A DNA stretch of 41,024 nucleotides from a virus, in the IMG/VR virus record IMGVR_UViG_3300008220_000017, positions 1-41,024 of that record. One strand, given 5' to 3'. Both the position numbers and the translations under genes were made by a program. Positions 1-41,024 of the stretch are shown here, piece after piece; positions within the stretch are counted from its first letter, which is position 1; each line of letters begins with the position of its first letter. Below the pieces are notes generated by a model. The model ran no database searches, had not been told where the DNA came from, and saw only the letters and a list, made by a program, of their open reading frames with translations.

Positions 1-11
1 AGGTTCCTTTC

Positions 12-40
12 TCCGGGCGGCTCACTAGGAACCGCCCGGA
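12..40. other. Inverted repeat after ssb
   Basis: Perfect 9-bp arms TCCGGGCGG (12-20) and CCGCCCGGA (32-40) around an 11-nt loop, just downstream of the leftward ssb gene. On the minus strand it is followed by GAGAAAGGAACC, which looks like a ribosome binding site for a further leftward gene outside the window. There is no T-run on either side, so a classical intrinsic terminator is not supported; an mRNA processing or stability hairpin is possible. Confidence 0.5.
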
Positions 41-66
41 TGGTTGCGGGAAAGTTGGACGGGCGA

Positions 67-528
67 TCAGAACGGGATGTCGTCGTCGAGGTCGTCGTAG
101 TTCGAACCGCCGCCGGACTGGTCGCCATATCCGCCACCAGACTGACCGCCGGCCGATCCGCCGCCGTTGCCGCTGGGGCCATCGAGCATGGTCAGCACTG
201 CGCCGGGTCCTTGCAGCACACATTCGGTCGAGTATCGGTCCTGCCCGTTCTGGTCGCTCCATTTACGGGTGCGGCTTTTGCCCTCGACGTAAACCTTGCT
301 TCCCTTCTTCAGGAACCGCTCGACCACGCCCACCAGACCATCGCCGAACACCGCCACGGTGTGCCAGTCTGTCTGTTCTTTGCGTTCCCCTGTCGTGCGA
401 TCCTTCCAAGTCTCGCTTGTCGCGATGCGCAAATTCGCAACGCGCCCACCATTTTGGAAGGAGCGAATTTCAGGATCGGCTCCTAGGTTGCCAAGGATAA
501 TCTGTTTATTGACACTGCCAGCCATCAT
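67..528 (-). CDS. ssb: Single-stranded DNA-binding protein
   Basis: Binds ssDNA during phage replication and recombination. The 153-residue product has the OB-fold signature of bacterial SSB ([16 protein letters not shown] at about 7-22, then the [11 protein letters not shown] region and the [16 protein letters not shown] strand), a Gly/Ser-rich linker (about 118-142) and the acidic partner-binding tail ending DDDIPF. Usual length for the family. Start ATG at 528 (a second ATG follows at once) lies behind GGAG and overlaps the TGA of the RecT-like gene as ATGA, so the two are probably translationally coupled. The pairing of annealing protein and SSB is typical of phage recombination modules. 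Confidence 0.96.
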
Positions 529-1394
529 GCATTCTCCAATTCTACAGCTTGGTTGCCGCGCAGACCGATCAGATCGCGGGCGCGTTGTTCGAGTGCGAAG
601 ATGCCGACAAACTCTGGCGGAGCGGGTTCGCCACCTTCCAAGTAATGCGGCATGTGTTCGCCAGCGACACGGATGAAGTCCGCATATTCCGGCGAAGTCT
701 GGTAGGCTTCGAGGTCATCAAAATTCCCCTCTTCACCGATGCGGCGAAGTTCGGCTGCGTGGACGTTCAAGCCCTTGTGAAGGGCTGACTTTCCCGAATA
801 GAAATCGCTCCACGGGTCCGTGCGAGGATTGTGTCGGGCCTGCGCTTCAATCATCGGTGCGGGCTGTTCCTCGCCCCCATATGCGCGATCATCGCTCCCA
901 ACTTCCTCCGCCATGTCGCGGACTTCGTTTTCTTCGTAGAGACCGCTGGTCGCACCTGGATAAACGGTGCGGACGCCTTCACTAATCACGCGGCTGCGAA
1001 GCATCTGGCGAGGATACTTCCGCCACATTGGATTGGTGATACCGGCCTGCTTGGCGCGCTCGATTGTCCATTCGATGCGGGCTTCCCCTGCCGGATGGCT
1101 GAAGGTCGCGTCGGCACAATCATCGCTAAGGTCGTGCCATTTAACCTTGCCCCCTGAATTGATGAAGTCGCGGAGCATCGCATCCGCTTTCTTCGCGGGT
1201 TTGCCTTGGATGATGTGATAGTCGCGGAACACCACGGCGGGGTGCTGACCTTCGGCATAAGCGAGGAGGCACAGGGTCAGGACCGCATTTGGATCCTTTG
1301 AACCGAACAGCCCTCCTTTGGCGATCGCGGAGGCTACAACCTGGATTTCCGAGACGCCCATTTGCTGAGGCGGGATAACACTAACGGCGTTCAT
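525..1394 (-). CDS. RecT-like single-strand annealing protein
   Basis: Probable phage recombinase that anneals complementary single strands. The 289-residue product carries the pattern known in RecT-type proteins: a helical stretch ending [12 protein letters not shown], then [13 protein letters not shown], a GGKVKW strand, [13 protein letters not shown], and the [10 protein letters not shown]...GVRTVYP segment, followed by a variable acidic C-terminus. An ORF is open further upstream to 1535, but ATG 1394 (MNAVSV) has AAAGGACC in front of it and the extra N-terminus lies antisense-like inside the HAD gene. It overlaps the HAD gene stop by 14 bp and the ssb start by 4 bp. Assignment is from motif pattern, not from a search; an Erf-like annealing protein is the alternative. 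Confidence 0.62.
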
Positions 1395-1890
1395 GACGGT
1401 CCTTTCGTTCGATGGGGGTGCGGAGAGAGGGGTAGTGAGCCCAAAGCGCCTCCAGAGAGGTCGCTGCGTCGAAGTGGCTGATGAAAACGCCGCCCATTTC
1501 AATCCAACGGTGTCGGTGCTGCGGCCAGTCATCAATCAACACGTCACCGCGCGCTGCGAAGTCACGTTTGTCAGCGCTGCGGCAGGTGATGATCGGAACG
1601 CCGGGGAAGTGACGCGCCGCCCAAGCTATCTTCTGACCCTGCGCCCAATTACCGCGTGGGCATCCGGTCAAGATCGTGGGCTTCAGATGCTCGACGCCCT
1701 CGAACAACTGCATGGCGTCCGGCATGAGAGGCAGCGTGCCGTAGAAGTCGGTCTGGTTTTCAAGTTCGTGCCAGAACTGCTTTGACCCGACCTTCGCTTC
1801 GTATTGGCGCGGCGGGATACCCCAAAGGAGTTCACCGGCCTTGTCGAAGTCTGCCAGCACGCCATCGCAATCAAGGAATACATGGGGCAT
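1381..1890 (-). CDS. HAD-superfamily 5'-nucleotidase-like phosphatase
   Basis: 169 residues beginning MPHVFLDCDGVLADFD: the DxDG nucleophile/acid motif (Asp7, Asp9) of HAD phosphatases, with a Thr motif in LTGCPRGN and the acidic motif LIDDWPQH near 117-124. This order matches the 5'(3')-deoxyribonucleotidase branch, which removes phosphate from (deoxy)nucleoside monophosphates; in a phage it could trim host nucleotide pools. ATG 1890 has a strong AAGGAG 7 nt upstream and overlaps the preceding stop as TAATG. The exact substrate cannot be read from the sequence. Confidence 0.8.
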   Translation of the reverse strand: MPHVFLDCDGVLADFDKAGELLWGIPPRQYEAKVGSKQFWHELENQTDFYGTLPLMPDAMQLFEGVEHLKPTILTGCPRGNWAQGQKIAWAARHFPGVPIITCRSADKRDFAARGDVLIDDWPQHRHRWIEMGGVFISHFDAATSLEALWAHYPSLRTPIERKDRHERR

Positions 1891-2102
1891 TATCGTTCTC
1901 CTTGCGGAAGGGATGGAAGCGGGAACCGGCGAGACGCGGCACGCGGCTCGATCCGCGAAGCGGACGACAGCCCGGTGCCGTCAGGCATCCGCCCCGTCTC
2001 CTTGATCGAGGGGCGACGATATGCCGCTCCAGACAGGTCCAGCATTTGACGGTGACCCGGCTTGTAAGGGGACTGCCAGGTGGTGAATCGGAGGCCGGTC
2101 AT
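1890..2102 (-). CDS. Small hypothetical protein (70 aa)
   Basis: Not recognised. 70 residues, basic and proline-containing (starts MTGLRFTTWQSPYKPG, ends PLPSLPQGER), no membrane segment. Its ATG overlaps the upstream gene stop as ATGA and its stop overlaps the HAD start as TAATG, so it fills the gap between two genes exactly; that spacing is the main support for it being translated. The end of its coding sequence contains the HAD ribosome binding site. Confidence 0.5.
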   Translation of the reverse strand: MTGLRFTTWQSPYKPGHRQMLDLSGAAYRRPSIKETGRMPDGTGLSSASRIEPRAASRRFPLPSLPQGER

Positions 2103-2704
2103 GCCGCTTCATCCTTGGCAACGCGGCGCAGATCGTCCTTCAGTACGTCGAGCGCGGTCAGGATGTCGCGTAGGGCATCGGTCGCCTCGTCGTAAGATCC
2201 ATCGCCTTCGCCCTTCAGAATAGAGTTGGCGCGCGTGGTTGCAGCCACCAGCGGATCGACCTCTTTCGACTTGTCCAGTTCGGAGGGGATGGCGCGAACA
2301 GAAGATGGGCGGCAAATGCAGGTTGAGCGATCATTAAACTCAACCTCTGGCCAACCTTCGACGTAGCGAACAATTGTTCCGGCAATCACAAGGTCGGTGC
2401 CGTGTGGACGCACTTCTACCTCACGACCAGCCACCAGTTCCAGCGAGTATTCCGGGTGTTCGGATGCGGTGGGTTTGGTCGAAGGCGGCGTCTCGCCACG
2501 CTCTAGGTAGGGAACGGCCCAATGATCGCGGGGGATGCGGATTGCGGTTTTCCCCCCCCAAGTAACATGTTGGGCTGCGCAGTTTAAGGCTGCGCCAACG
2601 CGGAATTCAATGTAATCAGTTTTGTAATCCAACCAGTCATCATCCGCCAGCCAATCAGGCCGCACGCCCACCGGGTCCAGCTTGTGTTCGTAATAGTCGG
2701 TCAT
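2099..2704 (-). CDS. Hypothetical early phage protein (201 aa)
   Basis: Not recognised. 201 soluble residues: an acidic, aromatic N-terminus (MTDYYEHKLDPVG), a middle part with beta-rich character (EYSLELVAGREVEVRPHGTD) that could be a small barrel, and a charged helical C-terminus from about 150. ATG 2704 follows AAAGGATT at suitable distance. Part of the leftward operon, between a 26-codon membrane peptide ORF and the 70-aa gene. Confidence 0.75.
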   Translation of the reverse strand: MTDYYEHKLDPVGVRPDWLADDDWLDYKTDYIEFRVGAALNCAAQHVTWGGKTAIRIPRDHWAVPYLERGETPPSTKPTASEHPEYSLELVAGREVEVRPHGTDLVIAGTIVRYVEGWPEVEFNDRSTCICRPSSVRAIPSELDKSKEVDPLVAATTRANSILKGEGDGSYDEATDALRDILTALDVLKDDLRRVAKDEAA

Positions 2705-2717
2705 GCCATGAATCCTT

Positions 2718-2798
2718 TCAAAGCAGAGGTGTCAGCGCCGCCATCAGAAGGGCGAGCGTAAGGAGGGTGCAGAGGCGGTCGGTGTTGGGGAGGGTCAC
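2718..2798 (-). CDS. 26-aa hydrophobic peptide
   Basis: GTG start at 2798 overlaps the TGA of the upstream gene as GTGA, the coupling used elsewhere in this operon. The product begins MTLPNTDRLCTLLTLALL and ends MAALTPLL: a short polar start and one membrane segment. The stop leads directly into AAAGGATT, the ribosome binding site of the next gene. It closes an otherwise odd 90-bp gap. Function unknown; the size argues caution. Confidence 0.4.
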   Translation of the reverse strand: MTLPNTDRLCTLLTLALLMAALTPLL

Positions 2799-2986
2799 AA
2801 CCAGCCCCTTTCCAATTCATCCCGGCGTTCGGGCGTCATGGCCTTCACGGTGCGGCGCGCATGGGTGGCGGGATCTACTTCGCTGCCGATCGCGCTCCAA
2901 TCGATGTCCGCCATGCGCTTGATGCGGGCGCGATGCTGGCGACGGGTCTCGCGAACGAATGCCGCCTTTGATGCAGGCGCGTTCAT
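2795..2986 (-). CDS. Small hypothetical protein (63 aa)
   Basis: Not recognised. 63 residues, strongly basic N-terminal half (RETRRQHRARIKRMADI) and a helical C-terminus ending RRDELERGWL; could bind nucleic acid, but no motif shows it. ATG 2986 lies behind GGAGAG and overlaps the upstream stop as ATGA. Starts MNAP like two neighbours. Confidence 0.65.
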   Translation of the reverse strand: MNAPASKAAFVRETRRQHRARIKRMADIDWSAIGSEVDPATHARRTVKAMTPERRDELERGWL

Positions 2987-3312
2987 GGTTGCTCTCCCTT
3001 GTGGGAGGCGAGGAGGGCGCGGGCACGTTCGTCGATCGCGTCAACGCCTCGTTCTGCGAACTGCGGGAATGCCTCTTGGAATGCTGCTGGCGGAGCGCGC
3101 TCACCCCACGCGAGATAGGCACTCACGACCTCGACCAGTTCGGTCACTTGGTTGGTGCGGTGGCGGGCGAAGGCTTGGACGAGAAGGTCGCAATCTGCGT
3201 TGCCGCTGTCGATACTCCACCACGAAGGCCCGGCATCGTCACGGCCAAGCAGGGATTTCGCCGCATCACGATCAGCCTGGATCACAGGCACACTCTCTAC
3301 AGGCGCGTTCAT
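2983..3312 (-). CDS. Hypothetical protein (109 aa)
   Basis: Not recognised. 109 residues, mostly helical and acidic, no membrane segment or nuclease motif. AGGA precedes ATG 3312 and the start overlaps the upstream stop as ATGA. Part of the leftward early operon. Confidence 0.7.
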   Translation of the reverse strand: MNAPVESVPVIQADRDAAKSLLGRDDAGPSWWSIDSGNADCDLLVQAFARHRTNQVTELVEVVSAYLAWGERAPPAAFQEAFPQFAERGVDAIDERARALLASHKGEQP

Positions 3313-3530
3313 TGCGGGGTGTCCTTTGATTGGGTGGAGGCCGCGATCGAGCGCAGCAGGGCCTTCATTTCCCGCTCGTGCCGCTCGTTCATGTCGTAGA
3401 GGGCTTCGCGCTGGCCTTCGGTCAGAACGTGCTCAATCTCATGCTCCGCGCCGCTGCTATCGACGAACTGGCCGTGCAGGATGGCTTTCGTGAAATTGAT
3501 CCACGCGATGTCGAACCATTCGTTGCTCAT
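3309..3530 (-). CDS. Small hypothetical protein (73 aa)
   Basis: Not recognised. The ORF is open to 3776, but ATG 3530 (MSNEWFDIAW) has GGGAGGTC upstream and overlaps the TGA of the next upstream gene, so the shorter form is chosen. The product is helical and charged in its C-terminal half (LTEGQREALYDMNERHEREMKA is cut short here: roughly residues 38-60). Confidence 0.68.
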   Translation of the reverse strand: MSNEWFDIAWINFTKAILHGQFVDSSGAEHEIEHVLTEGQREALYDMNERHEREMKALLRSIAASTQSKDTPQ

Positions 3531-3718
3531 GCCCGACCTCCCATTCCATCGGTGTTGGGGGTGCGGGGCTTTTCGCGAACGGCACAAAGCAAAGTGTATG
3601 TGGCAGCGAAAATGCACAATTGAGTGATGCCCCCCTCGTCGATGTCGAAAAGAACTATAGGAATGACAGCAAGAACGGCGAAGCAGCCGAAAAACCGAAA
3701 TACATCGCGACCTTCCAT
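3527..3718 (-). CDS. Small membrane protein (63 aa)
   Basis: 63 residues with two likely membrane segments (VFRFFGCFAVLAVIPIVLF and ITQLCIFAATYTLLCAV) and a short basic tail. ATG 3718 sits 6 nt behind GGAGG and shares one base with the upstream TGA (TGATG); a GTG one codon earlier would place the site too close. Membrane proteins of this size in early phage operons often act on host envelope or superinfection, but nothing here shows which. Confidence 0.68.
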   Translation of the reverse strand: MEGRDVFRFFGCFAVLAVIPIVLFDIDEGGITQLCIFAATYTLLCAVREKPRTPNTDGMGGRA

Positions 3719-4068
3719 CACCGACCTCCCATTCCATAAGGGACACGGACAGGACGGATTTCATCGTCGCAGTCATCGAACATGGCGTCGTAATGCTTGC
3801 GGACCCAAGGGCGCATCACATCGGGATGCAGGCCTTCTTGGCGAACGGCGCGGGCGATGATTCCACCGGCACGTTCGGCCACTTTGCCCTTGCGGTTTTC
3901 GTCGCTTCCGAACGGCGATCCGAAATCGCTGATGACGCCTTCCGCAACAAGCTGACGCTTAGCTTCAATGGCGCTGTCGAATGTCAGATCAACGTAGCGA
4001 AGCTGCTCTTCGAGCGTAGGCCCCACGGGTTCGCTGCGATCGGCGAGGATGTAGGACGGGGCGTTCAC
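3718..4068 (-). CDS. Hypothetical protein (116 aa)
   Basis: Not recognised. Soluble, mixed charge, with an amphipathic helix near LEEQLRYVDLTFDSAIEA-KRQ and an acidic patch MFDDCDDEIRP before a C-terminal GMGGR. The sequence coding GMGGR doubles as the ribosome binding site of the next gene, as it does one gene further on. Start MNAPSY overlaps the upstream stop as ATGA. Confidence 0.7.
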   Translation of the reverse strand: MNAPSYILADRSEPVGPTLEEQLRYVDLTFDSAIEAKRQLVAEGVISDFGSPFGSDENRKGKVAERAGGIIARAVRQEGLHPDVMRPWVRKHYDAMFDDCDDEIRPVRVPYGMGGR

Positions 4069-4823
4069 TTGCCTGCCTCCACCAGCTTGTCATCTACGAC
4101 GCGGTACGGCGTGTTTGCCTTAATGCCGCCTTCGCCAACGTAGCCGGTTGCGATGCGGTAACGCTTGCCATCCCACCATTTGACTTGAACGGTGCCCCAG
4201 TCGCCAGCGGTCGCGGTGCCCCATTCGCCAGCGGTCGCGGTGCCCCAGTCGCCAGCGGTCGCGGTGCCCCAGCCGCCAGCGGTCGCGGTGCCCCTGTCGC
4301 CAGCGGTCGCGGTGCCACTGTAGCCAGCGGTCGCGGTGCCACTGTCGCCAGCGGTCGCGGTGCCCCAGTCGCCAGCGGTCGCGGTGCCCCTGTCGCCAGC
4401 GGTCGCGGTGCCCCTGTCGCCAGCGGTCGCGGTGCCACTGTAGCCAGCGGTCAAAAACGCCCCGACAATCGCACCCGTGATACCGGCATCCGACAAGAAC
4501 TGCGTTGCCGATAGCTGATCGCCACAGTGAACGACCTCGCAATATTGAAACTTGATCTTGCCGCTTAGATCGACAACCAGACCGGCTTCGTGTGCTTCGG
4601 TGATGTCGCACACCAGCCATTTGGCCTCGGGCGACCAGTCGAGATAGCTACCGCCACCCTCCCCATTCAGGAGGCCATGCAGACCGTTGCCGCAGTTTGC
4701 ATCGGCCTTCCAATCATGCGCTTCGCAACGCCCGCTATCGGGCCATTGAAAGCCACCATGGCTGCGAAGGTCGCTGTCGCAGGTGCGAAGGGCGTAGACG
4801 CGCTTTTGGGTCAGGGCGTTCAT
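4065..4823 (-). CDS. Octapeptide-repeat protein (DUF7666-like N-terminus)
   Basis: 252 residues. The N-terminal ~130 residues (MNALTQKRVYALRTCDSDLR, then NCGNGLHGLLNGEG and KWLVCDI) resemble small phage proteins annotated as DUF7666; that name is from memory of the pattern. Then come eleven 8-residue units of the form AG-D/Y/G/E-W/R/S-GTAT, followed by a beta-rich tail (VQVKWWDGKRYRIATGY). The repeat recalls the AGYGSTxT octapeptide of ice-nucleation proteins, which forms a beta-solenoid. Start ATG 4823 (MNALTQ) overlaps the upstream stop; the longer ORF to 4967 is rejected because it lies within the next gene. Function unknown. Confidence 0.75.
   Translation of the reverse strand: MNALTQKRVYALRTCDSDLRSHGGFQWPDSGRCEAHDWKADANCGNGLHGLLNGEGGGSYLDWSPEAKWLVCDITEAHEAGLVVDLSGKIKFQYCEVVHCGDQLSATQFLSDAGITGAIVGAFLTAGYSGTATAGDRGTATAGDRGTATAGDWGTATAGDSGTATAGYSGTATAGDRGTATAGGWGTATAGDWGTATAGEWGTATAGDWGTVQVKWWDGKRYRIATGYVGEGGIKANTPYRVVDDKLVEAGK
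4185..4448 (-). repeat. Eleven tandem 24-bp repeats
   Basis: Eleven uninterrupted units of 24 bp, each coding one octapeptide ending GTAT (the last ends GTVQ). Units differ almost only in the bases that code the variable third and fourth residues (D/Y/G/E and W/R/S). The array is in frame, so gain or loss of units keeps the reading frame. The reverse strand is also open through the array, which is a by-product of the repeat. Confidence 0.95.
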
Positions 4824-5005
4824 CGGCCCTTCTCCAGCGCGAGGTCGGCATCCTCGACAGCCTCCGCTGCCTTGAGCAGCAGGGCGCGCGCATCGCTTTC
4901 GGGATGCGTCACGGCCAGAACATCGTCGATCAGCTGGTAAGCGTCGGACAGGCGCGTGTCGGCCCATCCGCTGTCGGTGACTTTGGGGGAGATTGCCGCG
5001 CTCAT
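4820..5005 (-). CDS. Small hypothetical protein (61 aa)
   Basis: Not recognised. 61 residues, helical, ending in a run rich in Ala, Glu and Asp (LLLKAAEAVEDADLALEKGR). Start overlaps the upstream TGA as ATGA and its own stop overlaps the start of the octapeptide-repeat gene the same way. Confidence 0.65.
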   Translation of the reverse strand: MSAAISPKVTDSGWADTRLSDAYQLIDDVLAVTHPESDARALLLKAAEAVEDADLALEKGR

Positions 5006-5292
5006 GCTGCCACCTGTTCGGTGAGAGCGACCGCGTTCAGATCGGCGACGGGCGCGACCGGCTTACGACGCGCATTCATCGCGTGGAGGGCTTCGTTCAG
5101 CGCGGCGTTGGCGTTGTCACCGTAGCCGGAGCAGTTTGCAGAGGTAGGCTCGCCAATGCCGCCCCAGCTAAGCGTGACGACCATCCAAGGTCCGTCTCCG
5201 CCGCCACCCTCATAATAGCGGGTGATGCCAATGCCGGACAGGTCGTGCGCAGCTGCGATCGTATCGAGCGCGTCGTTGAGAGCGTTTTGCAT
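5002..5292 (-). CDS. First gene of leftward operon, hypothetical (96 aa)
   Basis: Not recognised. It is the promoter-proximal gene of the leftward operon, preceded by AAGGAGG and a promoter overlapped by repressor operators, the position of N in lambda. Nothing in the sequence supports an antiterminator role: it is not Arg-rich; it has a GGGGDGPWMVVTLSWGG beta-like stretch and a helical C-terminus. Confidence 0.72.
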   Translation of the reverse strand: MQNALNDALDTIAAAHDLSGIGITRYYEGGGGDGPWMVVTLSWGGIGEPTSANCSGYGDNANAALNEALHAMNARRKPVAPVADLNAVALTEQVAA

Positions 5293-5331
5293 AAAGCCTC
5301 CTTCGGCACCTCGATTGGTGCGTTAGAGGCT

Positions 5332-5360
5332 TAGTTACACCCAGCGTAAGTAGGCGTCAA
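5332..5360 (-). promoter_or_regulatory. Leftward early promoter (PL-like)
   Basis: On the minus strand: -35 TTGACG (5360-5355), a 17-nt spacer, -10 TAACTA (5337-5332), followed about 40 nt later by AAGGAGG and the first leftward gene. The spacer contains an operator palindrome (5335-5349), the classic geometry for repression by steric block. Confidence 0.75.
5335..5349. promoter_or_regulatory. Operator palindrome, left site 1
   Basis: TTACAC-CCA-GCGTAA: a 15-bp imperfect palindrome with half-sites TTACRC either side of a 3-bp centre, lying between the -35 and -10 of the leftward promoter. Confidence 0.75.
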
Positions 5361-5368
5361 CAGATAAA

Positions 5369-5383
5369 TTGCATGGGGCGTAA
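5369..5383. promoter_or_regulatory. Operator palindrome, left site 2
   Basis: TTGCAT-GGG-GCGTAA, the same 15-bp arrangement with half-sites matching TTACGC and TTGCAT; 34 bp from the first left site, between the leftward promoter and the 3' end of the repressor gene. One half-site matches less well. Confidence 0.65.
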
Positions 5384-5384
5384 T

Positions 5385-5714
5385 TTAGGCTTCGTTCTGC
5401 ATGGCCTCGATAAGTGCCATCACCTGCCGTTGCTGCGCCTCATTGAGGCGATGGGTCAGGTCGATCACCAGCCCTTCCTTTGAGGGATCATTGCCCAGCA
5501 ATTCCCATGGCTCGCGGTCATAGACATGGGCTAGTGCCTCTATAACGCGCTCGCTATACGGTTGGCGCCCGTTCTCTAGGCGCGAGAGGCTGGCGGCGGT
5601 TGTAGGAAGCTTGGGATCGTCCAGTTCGAGCAAACGCCCGATCACCTGCTCTTGGGATAGCCCCAGGTGCTTCCGCCATTCCTTGAGATAGTGCCGATTT
5701 GCCATGTCGGACAT
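5385..5714 (-). CDS. XRE-family repressor (CI-like, no protease domain)
   Basis: 109-residue DNA-binding protein with an N-terminal helix-turn-helix of the XRE/Cro-CI type (LGLSQEQVIGRLLEL...AASLSRLENGRQPYSE, about residues 17-55) and a short helical C-terminus (LNEAQQRQVMALIEAM). It sits divergent from the Cro-like gene and between two operator pairs, the position of CI in lambda. It lacks the LexA/S24 peptidase domain, so RecA-driven self-cleavage is not expected. The ORF is open to 5813, but that part covers the operators; ATG 5714 (MSDMANRH) or ATG 5705 (MANRH) are the realistic starts. GATAAT lies 7 nt before the 5705 ATG, so a leaderless message is possible. Confidence 0.85.
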   Translation of the reverse strand: MSDMANRHYLKEWRKHLGLSQEQVIGRLLELDDPKLPTTAASLSRLENGRQPYSERVIEALAHVYDREPWELLGNDPSKEGLVIDLTHRLNEAQQRQVMALIEAMQNEA

Positions 5715-5718
5715 TATC

Positions 5719-5733
5719 CTACACCCAGCGTAA
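5719..5733. promoter_or_regulatory. Operator palindrome, right site 1
   Basis: CTACAC-CCA-GCGTAA, 14 of 15 bases identical to the left site at 5335, just upstream of the repressor start. Well placed for autoregulation of the repressor gene. Confidence 0.72.
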
Positions 5734-5750
5734 GCACTCCATGCGCCGGG

Positions 5751-5770
5751 ATGCAAGTTTGGGCTTGCAT
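5751..5770. other. Inverted repeat between the right operators
   Basis: ATGCAAG-TTTGGG-CTTGCAT, perfect 7-bp arms with a 6-nt loop. The right arm supplies the TTGCAT -35 hexamer of the rightward promoter. The left arm read on the minus strand gives another TTGCAT facing the repressor gene, so the element may be a shared divergent promoter core or a third binding site of different sequence. Confidence 0.55.
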
Positions 5771-5793
5771 CGCACTTACGCCCCATGTAAGTA
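5765..5793 (+). promoter_or_regulatory. Rightward early promoter (PR-like)
   Basis: -35 TTGCAT (5765-5770), 17-nt spacer, -10 TAAGTA (5788-5793), with an operator palindrome (5776-5790) covering spacer and -10. Transcription would start about 7 nt past the -10, that is at or next to the A of the ATG at 5800, giving a leaderless message. Confidence 0.65.
5776..5790. promoter_or_regulatory. Operator palindrome, right site 2
   Basis: TTACGC-CCC-ATGTAA, same 15-bp design as the other three sites, overlapping the rightward promoter. Confidence 0.72.
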
Positions 5794-5799
5794 GATGGC

Positions 5800-6003
5800 A
5801 TGGACTTAGACACCTACCTCAAGACCAGCGGCGTGAGCGGTGCGGCGTTTGCCGATCGCATCGGCGTCAGCGCGGCTTCCGTAACCCGCATCCGCAAGGG
5901 TGGGCAAAACATATCGCTTGAGCTGGCCCAGCGCATCGTGACCGCAACTGGTGGCAAGGTGTCGTTGGAAGCGTTGGCGTTGGCCGGAAAGGCCGCAGCA
6001 TGA
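5800..6003 (+). CDS. Cro-like HTH regulator
   Basis: 67-residue protein, first gene of the rightward operon and divergent from the repressor. A helix-turn-helix is visible at about 14-34 (AAFADRIGVSAASVTRIRKG), followed by SLELAQRIVTATGGKVSLEAL, typical of small Cro-type proteins (YdaS-like). There is no Shine-Dalgarno before ATG 5800 and the promoter places the message start there, so initiation is probably leaderless. The stop overlaps the next start as ATGA. Confidence 0.85.
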   Translation: MDLDTYLKTSGVSGAAFADRIGVSAASVTRIRKGGQNISLELAQRIVTATGGKVSLEALALAGKAAA

Positions 6004-6509
6004 ACAAGCGCCGCGTCTATTTTATTAAGCCTGTCGGCATGGACGGACCGATTAAAGTCGGTTGCAGCCATTCGCCTGACGGGCGGCGCAAGACCCTCGA
6101 AACGTGGTCGCCGTTTGCCCTCGAAATTATTGCTGAAATCGAAGGCGGTGAGGACATTGAGCGCCAGTTTCATGCGCTGTTTTACGACACCCATCAGCGA
6201 GGCGAATGGTTCGACGCGTCGGCGAAAATGACTGCCGTTGTTGCAGCCATCAACGGTGGCAGCTTCGACATCGAAGGTCTGCCTCAAGCCCGCCGCCTTC
6301 CGCGCCGCAAGTCGCATCGGACCTACACTCCTGAATGGAGATACGAGTCTAGCTTGAAGGCGCGCTGGCGTCATCGAATCAAGTCTTGGCCGTGGTGGAA
6401 CGAAGAGTTCCGCTCAATCATCGCAGATGGGCAACCTCTTTTGGCGCACAAAGACGCGCTCGAAGACCTGCTGGTTCGCCTTGAAGCCAAAGCGAAAGAA
6501 CCAGCATGA
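6000..6509 (+). CDS. GIY-YIG-like (T5orf172/Mug113-type) protein
   Basis: 169 residues. The N-terminal ~85 residues follow the T5orf172/Mug113 pattern of the GIY-YIG-like group: VYFIKPVGMDGPIKVGCSHS, then RRKTLETWSPFALEIIAEI, then the conserved ERQFHALFYDTHQRGEWFD. The C-terminal half is basic and aromatic. Such domains are predicted nucleases common in phages; an active role cannot be shown here. Joined by ATGA to both neighbours. A second protein of the same type lies at 39810-40244. Confidence 0.75.
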   Translation: MNKRRVYFIKPVGMDGPIKVGCSHSPDGRRKTLETWSPFALEIIAEIEGGEDIERQFHALFYDTHQRGEWFDASAKMTAVVAAINGGSFDIEGLPQARRLPRRKSHRTYTPEWRYESSLKARWRHRIKSWPWWNEEFRSIIADGQPLLAHKDALEDLLVRLEAKAKEPA

Positions 6510-6823
6510 CCTATCCCACACTCACCCGACCGGGCGGCTACCTTTCCGACAACGATCTGACTGACAAGCAGTTCGACCTCGCGACGAAAGCCCGCGCCTA
6601 CCCCCGTATTCTCGCGACCGGCGGCGAAAAGCGAACGGCCGCTTCTCTCGCAAAGAATGGCTGGGGCACCGTCGAAGATGGGGCGAGCGGAGAGCGCATC
6701 TTCCGCCTCAATCAGGATGGCGAGGACGCCCTCTGCTGGCTCGATGAATTGGCGGACGATCAACATACGCCTCTCTGCTCATGTCTTGCCTGCGAACACC
6801 CGCTTCGCCCCGGTGCCGCATGA
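6506..6823 (+). CDS. Hypothetical protein with C-terminal Cys cluster (105 aa)
   Basis: Not recognised. 105 residues; the middle (GEKRTAASLAKNGWGTVEDG...RIFRLNQDGEDALCWLDEL) reads like a winged-helix or small beta-alpha fold, and the C-terminus has the Cys cluster CSCLACEH that could hold a metal with other residues. ATGA junctions on both sides. Confidence 0.7.
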   Translation: MTYPTLTRPGGYLSDNDLTDKQFDLATKARAYPRILATGGEKRTAASLAKNGWGTVEDGASGERIFRLNQDGEDALCWLDELADDQHTPLCSCLACEHPLRPGAA

Positions 6824-6909
6824 GCGCTCTGATCGACCTCTTCGCCTTCGGGCTGATGTTCGCGACTGCTGCTGGCGGTCTCTACGCGGCGTTCGTGAGG
6901 CGCGGATAG
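6820..6909 (+). CDS. 29-aa membrane peptide
   Basis: ATG 6820 overlaps the upstream TGA as ATGA; the stop TAG abuts the next ATG. The product MSALIDLFAFGLMFATAAGG, then LYAAFVRRG, is one membrane segment with a basic C-terminus. Exact packing between neighbours supports translation; function unknown. Confidence 0.55.
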   Translation: MSALIDLFAFGLMFATAAGGLYAAFVRRG

Positions 6910-7479
6910 ATGCGCGTTCTCGTCGCCTGTGAGTTCTCCGCAACCGTTCGGGACGCCTTCCGTGCCCGTGGGTTCGATGCCCGCGAAATTGTCGATTTTC
7001 CTGATTACGTCGCCACCGCATGTGGTCAAATCTTTAGCCGAAACCATCCAAGTGGTCCGTTGCGCTGGTTCAAGCCCCTCAAGGGCCATGCCGACAAAAA
7101 GGGTTATCGCGGACTTACGCTCTGCAACTCCGAGGGTCGCTTCCCCAAACGAGTGCACAGGCTTGTGGCCGAGGCATTCCACCCCAATCCACATAACCTT
7201 CCCTGTGTGCGGCACATAAACGGCGACTCTAGGGACAACCGTGCAAGCAACTTGGCATGGGCTACCTATGCCGAAAATGAAGCGGACAAGCGCTCTCACG
7301 GAACGTGGGATACGCGCCGTAACGGCAAGCTTGATGAAGGCCAGATTGCCGCCGCTCGAATGTGGGCTGAAGAGGGCTGGTCGCAGAAAGATATCGCTGC
7401 CGAACTCGGGGTTAGTCGTCCGACGATCAACAGGCTGCTTTCGGGCAAGACATGGGGGAATATCCCATGCGCGTCCTGA
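6910..7479 (+). CDS. HNH homing-type endonuclease fused to a methyltransferase start
   Basis: 189 residues with an unusual join. Residues 1-24 (MRVLVACEFSATVRDAFRAR...) match the start of the next gene (19 of 24 identical), so they come from a methyltransferase-like gene. From about residue 27 the sequence is an HNH homing endonuclease: a degenerate YVATACGQIFS strand, HRLVAEAF (83-90), then the metal-binding RHINGDSRDNRASNLAW (101-117), and a C-terminal helix-turn-helix (WSQKDIAAELGVSRPTINRL). Its last codons overlap the following ATG by 13 bp. Expression would use the start of the invaded gene. Nuclease activity is inferred from the family. Confidence 0.88.
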   Translation: MRVLVACEFSATVRDAFRARGFDAREIVDFPDYVATACGQIFSRNHPSGPLRWFKPLKGHADKKGYRGLTLCNSEGRFPKRVHRLVAEAFHPNPHNLPCVRHINGDSRDNRASNLAWATYAENEADKRSHGTWDTRRNGKLDEGQIAAARMWAEEGWSQKDIAAELGVSRPTINRLLSGKTWGNIPCAS

Positions 7480-8132
7480 TTGGCTGTGAGTTTTCGGGCG
7501 TAGTCCGTGAGGCGTTCCGCGCTCGGGGCTTTGACGCATGGTCATGCGACATTCTCCCCGCAGAGGATGGCTCGCCGTTCCACCTGCAATGCGACGTCCG
7601 CGACATCCTTACTGACGACTGGTTGCTCGGCATTTTTCACCCGCCATGCACACACCTGGCGGTAAGCGGAGCGCGTTGGTTCAAGGACAAGCGCGAGGAG
7701 CAGGAAGAGGCCCTGTCGTTCGTCCGCGCGCTTCTCGATGCGCCGGTCTGCCATATCGCGCTGGAAAACCCGGTCAGCATCATCAGTTCGCGTATCCGCA
7801 AGCCCGACTGCACCTTCCAGCCTTGGGAGCATGGTCACGGTGAGGTCAAGCGCACCTGCCTCTGGTTGAAGAATCTCCCGGCTCTGCGCCCCTCCAACAT
7901 CGTCGAAGGTCGCGAACCCCGCGTCCACAAAATGCCCCCTGGACCCGATCGCTGGAAGGAGCGCAGCCGCACCTTCCCCGGCGTCGCAGCCGCAATGGCC
8001 GACCAATGGGGGACTTTCATTCGCAATTCTCTCGACCACCGCAGCGACCGCCTCCCCGACCGGGACGGCAGCGCAGCGGCGGTTTCCGAGAGTGTCGTTC
8101 CTTTCCATGCAGTCGGAGATACCCATGCCTGA
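7467..8132 (+). CDS. C5-cytosine methyltransferase-like protein
   Basis: 221 residues. It shows the motifs of small phage cytosine-C5 methyltransferase-like proteins: MRVLIGCEFSG (cofactor loop), CDILPAE, the catalytic-type Pro-Pro-Cys in FHPPCTHLAVSG, and the ENP motif in ALENPVSII, then IRKPDCTFQPWEHGH and KRTCLWLKNLP. It probably methylates cytosine in DNA, perhaps for protection from host restriction. ATG 7467 lies inside the tail of the HNH gene, behind GGGGGA. The C-terminal ~30 residues overlap the next gene by 8 bp. See the finding on its duplicated 5' end. Confidence 0.82.
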   Translation: MRVLIGCEFSGVVREAFRARGFDAWSCDILPAEDGSPFHLQCDVRDILTDDWLLGIFHPPCTHLAVSGARWFKDKREEQEEALSFVRALLDAPVCHIALENPVSIISSRIRKPDCTFQPWEHGHGEVKRTCLWLKNLPALRPSNIVEGREPRVHKMPPGPDRWKERSRTFPGVAAAMADQWGTFIRNSLDHRSDRLPDRDGSAAAVSESVVPFHAVGDTHA

Positions 8133-8586
8133 CTACCACGTCCGTCCGAATGTTGCGCCTTCCAAGTCGGAAGTGTCCGGCGCGCTTTCCGTTTCGTGGG
8201 CGCGTGCCGCCCGCTCGGTTGGCAAGGGTGCGATGGCCGACAAGATCGGCACTTCCACCAAGACCATCGACCGCGCGCTTACCGGCGAAACGGTCCCCGA
8301 ACTCCACACCGCGCTTGCCTCGCTCCTCTCCGATGAAACGGCCTTGGACGAAGTGTTTGCGCTCTACGGGCTGGAAAGGCCCCGCTGGAAGCGTTCGGAG
8401 GCTGCGAACGACCTTCACACCGTTTCGGGCCTGACTGGCCTCGCATCGCAATTCTGCCGCGCCCTAGAGGACGGCAACCGCGATCACACCGAGACGCTGG
8501 AACTGGCCGACGCGATCCGGCTGCTTATGCCCGCGCTTACGGCGATCACCGGCGAAGCCAACCGCATTCGTGGGGTGGCAGCATGA
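8125..8586 (+). CDS. HTH regulatory protein (CII-position)
   Basis: 153 residues. MADKIGTSTKTIDRALTGETVPE (cut: about residues 38-57) reads as a helix-turn-helix of the XRE/CII kind, preceded by SWARAARSVG; the rest is helical. ATG 8125 (MPDYHV) follows GGAGA by 5 nt; the longer ORF from 8092 is not preferred. Position in the rightward operon suggests a transcriptional regulator of phage genes; CII-like activity is inference. Confidence 0.6.
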   Translation: MPDYHVRPNVAPSKSEVSGALSVSWARAARSVGKGAMADKIGTSTKTIDRALTGETVPELHTALASLLSDETALDEVFALYGLERPRWKRSEAANDLHTVSGLTGLASQFCRALEDGNRDHTETLELADAIRLLMPALTAITGEANRIRGVAA

Positions 8587-8696
8587 CCCCCTCTCCCTCT
8601 ACCGATCGCTGGACAATCCAACGCGGCTTTACCCTGGCGCTGTTCTTTGGCGGCATTGGCTGGGCTGTGATCCTCTCTGCCGTGGGGGTGCTGTGA
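8583..8696 (+). CDS. 37-aa single-span membrane protein
   Basis: ATG 8583 overlaps the upstream TGA (ATGA) and the stop overlaps the helicase start (TGATG). The product starts MTPSPSTDRWTIQRG and then has one membrane segment (FTLALFFGGIGWAVILSAVG). Third small single-span peptide packed into an early operon here. Confidence 0.58.
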   Translation: MTPSPSTDRWTIQRGFTLALFFGGIGWAVILSAVGVL

Positions 8697-10090
8697 TGGC
8701 CGATCCCTACATCCAATTTCTTACACGCAAGGCGGTTTCGGACCCGATGACCGGGCTGGATAATCCGCCCGATCTGCCGGACTGTCTATTCCCTCACCAG
8801 CGCGACATCGTGCGATGGGCTCTTAAGCGCGGGCGCGCTGCATTGTTCGCCGGGACCGGCCTTGGCAAGAGCCTGATGGAACTGGCTTGGGCGCAGGCTA
8901 TCCATCAAGAGACCGGGAAGGATATTCTCCACCTTGCCCCGTTGGCTGTCTCCGCTCAACTTGTAAGGGAAGCTGATAAGTTCGGCATCCCGGCGCACGT
9001 CGCTACGAAGCAATCAGACTGTCGCGGCGGTATCAGCGTCACGAATTATCAAAAGCTGGATCATTTCGACCTATCGAAGTTCGGCGGCGTCATCCTTGAT
9101 GAAAGCAGCATCCTCAAGAACACGGATGGTCATTACCGCACAAAGCTGATTGAGGCTTGCCAGACGATCCCGTTCCGGCTCGCCGCGACTGCCACGCCCG
9201 CCCCGAATGACTTTATGGAGTTGGGCAATCACGCCGAGTTCCTGGGCATCATGTCATACACTGACATGCTCGCCACGTTCTTCGTCCACGATGGCGGCGA
9301 TACGCAAAAATGGCGGCTTAAGGGTCACGCCGAAAACGAGTTTTGGAAGTGGATGGCATCTTGGGCGGTAATGCTCCGCAAGCCTTCCGATCTTGGCTAT
9401 CCGAATGAAGGATACGATCTCCCGCCCCTGCAATTCCGGCAGCATATCGTCGCGGCTGATTACGCGCCTGACGCTGAAACCGGAATGCTTTTTCCCATGC
9501 AGGCGCAAACGCTTTCCGAGCGGATCGCCGCGCGTCGATCGACGGTAGAAGCGCGATGCGAGCAGGCTGCTCAGATTACACCGACCGATCGCCCGTTCGT
9601 GTGGTGGTGTAACCTTAATGGCGAAGCTGATCTTCTCGCTAAGCTGATCCCCGATGCGGTCAATCTCCACGGTGGTCTGAAAGAGGCCGACAAGGAGCGC
9701 ATCCTTCTCGATTTCAGCGACGGGAAGATCCGCGTTCTCATTACGAAACCCAGCCTCGCCGGGTTCGGCATGAACTGGCAGCATTGCGCCGATACTGGGT
9801 TCGTCGGTCTCAACGATAGCTTCGAACAATTCTATCAGGCCGTGCGACGGTTCTGGCGCTTTGGACAGACTAAGCCCGTCACCGCTCACATTATCGCCAG
9901 CGAACTTGAAGGCGCAACGGTCGCCAACATCAAGCGCAAGGAAACGGACGCCGATCGCATGGCCGCTGCGATGGTCATGCACATGGCTGACCTGTCGAGC
10001 AACGCCGTGCGCGGCAGTGTCCGCGAAACCCCGAATTACAATCCAACCGTTCCCGTGACGATCCCCTCATTCTTGGAGAAAGCCGCATGA
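8696..10090 (+). CDS. SNF2/DEAD-type helicase
   Basis: 464 residues, a DNA-dependent ATPase of superfamily 2. Visible motifs: LFPHQRDIVRWAL (Q-like region), Walker A GTGLGKS (53-59), HLAPLAVSAQ (Ia), the DExx box ILDESS, LAATATPAPND (motif III), then in lobe 2 DAVNLHGG, VLITKPSLAGFGMNWQ and the motif VI-like region QFYQAVRRFWRFGQ. Start ATG 8696 (MADPYIQ) overlaps the previous stop; the ORF extension to 8570 lies in the neighbour. The next gene is a DNA methyltransferase, so a modification or restriction-related role or replication support is possible. Confidence 0.9.
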   Translation: MADPYIQFLTRKAVSDPMTGLDNPPDLPDCLFPHQRDIVRWALKRGRAALFAGTGLGKSLMELAWAQAIHQETGKDILHLAPLAVSAQLVREADKFGIPAHVATKQSDCRGGISVTNYQKLDHFDLSKFGGVILDESSILKNTDGHYRTKLIEACQTIPFRLAATATPAPNDFMELGNHAEFLGIMSYTDMLATFFVHDGGDTQKWRLKGHAENEFWKWMASWAVMLRKPSDLGYPNEGYDLPPLQFRQHIVAADYAPDAETGMLFPMQAQTLSERIAARRSTVEARCEQAAQITPTDRPFVWWCNLNGEADLLAKLIPDAVNLHGGLKEADKERILLDFSDGKIRVLITKPSLAGFGMNWQHCADTGFVGLNDSFEQFYQAVRRFWRFGQTKPVTAHIIASELEGATVANIKRKETDADRMAAAMVMHMADLSSNAVRGSVRETPNYNPTVPVTIPSFLEKAA

Positions 10091-11043
10091 TCGAAGGCAT
10101 CAACTGCGTCGAGCAAGTCATCACGGACGACTTTGCGATTTATCAGGGCGATAGCTGCGAGGTCATCCGCGCGATCCCCGGTGATAGCATTCATTTCGGG
10201 GTTCATTCCCCGCCGTTCGAAGGGCTTTACAAGTTCTCGAATTTCGATCGCGACATATCAAACAATGAAGGTCCCGGCTTTTGGGAGCACTACGGATTCC
10301 TGATTTCCGAACTGTATCGTGTCACCATGCCTGGGCGTCTTCATGCCGTCCACGTCATGCAATTGCCAATGTCGAAAATTCGGCACGGCAATATCGGAAT
10401 GCGCGACTTTCGTGGCGAGGTTGTCCGCGCTTACGAGGACGCCGGGTGGATTTTCCATAGCGAGGTCTGCATCTGGAAAGATCCAGTCGTGGCCCAGCAG
10501 CGCACGAAATCAATACGCCTGCTTCACAAGCAGATAGTCAAGGACAGCACTATCAGCGGACAGGGGCTGGCCGACTACATCCTCACGTTCCGCAAGCCGG
10601 GTGACAATGCCGAGCCGGTCAGTGGGTGCTTCGATCGCTACAGCGGCACCGATGAACCCGATCGCAGCAAATACACCAGCCCGATGGATGGCCGAAACTG
10701 GTATTCGATCGAGGTCTGGCAGCGTTACGCTTCGCCCGTTTGGATGGACATCAACCAGACGCGGACACTGCAATATCGCGGCGGGCGCGACGAGAAAGAC
10801 GAGCAGCATATATCGCCACTCCAGCTGGATGTCATTGATCGATGCATCGACCTTTGGAGCAATCCCGGCGACACGGTTATAACGCCGTTTCTCGGCATTG
10901 GCAGTGAGGTTTACTCCGCCGTGCAAATGGGCCGAAAGGGCATCGGCATCGAATTGAAGCCGTCCTATTTCGCGCAGGCGAAGCGCAATCTTGAACGCGC
11001 TAAAGCCGACATGGGCGGTCTCTTTTCGGGGATGGCAGTATGA
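10087..11043 (+). CDS. DNA N4/N6 methyltransferase
   Basis: 318 residues. The catalytic motif IV is HSPPFE (Ser-Pro-Pro-Phe, residues 41-44), near the N-terminus, and the cofactor motif I is at the C-terminus (VITPFLGIGSEVYSAV followed by GIGIELKPSYFAQA), the order of beta-class amino methyltransferases. It would transfer a methyl group to adenine N6 or cytosine N4 in DNA. ATGA junction with the helicase gene suggests joint work. Target sequence unknown. Confidence 0.92.
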   Translation: MIEGINCVEQVITDDFAIYQGDSCEVIRAIPGDSIHFGVHSPPFEGLYKFSNFDRDISNNEGPGFWEHYGFLISELYRVTMPGRLHAVHVMQLPMSKIRHGNIGMRDFRGEVVRAYEDAGWIFHSEVCIWKDPVVAQQRTKSIRLLHKQIVKDSTISGQGLADYILTFRKPGDNAEPVSGCFDRYSGTDEPDRSKYTSPMDGRNWYSIEVWQRYASPVWMDINQTRTLQYRGGRDEKDEQHISPLQLDVIDRCIDLWSNPGDTVITPFLGIGSEVYSAVQMGRKGIGIELKPSYFAQAKRNLERAKADMGGLFSGMAV

Positions 11044-11186
11044 GCGCCCTAGAACAGCATCCCGGCTTTGAAGCCATGGCATTCCTTGCCGAGCGCGCCC
11101 TTGCCAGTGAGATTGATCGCAACCTCGCCAATCGCAAGGTTGTCCGTGAAGATCGCGCCGCCTGTGCCCGGAAGGGGAGGCGGTGA
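11040..11186 (+). CDS. Small hypothetical protein (48 aa)
   Basis: 48 residues, helical, with a basic C-terminus (RAACARKGRR). ATG 11040 overlaps the methyltransferase stop as ATGA and the stop overlaps the next ATG as TGATG, with GGGGAGG inside its end serving the next gene. Not recognised. Confidence 0.55.
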   Translation: MSALEQHPGFEAMAFLAERALASEIDRNLANRKVVREDRAACARKGRR

Positions 11187-11698
11187 TGCTAGACTTCGCA
11201 ACAGCCGAAGACGCGCGGCACATTTCCGATATGCGGTCTGGTAGCCGGGTTCTGCTCGACGCCATCGCGCTGGCTTACCCTGCGCGTGTGCCCTTGGCGG
11301 CGAACGATGTAGAGCCGCCCACGATCAAGGATGACGAGCCGAAAGAGATCGAGCCCGTCGTAACCAAATGCAAACCGCTCTGGCCTTCGTGGTATGAGCC
11401 ACCTGCCCCGCGCAGCCCATGGGCACCCCTGATCGACAGCGTGGCAAGCTTCTTCGGCATCATGCCTGAGGTAATTACTGGCGCGGCGAAAAGAGGAAGG
11501 CCCGTCGCCGCTCGATCGGTGGTGATCCGCATTCTTAGGGATCGCGGTTACTCATACCCGGAAATCGCCAGGGCGGTGGGGCGTAAAGATCACAAGACGA
11601 TGATCTATTACGTCGAAGGCTTTGATGCGCGCGCCCGCAACGAGCCGGAGATTGCAGGCTGCTACGCGGCGCACAAGGCAGCGGGGTGGTGCAAGTGA
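11186..11698 (+). CDS. DnaA C-terminal-domain-like protein
   Basis: 170 residues. The C-terminal part resembles the DNA-binding domain IV of DnaA: VASFFGIMPEVITG, then AARSVVIRILRDRGYSYPEI, then GRKDHKTMIYYV, matching the helix-turn-helix and the DHST-type signature loop (here DHKT). No ATPase domain is present. It may bind DnaA-box-like DNA, recruit host DnaA or regulate transcription. ATG 11186 is chosen over the GTG at 11183 because of spacing from GGGGAGG. Confidence 0.75.
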   Translation: MLDFATAEDARHISDMRSGSRVLLDAIALAYPARVPLAANDVEPPTIKDDEPKEIEPVVTKCKPLWPSWYEPPAPRSPWAPLIDSVASFFGIMPEVITGAAKRGRPVAARSVVIRILRDRGYSYPEIARAVGRKDHKTMIYYVEGFDARARNEPEIAGCYAAHKAAGWCK

Positions 11699-12045
11699 AG
11701 CGCGGCACCTTCTTCGCCAAGAAGACCGTCTGCGCGCTTGGGCATAAGCACGACAGCAAGCGCGAGGCTGCGCGATGCGCTGAACTGCAAATCCTTTTCC
11801 GCGCCGGTCAGATCGACGCACTCGCTTTCGAGCCGCAGGCTTGGTTCGAGATTGATGGCGTCGTCGTGACGCATTCGAATGGCCGGAGAGCCGGATACAA
11901 GGCCGATTTCGCTTATGTCGAAGATGGGCGTGTCGTGTGGGAAGACGTGAAGGCCAGCAATGGTTTCGTCTCTCGCGACGTGCCGCTGCGCATGGCGATT
12001 TTCCGTCACCTGAACCCTGACATAGAACTGCGGGTGATCACATGA
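11695..12045 (+). CDS. DUF1064-like predicted endonuclease
   Basis: 116 residues with the DUF1064 pattern: FAKKTVCALGHKHDSKREAA, ELQILFRAGQIDAL, the ADFAYVEDGRVVWEDVKAS core that looks like a PD-(D/E)xK nuclease active site (Asp, then Glu-x-Val-Lys). Possibly a junction or restriction-like nuclease in replication. GTG 11695 overlaps the upstream TGA as GTGA; other GTG codons at 11686 and 11689 are possible starts. Confidence 0.72.
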   Translation: MKRGTFFAKKTVCALGHKHDSKREAARCAELQILFRAGQIDALAFEPQAWFEIDGVVVTHSNGRRAGYKADFAYVEDGRVVWEDVKASNGFVSRDVPLRMAIFRHLNPDIELRVIT

Positions 12046-12683
12046 GCGTTCGCGTGATGACATCCGTGTGGGATATGGACATCCCGGCGAAGCAAAAACT
12101 TGTCCTGCTCGCGTTGGCCGACTGCGCCAACGACGAGGGGCTTGCGTGGCCTTCGATCGCCACTCTCGCCCGCAAGTGTGGGTGCGATGAACGCACGATC
12201 CAGCGCAATCTTCGGGACATTGAAAAGACAGGCGCGATCCGCCGCGAAGAGGTCAAAGGCAAAGGCTGCAAATACCGCTTTGGACCCCCGGCAAAACGCC
12301 ACCCCCGGCAAAATGACGGGGCGGCAAATCGTCCCAAAACCCCCGGCAAATTGCCACCCAAACCGTCAGGAACCGTCAATGGTTTATCTAACGATAAACC
12401 TAAGCGCGTGCGCAAGCCGGAAGGTGTTGATCGTCAGACATGGGATGATTGGAAATCAGCCCGCAAAGGCGCTCCGATAACTCAAAGCGTGATGGATACC
12501 GTGAAGCGGGAGGCGGCGAAGCTGGGCTGGTCCGTCCCTGAAGCGATCGCTCACGCCGCTGGGAACAGTTGGCGAGGCTTCAATGCGGAATGGGTGAAAG
12601 ACAGGAAACCGGCGAATGACTACCGAAACAACAGCAATAGCAACGCGGCAGACCTCGCACGGCAAAAGCTCGGGCTTGGATAG
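12042..12683 (+). CDS. Winged-helix replication initiator (lambda O-like)
   Basis: 213 residues. N-terminal helix-turn-helix of the replication-initiator type: SVWDMDIPAKQKLVLLALAD, WPSIATLARKCGCDERTIQR, GAIRREEVKGKGCKYRF. A proline-rich, repeat-coded linker follows (residues 82-115), then a C-terminal domain (TWDDWKSARKGAPI...GWSVPEAIAHAAGNSWRGF, in pieces) common in phage O-type proteins that recruit the helicase loader. The linker DNA contains iteron-like repeats, as the origin does inside lambda O. ATGA junction upstream. Confidence 0.85.
   Translation: MSVRVMTSVWDMDIPAKQKLVLLALADCANDEGLAWPSIATLARKCGCDERTIQRNLRDIEKTGAIRREEVKGKGCKYRFGPPAKRHPRQNDGAANRPKTPGKLPPKPSGTVNGLSNDKPKRVRKPEGVDRQTWDDWKSARKGAPITQSVMDTVKREAAKLGWSVPEAIAHAAGNSWRGFNAEWVKDRKPANDYRNNSNSNAADLARQKLGLG
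12284..12400. other. Candidate replication origin (iterons plus AT-rich palindrome)
   Basis: Inside the initiator gene: ACCCCCGGCAAAA at 12284 and 12301, GGGGCGGCAAATC at 12318 (degenerate), ACCCCCGGCAAAT at 12339; first three at 17-bp steps, the last after 21. Next comes a direct repeat AACCGTCA (12361, 12371) and the perfect palindrome GGTTTATC-TAAC-GATAAACC (12381-12400), the most AT-rich stretch nearby. Layout matches the lambda origin within gene O; function is inference. Confidence 0.6.
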
Positions 12684-13029
12684 GGTCGCTGTCTTGACCC
12701 GCCAGCTCGCCCTGATCCGGCCCGCTAGCATGTCGGACAATGCGGCAAGCGACTGGATCGCAGCGGCCTACGCCGAAACCGCGCATCTGTCGGACCCCGC
12801 ATTCAACGCTGCCGCAGAGCGCGCCCGCCGGGAATGCAATTACCACGGGCAGGTAATCCCGACGATGTTGAAGCCGAGCGCCGATGTCGAAGCGTTCGTT
12901 CGGCAGATGGACGCCATCAGCAAGCCGTTCTTGCGCGACCACAACCCGCCGCAGCGCGCCTTGCCGAAGACCGAAACGCAGCAGCTTATCGCGAACGCGG
13001 CAAAGGGGCTCAAGGGTGGCTCGGCGTGA
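12616..13029 (+). CDS. Hypothetical replication-module protein (137 aa)
   Basis: 137 residues, helical: VAVLTRQLALIRPASMSDNA, WIAAAYAETAHLSDPAFNAA, ARRECNYHGQVIPTML. It follows the O-like initiator, where lambda encodes the helicase loader P, and overlaps it by 68 bp in another frame. It has no Walker motif, so a DnaC-type ATPase is excluded; a small P- or G39P-like loader is possible but not shown. AGGA lies before ATG 12616. Confidence 0.6.
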   Translation: MTTETTAIATRQTSHGKSSGLDRVAVLTRQLALIRPASMSDNAASDWIAAAYAETAHLSDPAFNAAAERARRECNYHGQVIPTMLKPSADVEAFVRQMDAISKPFLRDHNPPQRALPKTETQQLIANAAKGLKGGSA

Positions 13030-13237
13030 AATACCAGCCCCCGGCTTCCAGCTTGTTTCGGGTAAGCGAAATCCACCGAAAGACTGGCCTAAGGTCTGGG
13101 TTCAAATCCGCAACGGCATGGTGGATGAGCAAGCGCCATGGCCGATTATTGGACCTCGCTGGAAGTGGGCATTCGATAACGAGGGAAAGCCGATCCCGCA
13201 CCCCGGCGATGTCGTCGCAGTCAAGCGCGCTGACTAG
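13016..13237 (+). CDS. Small hypothetical protein (73 aa)
   Basis: Not recognised. GTG 13016 follows AAAGGGG and overlaps the previous gene by 14 bp; the product is Trp-rich with a compact beta character (WPKVWVQIRNGMVDEQAPWP, then RWKWAFDN and GDVVAVKRAD). A competing frame with a GTGA junction at 13026 gives a low-complexity product and was not chosen. Confidence 0.58.
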   Translation: MARREIPAPGFQLVSGKRNPPKDWPKVWVQIRNGMVDEQAPWPIIGPRWKWAFDNEGKPIPHPGDVVAVKRAD

Positions 13238-13286
13238 CCCACAATTCATCACACAATGGCGTAAACAGGCAGGAAGGGGATAGACG

Positions 13287-13883
13287 ATGGCGAAGCGAGG
13301 ACGACCCAAGAAGTCGGGCAAGCGCACTAAGAGCGGTCGCCTGTCGCGTGCCGGTGTGGAACCTAAGATCGTTCGCGGTAACGAACGCGCCATGGCAATG
13401 CGGGAGCGGTTCGGATCATTCGCCACCGAAGCGATCGGACGCGCTTATTACGAGGGCTTGCTAGGTCCGAAAGACGATCCGATCGCGCTAGAGCGTTTCC
13501 GTAAGGGCGTCGAGCTGGCAACCGAATGGCGTAAGCATTTTGCTCCGCATTACCGCTGCGCCCTAAACGATAATCCACGCGGATCGGCAAACACGACTGA
13601 AAGCCATACCGCGAGGAACGCCTATCACTGGATGATGCGCGAGATCGAGGCATTGGATCAAGCAGGGTTCGGATCGTGGTTCCACCAGATGGTGCTGGCC
13701 TTCAATCCCGATGGCGGACCTGCATGGCTGGATCGGCTGATTGAAGGGACCGGCGACTTTGCAGACGAGCGGGTTCTGCGGCTCAATATCGAGGCCCTGG
13801 ATTACATATCCACGCATCGCAAAATCGCTGATACGAAAGCCGTTGACATTCCTCTGCACATGTGTCATGGCGCACATAAATGA
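13287..13883 (+). CDS. Hypothetical protein, last gene of rightward early operon (198 aa)
   Basis: 198 residues: a basic, Lys/Arg/Ser-rich N-terminus (MAKRGRPKKSGKRTKSGRLS) that could contact nucleic acid, then a helical body. AAGGGGA precedes ATG 13287. It stands where lambdoid phages carry the late regulator Q, just before a long non-coding gap and the late operon, but no known antiterminator motif is seen, so that role is only a suggestion from position. Confidence 0.7.
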   Translation: MAKRGRPKKSGKRTKSGRLSRAGVEPKIVRGNERAMAMRERFGSFATEAIGRAYYEGLLGPKDDPIALERFRKGVELATEWRKHFAPHYRCALNDNPRGSANTTESHTARNAYHWMMREIEALDQAGFGSWFHQMVLAFNPDGGPAWLDRLIEGTGDFADERVLRLNIEALDYISTHRKIADTKAVDIPLHMCHGAHK

Positions 13884-14292
13884 TAGTCAGAATTGCGCCC
13901 GCAGCCTGAAAAGGTGTGCGGGTGTTTCTGTTTCGGGCTTCGGCCCGGCCCGTCCCCCACAATCGAGCAAGTAAGCTAAGTGCGCCGGGTGAAAGGCCTG
14001 GCAATCCCCCTGTCCGTTTCGATGGGCAGGCGCACGGTACGCCTAATCGCTGCCGTTGCTTATTCCAACAAGGGCACTCTAACGCCCTATTTGCAACCAG
14101 TTTGCCAGCAATCCGGCGCATGATCGCAACATGCGCGCAGAGTCCACCTGTGATGTCGGACGCTGGCAATCCCAACAAGGGCACCCCAATGCCCTACCCG
14201 CCACAACAGACAGAAGCATTCAAGGCTAGCCCGGAACTCATAGGGGCCACGGTCTGAGCTGATTTGTGCGCGGGTGAAATTCGAGCGCGTCG
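13884..14292. other. Gene-poor region before the late operon, with hairpins and a direct repeat
   Basis: No convincing gene in about 400 bp. Visible structure: CCCGCA...TGCGGG near 13899-13923; a strong UUCG-tetraloop hairpin CGGGC-TTCG-GCCCG (13934-13947); GCGCATG-ATCGCAA-CATGCGC (14116-14136); and a direct repeat CCAACAAGGGCAC (about 14066 and 14173), each copy continuing into a small hairpin (GGGC...GCCC, GGGCA...TGCCC). A short ORF (14153-14257) crosses the second copy but has no ribosome binding site. A perfect TTGACA lies just upstream at 13843 without a matching -10. Probably regulatory: late control, leader RNA or packaging signal. Confidence 0.6.
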
Positions 14293-14646
14293 ATGGGCGC
14301 GGAAAGTGCCCCAGCCATGACAGCAAAAGTAGCAAAGAGTAGCAATCGCGGCTCGAAGCCTGGAGAGCGTCGAGGTGGGCGAACCAAAGGCACACCAAAC
14401 AAGGTGACTGTTGCCCTAAAGGATGCAGCGCGGGAACATACGCAGGCGGCGCTCAACACGCTGGTTAGCGTGATGGCGGGTGGCAAAGGCATCCCGGCGG
14501 CTGCACAAGTGAATGCGGCGAAGGAGATACTGGATCGCGGCTATGGAAAGGCCAGCACGGTTCTCAGTGGGGACGAAGACGGCGGGCCCGTGCAGCTAGT
14601 CACTCGCATCGAACTTATTGGCGTAAGGCCGGATGGTAACCGCTAA
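14293..14646 (+). CDS. terS: Small terminase subunit (probable)
   Basis: 117 residues directly upstream of terL and overlapping it by 14 bp. N-terminus basic with the GERRGGRTKGTPNKVT signature seen in many phage small-terminase or DNA-binding proteins; then a helical part ALKDAAREHTQAALNTLVSV and AKEILDRGYGKAS. It would recognise the packaging site and hand DNA to the large subunit. The start may instead be ATG 14317 (MTAKVAKSS); neither has a strong ribosome binding site. Confidence 0.7.
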   Translation: MGAESAPAMTAKVAKSSNRGSKPGERRGGRTKGTPNKVTVALKDAAREHTQAALNTLVSVMAGGKGIPAAAQVNAAKEILDRGYGKASTVLSGDEDGGPVQLVTRIELIGVRPDGNR

Positions 14647-15934
14647 GCTCAAGATACCGGACAAGCTGGTTCCGGTATTTGAGGGGGAGGCTGACGTAAG
14701 GGGCGCGCACGGGGGGCGTGGTTCGGCAAAAACCCGGACGTTTGCCAAGATGACCGCTGTCAGGGCGCATATGTGGGATCAGGAGGGGCGCGACGGCATC
14801 ATCCTGTGCGGTCGCCAGTTCATGAACTCGCTGGCGGATAGCTCGCTCGAGGAAATCAAGATTGCCATTCGGGAGGAAGATTGGCTTGCTCCGCACTTCG
14901 ACATTGGCGAGACTTACATCCGCACGGCATCGGGCCGGATCAGTTACAGCTTTGCAGGGCTTGATCGCAACATTGACAGCATCAAGTCGAAGTCGCGGAT
15001 CCTGCTAGCGTGGATTGAAGAGGCGGAGCCGGTCACGGAAGAGGCGTGGGTCAAATTAATCCCGACCCTTCGTGAGGAAGATAGTGAGCTTTGGGTAACG
15101 TGGAACCCGGAGCGCGAAGAGGCACCGACGAACAAGCGGTTCTATGGTGCTGACGATGCCCGCACCAAGATTGTCGAGATGAATTGGCGGGACAACCCGT
15201 GGTTTCCCGATATTCTTGAGCGGCAAAGACTGAAGGATAAAGCGGAACGTCCGCACAGCTACGAGCATATCTGGGAAGGTGGCTTCGTCCAGACGGTCGA
15301 AGGTGCCTATTACGGCCCCTCGCTGCTTAAGGCGAAGGAGGATGATCGGATCGGGTTTGTTCCCGAAGATCCGCACATGATCGTCCGGTTGTGTGCTGAC
15401 ATTGGTGGCACGGGGGCAAAGGCTGACAATTTCGTGTTCTGGGCGCAGCAATGCGTAGGGCTCGAAATACGTTGGACGAACCATTACGAGGTTCAGGGTC
15501 AGCCGATCGCGTCTCACCTGAACTGGATGCGCTCACAAGGTTATACGCCTGACCGCTGTTTGATCATTTTGCCACACGATGGCGACCAGCAAGATAAGGT
15601 GTTCGATACGTCTTACCGCAAGGCGTTCGAAGGCGCTGGCTACAACGTCAAAGTGGTTCCTAATCAGGGCAAGGGCGCGGCAATGCAGCGGGTCGAGAAA
15701 GCCCGCGAGTTGTTCCCTCGCATGTGGTTCGACGAGAAGAAAACCGAAGCGGGGCGTAAGGCGCTGGGCTGGTATCACGAAAAGCAGGACGAAAAGCGTG
15801 GGATCGGGCTTGGCCCTAACCATGATTGGTCAAGCCATAGCGCGGATGCGTTTGGCGGGGGTTGCGTGGCTTATGAGGCACCGCGCGCATCTGCGCCGCT
15901 AGACCTGTCCAGCCTGAAAAGGAGAGTTGCATGA
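14633..15934 (+). CDS. terL: Terminase large subunit
   Basis: 433 residues, the ATP-driven packaging motor and headful nuclease. Walker A AHGGRGSAKT (25-34), Walker B with catalytic Glu LLAWIEEAE (about 125-133), then the C-terminal nuclease domain of the RNase H fold with ADIGGTGAKADN and a late DHxWSSHSADAFGGG-type acidic motif (HDWSSHSADAF). Belongs to the Terminase_3/PBSX-like group. ATG 14633 behind TAAGG, overlapping terS; the next start overlaps its stop as ATGA. Confidence 0.96.
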   Translation: MVTAKLKIPDKLVPVFEGEADVRGAHGGRGSAKTRTFAKMTAVRAHMWDQEGRDGIILCGRQFMNSLADSSLEEIKIAIREEDWLAPHFDIGETYIRTASGRISYSFAGLDRNIDSIKSKSRILLAWIEEAEPVTEEAWVKLIPTLREEDSELWVTWNPEREEAPTNKRFYGADDARTKIVEMNWRDNPWFPDILERQRLKDKAERPHSYEHIWEGGFVQTVEGAYYGPSLLKAKEDDRIGFVPEDPHMIVRLCADIGGTGAKADNFVFWAQQCVGLEIRWTNHYEVQGQPIASHLNWMRSQGYTPDRCLIILPHDGDQQDKVFDTSYRKAFEGAGYNVKVVPNQGKGAAMQRVEKARELFPRMWFDEKKTEAGRKALGWYHEKQDEKRGIGLGPNHDWSSHSADAFGGGCVAYEAPRASAPLDLSSLKRRVA

Positions 15935-18030
15935 TCGACATTCCTGCCGACCTGCGCTCCTACCTGGAGGTCGAGGAAAACCGCGCGCTCGATACCTCGT
16001 TGAACGAAGAGCGGGCCATCGCGCTCGATTTCTACAACGGTGAGCCGTTCGGGGACGAAGAGGAAGGCCGTTCGCAGCTCGTCACGCGCGATGTTGCCGA
16101 AGTGATCGACTACATGGTGGTCAGCATCATGCGCACGATCGTTTCCGGCGATCGGGTGGTGGAGTTCCGCGCGCGCGAAGCCGATCAGGACGAGATGGCG
16201 GAAGACGCCACCGAGCTTGTCCAATGGCAGTTCATGCGGGAACAGCCCGGCTATCAAATCCTGCACGACTTCCTGAAGGCTGGCTTGCTGGAGAAGTCCG
16301 GCGTCATCAAGACTTGGGCCGAACCGACCACGGAAATCGTCGAGGAAGGCAATGTCCCGGCGGCAATGCTGGATGCAGAGTTCGAAGCGGACGGCGGAGC
16401 GTCGATCTTGGACATGGCGCCCGATGGTGAGCAGGTCGAATACGATCCGCTGACCGGCGAGCCGTATCTGATCGAGACCTACGCGGTGCGCCGCAAGGTT
16501 CCGGGACGCACGAAGTTCCGCGACATGGCGGTGCCGAACGAAGAGTTCCGGGTCTCGCCCGAAGCGCGCTCGCTGGACGACGCAGGCTATATCCGCCACC
16601 AGACGCGCAAGCCGCTGTCATGGTTCGTTGCTGCCGGACTGGTGAGCGAGGAAGACGCGAGCACCCTTTGGGACCGCAACGAAGAAACGAATTTGTCCGA
16701 TGCGCGCGATAACGGCCGCAGCTTGAAGGACACGGACGACGCCTCGACCGGCTTGTCTCGCCAAGTCTGGCTCACGGAAGAATATATCCGCTGGGATTTG
16801 AACGGAGACGGCGAGGCGGAGCGGCTTTGCATCTGGCGGGTCGCGAACAAGGTCCTGAAGGTCGAAGAGGTTGAAGATCAGCCGTTCGTGCTGTGGACCC
16901 CCTTCCCGATGCAACACCGGCTTATCGGGCAATCCCTTGCCGACAAGGTGATGGACATCCAGCGGGTGCGTTCGGTCCTGCTTCGTCAGGCGATGGACGC
17001 GCTCTATTTCGCGAATAGCCCGCGTATCGCGGTCAACATGCAGAATGCGGACCCGAACACGCTGGACGACATTCTGTCGATCGTGCCGGGCGCTCCGATC
17101 CGGTATCAGGGAAATATCCCGCCGCAGCCTATCACGATGCCGTTTGCCGCGCCGAATGCATTTCAGGCGCTGGAGTTCATGGCAGGTGAACGGGAAAGCC
17201 GGACGGGGATTACGCGCCTCAATCAAGGGCTTGATGCCGACGCGCTGAACAAGACCGCGACCGGCACGGCACTTATGCAGGCGCAGGGCCAGCAGATCGA
17301 GGAATATCTGGCGCGCAACTTTGCTGAGGCGCTGGCGGAACTGTTCGAGAAGAAGCTGCACCTGATGCGCGATTACGGGTCGATCACGCGCGTTCGGGTG
17401 GGCGGTGAGTATCGCGAGATCGATCCCGCCGGACTTGATGGCGAAATGGATATGGTCATCTCGGTCGGGCTTGGTTCGGGCCGCAAGGACCAGCGCCTCA
17501 TGCATCGGATGCAGGTGCTTGAGATGCAGAAGGAAGCGATGGCCGGTGGGCTGTCGATCGTCACGGAAGACGAGCTTTACAACAGTGCCAAGGGCTATGT
17601 TGAAGATGCTGGCTTAGGCGATGTTAACAGCTTCTTCGCCGACCCGAACGCGGTTGATCCTGAAACGGGCCAGCCCAAGCCGAAGCCGGAGCGGCAAGAC
17701 CCGTCAGTGATCGAAGCGCAGGGCAAAGCAGCGGCGGAACAGGCCAAAGTGCAGGCCGACGTGATGAAGGCACAGACACAGGCTGAGCTTGATCGCGCGA
17801 AGGCCGAAGCACAGATCGAAACCGACCGAATGCGCGCTGAAATGCAGATGCAGGTGGAGCGCGAGAAGGCCGCGCTGCAAGCCGAACTGGCCCGCGACAA
17901 GGCGGATTTCGAGGCGACTTTGGCTCGCGAGAGGATGCAGGCCGAACTGGCTTTGGCGCGTGAGAACGCAGCCATCAATCGCTCGTTCGAATTGAGCCGC
18001 AACCGTCCGGGTGGGGATTTGGCGGCATGA
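15931..18030 (+). CDS. Portal protein (P22-type)
   Basis: 699 residues, the dodecameric head portal through which DNA passes. Recognisable parts: DFYNGEPFGDEEEGRSQLV, RDVAEVIDYMVVSIMR, PVVLWTPFPMQHRLIGQSL-like segment (FVLWTPFPMQHRLIG), and ESRTGITRLNQGLDADALNK-TATG, the typical portal wing/crown region. The C-terminal 120 residues are a long Ala/Glu/Lys/Gln coiled coil (QAKVQADVMKAQTQAELDRA...), as in portals with an extended barrel. Follows terL by ATGA. Confidence 0.93.
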   Translation: MIDIPADLRSYLEVEENRALDTSLNEERAIALDFYNGEPFGDEEEGRSQLVTRDVAEVIDYMVVSIMRTIVSGDRVVEFRAREADQDEMAEDATELVQWQFMREQPGYQILHDFLKAGLLEKSGVIKTWAEPTTEIVEEGNVPAAMLDAEFEADGGASILDMAPDGEQVEYDPLTGEPYLIETYAVRRKVPGRTKFRDMAVPNEEFRVSPEARSLDDAGYIRHQTRKPLSWFVAAGLVSEEDASTLWDRNEETNLSDARDNGRSLKDTDDASTGLSRQVWLTEEYIRWDLNGDGEAERLCIWRVANKVLKVEEVEDQPFVLWTPFPMQHRLIGQSLADKVMDIQRVRSVLLRQAMDALYFANSPRIAVNMQNADPNTLDDILSIVPGAPIRYQGNIPPQPITMPFAAPNAFQALEFMAGERESRTGITRLNQGLDADALNKTATGTALMQAQGQQIEEYLARNFAEALAELFEKKLHLMRDYGSITRVRVGGEYREIDPAGLDGEMDMVISVGLGSGRKDQRLMHRMQVLEMQKEAMAGGLSIVTEDELYNSAKGYVEDAGLGDVNSFFADPNAVDPETGQPKPKPERQDPSVIEAQGKAAAEQAKVQADVMKAQTQAELDRAKAEAQIETDRMRAEMQMQVEREKAALQAELARDKADFEATLARERMQAELALARENAAINRSFELSRNRPGGDLAA

Positions 18031-18335
18031 ACGAAGCCCTCCACGAAGCGAAGATCATCGCCGACAGCGCGGAGAAAGCGCTAGCCGAGCATCTGCGGCC
18101 GGCGTTCGAGGCGGTGACGGACCTCTACGCCCAGAGGCTCAAGGACGTTGCAGTCAAGGAGCCGTGGGCCGCCGACAAGCTACGCGCCCTCGCCCTTGCC
18201 CAGCAGATTGCTGAAGCGGTGCAGGGGCAGATCGAGGCGAAGGTGACGGGCGGCGATCTGGCAGAACATCAGCTCAAGCGGATGCGGAAGATCGAGAGCA
18301 TGTCGCCTGAACGAAGATGGAGGCTGGGGCTGTGA
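18027..18335 (+). CDS. Hypothetical head-module protein (102 aa)
   Basis: Not recognised. All-helical, Ala/Glu-rich (SAEKALAEHLRPAFEAVTDL, LRALALAQQIAEAVQGQI). ATGA junction with the portal gene and GTGA with the next. Small helical proteins at this position may assist assembly. Confidence 0.72.
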   Translation: MNEALHEAKIIADSAEKALAEHLRPAFEAVTDLYAQRLKDVAVKEPWAADKLRALALAQQIAEAVQGQIEAKVTGGDLAEHQLKRMRKIESMSPERRWRLGL

Positions 18336-18664
18336 GCGGCGGGCGGATCGGTAAGGTTCGCATGAAAGCGACCGGCTTTGAGTTTCGCGTGATCGAGGGA
18401 CCGAGGGAGCCTGCCAACGACATGGGCGCCGTGATGATGCGCCACGCTCGCGAGATCAGTCAGTGGGATGGTCTTGTCGGCTCGATCGTGATCGGGATGT
18501 TCGCAGACGGTAAGACCAGTGTTGCTTATCGTCTGGACGATGAAAAGATCACTATCCCGCGCGCCTTGATCCCGAGCTGGTTAGCGGAAATCGCCCGCCG
18601 TGAATTCATTACCGACATCGAAGCGGCCGAAATCTTCGATGACAAGTTCGAGTGGGTCGAATGA
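18332..18664 (+). CDS. Hypothetical head-module protein (110 aa)
   Basis: Not recognised. GTG 18332 overlaps the upstream TGA and has GGAGG 8 nt before it; the ORF itself is open to 18317. The product has a beta-rich middle (GSIVIGMFADGKTSVAYRLD) and an acidic C-terminus (IEAAEIFDDKFEWVE). Confidence 0.68.
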   Translation: MSGGRIGKVRMKATGFEFRVIEGPREPANDMGAVMMRHAREISQWDGLVGSIVIGMFADGKTSVAYRLDDEKITIPRALIPSWLAEIARREFITDIEAAEIFDDKFEWVE

Positions 18665-18816
18665 ACGCCGCCCTTGAAGCCTACCAGCGGCTTATGGATG
18701 CTCAACGCAATCGTCCGCAGGGACTGGAGTTGGAGGCATTCGAACAGCGCAAGGCCGAGGAAGATCGCCGCGCCAAGAATGCTCGCATGAGACGACGACT
18801 ACCTAAGGTCGCCTGA
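18661..18816 (+). CDS. Small basic helical protein (51 aa)
   Basis: 51 residues, MNAALEAYQRLMDAQRNRPQ at the start and a charged helix ending ARMRRRLPKVA. ATG 18661 overlaps the upstream stop as ATGA. Its stop is followed at 18839 by a terminator, so it ends a transcription unit. Not recognised. Confidence 0.6.
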   Translation: MNAALEAYQRLMDAQRNRPQGLELEAFEQRKAEEDRRAKNARMRRRLPKVA

Positions 18817-18838
18817 CAAGCCCGAAAGGGACAACGCA

Positions 18839-18860
18839 CCTCGCTTCGGCGGGGTTTTTT
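18839..18860 (+). terminator. Intrinsic terminator before the scaffold gene
   Basis: CCTCGC-TTCG-GCGGGG hairpin (6 bp, one G-T pair, UUCG loop) followed by six T. The scaffold gene begins within 20 nt, so read-through or a late antiterminator is needed to express the downstream head genes. The same 22 bases recur at 31046. Confidence 0.88.
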
Positions 18861-18879
18861 AATGCCCAAGGAAAACCCA

Positions 18880-19911
18880 ATGAGCCAGCTTACGGATGAG
18901 TCCGTGGCACTCGGCGGCGATCCTGTCGAACAGACAGACGCAACCGAACAAGCCGCGCCTGTCGAAGAACGTTACGTGGAAACCGAAGCGCCGGATAATG
19001 CCGAGCAGCGCGATACCACGCTCGAAGACCTCTATCCCGACGAAGGTCCCAAGCCCGAACCGGAAGAAGAGAATCCCGAAGTCAACGACGAAGCGCAAGC
19101 CGAGCCGGAAGACGACGAGATCCCCGACGAAGACGCCGAACCGGAAGATCCGGCCATCGAACGTCCGAAGTCGTGGAGTAAAGAGACCGAGGAAGAGTGG
19201 AGCGCACTTCCGCGCAACATTCAGGAACGCATTGCCGAGCGGGAGACCGAGCGGGAGCGTTTCGTAAACACCAAGGCTCAAGAAGCGGCACAGACGGAAA
19301 ACCGTGTCCGCCAGATGGCAGAGCAGGAACTTGCCCAGTTCTCCGAACAGCAAGCGATGCAATACCAGATGCTGGCGCAGCAGTTTTTCCCGAAGGAGCC
19401 GGACGACCAGTTGCTCTACACGGGCAACCCCCAGGATCAGGTTCGATACCAGCAGCAGCAGGCGGAATATCGCCGTGGCCTAGCCCAGCAACAGCAGTTG
19501 CAGCAGGCCGCGCAGGACCACGCCCAGCGCGCCCAGCGGATACGCGACGATCAGGACAACGCGGCACGACAGCAGGACGCCGAAAGGCTCCGCGCCGAAA
19601 TGCCGGAATGGTTCGATGAGGAGAAACACGCGGACCTTGAGCGAGAGCTTACGGCCATCGCGAGCCAATTCTACCCCAAAGAACTTTTGCCGGAAGCCAA
19701 TGCGAGCGACTTGCTGGCCCTCAAAGCCTTCAAGGAACTTCGCGACGAACGGGACGCGCTTCAAGCGCAGGTGGACGCCTTCAATAAGGCGAAGATGAAG
19801 CCTGTACGCGAAGCGAAGAACAAGCGGCCTCCGATCCCCAACACACCGGGCAATCCAGCGGCGTCGCAGAAAGAAATCGACCCGCTGAAGGTCCAGTATC
19901 CAAACGATTGA
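18880..19911 (+). CDS. Scaffolding protein (probable)
   Basis: 343 residues from ATG 18880, which has AAGGAA six nt upstream (ATG 18862 is also in frame but abuts the terminator T-run). Very acidic N-terminal third (DEGPKPEPEEENPEVNDEAQ and similar), Gln-rich coiled-coil middle (RYQQQQAEYRRGLAQQQQL), basic C-terminus (KMKPVREAKNKRPP). Placement between portal and major capsid protein plus this composition is typical of scaffolds that guide procapsid assembly and leave the head. Confidence 0.8.
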   Translation: MSQLTDESVALGGDPVEQTDATEQAAPVEERYVETEAPDNAEQRDTTLEDLYPDEGPKPEPEEENPEVNDEAQAEPEDDEIPDEDAEPEDPAIERPKSWSKETEEEWSALPRNIQERIAERETERERFVNTKAQEAAQTENRVRQMAEQELAQFSEQQAMQYQMLAQQFFPKEPDDQLLYTGNPQDQVRYQQQQAEYRRGLAQQQQLQQAAQDHAQRAQRIRDDQDNAARQQDAERLRAEMPEWFDEEKHADLERELTAIASQFYPKELLPEANASDLLALKAFKELRDERDALQAQVDAFNKAKMKPVREAKNKRPPIPNTPGNPAASQKEIDPLKVQYPND

Positions 19912-19923
19912 TAGGAAACGACT

Positions 19924-20955
19924 ATGGCCGCTATCGGCAATTCGTTCCCGAGCCTGATCGACCACTTCAAGAGCGTCGATAAGAACGGGAACTACCTTCC
20001 GACCATCGAAGCCCTGACCGTTCTCAACCCGATCATGCGCGATGCGTATGTCGAGGAAGCGAACAACGGCTTCTCCCACCTTAACGTGACCCGCACCGGG
20101 CTTCCGCAGCCGACTTGGGGCAAGCTCTATCAGGGTATTCCGCAGAGCAAATCGACCAAGCAGCAGGTGGAAGACACCAGCGGTTTTGTCGAAAGCCTTG
20201 CTACCGTCGATACCCGGCTTCTCAACTACAAGAAGAACCCGGCTCAGGCTCGCGCCGACGAGGCGAATGCCCACCGCGAAGCGATGGCGCAGGATGTGCA
20301 GACCAATTTCTTCTATGCCGACACGGCCACGACGCCAGAGCGGTTCAAGGGGATTGCGGCTCGCTACAACTCGCTCGCTCCGTCCGCAGACGGCAAGAGC
20401 TACGTGATTGATGCGGGCGGTACTGGCGTGGACAACACCTCGATCTGGCTGATCGGGTGGGGTCGCGGCAAGACCGGCCTGTTCTATCCGGAAGGCTCGC
20501 GCGCGGGCATCATTCGGGAAGACAAGGGCGAGCAGCGCACGACCGACGATCTCGGCAATCCATACTACGTCAAGGAGGAATACTTCCGCCAGGACGTGGG
20601 CGTAACCACCGGCGATTATCGTTACAACGTCCGCATTGCGAACCTTGACGTATCCGATCTGCGCGCCGGGAACGTCGATATCTACGCTCTGCTTCGCAAG
20701 GCGATGTATCGTGTCCACAGCACCTATGATGGCGCGATGGCGGATGCCTATCTTGCCAGCGGCGGTGCCAACGGGGCGCGTTCGGTCATCTACCTCAACC
20801 GCGATGTCATGGAAGCGTTGGACGCCCAGACGACCAACGACAACAAGGTCGAACTTCGTCCGGCTGACCTCGAAGGCAAGATGATTGAGACCTATCGCCG
20901 CCTGCCCATCCGCATGACCGACGCAATCATCAACGCGGAGGCTCGGGTTCAGTAG
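19924..20955 (+). CDS. Major capsid protein
   Basis: 343 residues, HK97-fold coat by family resemblance (GP7-type major capsid proteins of podovirus-like phages). Recognisable segments: PTIEALTVLNPIMRDAYVEE, the FVESLATVDTRLL region, NAHREAMAQDVQTNFFYAD, LIGWGRGKTGLFYPEGSRAG and DAIINAEARVQ at the end. AGGAAACGACT precedes ATG 19924. Its last 26 bp overlap the antisense endonuclease gene. Confidence 0.9.
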   Translation: MAAIGNSFPSLIDHFKSVDKNGNYLPTIEALTVLNPIMRDAYVEEANNGFSHLNVTRTGLPQPTWGKLYQGIPQSKSTKQQVEDTSGFVESLATVDTRLLNYKKNPAQARADEANAHREAMAQDVQTNFFYADTATTPERFKGIAARYNSLAPSADGKSYVIDAGGTGVDNTSIWLIGWGRGKTGLFYPEGSRAGIIREDKGEQRTTDDLGNPYYVKEEYFRQDVGVTTGDYRYNVRIANLDVSDLRAGNVDIYALLRKAMYRVHSTYDGAMADAYLASGGANGARSVIYLNRDVMEALDAQTTNDNKVELRPADLEGKMIETYRRLPIRMTDAIINAEARVQ

Positions 20956-21487
20956 GAAGCCGACTGAACGGAGGTTCTTCTAAATACGCCGTCAGATTGG
21001 CGGCAAATTCTCTGGGCGAAATGTTCATACGCTTAATCTGCCCTTCAATGGTATTGCAAACGTGGCACAGCAGCCCTCTCGGGGTTTTGGTATCGTGACA
21101 ATGGTCGCGCCTGATTTTCAGGTCGGTAAAAGGTCTTTCGCAAACAGCGCAAGCGTTGTTCTGTAAGACTAAAAGCCGCGCTTCGTCCTCAGCGGAAATA
21201 CCGCTGTTGCGATGGCGACGATACTCAAGATTTGCGGCCCATTTTTCCGGGTCGTTCCTGAGTTTGCTGTACAGCTTTTTGTGATCAAGAGGGCGTTGCC
21301 TGTCATATTCCTGACGGGCCTCGCGGTTGGCTTGGTATCGGTCCTTTCGGTACTTGACCTTCTCGGGAGTAGCGTTCCTGACACGGTGTTCTTCAAGCAA
21401 TCTCTCGCGGTGCTTCTCATAGTATCGCTTAGACCGAGCGCGCGCATTTGCCTTGATGATTTCGGGGTCAATGCCAGTCTTGGCCAT
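20930..21487 (-). CDS. Endonuclease VII-like nuclease, antisense insertion
   Basis: 185 residues on the opposite strand to the late genes. Basic, helical N-terminal two thirds, then the recombination endonuclease VII domain: LVLQNNACAVCERPFTDLK, RRDHCHDTKTPRGLLCHVCN, with the CxxC...CxxC zinc pair and the DHCH catalytic motif. Start ATG 21487 behind GGAG. It splits the capsid gene from the cement gene and ends inside the last codons of the capsid gene, so it is probably a mobile or cargo nuclease rather than the phage resolvase. Confidence 0.88.
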   Translation of the reverse strand: MAKTGIDPEIIKANARARSKRYYEKHRERLLEEHRVRNATPEKVKYRKDRYQANREARQEYDRQRPLDHKKLYSKLRNDPEKWAANLEYRRHRNSGISAEDEARLLVLQNNACAVCERPFTDLKIRRDHCHDTKTPRGLLCHVCNTIEGQIKRMNISPREFAANLTAYLEEPPFSRLPTEPEPPR

Positions 21488-21550
21488 CGTGGAATACTCC
21501 AGAGATTTAGAAAAAACCTTTTACAGCCTCATAAAAAGGAAGGCAATTCA

Positions 21551-21955
21551 ATGATTATGGATCGCACGAATTTGTTCAGCGATGGACAAGCTATCACCGC
21601 GACCGCAGCCTCCACCAACGTCATTGACCTTGGTGTGGCGCGCGACATCGGCTTCGGGACGACCATCCCGCTGGCCGTTGCCGTGCCGCAGTCGTTCAAC
21701 AACCTCACTTCGCTGACGATCAGCGTGCAGACCGACGACAACGCTGCGTTCTCGTCGCCGAATACCGTGTTCACTTCGCCCGCTTACACGCTGACGCAGA
21801 TGGCATCGGGCGCTGAATATCTACTCCCGGAAGCGATTCCGGGTGGGACCAACGAGCGCTTCGTTCGCCTGCAATACACGGTTGCTGGCACCGCACCGAC
21901 CGCTGGCAAAATCACCGCTGGCGTGGCTGCTGCCCGTCAGACGGCACGTCGATAA
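21551..21955 (+). CDS. Bbp16-like capsid cement protein
   Basis: 134 residues from ATG 21551, seven nt behind AAGGAAGG. Pattern of the Bbp16 family of capsid decoration proteins: MIMDRTNLFSDGQAITATAA, STNVIDLGVARDIGFG, then a jelly-roll-like beta-rich body (LTSLTISVQTDDNAAFSS, RFVRLQYTVAGTAP). It would bind the outside of the mature head. Confidence 0.8.
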   Translation: MIMDRTNLFSDGQAITATAASTNVIDLGVARDIGFGTTIPLAVAVPQSFNNLTSLTISVQTDDNAAFSSPNTVFTSPAYTLTQMASGAEYLLPEAIPGGTNERFVRLQYTVAGTAPTAGKITAGVAAARQTARR

Positions 21956-21968
21956 GGAGGGCTGACCA

Positions 21969-22316
21969 ATGAGCGTTAAGCACTACACCAGCCCGTCGCC
22001 GACCACGGCTCCGGGTTACTACGTCCCTGCGGGGGAGGTTTTCGCCTTCTCCACCGAAATGGAAACCGAAGACGAAGACGGCAAGAAGACCAAGATCAAG
22101 CGGACGCCTAGCGATAGCTGGACCGAAGTGAAGCCTGCCGATGCGGCGGCTATGTCGGCACAGCAGGACCGCGTGCCGGATGATGCCAACTTGGAGGCTG
22201 CTGAAAAGGCGGCGCTTCAGGCGGTGGCTATCCTCAAGCACGTCGATATTCGCGAGCTGAAATCGAAGGACGACCTGATCACCGCGATCAAGGCGTCTTA
22301 CGAGCCGAAGCTCTGA
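21969..22316 (+). CDS. Hypothetical head protein (115 aa)
   Basis: 115 residues, AAGGAGGG before ATG 21969. N-terminal half with KHYTSPSPTTAPGYYVPAGE and a charged EDEDGKKTKIK turn; helical C-terminus (LRELKSKDDLI-type). Common small head-module protein of unknown function between cement and adaptor genes. Confidence 0.75.
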   Translation: MSVKHYTSPSPTTAPGYYVPAGEVFAFSTEMETEDEDGKKTKIKRTPSDSWTEVKPADAAAMSAQQDRVPDDANLEAAEKAALQAVAILKHVDIRELKSKDDLITAIKASYEPKL

Positions 22317-22331
22317 TTTAGAGCAACAGGG

Positions 22332-22359
22332 ATGGGGCTGGCTTTAGTGGCCGCCCCAT
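22332..22359 (+). terminator. Hairpin with short T-run after the head genes
   Basis: ATGGGGC (22332-22338) pairs with GCCCCAT (22353-22359), and inner GGC pairs with GCC; followed by TTTCC. Stable stem, weak T-run: a partial terminator or processing site in the late operon. Confidence 0.5.
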
Positions 22360-22384
22360 TTCCATTGCGGGATAGGAGGCTGCT

Positions 22385-23041
22385 ATCAGTATTGCCGTCA
22401 TAACATCGCCCGCAAATGCGATTTCCAACCTTATCGATCTTGTCACTGAAATACGCGACGAGATGGATGATGATGCCTATCCGGCAGACAAGATTTATCG
22501 GGCCATCGGCCGCGCTGAAGCCGCGTTCAACCGCGAACTGCGCGTGCCCAAGATGGAAACCGAAGCCATCCTCGACATCACGACCGAGGAAACCGACCTT
22601 CCGAACGACTTCCTTCAGATGCGCCGTATCTATGCGGAGGGCTCACCCGATCAGCCGGTGACGACGCTTTCGCCTGGAACACTGCGCTCGACCTATCAGG
22701 GCGTGAGCGGAACGCCTGCTGCCTATGCGATCGAGAACCGCCGCATCATCGTGGGACCGGTCGGATCGTTTCAGGCGAAGGTGCTGTATTACGCGCGCAT
22801 CCCGTCGCTGACGGAAGACAACCCGACGAACTGGCTGCTGGACGAGCATCCCGACGTTTATCTGCATTACGTCCTGTCGGTGCTGTTCAACAAGACGGGC
22901 GATAGTGAGCGTTCGGCGATGAACCTGTCGATCGCACGGGATCTGATGGCCTCAATCAATGACAGCGGCATGAAAAACCGCTGGGGTGCGGGGCCGCTTG
23001 TACCGACCGGGCTCAGGCAGGTTCGCGGCGCGCGTATCTAA
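22385..23041 (+). CDS. Head-tail adaptor protein (SU10-like), ATC start
   Basis: 218 residues if started at ATC 22385. The body fits the SU10/P22 gp4-like adaptor family: ISNLIDLVTEIRDEMDDD, IYRAIGRAEAAFNRELRV, METEAILDITTEETDLPNDF, VLYYARIPSLTEDNPTNWL. The conserved first helix lies upstream of the first ATG (22463), and between the in-frame stop (22373) and that ATG there is no ATG, GTG or TTG. ATC 22385 stands exactly 5 nt behind GGAGG. A gene caller limited to usual starts would cut off 26 residues. Confidence 0.85.
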   Translation: MSIAVITSPANAISNLIDLVTEIRDEMDDDAYPADKIYRAIGRAEAAFNRELRVPKMETEAILDITTEETDLPNDFLQMRRIYAEGSPDQPVTTLSPGTLRSTYQGVSGTPAAYAIENRRIIVGPVGSFQAKVLYYARIPSLTEDNPTNWLLDEHPDVYLHYVLSVLFNKTGDSERSAMNLSIARDLMASINDSGMKNRWGAGPLVPTGLRQVRGARI

Positions 23042-23244
23042 TTCTTCCAGTCGGTGGTGCGCAATTCGGCTTCCAAGTCAAGGTGCCGTCGCCGCTTCAC
23101 AAAGTCTTCCATAAGTTTCGGGTCATGTCGGAGCGCGAAAATATCAGTGGTCATCTGCATCCACTGACGTTTCGCGTCTCGGTCAACAGGGCAGGACAGC
23201 AACCTGCCCACAGCACCATTCGCGTCAAATTCGATTTCAGCCAT
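23038..23244 (-). CDS. Small antisense hypothetical protein (68 aa)
   Basis: 68 residues, acidic N-terminus (MAEIEFDANGAVGRLLSCPV) and charged helical C-terminus (KLMEDFVKRRRHLDLEAEL). Its stop overlaps the adaptor stop tail-to-tail in CTAA. No strong ribosome binding site. Without it the stretch 23042-23284 would be empty, which supports a real inserted gene. Not recognised. Confidence 0.55.
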   Translation of the reverse strand: MAEIEFDANGAVGRLLSCPVDRDAKRQWMQMTTDIFALRHDPKLMEDFVKRRRHLDLEAELRTTDWKN

Positions 23245-23284
23245 ACACCACGGCTAGCACACTCAAGGCGAAAGGGCAAAGCGA

Positions 23285-24697
23285 ATGAAGTATGCCTTGC
23301 CCGCCTTCCTGCCAGACCAGCTACCACGCGGTGATGTCCTCACAAGGGCGGAGAACGTCTATCCTGCGCGCAATGGGTATCGGGCGGCCCAAGGATTCAT
23401 TTCCGTCTCTGACGCCCTTCCTGCGGCGTTCAAGGGCGGTTCCAGCTTCATTGCCTCCAACGGCACGGCATCGCTGCTTGTGGGCACCTCGAATGGCCTT
23501 GTAAAGCTATCGGGCGGGTCATGGGTTGATTTGCTGGTGGCCCTGTCCATTGGTGGGCGTTGGCGGTTCGCGCAATTCGGTGATTTCGCGGTCTGCGCGA
23601 ACGGCGTGACCACGTATCAGGTCGATCTTGTGGGCTCCACGGCTTCGCAGATTACCGGCGCACCTAGTCTGGTGGACGTGGATGTGGTGGGCGATCATGT
23701 CGTGGGCACGCAGCCGAACGGCAACATCCTGCGGGTTCGCTGGTCGGCGTTCAACGATCACACGGGCTGGGCGGTTGGAACGAACCAGTCGGGCGAATGG
23801 ACGGGCCTCGAAGGCGGCGAGGTCATGGGCGTTGTCGGAGGTGAATACGGGGTGATCCTCCAGCGCGAGCGGCTTGTCCGCATGTCGCGCACCGGGGATG
23901 CGGACGCGCCGTTCCAGTTTGACCCGTTCGGGCATAATTTCGGCTGCGCTTCCAAGGCCTCAATCGCACGGGCGGGTTCGTCGGTGTTCTATTTATCGGA
24001 TCGCGGCTTCATGGCTTGCGAGAACGGGCAGGCACCGCGCCCCATCGGGGATCAGAAGTTCGATAAGAGCTTTCGCGATAGCTTGGGCGAGGATGATTTC
24101 GAGCGTTTGTGGTCGGTAATTGATCCGAAGAACACGCGCGTCATGTGGGGGATACCGGGCCAGATCGGAACGGTCTGGGTTTACGATTGGTCGCTGGATC
24201 AAGCTTCGACCCTTTCGCTGCCGTTCGATGGTCTGTTTGCAGGTTTCGAGAACAGCACCGACTTGGATTCACTGGCGGCGATCTACCCCGACCTCGACGC
24301 GATGCCAATTTCGCTTGACGATCCGCGCTGGAGTGGCGGGGCACCGCGATTCTATGTCGTGCAGAATGGGCAAATCGGTGTTCTCGTAGGCGCGAACATG
24401 GTGGCGCGCATTACGACCGGAGAATTTCCGCCCAACGGCGTGCGGACAACTCGTATGCGAGCGGTATGGCCGGACACGGATGCGATTACGGGTGTGACGT
24501 GTCAGGTGACGCAGGCCCAGCGGCGCGGGGACCGGGGGCAGGATCGAGCGGCAAGCAACATGCAGGCATCGGGCCGCATCCCGATTCAGGCGAACGGCAA
24601 GTATCTGACCTTCGATTGGACGATCGATAACCCGGATTGGACCTATATCGACGGGTTCGAGATCGAACAAAGCGCCGGGGGGCTGCGAAAGCAATGA
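23285..24697 (+). CDS. P22 gp10-like DNA stabilisation / tail hub protein
   Basis: 470 residues, beta-propeller-like throughout (MKYALPAFLPDQLPRGDVLT, RAENVYPARNGYRAAQGF, then repeated blades such as GDHVVGTQPNGNILRVRWS and SSVFYLSDRGFMACENG). This is the pattern of packaged-DNA stabilisation proteins that plug the portal and form the tail tube of short-tailed phages. AAAGGGC lies before ATG 23285. The next start overlaps its stop. Confidence 0.85.
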   Translation: MKYALPAFLPDQLPRGDVLTRAENVYPARNGYRAAQGFISVSDALPAAFKGGSSFIASNGTASLLVGTSNGLVKLSGGSWVDLLVALSIGGRWRFAQFGDFAVCANGVTTYQVDLVGSTASQITGAPSLVDVDVVGDHVVGTQPNGNILRVRWSAFNDHTGWAVGTNQSGEWTGLEGGEVMGVVGGEYGVILQRERLVRMSRTGDADAPFQFDPFGHNFGCASKASIARAGSSVFYLSDRGFMACENGQAPRPIGDQKFDKSFRDSLGEDDFERLWSVIDPKNTRVMWGIPGQIGTVWVYDWSLDQASTLSLPFDGLFAGFENSTDLDSLAAIYPDLDAMPISLDDPRWSGGAPRFYVVQNGQIGVLVGANMVARITTGEFPPNGVRTTRMRAVWPDTDAITGVTCQVTQAQRRGDRGQDRAASNMQASGRIPIQANGKYLTFDWTIDNPDWTYIDGFEIEQSAGGLRKQ

Positions 24698-24915
24698 GCT
24701 GGCCCAAGGTTCCGACAACATTCGGCACGGACGATTGGCCTCGCAAGATCGCGAATGCGGTGAACGATCTTCTTGGGCGCGCTGATGAACTGGAAAAGGC
24801 GACCAATTGGGCCGCTTTACAAGACTTTCCCGACGATGCGGCTGCGGCAACAGGCGGCGTAGCAGTGGGCCAGCTCTATCGGACTGGTTCAAGCTTGAAG
24901 GTGCGCGTCACATGA
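24694..24915 (+). CDS. Small tail/neck protein (73 aa)
   Basis: 73 residues from ATG 24694 (MSWPKVPTTFGTDDWPRKIA) with the C-terminal FPDDAAAATGGVAVGQLYRT and LKVRV pattern, common as a short terminal domain on phage tail proteins. ATGA junctions on both sides. Role inferred from place between the gp10-like hub and the ejection genes. Confidence 0.68.
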   Translation: MSWPKVPTTFGTDDWPRKIANAVNDLLGRADELEKATNWAALQDFPDDAAAATGGVAVGQLYRTGSSLKVRVT

Positions 24916-25280
24916 TCCGCGAAGCATGGGAGGCTTACGAGCCCTTCCGCGAACAGTTTACGTCCCTCGCTCCTGACAAATACCCGCCCGAATACATCGA
25001 CAGCTGCGTGATGATCGGCAGTTGGCGATGCTGGGGCACGGACGAAGCGGCGATACTGTTTGAACTCAAAAAGTACCCGTCTGGAATTACCGAAGTTTAC
25101 GGGTGGGCGGCTGCGGGTGAATTGAACGCAATAAAAGAACTAATCTACGCCGTTGAGATTTGGGGACGCGCCAATGGAGCGCGTGCGGCGGAAATCGAAA
25201 GCCGTCCTGGTTGGTCGAAGGCTCTTGCAAGTGAGGGCTACGAAATAACGCAGGTTTGTATTAGAAAAGTGTTGGCCTAA
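24912..25280 (+). CDS. GNAT-like small virion-module protein (122 aa)
   Basis: 122 residues from ATG 24912 (the ORF to 24807 is not used). WAAAGELNAIKELIYAVEIW, GARAAEIESRPGWSKAL and SEGYEITQVCIRKVL match a small GNAT-fold-like protein often coded in late operons of alphaproteobacterial phages. Whether it acetylates anything is not evident. ATGA junction upstream. Confidence 0.6.
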   Translation: MIREAWEAYEPFREQFTSLAPDKYPPEYIDSCVMIGSWRCWGTDEAAILFELKKYPSGITEVYGWAAAGELNAIKELIYAVEIWGRANGARAAEIESRPGWSKALASEGYEITQVCIRKVLA

Positions 25281-25283
25281 AAC

Positions 25284-25325
25284 GTGTCTTGGCCTAAAGT
25301 AAACGGGCCGCGACAGTGCGACTAA
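25284..25325 (+). other. 13-codon ORF resembling the start of the 24694 gene
   Basis: GTG then SWPKV, matching the first residues of the protein coded at 24694 (MSWPKV), continuing NGPRQCD and stop. The DNA differs at several silent positions. It may be a diverged fragment of that gene's 5' end left near the nuclease insertion, or chance. Confidence 0.3.
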
Positions 25326-25334
25326 CACTGCGCG
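25309..25334. other. Near-perfect hairpin upstream of HNH-AP2 gene
   Basis: CGCGACAGTG and CACTGCGCG arms around CGACTAA, perfect except one unpaired base. No T-run. Possible regulatory stem or trace of a nuclease target. Confidence 0.45.
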
Positions 25335-25365
25335 ACCCTAACCGAAACGAACATGGAGCGTTCGA

Positions 25366-25944
25366 GTGGCTGTGCACCCTTTGCCTGAAGCAGCAATGCT
25401 GCGTCAACTCTTTGAGTACGAACCCAAGACTGGTACCCTTGTTTGGCGTCCTCGCCACCAAGGCATGGCCAAGCCCGACGGCAGTCTAATCACTCATCGT
25501 GAGGCTGGCATTTTCAATACGCGTTTTGCTGGAACACCAGCTCTTGCCGTTGTCCAACCGAATGGAATGATGACCGGCAGTCTCTTCAGTCGAAAAATCT
25601 TTGCCCACGTCGTTATCTGGGCGTTGCACAACAAATGTTGGCCAGAACATGAGGTAGACCACATCGATGGCGACTGCCAAAACAACAGAATTGAAAATCT
25701 CCGGGCGGTAACCCCGTCGGAGAATCAAAGAAACAGAAGTAGGCCCAAGAACAATACTAGCGGTTGCGTAGGTGTATCATGGCATACCCGCGACAAAGTA
25801 TGGCGCGCGTATATTGGTTCCGAAAAGGGAAATACAATTTCTCTCGGAAGTTTTGGCTCAAAATTTGAAGCGATCACTGCCCGAAAAAAGGCTGAGGCGC
25901 AGTACGGCTATCACCCAAACCACGGGAGAGCCGCTAACGGATAG
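25366..25944 (+). CDS. HNH-AP2 homing endonuclease
   Basis: 192 residues from GTG 25366 behind GGAG. N-terminal helix MLRQLFEYEPKTGTLVWR, the HNH core HEVDHIDGDCQNNRIENLRA, then an AP2-type DNA-binding domain NTSGCVGVSWHTRDKVWRAY and a C-terminal helix. This HNH plus AP2 layout is the classic phage homing endonuclease, which cuts a related genome and spreads by repair. Its DNA is clearly more AT-rich than neighbouring virion genes. The stop TAG lies in GGATAGGAGGC, the ribosome binding site of the next gene. Confidence 0.93.
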   Translation: MAVHPLPEAAMLRQLFEYEPKTGTLVWRPRHQGMAKPDGSLITHREAGIFNTRFAGTPALAVVQPNGMMTGSLFSRKIFAHVVIWALHNKCWPEHEVDHIDGDCQNNRIENLRAVTPSENQRNRSRPKNNTSGCVGVSWHTRDKVWRAYIGSEKGNTISLGSFGSKFEAITARKKAEAQYGYHPNHGRAANG

Positions 25945-25953
25945 GAGGCGACC

Positions 25954-26634
25954 ATCGGACTCTCTAGCAAAAAAACGACCACGACGCAGAAAACAACCCC
26001 GATCTACGACAAGCAAATCATGGGTGCCGCGAACACGTTGCAGAACACCTATGCGGCACAGGCCCCCAAGGTTGCGGCGATGGCCGACCAGTTCGGCGGT
26101 GTGACGAACGACCTGCTGGCGCGCTATACGTCCGGCGATCCAACTGTCACCGCCGCGAACGATTACGTCCAGAACACGCTGGGCAGCGATCCGACGAACA
26201 ACCCGTATCTCGAAAGCATGATTTCGCAGACGAACGATAACGTGCGGAACCAGCTACAGGCCAGCATGGGCACGCGCGGGCTGACGGGTTCCAGTGACTA
26301 TTACGGGCTGATCGGCAAAGGTCTCGCGCAGAACGAAACCGGCCTTCGCTATGCCGATTACGACCGATCAATGGACCGCAAGGCGCAAGCGGCGGGCATG
26401 GCGGGCGGCGTGGCGGCAGGTCAGTATATCCCGCTCGCTTCTGCCCTCTCGACCGGCGGTTTCGCAACCGGCGCACCGATGGACGCGGCGCTTCGCAATG
26501 CGGCGGGCGTTGGCGGGCTTCTGGGGGGCTATACCTCGCAGACCGGCACGCAGAAGCAGAGCGGCGGCTTCCTTGGCGACCTCTTGCTGTCCGGCCTTGG
26601 CGCGGCGGGCGCGTATTTCGGGGGGCGCGGCTAA
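25954..26634 (+). CDS. Virion/ejection protein, ATC start
   Basis: 226 residues if started at ATC 25954, 5 nt behind GGAGG; the residues after it (GLSSKKTTTTQKTTPIYDKQ) are the usual start of this virion protein type. The first ATG is 22 codons later (26020) and no ATG, GTG or TTG lies between the stop of the nuclease gene and it. The body is helical then Gly/Ala-rich with hydrophobic stretches (GGFLGDLLLSGLGAAGAYFG), as in internal ejection proteins that enter the host envelope. Confidence 0.75.
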   Translation: MGLSSKKTTTTQKTTPIYDKQIMGAANTLQNTYAAQAPKVAAMADQFGGVTNDLLARYTSGDPTVTAANDYVQNTLGSDPTNNPYLESMISQTNDNVRNQLQASMGTRGLTGSSDYYGLIGKGLAQNETGLRYADYDRSMDRKAQAAGMAGGVAAGQYIPLASALSTGGFATGAPMDAALRNAAGVGGLLGGYTSQTGTQKQSGGFLGDLLLSGLGAAGAYFGGRG

Positions 26635-27251
26635 TGGCTATCGGGTTCGGCAAGCGCGGTCTGTTCGGAGCCAAGATGGGCGCACCGATCGGAACGCCCG
26701 GTATCGGTGACGACATCCAGCGCCAGCGCATGGGAATGCCCGATATGGCACCCGGCCTAGGAATGCAGGCCGAACAGCCGAAGCAAGGCCGTGGCAGCTT
26801 CCTCCCCTACGCCCTTGCAGCGGTCGAGGACACGCTTTCCCGGCAAATGGGGTATGCACCCCAAGGCGTAGCCCGGATCAACGCCCAGCAGGCCGCACAG
26901 CAGCAGGCAATGGCCGATCAGGCGGCAGAGATGCGGAAACGGTCGCTGGATATGGCCGACTGGCAGGCAAAAAAGCAGTGGGAGATCGACAACGCGCCCC
27001 CGCCGAACAACGACACGATCAACGATTTCGAATGGTATAAGGGCCTGTCGGGCGCTGACAAGGAACTCTATCATCGCATGAAGCCGCAAAACATGATCGT
27101 CGATAATGGGGATGGCACGAAGTCAATTATCCCGATCGGCGCGAATGGTCCGATAGTCGGCGGCGGACAGCAGCAGGCACCCTCCAAGCCGGTTGGCGGA
27201 CTTATGCCGATGGGAGGTCCGACGCAGCCCGCGTCGGGCGGGTTTCGATAA
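26634..27251 (+). CDS. Virion/ejection protein (205 aa)
   Basis: 205 residues: Gly/Met-rich start (MAIGFGKRGLFGAKMGAPIG), Gln/Ala coiled-coil middle (RINAQQAAQQQAMADQAAEM), Pro/Gly-rich end (GGLMPMGGPTQPASGG). TAATG junction upstream. Its stop comes one codon after TTT in GGG TTT CGA TAA; the +1 frame from there runs straight into the peptidase domain, see the frameshift finding. Probably an internal virion protein. Confidence 0.72.
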   Translation: MAIGFGKRGLFGAKMGAPIGTPGIGDDIQRQRMGMPDMAPGLGMQAEQPKQGRGSFLPYALAAVEDTLSRQMGYAPQGVARINAQQAAQQQAMADQAAEMRKRSLDMADWQAKKQWEIDNAPPPNNDTINDFEWYKGLSGADKELYHRMKPQNMIVDNGDGTKSIIPIGANGPIVGGGQQQAPSKPVGGLMPMGGPTQPASGGFR

Positions 27252-27564
27252 GGGCTTCGACCCGCTTGGATGGGCGAAAGGCCAAGGCCTGACCCCGACC
27301 AGTGGCTTTCGCACGCAAACGCACCAAGACTCGCTCAGAGCGCGCGGGCTGACTCAGACCCGCCATTCCTCGCACACGCGGGGGGATGCACTCGACTTCG
27401 CCGTTCCGCGCGGCATGACCAAGGCGCAGGCAATCGAGATGGTGAAGCGCCAATATCCCGGCGCAAAGGCCATTCCAAGCAATGGCAACGCAATTCACGT
27501 AACATTCCCCGGTTGGCGCAACGCACCGGACGTAAGCGGCTCGCGCCGAAGGTATGGAGGCTAA
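27193..27564 (+). CDS. M15-type peptidase domain (possible frameshift product)
   Basis: Zinc peptidase of the M15 (D-Ala-D-Ala carboxypeptidase-like) pattern: SGFRTQTHQDSL, HSSHTRGDALDFAVP with ligands His61 and Asp68, and the last ligand in AIHVTF (His102). It would cut peptide bridges of peptidoglycan during DNA entry. The only start in frame is TTG 27193, without ribosome binding site and 59 bp inside the upstream gene. Better explanations are a +1 shift from that gene or coupled reinitiation. Confidence 0.7.
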   Translation: MADLCRWEVRRSPRRAGFDKGFDPLGWAKGQGLTPTSGFRTQTHQDSLRARGLTQTRHSSHTRGDALDFAVPRGMTKAQAIEMVKRQYPGAKAIPSNGNAIHVTFPGWRNAPDVSGSRRRYGG

Positions 27565-27567
27565 AGT

Positions 27568-30117
27568 ATGCCGCGTTTCACCGATCAGGCAGGCAATGTG
27601 TGGGAAGCCACCGGCCCCGATGATCCCAATCCGGTTTTCGTGTCTGGCCCTCAGCGTGGGCCGGTGACGATCGGGCGTCCTGATCCGACGTTGCAGTATG
27701 AAGCGCCGAAGGCTGCGCTCGACATTGAAAATACCCGCAGCACCATTGCAGATCGTCAGGCCGACAATGAGATGGCTCGGCGTAATTTCGACCGTCAGTT
27801 GAACAATGACGCGGCCAATCGCGCTCTAGCCGAACGCCGCCTTGCACTGGACGAGGCGGCGGCGGAACGTGCTGCGGCGAATGCTGGTGGCAAAGCGCCC
27901 GATCCAATGAAGCTGGCGCAGTTCCGCGCGCTGGAGCAGCAAATCGCGCGCGTGCAGGAGCTTTACGATGCAGGCCCAGGAAGCACTTCCGGGGTAGCTG
28001 GCATCATGGACTACCTGCCGGGCGATGCAAATTCGGCATTCGATTCCGCCGCCGCCGGCCTTGGCGAGGTGGGCTTGGCTGCATTCCGCGTTCCTGGCGT
28101 TGGGTCGCAGTCGGACACCGAGCTTCGCCAGTTCGTCGCTGCGAACACGCCCAGCGCGTCGGATCGCGATGCGGCCATTCGTGAAAAGCTTGGCAACCTG
28201 CGCCGCCGATTGGAAGCGACCCGCACCGAGCTTGGCATGGATGCCCCTGTGCAGGACGAACGCCCAAACGCCATGACGCGCCTGCGCACGGATGGCGGCG
28301 CAACCGAACCGTTGAGCGCCGCCGATGCTGGCGACGATATGCGCTCTGTTCCCTATCCCGAACAAGGGCAGGCCGAACACGACGCGCTTGTTCGCAATAT
28401 GCTGGCGCGCAACGGCAATCGGCTCGATCCGCAGGAATATGCGCAAGTTCGAGCGGAATTGGACCGCAAGTATGGTGTGCGCTCCGATCCGCAGGCTAAT
28501 GAGGCGTGGGCGGCGGGTATCAACGACTACATTGACAACGGCGGCAAGACCCTACCGACTGGCATTCAGGCTGGGCAGGAAGCGATGTCTGCGGTTGATC
28601 AGGCGCGCAATGCGGCGGCGACCAGCCCCCTTGGAGCCGGTATTATCGGGGCGGCAGACGCCCTCTCGCTCGGCTCGCTTCAGGTCATGGAACCGGGAAA
28701 GATTAGTGCCCTCGAAAACAAGGGCGGACTGACTAGTGCAGGATTGCTTGCCGGTCAGATTGGTGGCTCGATCGGCGCCACGATGGGGGGCGCTGGCCTC
28801 GCGGCTAAAGGAGCGGCTAAACTCGCTCCGCAGATTCTTGGGGGTGGCAAGTGGGCACAGTTCGGGCGTAATCTCGGGACCGATGTCGCTTACGGCGCTG
28901 GGTATGGTGCGAACACTGAGGGCGACCCGCTAACGGGGGCTGCGCTTGCCGGTGTGGGTTCCGCAGGCGGTCAAGCCATCGGTTCCACTCTCGGTCGCGC
29001 GATCGGCGGTCTTGACCTGTCGAAAGCCGCTGAAGGACTAGCGGCGCGCGGTGTGCCGCTGACTGCCGGGCGTCGGCTTGGCGATTTCGCCTCGCGCGTC
29101 GAGGACAAGATGGCTTCGTTGCCCGTGGTGGGCGATATGGTGCGCCGTCGCTCGCTCGATAGCATGGAGGGCTTCAACCGCGCCGCTTTTGACGAGGCTG
29201 GTCAGCCGATCGACTATAAGCCGTCCGCGATTGGCGATGTCGGGATCGAGGAATTTCAGAACAAGGTATCTGAAGCCTACGACAATGCTACGGCGGGCTC
29301 GCAGGTTGGCTTCGACGCACAGTTCATGAACGACTTTGCCCAAGTCGGTGAGATCGGGCAGCGATTGCCTTCCGATCTTCGCCGCTCGCTTGGCGAAGTG
29401 CTTGAGGCGCGCGTTCAACCCCTGACCGACGCGGGCACGATGTCTGGCAAGGATTACCAGCAAGCCATGCGCGCGATGAAGGCCACGCGAGCCAATCCGC
29501 CGCAACGGTTCCAGGGGTTCGAACAAGATTACCGAGATGCCGTCAGCGGGGCTATGGGGGCGCTCGAAGGCGCTATGCGCCGTGGTGGCGGCGATAACGT
29601 CATTGCGGGACTAGATGCGGCCAATGCCGCAAACAAGGGCCTCAAGACCCTCCAGAGCGCCGTGGAACGCGCCCGCAACGGCACCCGCAGCGGTGAGGTC
29701 GGGATATTCGCCCCTAGCCAGTTGAGCGATGCTGTGGCGATGTCTGAGCGTAAGTATGGGGCGAATGCCCTTAAGGGCTTGGCGCAGGACGGTCAGCGTG
29801 TTCTCCCGTCAACCGTTCCAAACAGTGGGACCGCAGATCGCTTGGCACAAATGGCTCTGCCGGGCGCAGGTGCGGCCGCCCTTGGCGGTGGTGTCGGGTT
29901 CTATTCCGGCGGTGTTGAGGGCGCTCAGACAGGCACCGGCACCGCTTTGGCCCTAGGCGCGCTTCTTGCCCTTGGCGGCACGAAAGCGGGGCAAAAGACA
30001 CTGGCGGCTGCGATCAACGAACGACCAAATGCGCTTCGTCAGCTTGGCGTCGGAACTCGTAAACGCAAGGGGCTCTTCGGTGCTGCCGCGCTGCCAGTCG
30101 TGCTTCCAGCTAACTAG
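27568..30117 (+). CDS. Large internal virion/ejection protein (849 aa)
   Basis: 849 residues with N-terminal MPRFTDQAGNVWEATGPDDP, long charged helices (about 55-130 and 180-240), a Gly/Ala-rich hydrophobic middle (IGGSIGATMGGAGLAAKGAA; about 390-490) and again near the C-terminus (GAGAAALGGGVGFYSGG). This mix of coiled coils and membrane-seeking Gly/Ala stretches is typical of proteins expelled with the DNA through the envelope (P22 gp16/gp20-like role). GGAGG before ATG 27568. Its stop overlaps the stop of an antisense gene in CTAG. Confidence 0.82.
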   Translation: MPRFTDQAGNVWEATGPDDPNPVFVSGPQRGPVTIGRPDPTLQYEAPKAALDIENTRSTIADRQADNEMARRNFDRQLNNDAANRALAERRLALDEAAAERAAANAGGKAPDPMKLAQFRALEQQIARVQELYDAGPGSTSGVAGIMDYLPGDANSAFDSAAAGLGEVGLAAFRVPGVGSQSDTELRQFVAANTPSASDRDAAIREKLGNLRRRLEATRTELGMDAPVQDERPNAMTRLRTDGGATEPLSAADAGDDMRSVPYPEQGQAEHDALVRNMLARNGNRLDPQEYAQVRAELDRKYGVRSDPQANEAWAAGINDYIDNGGKTLPTGIQAGQEAMSAVDQARNAAATSPLGAGIIGAADALSLGSLQVMEPGKISALENKGGLTSAGLLAGQIGGSIGATMGGAGLAAKGAAKLAPQILGGGKWAQFGRNLGTDVAYGAGYGANTEGDPLTGAALAGVGSAGGQAIGSTLGRAIGGLDLSKAAEGLAARGVPLTAGRRLGDFASRVEDKMASLPVVGDMVRRRSLDSMEGFNRAAFDEAGQPIDYKPSAIGDVGIEEFQNKVSEAYDNATAGSQVGFDAQFMNDFAQVGEIGQRLPSDLRRSLGEVLEARVQPLTDAGTMSGKDYQQAMRAMKATRANPPQRFQGFEQDYRDAVSGAMGALEGAMRRGGGDNVIAGLDAANAANKGLKTLQSAVERARNGTRSGEVGIFAPSQLSDAVAMSERKYGANALKGLAQDGQRVLPSTVPNSGTADRLAQMALPGAGAAALGGGVGFYSGGVEGAQTGTGTALALGALLALGGTKAGQKTLAAAINERPNALRQLGVGTRKRKGLFGAAALPVVLPAN

Positions 30118-30422
30118 CCTACGAGGCTAAAGAAAGTTTCAACCCACCAGCGTTGGCCATCCCGACCCCAGAACAAGACTGCGATACTGAGTGTGGCCCA
30201 AATGGTCAGCGCGAAGGAAAAGAACGCATACTTCCCCCACCGAAACGCGGTGTTCACCCAATCCGTCCAATCGTGAACGACATAGGAGTCTGATCGCTTG
30301 CTGTAGCGCATAGGCAGGCCTTCTTGCTGCCTGCGTCTGCGGAAAGCGATCCAGCGCTCCACAATTACGATCCAGACGGCGACCACGATCGCCTTCCAGA
30401 ACATGATCCAACCGATGCTCAT
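30114..30422 (-). CDS. Antisense membrane protein (102 aa)
   Basis: 102 residues from ATG 30422 (MSIGWIMFWKAIVVAVWIVI, first membrane segment; FSFALTIWATLSIAVLFW, second), Trp-rich, with a basic loop RRRRQQEG between. The ORF is open to a TTG at 30503, less likely. It lies on the strand opposite to the late genes, stop-to-stop with the ejection gene. Candidate lysogenic conversion or exclusion gene; unrecognised family. Confidence 0.62.
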   Translation of the reverse strand: MSIGWIMFWKAIVVAVWIVIVERWIAFRRRRQQEGLPMRYSKRSDSYVVHDWTDWVNTAFRWGKYAFFSFALTIWATLSIAVLFWGRDGQRWWVETFFSLVG

Positions 30423-30509
30423 CGGGCATCGCAATACCACACCTTCATCAGCCTGCCAATCGGCGGGCGATTGCTTGCCAAGAATCACGATTTGTTCTAT
30501 CAATAAACC

Positions 30510-31040
30510 ATGGAAGAATGGCGCGATGTTGTTGGCTACGAGGGATATTACGAAGTCTCCTCTTTAGGGAGGGTCAGGAGTGTTCAGAGGGTTGTTGATT
30601 GTGGTTGCCGTGGTATGCGGCGGCTACCAACCCGTTTGCTGAAACAAGTGGATATTGGGGGCTATTTGACGGTTCAACTGAACCGCGATCGGGCAACCTT
30701 CAAAGCGTTGATACATCGCCTTGTCTGCATAGCTTGGCATGGCCCTCCGCCATCAGAAAAACACCAAGTCGCTCACGGTGATGGGTCAAGAAAAAATAAC
30801 AAACCGGACAACCTAAGGTGGGTGACTGCGGCAGAGAATGCGGCGGATCGAAGGGCACATGGGCGCACTGCGGAAGGACAGAGGAACTGGAACACCAAGC
30901 TGAACCCCCAACTTGTCCGAGAAATTAGGCGTAGGGCTTTGAACGGTGAAGCCTTTGTCGAACTAGCTAAAATGGCAAAATGCAGCGCCACGAATATACG
31001 TCACATAGTCAACAGACGAATATGGAAACACGTTGAATGA
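30510..31040 (+). CDS. NUMOD4-HNH homing endonuclease
   Basis: 176 residues: NUMOD4-type start EEWRDVVGYEGYYEVSSLGR-VRSV, HNH core HRLVCIAWHGPPPSEKHQVA, HGDGSRKNNKPDNLRWVTAA, then a C-terminal DNA-binding helix-turn-helix (NPQLVREIRRRALNGEAF, IRHIVNRRIWKHV). Same family as the genes at 31454 and 6910. No good ribosome binding site, low expression likely. A terminator follows at once. Confidence 0.92.
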   Translation: MEEWRDVVGYEGYYEVSSLGRVRSVQRVVDCGCRGMRRLPTRLLKQVDIGGYLTVQLNRDRATFKALIHRLVCIAWHGPPPSEKHQVAHGDGSRKNNKPDNLRWVTAAENAADRRAHGRTAEGQRNWNTKLNPQLVREIRRRALNGEAFVELAKMAKCSATNIRHIVNRRIWKHVE

Positions 31041-31045
31041 ATTAA

Positions 31046-31067
31046 CCTCGCTTCGGCGGGGTTTTTT
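31046..31067 (+). terminator. Intrinsic terminator after HNH gene
   Basis: CCTCGC-TTCG-GCGGGG then six T; base for base the same hairpin and T-run as at 18839. It would end transcripts of the HNH gene and reduce entry into the tail genes unless antiterminated. Confidence 0.88.
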
Positions 31068-31081
31068 ATTGGAGGGCCAAA

Positions 31082-31417
31082 ATGGCGTTCGCATCCTACT
31101 CAATCACACCAGCCCAAAATATTACGATTGCCGGTCAGTCGATCGCAGAGGGCACGACCTCACCGGGCACGGTGAACCTCGCAATTCGCCAGCTCATGGC
31201 GGACGGCAAGGCCCTGTCCGATCAGTTCGCAGGCCTCAATCTCGCCGGATATGCTCCGTTGAACGCTCCCGTGTTCACCGGACAGCCGACGTTCCAAGGA
31301 CGCGGCGGGTTCCTGTATCACGCGAACAGCGCGAACGCTTCCGGGCGCATCTTCATCCAGGCCGAAGGCGATGCGCTGCCCGCGCTTAGCAACGGCGATC
31401 TCTTAGCTACTTATTAG
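31082..31417 (+). CDS. Tail fibre-like short protein (111 aa)
   Basis: 111 residues: MAFASYSITPAQNITIAGQS, GTTSPGTVNLAIRQLMADGK, then NAPVFTGQPTFQGRGGFLYH, the NAP.FTG pattern of phage tail fibre shafts, ending ALSNGDLLATY. GGAGGG precedes ATG 31082. It stops 36 bp before an HNH gene; it could be complete or the N-terminal part of a fibre cut by that insertion. Confidence 0.65.
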   Translation: MAFASYSITPAQNITIAGQSIAEGTTSPGTVNLAIRQLMADGKALSDQFAGLNLAGYAPLNAPVFTGQPTFQGRGGFLYHANSANASGRIFIQAEGDALPALSNGDLLATY

Positions 31418-31453
31418 ATTGACATATAGCGCCGTTGGTATCAGAATCCCTTC

Positions 31454-32149
31454 ATGGAAACAAAGATTTGCGCATGTTGTAAGCAGGCGGTTTCGACTGC
31501 CGATTTCTCTCCATTCAAAACCAGTAAGGACGGCTTGTATAGTTACTGTCGGCCTTGCGCTCGCGCAAAAGCCCGCGCGCCTGCCCCTCCTCCGATTGAA
31601 ACGAGCGAAGGGGAGAGTTGGAGACCTGCGTCAGGTTGGGAAGATCTATACGCAGTGAGCAGCTTGGGCAGGGTCAAGGTTTTGAAGCGCGAAGCAAGAT
31701 GCAAAAATCGCTGGGGCGAAATCGTCCAAACACGACCGGAAAAGCTCATGCACCCAAGCTCTACCAAGTTTGGGCATTTAGCCGTTACCTTTGCAAGAGG
31801 AAGCGAAAGATCAAGAAAGCTAGTCCATCGCTTGGTCGCCGAAGCTTTCATCGGACCTTGCCCAACCAGTGAGCATCATTGCGCCCATTGGGACGGTGAC
31901 CCAGCAAATAACAAGGTTGAAAATTTACGATGGGCTACTGCTGCGGAGAATGCTGCGGATACAAAACGGCATGGTCATCTAAGACAAGGCGAAGAGAGCA
32001 ACCTTTCTCGCCTCACTGAAACGGATGTGATTCAAATTCGCTCGGATGCCTCTTCTGGGAAAAGTGCGGCCATCCTAGCAGAAAAATATTCCATGACCGC
32101 TGCCGGTATTTACAAGATAATTAATCGAGAAAACTGGAAACACATCTAG
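31454..32149 (+). CDS. HNH homing endonuclease with N-terminal zinc motif
   Basis: 231 residues: a Cys pair module (CACCKQAVSTADFSPFKTSK, then YCRPC) that should bind zinc, a NUMOD4-like WRPASGWEDLYAVSSLGRVK, HNH core HRLVAEAFIGPCPTSEHHCA and HWDGDPANNKVENLRWATAA, and a C-terminal helix-turn-helix ending NRENWKHI. Close relative of the 30510 gene. More AT-rich than neighbours; no clear ribosome binding site. Confidence 0.92.
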   Translation: METKICACCKQAVSTADFSPFKTSKDGLYSYCRPCARAKARAPAPPPIETSEGESWRPASGWEDLYAVSSLGRVKVLKREARCKNRWGEIVQTRPEKLMHPSSTKFGHLAVTFARGSERSRKLVHRLVAEAFIGPCPTSEHHCAHWDGDPANNKVENLRWATAAENAADTKRHGHLRQGEESNLSRLTETDVIQIRSDASSGKSAAILAEKYSMTAAGIYKIINRENWKHI

Positions 32150-32160
32150 GAGCGGCTAAA

Positions 32161-32211
32161 ATGATCAATTGGACCGAGCGGCTTTCGAGCCGCTTTTTTT
32201 GTGCCCAATGA
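32161..32211 (+). CDS. 16-codon leader ORF spanning a terminator
   Basis: ATG 32161 follows AGGAGCGGC and codes MINWTERLSSRFFCAQ; its stop overlaps the next ATG as ATGA. The ORF runs through the whole terminator hairpin at 32178-32200. The downstream gene has no ribosome binding site of its own (a T-run precedes it), so it probably depends on translation of this ORF. Confidence 0.5.
   Translation: MINWTERLSSRFFCAQ
32178..32200 (+). terminator. Intrinsic terminator inside the leader ORF
   Basis: GCGGCT-TTCG-AGCCGC, perfect 6-bp stem with UUCG loop, followed by seven T. Strong by shape. Because a ribosome on the 16-codon ORF would cover the stem, termination may be controlled by translation. 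Confidence 0.85.
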
Positions 32212-32672
32212 GCCTGCGCATCCAAGACGCGGGCACGCTGCGGACCATCAAGCGCCTGCGCATTCAACAGGGCGGCATTCTTCGCGACATCCGACGCCTG
32301 CGCGTGATGCACGATGGTGTCCTACGCACCGTCGCGGTTTTCGCCGAGCAACTGACGGCCAGCGCCAATCCTTCGTCGGTAGGCGGCACACAAAGTTCCG
32401 ACCAGCCCATCACGGTCACGTCCGACGGAACTACTGCTTCCCCTTCAGGCGGGCGCGCCCCCTTCAATTACGCATGGACGCAAACCAGCGGGCCGAGCGC
32501 GACGATCACCGCGCCCGCCATGGCGACCACGCAATTCCGGGCCACCGTCGATCCCTTCGACACGGTGTCCCTCTCCTTTCGCTGCACGATCACCGATGCT
32601 GTCGGACAGTCCGCAAGCACTGAGGTCACGGCGCTTCTCAATAACCTTGGCGGGGGCGGTACACCACTATGA
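32208..32672 (+). CDS. Tail protein with Ig/PKD-like domain (154 aa)
   Basis: 154 residues from ATG 32208 (MSLRIQDAGTLRTIKRLRIQ). The N-terminal 45 residues contain a repeated motif (LRTIKRLRIQ, LRDIRRLRVM, LRTVAVF) that looks like a virion attachment strand set. The rest is a beta-sandwich of Ig/PKD type (SGGRAPFNYAWTQTSGPSAT, VDPFDTVSLSFRCTITDAVG). Probably decorates the tail and binds the host surface. ATGA junctions both sides. Confidence 0.7.
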   Translation: MSLRIQDAGTLRTIKRLRIQQGGILRDIRRLRVMHDGVLRTVAVFAEQLTASANPSSVGGTQSSDQPITVTSDGTTASPSGGRAPFNYAWTQTSGPSATITAPAMATTQFRATVDPFDTVSLSFRCTITDAVGQSASTEVTALLNNLGGGGTPL

Positions 32673-34564
32673 GCCGTATTAAATACTTCGAAACCATCAC
32701 CAATTCGCGCGGCGACAGCTTGGCGAATTACCGGGTGCAGGTGGTCGATAGCGCAGGCGCAATCGTCATGATCTATCAAGACGAAGCTGGAACGCGATTT
32801 CAGGACGCGGCGGGCAATGTGGTAAATTTCACGCTGGCTGGCCCCGCTGGCAAGGCCGAGTTTTGGTGGGAGCCCGCATCCGGGCAAATCCTCCAGGTTC
32901 TAGATGCAGCAGGCAATCTGGTGGATGCCACTGATGGCTTTGCGAATAAGTATGTTCTGACGAACCTTCCCGGCAATATCGCCACGGCGGCAGTTGATGG
33001 CCTCGACACATCGCTTGCTGCAAAAGCCGAGTCCGCTGCGCTCGCTTCGCCCGATCCCGACAAAGGCGCGGCTCTGGTTGGGACGAAGCGCGCGAACGTA
33101 ACAGGCTCGGTTCCGCGCGAGGTCAACCGGGTCCTGTGGGAAAAGCCGATTACCCCGTTCGACAAGGGCGCTGTGATGGATGCCCGTATGACGGGGGCTA
33201 GTGCCAATAACAGCGGCGCGGTGGACCCCAATTCTACCGATGACACCGATGCATTTGAGGCGTTCCTGTTTGAACTAGCAGCCACCGGACGCCCTGGCGA
33301 GCTTTGGCCCCGCGACGAGAACTTCGACCCCGCCAACCCGCCGGGGATGCGTCTGTCGCGTACGATTACGGTTCCGTCCGGTCGCAACAACATTTCGCTG
33401 AAAGGTCCGGGGCGAGAACTGTTCAAGATCATACAGACGGCGAATTTCGATTCCCCGCTGCTGGTGTTCGATGCTGAATTTGACCACCTGCGCGCGGACA
33501 TTCGCGACTTCACGGTAACGCGCACCGACCCCGGCCCCGGCGGTCAGGGGGTTGCGAATGCCCCGGCAATTTCCATCCGCAATTATCACTCGTTCACGCT
33601 GGATGGCATTCGGACGAACCGGATGGGTTGCGGCATTCAGATCCTCGGCTCGCTTGGCGGAAACATCGACAACTGCCTATCGTGGTATGATCGCTACGGC
33701 ATTCGTCTGGACTGGACCTCGGACTACACCACTACGCCGAACCTTATCTCGATCAACGACACGCAGCTTATCGCCAGCTACGAGATTGGCCTTTACGCGT
33801 TTCGCCCTACGAAACTGCGGGCACGCAACTTCGGAATTGAACAAACTGCGGTAGAGAACCCCAACTGGGCAGCAGATGGCAATGGTGTTCTTATCCAAGA
33901 CGCTTGCCACGCAGGCCATGAAGCCGTCGATCTCGATTTTTATATGGAAGGCGTCAAAGGTTACGGCGTTCAGATCATAGACCGCCGTGACAAGGAAACG
34001 TACTACAAGATGAAGGGCACGATCAACCGCGTTCACGAAGATCAGCTCGCCGATATTCTTATCAATATGGCGAGCCATCAGGCGGGCGATCCTGTTACCA
34101 CGCTCGTCAACGAATGCCAGCACGGCACTGTCATTCCCGGCTATACTCCAAGCGCGGCTCGCCCGTATCTGGCCGCCAATCCTGCCGCAGCATACAAGAA
34201 TTTCACCCTGCGCGACGAGCGGGCGATGTATCGCGATGCCGCTGAGCGCCCGGTTCTTGGCACTAACGTCACTCGCCCGCGTCCCGGTGGTGACTTCAAC
34301 GCTTACGTTCCGAATGCGTCCACGAACGGCGTAGGGATCGAAGTCGTAAAGCAGAACGCGGGCATCTATCGCATCTTTCCGGCGCGAGGCTGGAACCGCG
34401 AAACCGTTAATATCCGTTTGGTTTCGGGGACTAATACGCAGGGATTGGTGCCTCGTCTTTCCGGCGAAACCGCCGATTATGTGGAATACACATGGGAGGT
34501 CTACAACGGCACCGCATGGGTAACCAGCGATGCCGCCTTCTGGGTGAGCGGGACTTACCTGTGA
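32669..34564 (+). CDS. Tailspike (right-handed beta-helix, pectate-lyase-like)
   Basis: 631 residues. N-terminal virion-binding part (MSRIKYFETITNSRGDSLAN, about 1-120), then a beta-helix domain of the pectate lyase/P22 tailspike pattern: DDTDAFEAFLFELAATGRPG, ITVPSGRNNISLKGPGREL, AISIRNYHSFTLDGIRTNRM, IDNCLSWYDRYGIRLDW; C-terminal beta domain ending WVTSDAAFWVSGTYL. It would bind and cleave host surface glycan. Last gene of the tail block. Confidence 0.85.
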   Translation: MSRIKYFETITNSRGDSLANYRVQVVDSAGAIVMIYQDEAGTRFQDAAGNVVNFTLAGPAGKAEFWWEPASGQILQVLDAAGNLVDATDGFANKYVLTNLPGNIATAAVDGLDTSLAAKAESAALASPDPDKGAALVGTKRANVTGSVPREVNRVLWEKPITPFDKGAVMDARMTGASANNSGAVDPNSTDDTDAFEAFLFELAATGRPGELWPRDENFDPANPPGMRLSRTITVPSGRNNISLKGPGRELFKIIQTANFDSPLLVFDAEFDHLRADIRDFTVTRTDPGPGGQGVANAPAISIRNYHSFTLDGIRTNRMGCGIQILGSLGGNIDNCLSWYDRYGIRLDWTSDYTTTPNLISINDTQLIASYEIGLYAFRPTKLRARNFGIEQTAVENPNWAADGNGVLIQDACHAGHEAVDLDFYMEGVKGYGVQIIDRRDKETYYKMKGTINRVHEDQLADILINMASHQAGDPVTTLVNECQHGTVIPGYTPSAARPYLAANPAAAYKNFTLRDERAMYRDAAERPVLGTNVTRPRPGGDFNAYVPNASTNGVGIEVVKQNAGIYRIFPARGWNRETVNIRLVSGTNTQGLVPRLSGETADYVEYTWEVYNGTAWVTSDAAFWVSGTYL

Positions 34565-34589
34565 TGCGGTCGTTTGTGGGGAGGCGGTG

Positions 34590-35000
34590 ATGGACCTCCT
34601 GTCTGCCATAGCCGTATCCCTTCGCGTCTCAATCATCATCATCGCGGGCGCGATGGTGGTGGGGCTTTGGCGGGAAAATTGGGCGGTTGTGACGCGCAAG
34701 CCGGGGTGGCGCGTCCATCTTACTTCCACGATCTTTACCGTAATGGTGGTGGCCGGCGCGATCATTTCGAGCGTCAACGTCTTTCCCGATGCGGGCTGGT
34801 CTATCCCTCGCAATGTGCGCCTTGGTGTGGTCAATTTTGGCCTGTCTCTATTCCTGGTCGGAACGCTGACCGGGCTTTATCGCCGCGCCCTTCGCTCCGG
34901 TCCTGAACAAGCCCGCGCCGCCTTTTTGACAGGCATCGCGATAGTCGCCGTGGGGTGCGCGTTTGTCGCCCTGCTTCATGCGGCCGGGAATCATGCGTGA
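34590..35000 (+). CDS. Membrane protein of lysis cassette (holin-type, 136 aa)
   Basis: 136 residues with four likely membrane segments (VSIIIIAGAMVVGLW; STIFTVMVVAGAIISSV; LGVVNFGLSLFLVGTLTGLY; AFLTGIAIVAVGCAFVALL). GGGGAGG lies before ATG 34590. Placed directly before a second membrane protein and the endolysin; holin or antiholin are the natural roles, not distinguishable here. Confidence 0.7.
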   Translation: MDLLSAIAVSLRVSIIIIAGAMVVGLWRENWAVVTRKPGWRVHLTSTIFTVMVVAGAIISSVNVFPDAGWSIPRNVRLGVVNFGLSLFLVGTLTGLYRRALRSGPEQARAAFLTGIAIVAVGCAFVALLHAAGNHA

Positions 35001-35437
35001 ACCTGCTGCGAGAAATCCCTGCCAAGTGGTGGGCGGTGCTGCTGGGGGTCTTGTTCGGCTCCCTCGCACTGATCGCCATGGATGGGCCAAAGAAGGGCTA
35101 CGGCAGGACAATCGTTACAGCGTGTCTGACCGCGCCGCTCTTGTCGGTGCTGGCCGGGGCAATGCTGCCGTCTGACACCTCACTGGAAATAGCCGCGCTG
35201 ATCGGGGGCGTGACCACTCTAGGCGGTATGGCGGTGATCGTGGCGGTGTCTCGCCTTGCCCCCTCGCTGGTGACGGCAGGGCTTACAGGTATCGCCCGGA
35301 CCTATCTCGAAATCAATCCGAGCGAACCGGGGAAGCCCGGCGAAGTGACGCGCAGGCGTGAGGACGGAACGCCGGAAAACCCGGAACCTACGCTGGATGA
35401 ACTGGCGCGCAGGTTCGACGAAAGGAAAGACCAATGA
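34997..35437 (+). CDS. Holin-like membrane protein (146 aa)
   Basis: 146 residues from GTG 34997 (GTGA overlap). Three likely membrane segments (WWAVLLGVLFGSLALIAM; TACLTAPLLSVLAGAML; LIGGVTTLGGMAVIVAVS) and a charged cytoplasmic tail (GKPGEVTRRREDGTPENPEP, DELARRFDERKDQ), the shape of phage holins. Immediately upstream of the endolysin with an ATGA junction, hence the preferred holin candidate. Confidence 0.75.
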   Translation: MNLLREIPAKWWAVLLGVLFGSLALIAMDGPKKGYGRTIVTACLTAPLLSVLAGAMLPSDTSLEIAALIGGVTTLGGMAVIVAVSRLAPSLVTAGLTGIARTYLEINPSEPGKPGEVTRRREDGTPENPEPTLDELARRFDERKDQ

Positions 35438-36045
35438 AGCTTGATCGCGAGCCGATCTTTGACGCTGTGCGCGTCATGTTGAAGCGCGGCTTCACCACCA
35501 CTGAGGTTAAGGCACTGGACGCTGCGATAGACGAGGCGACCGGCACCATCGTTGTGACCGCGCCGCAAGAGGATTGGATCAAGCTGGCTGCGCCGCTGGT
35601 CGAACGGTTCGAAGGCATGGCGCGTAAAGTCCCCGGTGGCGTGCAGGCCTATCCCGATCCTGGCACTGGCGGCAAGCCTTGGACGATTGGCGTAGGGTCA
35701 ACCACAGACGAGAATGGCGACCCGATCAAACCGGGTGACGTTTGGCCGCTGGCTCGCGCCCGCGCTCGTTTCGAAGCTCACTTGGCCGAGTTCGGCGAGG
35801 GAGTGGACAAACTGCTTGCCGGGAAGCCCGCTACAGCGCCCCAGAAAGCCGCGATGACAAGTCTGGCGTATAATATCGGCTTGTCGGCTCTTGCGCGCTC
35901 TACCGTGCTTAGATTGCACCGTGCGGGCGATTATGCCGGTGCGGCCAAGGCCTTTGCCATGTGGGTCAAAGCCGGGGGAAAGACTCTACCGGGCCTAGTT
36001 CGACGAAGAGCCGCTGAGGCGACGCTTTACGGGAGGGGTAGCTAA
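35434..36045 (+). CDS. GH24 endolysin (lysozyme) with replaced C-terminus
   Basis: 203 residues. An N-terminal helical extension (1-50) precedes the lysozyme domain: catalytic Glu in RFEG (Glu60), AYPDP (Asp75) and WTIGVGST (Thr84), then KAAMTSLAYNIGLSAL and the C-terminal AGGKTLPGLVRRRAAEATLY. It cleaves glycan strands of peptidoglycan. No signal peptide, so release by a holin. The last ~17 codons overlap an antisense nuclease gene, and a second version of the C-terminal end lies at 36616-36690. AAAGGAAAG before ATG 35434. Confidence 0.92.
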   Translation: MKLDREPIFDAVRVMLKRGFTTTEVKALDAAIDEATGTIVVTAPQEDWIKLAAPLVERFEGMARKVPGGVQAYPDPGTGGKPWTIGVGSTTDENGDPIKPGDVWPLARARARFEAHLAEFGEGVDKLLAGKPATAPQKAAMTSLAYNIGLSALARSTVLRLHRAGDYAGAAKAFAMWVKAGGKTLPGLVRRRAAEATLYGRGS

Positions 36046-36576
36046 ATGCTCGTCTGTCCAGCCTTGCGCAATCCTGTATCTCAACGTGGTCGCCTCTATT
36101 CCCAACATGCGCGACAAATCGGCCAACCTCATCTCTTTGCCGAGGTAAGTCACAATACGCTTGCGCGAGATATGTGCAGATTGTTCAAGCGGGGACGCCC
36201 AACGGCAATTGCTCGGCTCATAGGCTCCAGTGCTGTCGATACGATCCAAAGTTTTACCTGCTGGGCGTTCGCCCATATCCGCCAAAAAGTTAGCAAACTC
36301 TTGCCATCTGGCACACACGGAAATGCCTTTAGCTCCGTAATCCGGGAAGCGACTTGCCCGAGGGTTTTGGCAGCGTTGCTTCATCATTGCCCATGTCGTG
36401 TAGGTGCGACTCAAGGCCGTATGGGTCGTATGCCCATGTTTGCGGGAATTTGCGCTAGCCGAACAGGAGCGCGAACAGAATCGCCCCCTTCCATTCATCA
36501 AACGCCGCTGTGTGGTTTCGAACGTCTCGCCGCAGACAGAACAACGCTGGCTAATTCTCGGGACCTTTTTCGACAT
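35995..36576 (-). CDS. Putative phage homing endonuclease, antisense in endolysin
   Basis: 193 residues from ATG 36576 (MSKKVPRISQ) behind GGTGGGG; the ORF is open to 36615. N-terminal zinc-type module (CSVCGETF...GRGRFCSRSCSASA), then a conserved block seen in mobile phage nucleases: RTYTTWAMMKQRCQNP, DYGAKGISVCARWQEFANFL, DMGERPAGKTLDRIDSTGAY, EPSNCRWA; then a C-terminal helix-turn-helix (LADLSRMLGIEATTLRYRI). Homing function is from family context. It lies inside the endolysin gene on the other strand and is more AT-rich than neighbours. Confidence 0.85.
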   Translation of the reverse strand: MSKKVPRISQRCSVCGETFETTQRRLMNGRGRFCSRSCSASANSRKHGHTTHTALSRTYTTWAMMKQRCQNPRASRFPDYGAKGISVCARWQEFANFLADMGERPAGKTLDRIDSTGAYEPSNCRWASPLEQSAHISRKRIVTYLGKEMRLADLSRMLGIEATTLRYRIAQGWTDEHLATPPVKRRLSGSSSN

Positions 36577-36615
36577 GCCCCACCAATAGTGCACATGTAT
36601 CGGGTTTGCAATCAA

Positions 36616-36690
36616 ATTAAAGCTGGCGGCAAGGTGATGGCCGGATTGATCCGCCGCCGCGCTGCCGAAGCGGAGTTGTACCGATCATGA
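36616..36690 (+). pseudogene. Displaced original 3' end of the endolysin gene
   Basis: An open stretch codes IKAGGKVMAGLIRRRAAEAE then LYRS and TGA. It matches the endolysin C-terminus (16 of 21 identical from KAGGK). Its TGA overlaps the start of the next gene as ATGA, the junction style of the intact operon, so this is the original end and the copy at 35968-36045 is the newcomer. It has no start of its own. Confidence 0.85.
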
Positions 36691-36944
36691 CCTTCCCGCG
36701 CATCAGCAACCACGGAAGCGAAGTCTTTCTGCTCGGCGTGATGGCCCTTGGGGTCATTATCCTCATCGGAATTGCGATCGGCAAGGGCAAGGTGGACGGG
36801 CTGGACATAGCCGCTTTCCTGCTCGTTCTACAGCGTATTGTGGAGGCCGTTCAAAAGCGGTGGGAACAGCGATCTGTAGATCAAATGGGCCGCAGTCTCG
36901 CCAATGCTCCGCAAGCCACACCCCCAACAACGGATGAAGCATGA
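36687..36944 (+). CDS. Small membrane protein after endolysin (85 aa)
   Basis: 85 residues with one clear membrane segment (LLGVMALGVIILIGIAIG) and a second hydrophobic helix (LDIAAFLLVLQRIVEAV), then a polar tail. Its ATG overlaps the TGA of the displaced endolysin end; translational coupling to the endolysin is now broken by the nuclease insertion. Lysis role is inferred from place only. Confidence 0.75.
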   Translation: MTFPRISNHGSEVFLLGVMALGVIILIGIAIGKGKVDGLDIAAFLLVLQRIVEAVQKRWEQRSVDQMGRSLANAPQATPPTTDEA

Positions 36945-37306
36945 TGTTCGGACAATTCTTCGCGCCCGTATGGGTCAGGATAGCCGCTGCCGTGTTCGGG
37001 CTGCTCCTTGTCGCGCTGGCGGTCCAGTCGTGGCGGCTAGGCGCTGCAAACGAGCGGGTGGAAGAGACGCGCAACGCCCTCGCTGCCGAACGCGCCCAGC
37101 ATGACGTTACGCGCGCTTCACTGGACGAGCTGACCTTTGAGATGACCCGCCTTGTCCAAGAGGGTGAGGTTCGAGCCGAGCGGGTGAACGAAGCCATGGC
37201 GCGGGTTGCTGACGAAACAGCGGCAATGAAGGAGCGCGCTCAGATTATCGAGCGCGATGGTCTGGGTGAGGACTATGTGAGCGATCTACGGGAGGCGGGG
37301 ATATGA
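36941..37306 (+). CDS. i-spanin (Rz-like)
   Basis: 121 residues: one N-terminal membrane anchor (VWVRIAAAVFGLLLVALAV) followed by a long coiled coil (residues 35-105, RVEETRNALAAERAQHDVTR...). This is the Rz-type inner membrane spanin that, with the lipoprotein coded next, fuses inner and outer membranes at the end of lysis. ATGA junctions both sides. Confidence 0.82.
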   Translation: MMFGQFFAPVWVRIAAAVFGLLLVALAVQSWRLGAANERVEETRNALAAERAQHDVTRASLDELTFEMTRLVQEGEVRAERVNEAMARVADETAAMKERAQIIERDGLGEDYVSDLREAGI

Positions 37307-37614
37307 GGGTGGAATTCGGGAACAGCGGTTTTTGCGGTATTTCCCCTCGAAAGTGGCGGAAGTCTGCCGTTTTTATGGGAATTCTTCTTTCGGCCTGTTC
37401 GCACAACGAACCGGGTATTGAGGTCCGCACGGTCGAGGTTTTGCGCCCAGTCCCCTGCATCCCCCGCGATCAGATCCCAGCTGAGCCCGCCACGGTAGGC
37501 GATAGGCTTACCGGCGATCCCGTTCTTGACCTTCCCACTGTAGCTGCATCGGCATTGGCCTTGCGTGCGTGGGGTCGGGAGATGGAGGCAGCGCTTATTG
37601 CTTGCGCGGAGTGA
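37303..37614 (+). CDS. o-spanin lipoprotein (Rz1-like)
   Basis: 103 residues with a lipoprotein signal: basic RKWRK (16-20), hydrophobic AVFMGILL and lipobox L-S-A-Cys with Cys32, then a Pro-rich outer part (RPVPCIPRDQIPAEPA). Outer-membrane partner of the spanin upstream. Here it is separate from the i-spanin gene (4-bp overlap) rather than embedded in it as in lambda. A start at Met25 would spoil the signal, so ATG 37303 is kept. Confidence 0.8.
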   Translation: MRVEFGNSGFCGISPRKWRKSAVFMGILLSACSHNEPGIEVRTVEVLRPVPCIPRDQIPAEPATVGDRLTGDPVLDLPTVAASALALRAWGREMEAALIACAE

Positions 37615-37617
37615 GGC

Positions 37618-38025
37618 TTAGGCACCTAGATCCCAAACGGGAATTGCTGCCTTCTTCAGCTTCCGCACCATATCAGCGGTCCCTGTTCCACCGGGGAACG
37701 CTACAGCGACACTCGGTTTGCCGTGTTCGATCATCTGCTGGTTGCGGCGTCCGCCAGCCTTCGCATCATATTGCGTTCCATCGCGGCGCTTTCGTATGAC
37801 AGCATCGGGATGCGAAAGATCGGTCCACTTCGCTGGATAGGGTGCTACCTCGACGCCATTCCGCTCGGCCCATAGCTTACTGAGCGTGTCAGCACCCGTA
37901 GCTTCACCTTCGATCAAGACCGCTATGCCATGCTTGCGATGAACCGCTGATAGCGCCCTTTCAACTAAGGACGCGTCAGCGAAATCGCGACCGCCAGTCA
38001 CTACGACCCGGAGTGCTTCAGACAT
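37618..38025 (-). CDS. SLOG-fold (DUF2493-like) nucleotide-binding protein
   Basis: 135 residues from ATG 38025 (MSEALRVVV; ATG 38040 is also in frame). LRVVVTGGRDFAD, LIEGEATGADTLSKLWAERN, then GRRNQQMIEHGKPSVAVAF and PGGTGTADMVR: the Rossmann-like SLOG/DprA-LOG group with GG and PGGTGT loops that bind nucleotides or ADP-ribose-like ligands. Leftward and convergent with the lysis operon. Possibly a conversion or anti-defence gene. Confidence 0.8.
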   Translation of the reverse strand: MSEALRVVVTGGRDFADASLVERALSAVHRKHGIAVLIEGEATGADTLSKLWAERNGVEVAPYPAKWTDLSHPDAVIRKRRDGTQYDAKAGGRRNQQMIEHGKPSVAVAFPGGTGTADMVRKLKKAAIPVWDLGA

Positions 38026-38040
38026 ACCCGCTGATAGCAT

Positions 38041-38326
38041 GAAATAGCTTGCGGGTCTATAGGGTATTGATCTATAGAGGATGGGTCGGAACGGCTTTGG
38101 ATTGGGAGTTTCCCGGTCGGCTTAAGTTTCGGCACTGCTGCGGCGGTGGGATGAAAGCGCGATAACCTGTGCACGGGCCGCGTGGAACGTTAATCTCGCT
38201 TCAGTTGGTGAGAGCCGGAGTAGCGACCGGCCCGCAGCTGCTTTTGGAGAGAACCGATGCGCGAAGGAATGGTCGGCGGAATTGATAGCGGCACCGCTTT
38301 CTTGGAAGGCTGGGGTGGCGATTTAG
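38041..38326. other. Gap between SLOG gene and nuclease block
   Basis: About 290 bp with no firm gene. It contains a direct repeat TCTATAG (two copies within 38056-38081) and, on the plus strand, a possible 43-codon ORF at 38257. The stretch 38100-38250 shows nothing I can assign. Probably holds promoters for the leftward SLOG gene. Confidence 0.5.
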
Positions 38327-38388
38327 CTACCCCCACCGCTCCACGAACTTCTCGCACGCCTGCCGAAGTTCCAGCATATGAGCGGTGA
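38257..38388 (+). CDS. Possible 43-aa ORF
   Basis: ATG 38257 behind TGGAGAG codes MREGMVGGIDSGTAFLEGWG and then a Pro/Thr-rich end, overlapping the leftward gene at 38327. The ribosome binding site is good; the C-terminal half looks like antisense of that gene. Weak candidate. Confidence 0.25.
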   Translation: MREGMVGGIDSGTAFLEGWGGDLATPTAPRTSRTPAEVPAYER

Positions 38389-38575
38389 AGTCCGGCTTCG
38401 TTTCCGGCAGGTCCAGAACCTTTTCTAGCGCGACCTTCAATCGCTCCATTTCCGCGCTGTCTTTGTAATGGCTTCCCGACACCTCAAGCCCCTGTGATGA
38501 TGCTGTATGGCTAAGGCTTAGACGGGGGATGGCAATCATCTCGTCGGGCACCATGGCTCCCTTCGTCCGGTCCAT
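38327..38575 (-). CDS. Small hypothetical protein (82 aa)
   Basis: 82 residues; N-terminal polar part, helical C-terminus (EMERLKVALEKVLDLPETKP, MLELRQACEKFVERW). Overlaps the end of the nuclease gene by 40 bp. Not recognised. Confidence 0.6.
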   Translation of the reverse strand: MDRTKGAMVPDEMIAIPRLSLSHTASSQGLEVSGSHYKDSAEMERLKVALEKVLDLPETKPDFTAHMLELRQACEKFVERWG

Positions 38576-38898
38576 TTGCGCGCCAGTCCTTCCGCTACGA
38601 GCTGCCGGCCGATAGAACCCCGGCTGTTCGAGATGATGCCAAGCGTTCGCCCATATCGATCCTTGCCAGTTCTCTCGATACGATACGGCTCACTGTTCAA
38701 GAGGACAAGCAGCCGATCGCGGGCACGGATTGCCAGGAGGCGTTCGGCCTCGCATTTGGGGCGGGACAGCTCTGGCGCATCAATCTCTGCGACCCGCACC
38801 TTCTCACGCCCGATCCAGACAGTATCGCCATCCACAACGCAATCGGAGCGCACTCCACTTGGTGGGCATATAGCCAAGGCGGCGGCTAGAAGGATCAT
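38536..38898 (-). CDS. Secreted thermonuclease-like (SNase) protein
   Basis: 120 residues from ATG 38898, which overlaps the upstream TGA as ATGA. A signal peptide (MILLAAALAICPPSGVRS) is followed by the staphylococcal-nuclease fold: CVVDGDTVWIGREKVRVAEI, DAPELSRPKCEAE, RTGKDRYGRTLG, LVAEGLARKWTGRREPWC; the catalytic Asp, Arg, Glu and Arg positions look kept. It should act outside the cytoplasm on DNA or RNA. The ORF to 38967 is rejected because it hides the signal peptide. Confidence 0.85.
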   Translation of the reverse strand: MILLAAALAICPPSGVRSDCVVDGDTVWIGREKVRVAEIDAPELSRPKCEAERLLAIRARDRLLVLLNSEPYRIERTGKDRYGRTLGIISNSRGSIGRQLVAEGLARKWTGRREPWCPTR

Positions 38899-39122
38899 GA
38901 ACGCGATGCCGGTGTGGGGATTGGTTCGACAGTCACCCGCCAGCTTCCAATATAAACGCCTCGACATGAGTTACCGATCAAGTCATGCACGTACTTATGA
39001 TCACGATGGGGTGTTTTGCGGATAGCATGGATAACCAGCGTATCGCAAGCATCCTTGACTGGATCGCATTCCGGAAACAGTCGGTCAAGCATTCGCGCGA
39101 TGAAACCCCGCAAGTCACTCAT
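38895..39122 (-). CDS. Small hypothetical protein (75 aa)
   Basis: 75 residues, MSDLRGFIARMLDRLFPECD at the start, a HDLIGNSCRGVYIGSWRVTV beta-like end. Overlaps the upstream gene by 8 bp and joins the nuclease by ATGA. Not recognised. Confidence 0.62.
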   Translation of the reverse strand: MSDLRGFIARMLDRLFPECDPVKDACDTLVIHAIRKTPHRDHKYVHDLIGNSCRGVYIGSWRVTVEPIPTPASRS

Positions 39123-39354
39123 GGTCTTGACCTTTCAAAAGGTGTTCGCCGCGTTCGATTGCATCCCGTGTAGCAACAAGATTTATTAGCGCGCCCATTG
39201 CCATATCGGAATTAAGGTTGCTGGTGTTCTTCGCGTATACGCGTAGCTCTCGCAACAGGCGGCCATCAATTGCGGCCACTATATCGGCGCGCTCTTGTTC
39301 TGCCTCCGTCAGCTTCTTCGCAATTCGTTCTACCTCTGTAGCCTCAATCGACAT
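39115..39354 (-). CDS. Small helical protein (79 aa)
   Basis: 79 residues, helical: EATEVERIAKKLTEAEQERA and then AMGALINLVATRDAIERGEH. AAGGAGAC precedes ATG 39354. Not recognised. Confidence 0.65.
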   Translation of the reverse strand: MSIEATEVERIAKKLTEAEQERADIVAAIDGRLLRELRVYAKNTSNLNSDMAMGALINLVATRDAIERGEHLLKGQDHE

Positions 39355-39634
39355 CGGTTGTCTCCTTAAGGGCGGTGCGGGCGAGGCTTTGGAGATAGCC
39401 CGGGTCGTTGGCTATCTGGCTCGCTAAGCTGCTGAGCCTTTCGCCCCGCTCTTCGGCATGTCGTCGAAGCGCGGCCAGCGGTGAAACAATATCCTCCAAA
39501 GCCTCCCTGTATTGGCGAAGGCGGTCGGCGGCTTCGGGGCCATCTGGATTGCGATACCAGTTTGTAGTGATGCCGGCCATTTCGCGATTGGAGCTGCTTT
39601 CTACCGCCCGCAACCGCTGTTCAAGGTCGCTCAT
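39344..39634 (-). CDS. Helical hypothetical protein (96 aa)
   Basis: 96 residues from ATG 39634 (MSDLEQRLRAVESS) behind GGAGGTAGGAGA, overlapping the upstream stop as ATGA. Charged helices throughout. Not recognised. Confidence 0.65.
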   Translation of the reverse strand: MSDLEQRLRAVESSSNREMAGITTNWYRNPDGPEAADRLRQYREALEDIVSPLAALRRHAEERGERLSSLASQIANDPGYLQSLARTALKETTDVD

Positions 39635-39813
39635 TCTCCTACCTCCCGAATTGCTGTGCGCCGTGACCAAAGCAGTTTGATGCTGAAATCCCACCAGCCA
39701 AACGCGAGCAGATAAGCTGTCACGCCCATGCCTTCTTTCTTGCAGAAGAGGACGCCGGGAGTGACAAGCTTTTCAGGATCGTTCCGCGCTCGATCGAAGA
39801 CTAATCGCATCAT
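39631..39813 (-). CDS. Small hypothetical protein, one hydrophobic segment (60 aa)
   Basis: 60 residues, basic with GVTAYLLAFGWWDFSIKLLW as a possible membrane segment. Two ATG codons in a row (39813, 39810) behind GGAGG; overlaps the upstream TGA. Not recognised. Confidence 0.62.
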   Translation of the reverse strand: MMRLVFDRARNDPEKLVTPGVLFCKKEGMGVTAYLLAFGWWDFSIKLLWSRRTAIREVGE

Positions 39814-40244
39814 CCTGCCTCCTTAGTTGTGCTGGTATTTAGCCGGGCTATCTCTGCCAGGATGTCGGGAGCCGGTGAGAACCATTCGCCGAAAAGGCGA
39901 TGTTCTGCGAACCTTTGGTGGTAGTGTCTCTCGCGAACCTTCGGTGCATTCTGCGTGGCAAGAACCACTAGCTTCACCGGCGATCCGGTCTGAATGCATT
40001 TAACCCGCTCGTGCAGGTCTTGTTGGGTGAAGCCAATCTTGATCGCTCCCCCTGCCCCGCCGATGAAATAGACGGTGTGGTTTGGCGGGCAATCGAAACG
40101 AGGCTGTCGCGGCGTCGGATGATATTCACCATCCGGCCAATCAATCGCGTCTATGCATGGTCTGAAATATGCGTGCAGTTCAGAGGCCGTCAGGGCCTCG
40201 ACCTGCTCGTCATCCAGCACTACGGCTTCATCAAGCATGGGCAC
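39810..40244 (-). CDS. GIY-YIG-like (T5orf172-type) protein
   Basis: 144 residues. A short N-terminal part (ALTASELHAYFRPCIDAIDW) then the T5orf172 pattern: HTVYFIGGAGGAIKIGFTQQ, LHERVKCIQTGSPVKLVVLA, RERHYHQRFAEHRLFGEWFS. Same domain type as the protein coded at 6000. The role, nuclease or DNA-binding, is unknown. Follows the integrase on the same strand after about 180 bp. Confidence 0.78.
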   Translation of the reverse strand: MPMLDEAVVLDDEQVEALTASELHAYFRPCIDAIDWPDGEYHPTPRQPRFDCPPNHTVYFIGGAGGAIKIGFTQQDLHERVKCIQTGSPVKLVVLATQNAPKVRERHYHQRFAEHRLFGEWFSPAPDILAEIARLNTSTTKEAG

Positions 40245-40261
40245 TCCTATTGCCTATGTTA

Positions 40262-40296
40262 GGCCCGGTGTGGAGATTGCCGTCTCCCATCGGGCC
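40262..40296. other. Long interrupted hairpin between integrase and GIY-YIG gene
   Basis: GGCCCG (40262-40267) pairs with CGGGCC (40291-40296) and inner GGAGA with TCTCC. On the plus strand GTTTTGG follows, so it could stop rightward transcripts weakly; on the minus strand there is no T-run. It may also belong to the attachment region. Confidence 0.5.
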
Positions 40297-40301
40297 GTTT
40301 T

Positions 40302-40488
40302 GGTTGGACACCGCGGCATCGGGGTGCCGCAGGATTCCTTGGGTCGCCAAGCTAGGTTGGACAACGCCAAGTCCCTGATAAGAAATACTTACTCTATTCC
40401 GCCCCGAGGCACCATCCCTTTCTTTAAGCATCTGTCTTTCCGTCATTTTCCGGCGGTTGGACATTGATAAAGTCGGGAAGGTTGGACA
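40302..40488. repeat. Four GGTTGGACA direct repeats, possible attP arm sites
   Basis: GGTTGGACA at 40302, 40355, 40455 and 40480, same orientation. Copies at 40355 and 40480 extend to GGTTGGACAACGCC (14 bp identical). They lie around the 3' end of the integrase gene, the usual place of phage attachment sites with integrase arm-binding repeats. The crossover core is not identifiable. Confidence 0.6.
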
Positions 40489-41024
40489 ACGCCGCGTCCG
40501 CCAAGAGCGATCGATTGGCCTTTGCCCGGTAGTAGGCGAACGTCTCATTCTTCTTGTGCCCAGTGACTGCCATCCCCTGCGCATCGGTCGCACCGCTTTC
40601 CGCAAGACGCCTCGACATAGCTTTGCGTAGTCCGTGCATCGAGCAGTGGGGCAGATTGGCCTCATTGCACCATTTGCGCATCCGATTGCCCATCCCCGCG
40701 TCCGAGAACGGTTTGCCGAATGCGGTCGTAATCAGAAAGCGAATCGGTGCCGCCGGTAGGGCCTCCAAAGCTGCGCGAGTAAGCGGCAGCATGATGACGC
40801 TGGTTTCCTCATTGTCCTTCGCGTGGTCAACGATGATCCGCCCTGCCCTGATATGGTCGCGCTCGATCTTGTTGACCTCGCAGCGGCGTCCAGCGACGTT
40901 CAAGGCGAGTTCCAGCGTCAATCGGGCCATCGTCCCTATCTTGTGTGTCTGCCGGTATTGCTCGATCTCTGCGTCGGTCCAGTTATGGAAGCCCTCGCCA
41001 TCCTGATACTTGTCGGTGGCAGTG
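40424..41024 (-). CDS. int: Tyrosine integrase, 5' part outside the window
   Basis: The C-terminal ~199 residues are visible; the frame is open to the right edge, so the N-terminal part lies beyond it. Catalytic features: the first Arg region ALNVAGRRCEVNKI, HGLRKAMSRRLAE (His-x-x-Arg), TGHKKNETFAYY with the last His and the Tyr nucleophile. It recombines attP with attB to integrate and excise. The upstream GFHNWTDAEIEQYR is the typical start of the catalytic domain. The ATG at 40928-40930 is internal, not the start. Confidence 0.92.
   Translation of the reverse strand, partial: TATDKYQDGEGFHNWTDAEIEQYRQTHKIGTMARLTLELALNVAGRRCEVNKIERDHIRAGRIIVDHAKDNEETSVIMLPLTRAALEALPAAPIRFLITTAFGKPFSDAGMGNRMRKWCNEANLPHCSMHGLRKAMSRRLAESGATDAQGMAVTGHKKNETFAYYRAKANRSLLADAALSNLPDFINVQPPENDGKTDA

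Follow-up and report, generated by a model that had tools for sequence, protein, structure and literature searches.

The small XRE-type repressor gene described here and the palindromes on either side of it probably form the immunity region of a temperate phage that works in the manner of the OL/OR system of λ, a reading which, judged from the DNA sequence, we put at about 85%. The stretch analysed (the window) covers one IMG/VR virus record from end to end (41,024 bp); its genes include those for an integrase, a RecT-like protein, SSB, terminase and portal. The repressor gene is codirectional with the left operon, which continues downstream of its first gene to the RecT-like and SSB genes, and the Cro-like gene is divergent from the repressor gene (Table 1). 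The repressor start that matches the conserved geometry described below is the ATG at 5705, which gives 106 aa, and not the in-frame ATG upstream at 5714. A λ-type plan around a small XRE repressor and a divergent Cro-like gene had been proposed in an earlier, sequence-only reading of the window, and it is supported by conserved positions and co-varying sequences in dozens of related phages.

Table 1. Features of the immunity region (positions from the repressor ATG are given as negative numbers; promoters are predicted)
Feature	Position	Strand	Site sequence	Sequence in window coordinates	Remarks
First left-operon gene, under predicted PL	5002..5292	-			no family match; GGAGG ribosome site
PL	5332..5360	-			-35 TTGACG 5360-5355, 17 bp, -10 TAACTA 5337-5332
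OL1	5335..5349	-	TTACGCTGGGTGTAA	TTACACCCAGCGTAA	within PL spacer, overlaps PL -10; placement equal in 11/11 class-I loci
OL2	5369..5383	-	TTACGCCCCATGCAA	TTGCATGGGGCGTAA	upstream of PL -35; 34 bp from OL1, centre to centre
Small XRE repressor, 106 aa	5385..5705	-			HTH_31/HTH_3 and short C-terminal helix, without S24 domain
Repressor promoter, PRM-like	5713..5741	-			weak -35 slot TGGAGT 5741-5736; -10 GATAAT 5718-5713
OR3	5719..5733	-	TTACGCTGGGTGTAG	CTACACCCAGCGTAA	-28; between -35 slot and -10 of repressor promoter
OR2, degenerate middle operator (candidate)	5742..5756	-	TTGCATCCCGGCGCA		-51
PR, for cro-like gene	5765..5793	+			-35 TTGCAT, 17 bp, -10 TAAGTA
OR1	5776..5790	+	TTACGCCCCATGTAA	TTACGCCCCATGTAA	-85; within PR spacer
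Cro-like HTH protein, 67 aa	5800..6003	+			heads rightward operon

The class-I operators have as their consensus the 15-bp palindrome TTACRC-NNN-GYGTAA. When the window was scanned with TTACRYNNNRYGTAA and up to one mismatch, it held four matches, exactly the palindromes at 5335, 5369, 5719 and 5776 that had been noticed earlier, against 0.41 expected; none of 100 shuffles reached four. The sites fall into two sub-types, each side holding one of each: those at 5335 and 5719 are identical in all 15 bases (TACACCCAGCGTAAG), and those at 5369 and 5776 are inverted copies with 14 of 15 bases equal. An operator-like site at 39159-39173 (TTGCATCCCGTGTAG; PWM 14.5, a level at which about 0.2 or fewer sites are expected in 41 kb) is distant from the immunity region and was rejected as probably due to chance.

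The sequence-only reading had counted two sites per side. The count stands for the left side; on the right, OR1 and OR3 do lie between the repressor and Cro-like genes as proposed, but a third, degenerate site there, OR2, had been overlooked, and the plan is therefore more than a plain two-per-side arrangement. We describe it as OL1-OL2/OR1-OR2-OR3, in which OR2 is a candidate site. Its left half-site is good and its right half degenerate, and its full-site PWM score is poor (-6.8). However, the half-site TT[AG]C[AG][CT] is found exactly at -51 in the window and in 9 of the 11 relatives of class I, L015 and L016 having it at -75, and the chance of finding it at a fixed position is about 0.0015 per locus. 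A perfect 8-bp inverted repeat at 5750-5771, GATGCAAG-TTTGGG-CTTGCATC, is formed by the half-site of OR2 together with the -35 box of PR.

The predicted PL and PR have a common design, namely, O2, then a TTGAC/TTGC -35 box, then O1 within the 17-bp spacer. O1 begins 5 nt past the -35 box and its last TAA overlaps the -10. The two left sites are thus placed in and beside a leftward promoter, as had been suggested, to the extent that the promoter is correctly predicted. A strict sigma-70/terminator scan called no promoter in the region, and since PL and PR are missed by it, their assignment rests on the conserved geometry. In every one of the 30 listed loci, part of which had been selected by a de novo repeat search, OL2 and OL1 have a TTG[AC] -35-like box between them. 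At the repressor promoter, OR2 ends at the -35 slot and OR3 fills the spacer, placements that would agree with the positions for self-activation and shut-off in λ.

Both the repressor and the cro-like mRNAs are probably leaderless. Across 61 representatives of the family, the DNA ahead of the repressor ATG shows a -10-like signal at -13..-7, with A(-11), A(-9) and T(-7), and no Shine-Dalgarno signal; in 48 of 66 representatives the start codons of cro and the repressor are 92-96 nt apart. It is on these three features that the inference of leaderless transcripts is based. In the window, the predicted transcription start of PR coincides with the cro-like ATG at 5800, and the predicted leaderless start of the repressor mRNA is at 5705.

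The arrangement suggests how the region could work. The 106-aa repressor would bind the 15-bp palindromes, presumably in dimeric form. With O1 placed in the spacer over the -10 of each lytic promoter and O2 just upstream of the -35, repressor bound to the pair would shut off PL, and with it the left operon with its RecT-like and SSB genes, as well as PR, from which the cro-like and replication operon would be transcribed. OR2 borders on the weak -35 slot of the promoter from which the repressor gene itself would be transcribed, and repressor bound there probably helps the polymerase. OR3 would serve the opposite end: at high repressor levels, or when bound by Cro, it would switch the same promoter off.

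Conservation of the layout was followed through relatives of the repressor. Matches in the phage database had 31-42% identity and came from Rhizobium phages, PBC5 and a Synechococcus phage, in which the repressor gene is likewise flanked by repeats. Single-sequence repressor searches of genome and viral contigs gave no match, and alignment-based scans were therefore required; these yielded 97 further loci. The 103 repressor homologues, the window included, were reduced to 66 representatives at <80% identity. In the closest relatives the sites again read TTACRC-NNN-GYGTAA, and the right ones are placed, relative to the repressor ATG, at -85, -51 and -28; OR1 and OR3 of the window fall exactly at -85 and -28. 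Their left pair is 32-35 bp apart and is found either directly past the repressor stop or 0.7-1.7 kb further. Eight class-I phage genomes (~333 kb in total) each have 2-3 exact palindromes, every one of them close to the repressor, whereas a reversed-pattern control had no match in the same genomes.

The wider family was examined with a PWM-free test, in which each of the 65 representatives to which it could be applied was scored for a 15-mer upstream that had two similar 15-mers downstream, these being separated by any spacing of 16-80 bp. Real loci scored 36.7 on average vs 31.95 for shuffles, and 35 or more was reached by 56 of the 65 representatives vs 4 of 130 shuffles, although the loci are related and such shuffle statistics overstate independence. 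The other 9 representatives had scores of at most 34, such as the shuffles also gave. The best downstream spacing was 32-36 bp in 58% of the loci and the best upstream position -90..-80 in 55%, each vs 8% of shuffles. This three-site test supersedes an earlier pairwise test of upstream and downstream 17-mers, which was only moderately informative because its null was built from homologues with common operators. In distant relatives the geometry is kept and the sequences differ, as with GTACGCTAGGCGTAC in L100 and GTGAATGTCATGAAC in L056; L002 and L004 have TTCAGTCA repeats in the same geometry. The relatives thus strongly support the λ-like OL/OR reading: the layout is shared by dozens of related phages, most of them alphaproteobacterial and each with its own version of the operator.

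Two further features were seen on the left side of some relatives. Extra genes lie between the repressor and OL, in the position of rexAB in λ: they encode unknown proteins in L008 (3904-4425) and L010 (4021-4479), a PAPS-reductase-like protein in L017 (4320-5501) and an Arc-like protein in L056 (4187-4453). A possible third left site lies 20-21 bp before OL2 in L010 (+1105), L011 (+1005) and L012 (+1025), positions being relative to the repressor start; its score is weaker in two of the three.

The repressor is small and unlike CI, as had been noted at the outset: it has an N-terminal XRE-type HTH, and none of 57 family members matched a peptidase S24 or oligomerisation C-terminal domain. Without an S24 domain, self-cleavage of the RecA type is not expected of it. 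The predicted fold is an HTH followed by a C-terminal helix (pLDDT 88, pTM 0.66). Foldseek found no match to this model at E <= 0.001, nor a convincing one for its C-terminal part; whole-fold matches to SinR and EspR were weak (TM ~0.54, E ~0.01 (0.012)). In sequence, the repressor is similar to the HTH domains of SinR, DdrO and PezA.

These properties bear on whether the two sides communicate. OL-OR looping, which the sequence-only reading had raised, is possible. A variant of the main reading, which we consider slightly more probable than not, is that the sites are operators but each side acts alone on PL or PR without a loop, the two-sidedness meaning only that two lytic promoters need one repressor. 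The distance from OL to OR ranges from ~440 to 2,240 bp across loci with no helical phasing (Rayleigh p 0.16-0.63), the missing C-terminal domain is the one with which CI makes the looping octamer of λ, and O1 and O2 flank each -35 box, so that local occlusion would be sufficient. However, λ loops over 2.4 kb without strict phasing, and the nearest solved folds, distant as they are, include the oligomeric SinR and EspR.

Another question is whether the repressor and Cro read the same sites. Their recognition helices in the window are alike (TAASLSR in the repressor, SAASVTR in the Cro-like protein). At the four positions which we take to be equivalent to the DNA-contact residues Q28, Q29, E32 and Q33 of the 434 repressor, a phage's repressor and its Cro have the same residue at 2.19 on average, vs 1.18 after shuffling (~11 sd), a value reached in none of 5000 permutations but inflated by phylogenetic relatedness. 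Such co-variation is the pattern that two proteins with common operators would show. Alternatively, the sites might serve one regulator only, the repressor or Cro, the other binding elsewhere or at a single site. There is a precedent in PY54, whose Cro binds only OR3 (PMC4488713), and the presence of two site sub-types, one of each per side, could be read in the same way. We regard this as improbable, given the helix agreement far above chance, and the intergenic regions contain no other prominent repeated palindrome. It is more improbable still, and by a wide measure, that the roles are swapped, with the 67-aa protein holding lysogeny and the 106-aa protein acting as lytic regulator: the gene order is λ-like, the 106-aa gene, flanked by the operator sets, is codirectional with the left RecT/SSB operon, and the 67-aa gene is the one at the head of the right operon. 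That the palindromes are due to chance, or are leftover promoter repeats of no regulatory meaning, can practically be dismissed, since although a loose scan of the window with three mismatches gave chance-level numbers (50 matches vs 44 expected, which makes it uninformative), the strict scan gave four sites vs 0.41 and the positions are conserved in distant phages with different site sequences.

The proposed λ-like immunity region shares with λ, 434 and P22 the order and directions of the genes, more than one site on each side, an O1 that here falls within the predicted PL and PR, a middle right site (here a candidate) beside the repressor promoter (centre at -44 here, -42 in λ), a leaderless repressor mRNA, which is predicted here, and a common operator specificity of repressor and Cro, suggested here by helix similarity. 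It differs in that the repressor has 106 aa without the S24 C-terminal domain, O1 and O2 are 34 bp apart rather than 24 as in λ, OR2 is degenerate, the cro mRNA is probably leaderless too, and OL and OR can be as close as ~440 bp.

Other known systems resemble it in part. The C repressor of Rhizobium phage 16-3 has two operators per side, oL1, oL2, oR1 and oR2 (PMC12429752). Phage 16-3 is an alphaproteobacterial temperate phage; it was not among the tblastn matches of the repressor (E <= 1e-3) in a phage collection that may not include it. The operators of 16-3 are of the ACAA...TTGT type, in contrast to TTACRC...GYGTAA here. The telomere phages PY54, phiKO2 and N15 have a λ-like cI-cro region, but with a single operator in PY54. 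The cI and cro mRNAs of PY54 are leaderless, as mapped by RACE (PMC4488713). Among XRE regulators of the SinR, DdrO and EspR type, SinR and DdrO are similar in HTH sequence, and SinR and EspR weakly in the predicted fold of HTH plus C-terminal helix, but these are chromosomal regulators and not phage switches.

The plan is thus already known from λ, and two operators per side have been reported for 16-3. What appears to be new is its pairing with a family of small, S24-less repressors, in a fixed grid and with co-varying sets of operator, repressor and Cro; we found no description of the operators of this family in the open-access literature. The pairing suggests that the λ OL/OR plan can do without the two-domain repressor CI. 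More tentatively, and at slightly less than even odds, a large, alphaproteobacteria-centred group of phages may carry out the whole λ scheme by means of a ~106-aa repressor that has no CI C-terminal domain: two lytic promoters controlled as a pair, activation of the repressor's promoter from OR2 and its shut-off from OR3, and perhaps looping. Many immunity groups would then be formed by joint change of operator, repressor helix and Cro helix within the fixed grid. Dozens of diverged immunity regions with fixed operator positions and varied sequences make a natural data set for the code between XRE recognition helices and operators and for changes in immunity specificity, and cooperativity, self-activation, looping and induction without an S24 domain become testable. 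In unannotated phages, counting from the repressor ATG, operators can be sought at -85, -51 and -28, and also as a downstream pair 32-35 bp apart around TTGAC.

Two observations concern genes near the immunity region. Beside the left operon, at 4185-4455, there is a tandem repeat in a minus-strand ORF, with repeated GTATAGD(W/R/S) units. To the right, the arrangement at 6910-8132 resembles the insertion of an HNH sequence with duplication of a gene start: the ORF at 6910-7479 begins with MRVLVACEFSATVRDAFRARGFDA and then becomes HNH-like, and the N-terminus of the gene at 7452 nearly repeats the start of that ORF.

Follow-up and report, generated by a model that had tools for sequence, protein, structure and literature searches.

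In the virus record IMGVR_UViG_3300008220_000017, an HNH endonuclease gene lies at the 3' end of the essential endolysin gene and appears to have brought a working replacement for the last stretch of that gene, leaving the original end stranded beyond it. The same arrangement was found in at least three other bacterial viruses. The element most probably represents a homing element of the 3'-end-replacing type, consisting of a nuclease gene plus a divergent copy of the end of the target gene, although cleavage and homing are inferred and not demonstrated. The sequence analysed, referred to below as the window, is the complete record of 41,024 bases from IMG/VR.

The endolysin gene (35434-36045, plus strand) contains a body of the phage lysozyme GH24-type (35434-35967), which matches Pfam Phage_lysozyme at 4e-31 and PHROG 7 (endolysin) at 1.5e-43, and a divergent 25-codon tail (35968-36045) ending in KAGGKTLPGLVRRRAAEATLYGRGS and a stop codon. 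On the minus strand an open reading frame (35995-36615, extending to a TTG at 36615, with a probable ATG start at 36576) matches PHROG 3377 and PHROG 374, both HNH endonucleases, at 3e-50 and 2e-41, respectively. The 3' coding end of the nuclease overlaps the endolysin tail by 51 bp (35995-36045). Beyond the nuclease a second, native-type lysozyme end (36616-36690, plus strand) is still open, with KAGGKVMAGLIRRRAAEAELYRS and its stop codon coded at 36619-36690, 651 bp downstream of the first end and in the same frame. Its TGA (36688-36690) overlaps the ATG (36687) of the next gene of the lysis cassette (36687-36944, plus strand), encoding a predicted membrane protein of 85 residues, as ATGA. 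The two ends share 16 of 21 residues, 12 of which use a different codon, with a nucleotide identity of 59%. Their local alignment score of 85 is far above that of shuffled sequences (mean 41, sd 4.4, maximum 57), and no other place in the six frames of the window matches the end at more than 10 of 21 residues. The lysozyme tail is, however, a conserved motif, with a mean of 13.4 of 21 identities among 98 family ends, and hence these are two lysozyme tails, but not necessarily a recent duplicate of one another. An assembly chimera or tandem duplication artefact, as might be suspected from two related ends in direct orientation within 0.7 kb, is very unlikely in view of the low nucleotide identity, the absence of a direct DNA repeat, the recurrence of the architecture in other phages and the presence of three other IMG/VR contigs that are identical over 7.7-8.1 kb through the region.

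The original prediction, that the endolysin gene has two 3' ends with an antisense nuclease gene between them, is thus confirmed. Its interpretation, that a gene-end-replacing homing element other than an intron or intein inserted into the endolysin and brought a substitute C-terminus, is supported in its essentials. The frame following the endolysin stop is open for 214 codons from an ATG at 36046, through the antisense of the nuclease, to the displaced end and the ATGA junction (36046-36690). It could keep translation coupled to the next gene, and it might in principle represent a separate expressed gene. The latter is very improbable, since most of the frame is the exact antisense of the nuclease, where an open frame has a probability of about 0.24 from phage codon use. 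Moreover, outside its last 24 residues it has no lysozyme similarity, and relatives carry that end on a lysozyme.

Related phages reveal which of the two ends is native. Homologues of the next gene follow lysin genes in the related loci L025-L027, L194 and L200-L208; in L025 a TnpB/OrfB-like ORF (5649-6872) lies shortly after the lysis cassette. In two of these phages, L202 and L206, a lysozyme of the same family leads directly into the homologous next gene without a nuclease, ending in GLTRRRAAEAKVYRS (junction TCATGA) and GLIRRRAAEAELYAGRV (junction ATGA), respectively. The downstream end of the window therefore stands where the ancestral end stood. Its nearest real lysin end is that of L206 (17 of 21 residues), and its codon use is typical of the phage, whereas the upstream tail is less typical than every one of 753 windows of the same length. 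The codon argument, which was also part of the original prediction, is confounded here, because 51 bp of the substitute tail is also nuclease coding sequence. The empty relatives are only 41-46% identical to the present endolysin and show the architecture, not a recent event. The present endolysin body joined directly to the downstream end was not found; searches of phages and plasmids for a close empty allele gave only endolysins below 60% identity, and a search of sphingomonad genomes with the next gene gave few hits, with other lysins. Two cyanobacterial loci with two lysozyme ends (L159 and L178) contain complete lysozyme genes in tandem.

The nuclease is predicted to consist of an N-terminal zinc-finger-like part, an HNH core and a C-terminal helix-turn-helix, based on conserved columns and a structural model with a pLDDT of 90. 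Residues R112, Y119 and N123 of the core are conserved in 39 sequences. A structural similarity search against the PDB gave no significant match; the top, but insignificant, hit is PacI, an HNH enzyme. The two phylogenetically closest nucleases found are those of L226 (49% identity), from a scan of viral contigs, and L115 (46% identity), from a Novosphingobium prophage found through the lysozyme search. Both also lie antisense on the 3' end of a lysozyme gene, which they overlap by 16 and 4 bp, respectively, and together with the nuclease of the window they form one clade among 45 nucleases with a support of 97/89, although the bootstrap had not fully settled. No displaced end is visible in either L226 or L115, and the remnant is thus not a constant feature. 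Apart from this clade, only one nuclease locus (L271, with a gap of 177 bp) lies near a lysozyme of this family among the loci examined.

To find out whether the architecture recurs, the gene ends on either side of each nuclease were compared in a stop-anchored scan of 192 distinct related HNH loci, calibrated on shuffled flanks. Four clear cases were obtained, with scores of 59-86, while shuffled flanks gave one hit, at 44. Besides the window (score 85), these are L027, L286 and L252, in which the host genes are unrelated. In L027 (score 59) a GH19-type lysin ends in IGLEHVNKLRQRLLTVLR, the nuclease follows on the same strand, and IGLAHVNALRVKLLEVLR then leads with a GTGA junction into a homologue of the same next gene; L026 is an empty relative. 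In L286 (score 79) a homologue of phiKZ gene 042 ends in DKESYYRHIKLTSSGV, and DKESFYRHIKLTSSGV follows the nuclease, beginning within the last codons of the nuclease gene. In L252 (score 86) the host is a phage metallopeptidase-like gene (PHROG 1314; annotated as putative metallopeptidase domain protein in Pseudomonas phage inbricus), the displaced end of which keeps an ATGA junction; here the nuclease has no clear ATG start. Only about 2% of the related nuclease loci show the architecture, but since the window was the starting point and L027 was met through its next gene, with only L286 and L252 originating from the nuclease-based search, four of 192 is not an unbiased frequency. A possible fifth case is L385, where a NinB gene (413-808) and an HNH nuclease (820-1458) are followed by SKKEFSDYLEFLNATAVLRGVNL, which starts at the nuclease stop and ends in an ATGA junction (the locus spanning 413-1525); its score of 42 is, however, within reach of chance. 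Of the remaining hits, L343, L329, L242 and L323 are tandem nucleases, L340 is a self-overlap, and L396, L366, L257 and L365 were judged to be chance. The tandem HNH genes of L242, L329, L343 and L252 (2468-2929) are reminiscent of the clusters that repeated homing builds at the WHO locus of yeasts. No convincing N-terminal duplications were observed, and none of 14 nuclease genes examined in records of the phage collection (L313-L317 and L399-L406) shows the architecture.

The protein sequence of the ends is kept while the DNA has changed. In L286 15 of 16 residues agree, but 12 of those 15 use different codons, and in L027 13 of 18 residues agree, of which 12 are recoded. In contrast, the displaced end of L027 differs from the empty relative L026 in only 5 of 15 shared residues (Fisher p 0.002 against 12 of 13). 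The tail of L027 is also below all 373 codon-use windows of its own phage, and there the nuclease does not overlap it, whereas the tails of L286 and L252 are not codon-atypical. The pattern fits a tail that has been kept functional while its DNA has moved away from the target of the nuclease, but a tail imported from a divergent phage would look the same. In the structural model of the window's endolysin the substitute tail forms a confident final helix (residues 186-200), so that a body without it would lack the end of the lysozyme domain.

Passive mosaicism offers an alternative, in which a block of lysozyme end plus nuclease from another phage recombined into the lysozyme gene by ordinary homologous or illegitimate recombination, with the nuclease as a passenger. 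Phage lysis cassettes are mosaic, and in these sphingomonad-type phages the lysin type itself changes (lysozyme, GH19-like, amidase-like and others) in front of the same short membrane-protein gene, as seen in the window (34955-37306) and in L025, L026, L027, L194 and L200-L208. In addition, HNH genes are often found at recombination boundaries (PMC10448857), and L226 and L115 lack a remnant end. This alternative is nevertheless considered unlikely, as the recurrence at 3' ends of unrelated genes with different nuclease lineages, each beside an HNH gene, and the clade of nucleases at lysozyme ends point to the nuclease as the agent, albeit without a control scan of nuclease-free gene pairs. 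Other types of mobile element are not supported. No group I intron or other RNA family reaches threshold in Rfam searches, an intein is excluded by the antisense frame of the nuclease and the stop codon that ends the endolysin before the insert, and no direct repeats, or inverted repeats at the ends of the element, as in an insertion sequence or transposon, were found.

By analogy with the WHO elements, the following cycle is proposed. In a mixed infection or a superinfected lysogen the HNH nuclease would cut or nick the conserved end of an empty lysozyme gene, after which repair would copy the nuclease gene together with its divergent lysozyme tail, using lysozyme body sequence on one side and the stranded native end on the other as homology. 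The recipient obtains a hybrid endolysin with an intact final helix, which the nuclease presumably no longer recognises because the DNA of the tail differs. The old end is pushed beyond the nuclease, where it keeps the ATGA junction with the next gene. The hybrid gene and the position of the old end are evident from the sequence, as is the overlap that physically ties the selfish gene to the rescue sequence, whereas cleavage, repair and resistance are inferred. It is somewhat more likely than not that gene-end-replacing homing is a general strategy that arose repeatedly among phage HNH nucleases, as a third way, besides introns and inteins, to parasitise an essential phage gene without breaking it; in the lysozyme lineage cutter and cure could then not easily be separated, because the nuclease gene overlaps the rescue tail.

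Phage homing endonucleases are usually thought to be tolerated because they sit between genes or inside introns and inteins. The element described here points to another solution, in which the essential gene itself is cut and a divergent working end is carried along, which would explain mosaic 3' ends of phage genes and stranded gene ends next to HNH genes. The free-standing homing endonucleases of phages, such as those encoded by the T4 mob and seg genes (PMC2988022), are likewise phage-borne and not located in an intron; the mob enzymes are HNH with a separate DNA-binding part, and the genes often overlap their neighbours by a few to 24 bp. They are, however, described as intergenic and protected by divergence of the neighbouring target, and no stranded host-gene end or substitute tail is mentioned in that review. 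Full-text searches of open-access papers, which did not cover subscription journals and preprints, found no description of the present architecture in phages, and the consulted passages of a review and two surveys of phage homing nucleases do not mention it.

In the papers found, the class is described from yeast nuclei and fungal mitochondria. The WHO elements of Torulaspora and Lachancea yeasts home into FBA1 and replace its 3' end (PMC7282813). As in the window, an endonuclease gene lies beside an intact essential host gene whose 3' end is a divergent allele, a fragment of the old 3' end is found beyond the endonuclease gene, and no splicing is needed; the endonuclease can be in either orientation. 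Empty alleles with the native end also exist here, i.e., L202 and L206 for the window and L026 for L027, though only at the level of distant relatives. The model published for the WHO elements fits point by point, and as far as sequence can tell the element works like that structural class. It does not belong to the WHO protein family, since WHO proteins are LAGLIDADG enzymes, intein-derived with a zinc finger, in nuclear genomes, whereas here the enzyme matches HNH families, the hosts are phage genes and the tails are short (16-27 codons). Fungal mitochondrial mobile ORFs carrying a C-terminus (Allomyces atp6; Glomus atp6, atp9, cox2 and nad3; PMC3630166) show the same structure, with an inserted C-terminus in use, a mobile endonuclease ORF, the native C-terminus stranded downstream and a protein identity higher than the DNA identity, and RNA evidence indicates that the substitute end is the one joined to the host transcript. 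These mobile ORFs encode LAGLIDADG or GIY-YIG enzymes and are often in frame on the host strand, whereas the present enzyme is HNH and, in the lysozyme lineage, is encoded antisense with overlapping 3' ends. Finally, the logic of cutting an essential gene and rescuing it with a divergent working copy linked to the cutter is shared with recoded home-and-rescue gene drives (e.g. PMC7968924), which are engineered Cas9 systems in insects, while the present element would be a natural counterpart in viruses of bacteria.
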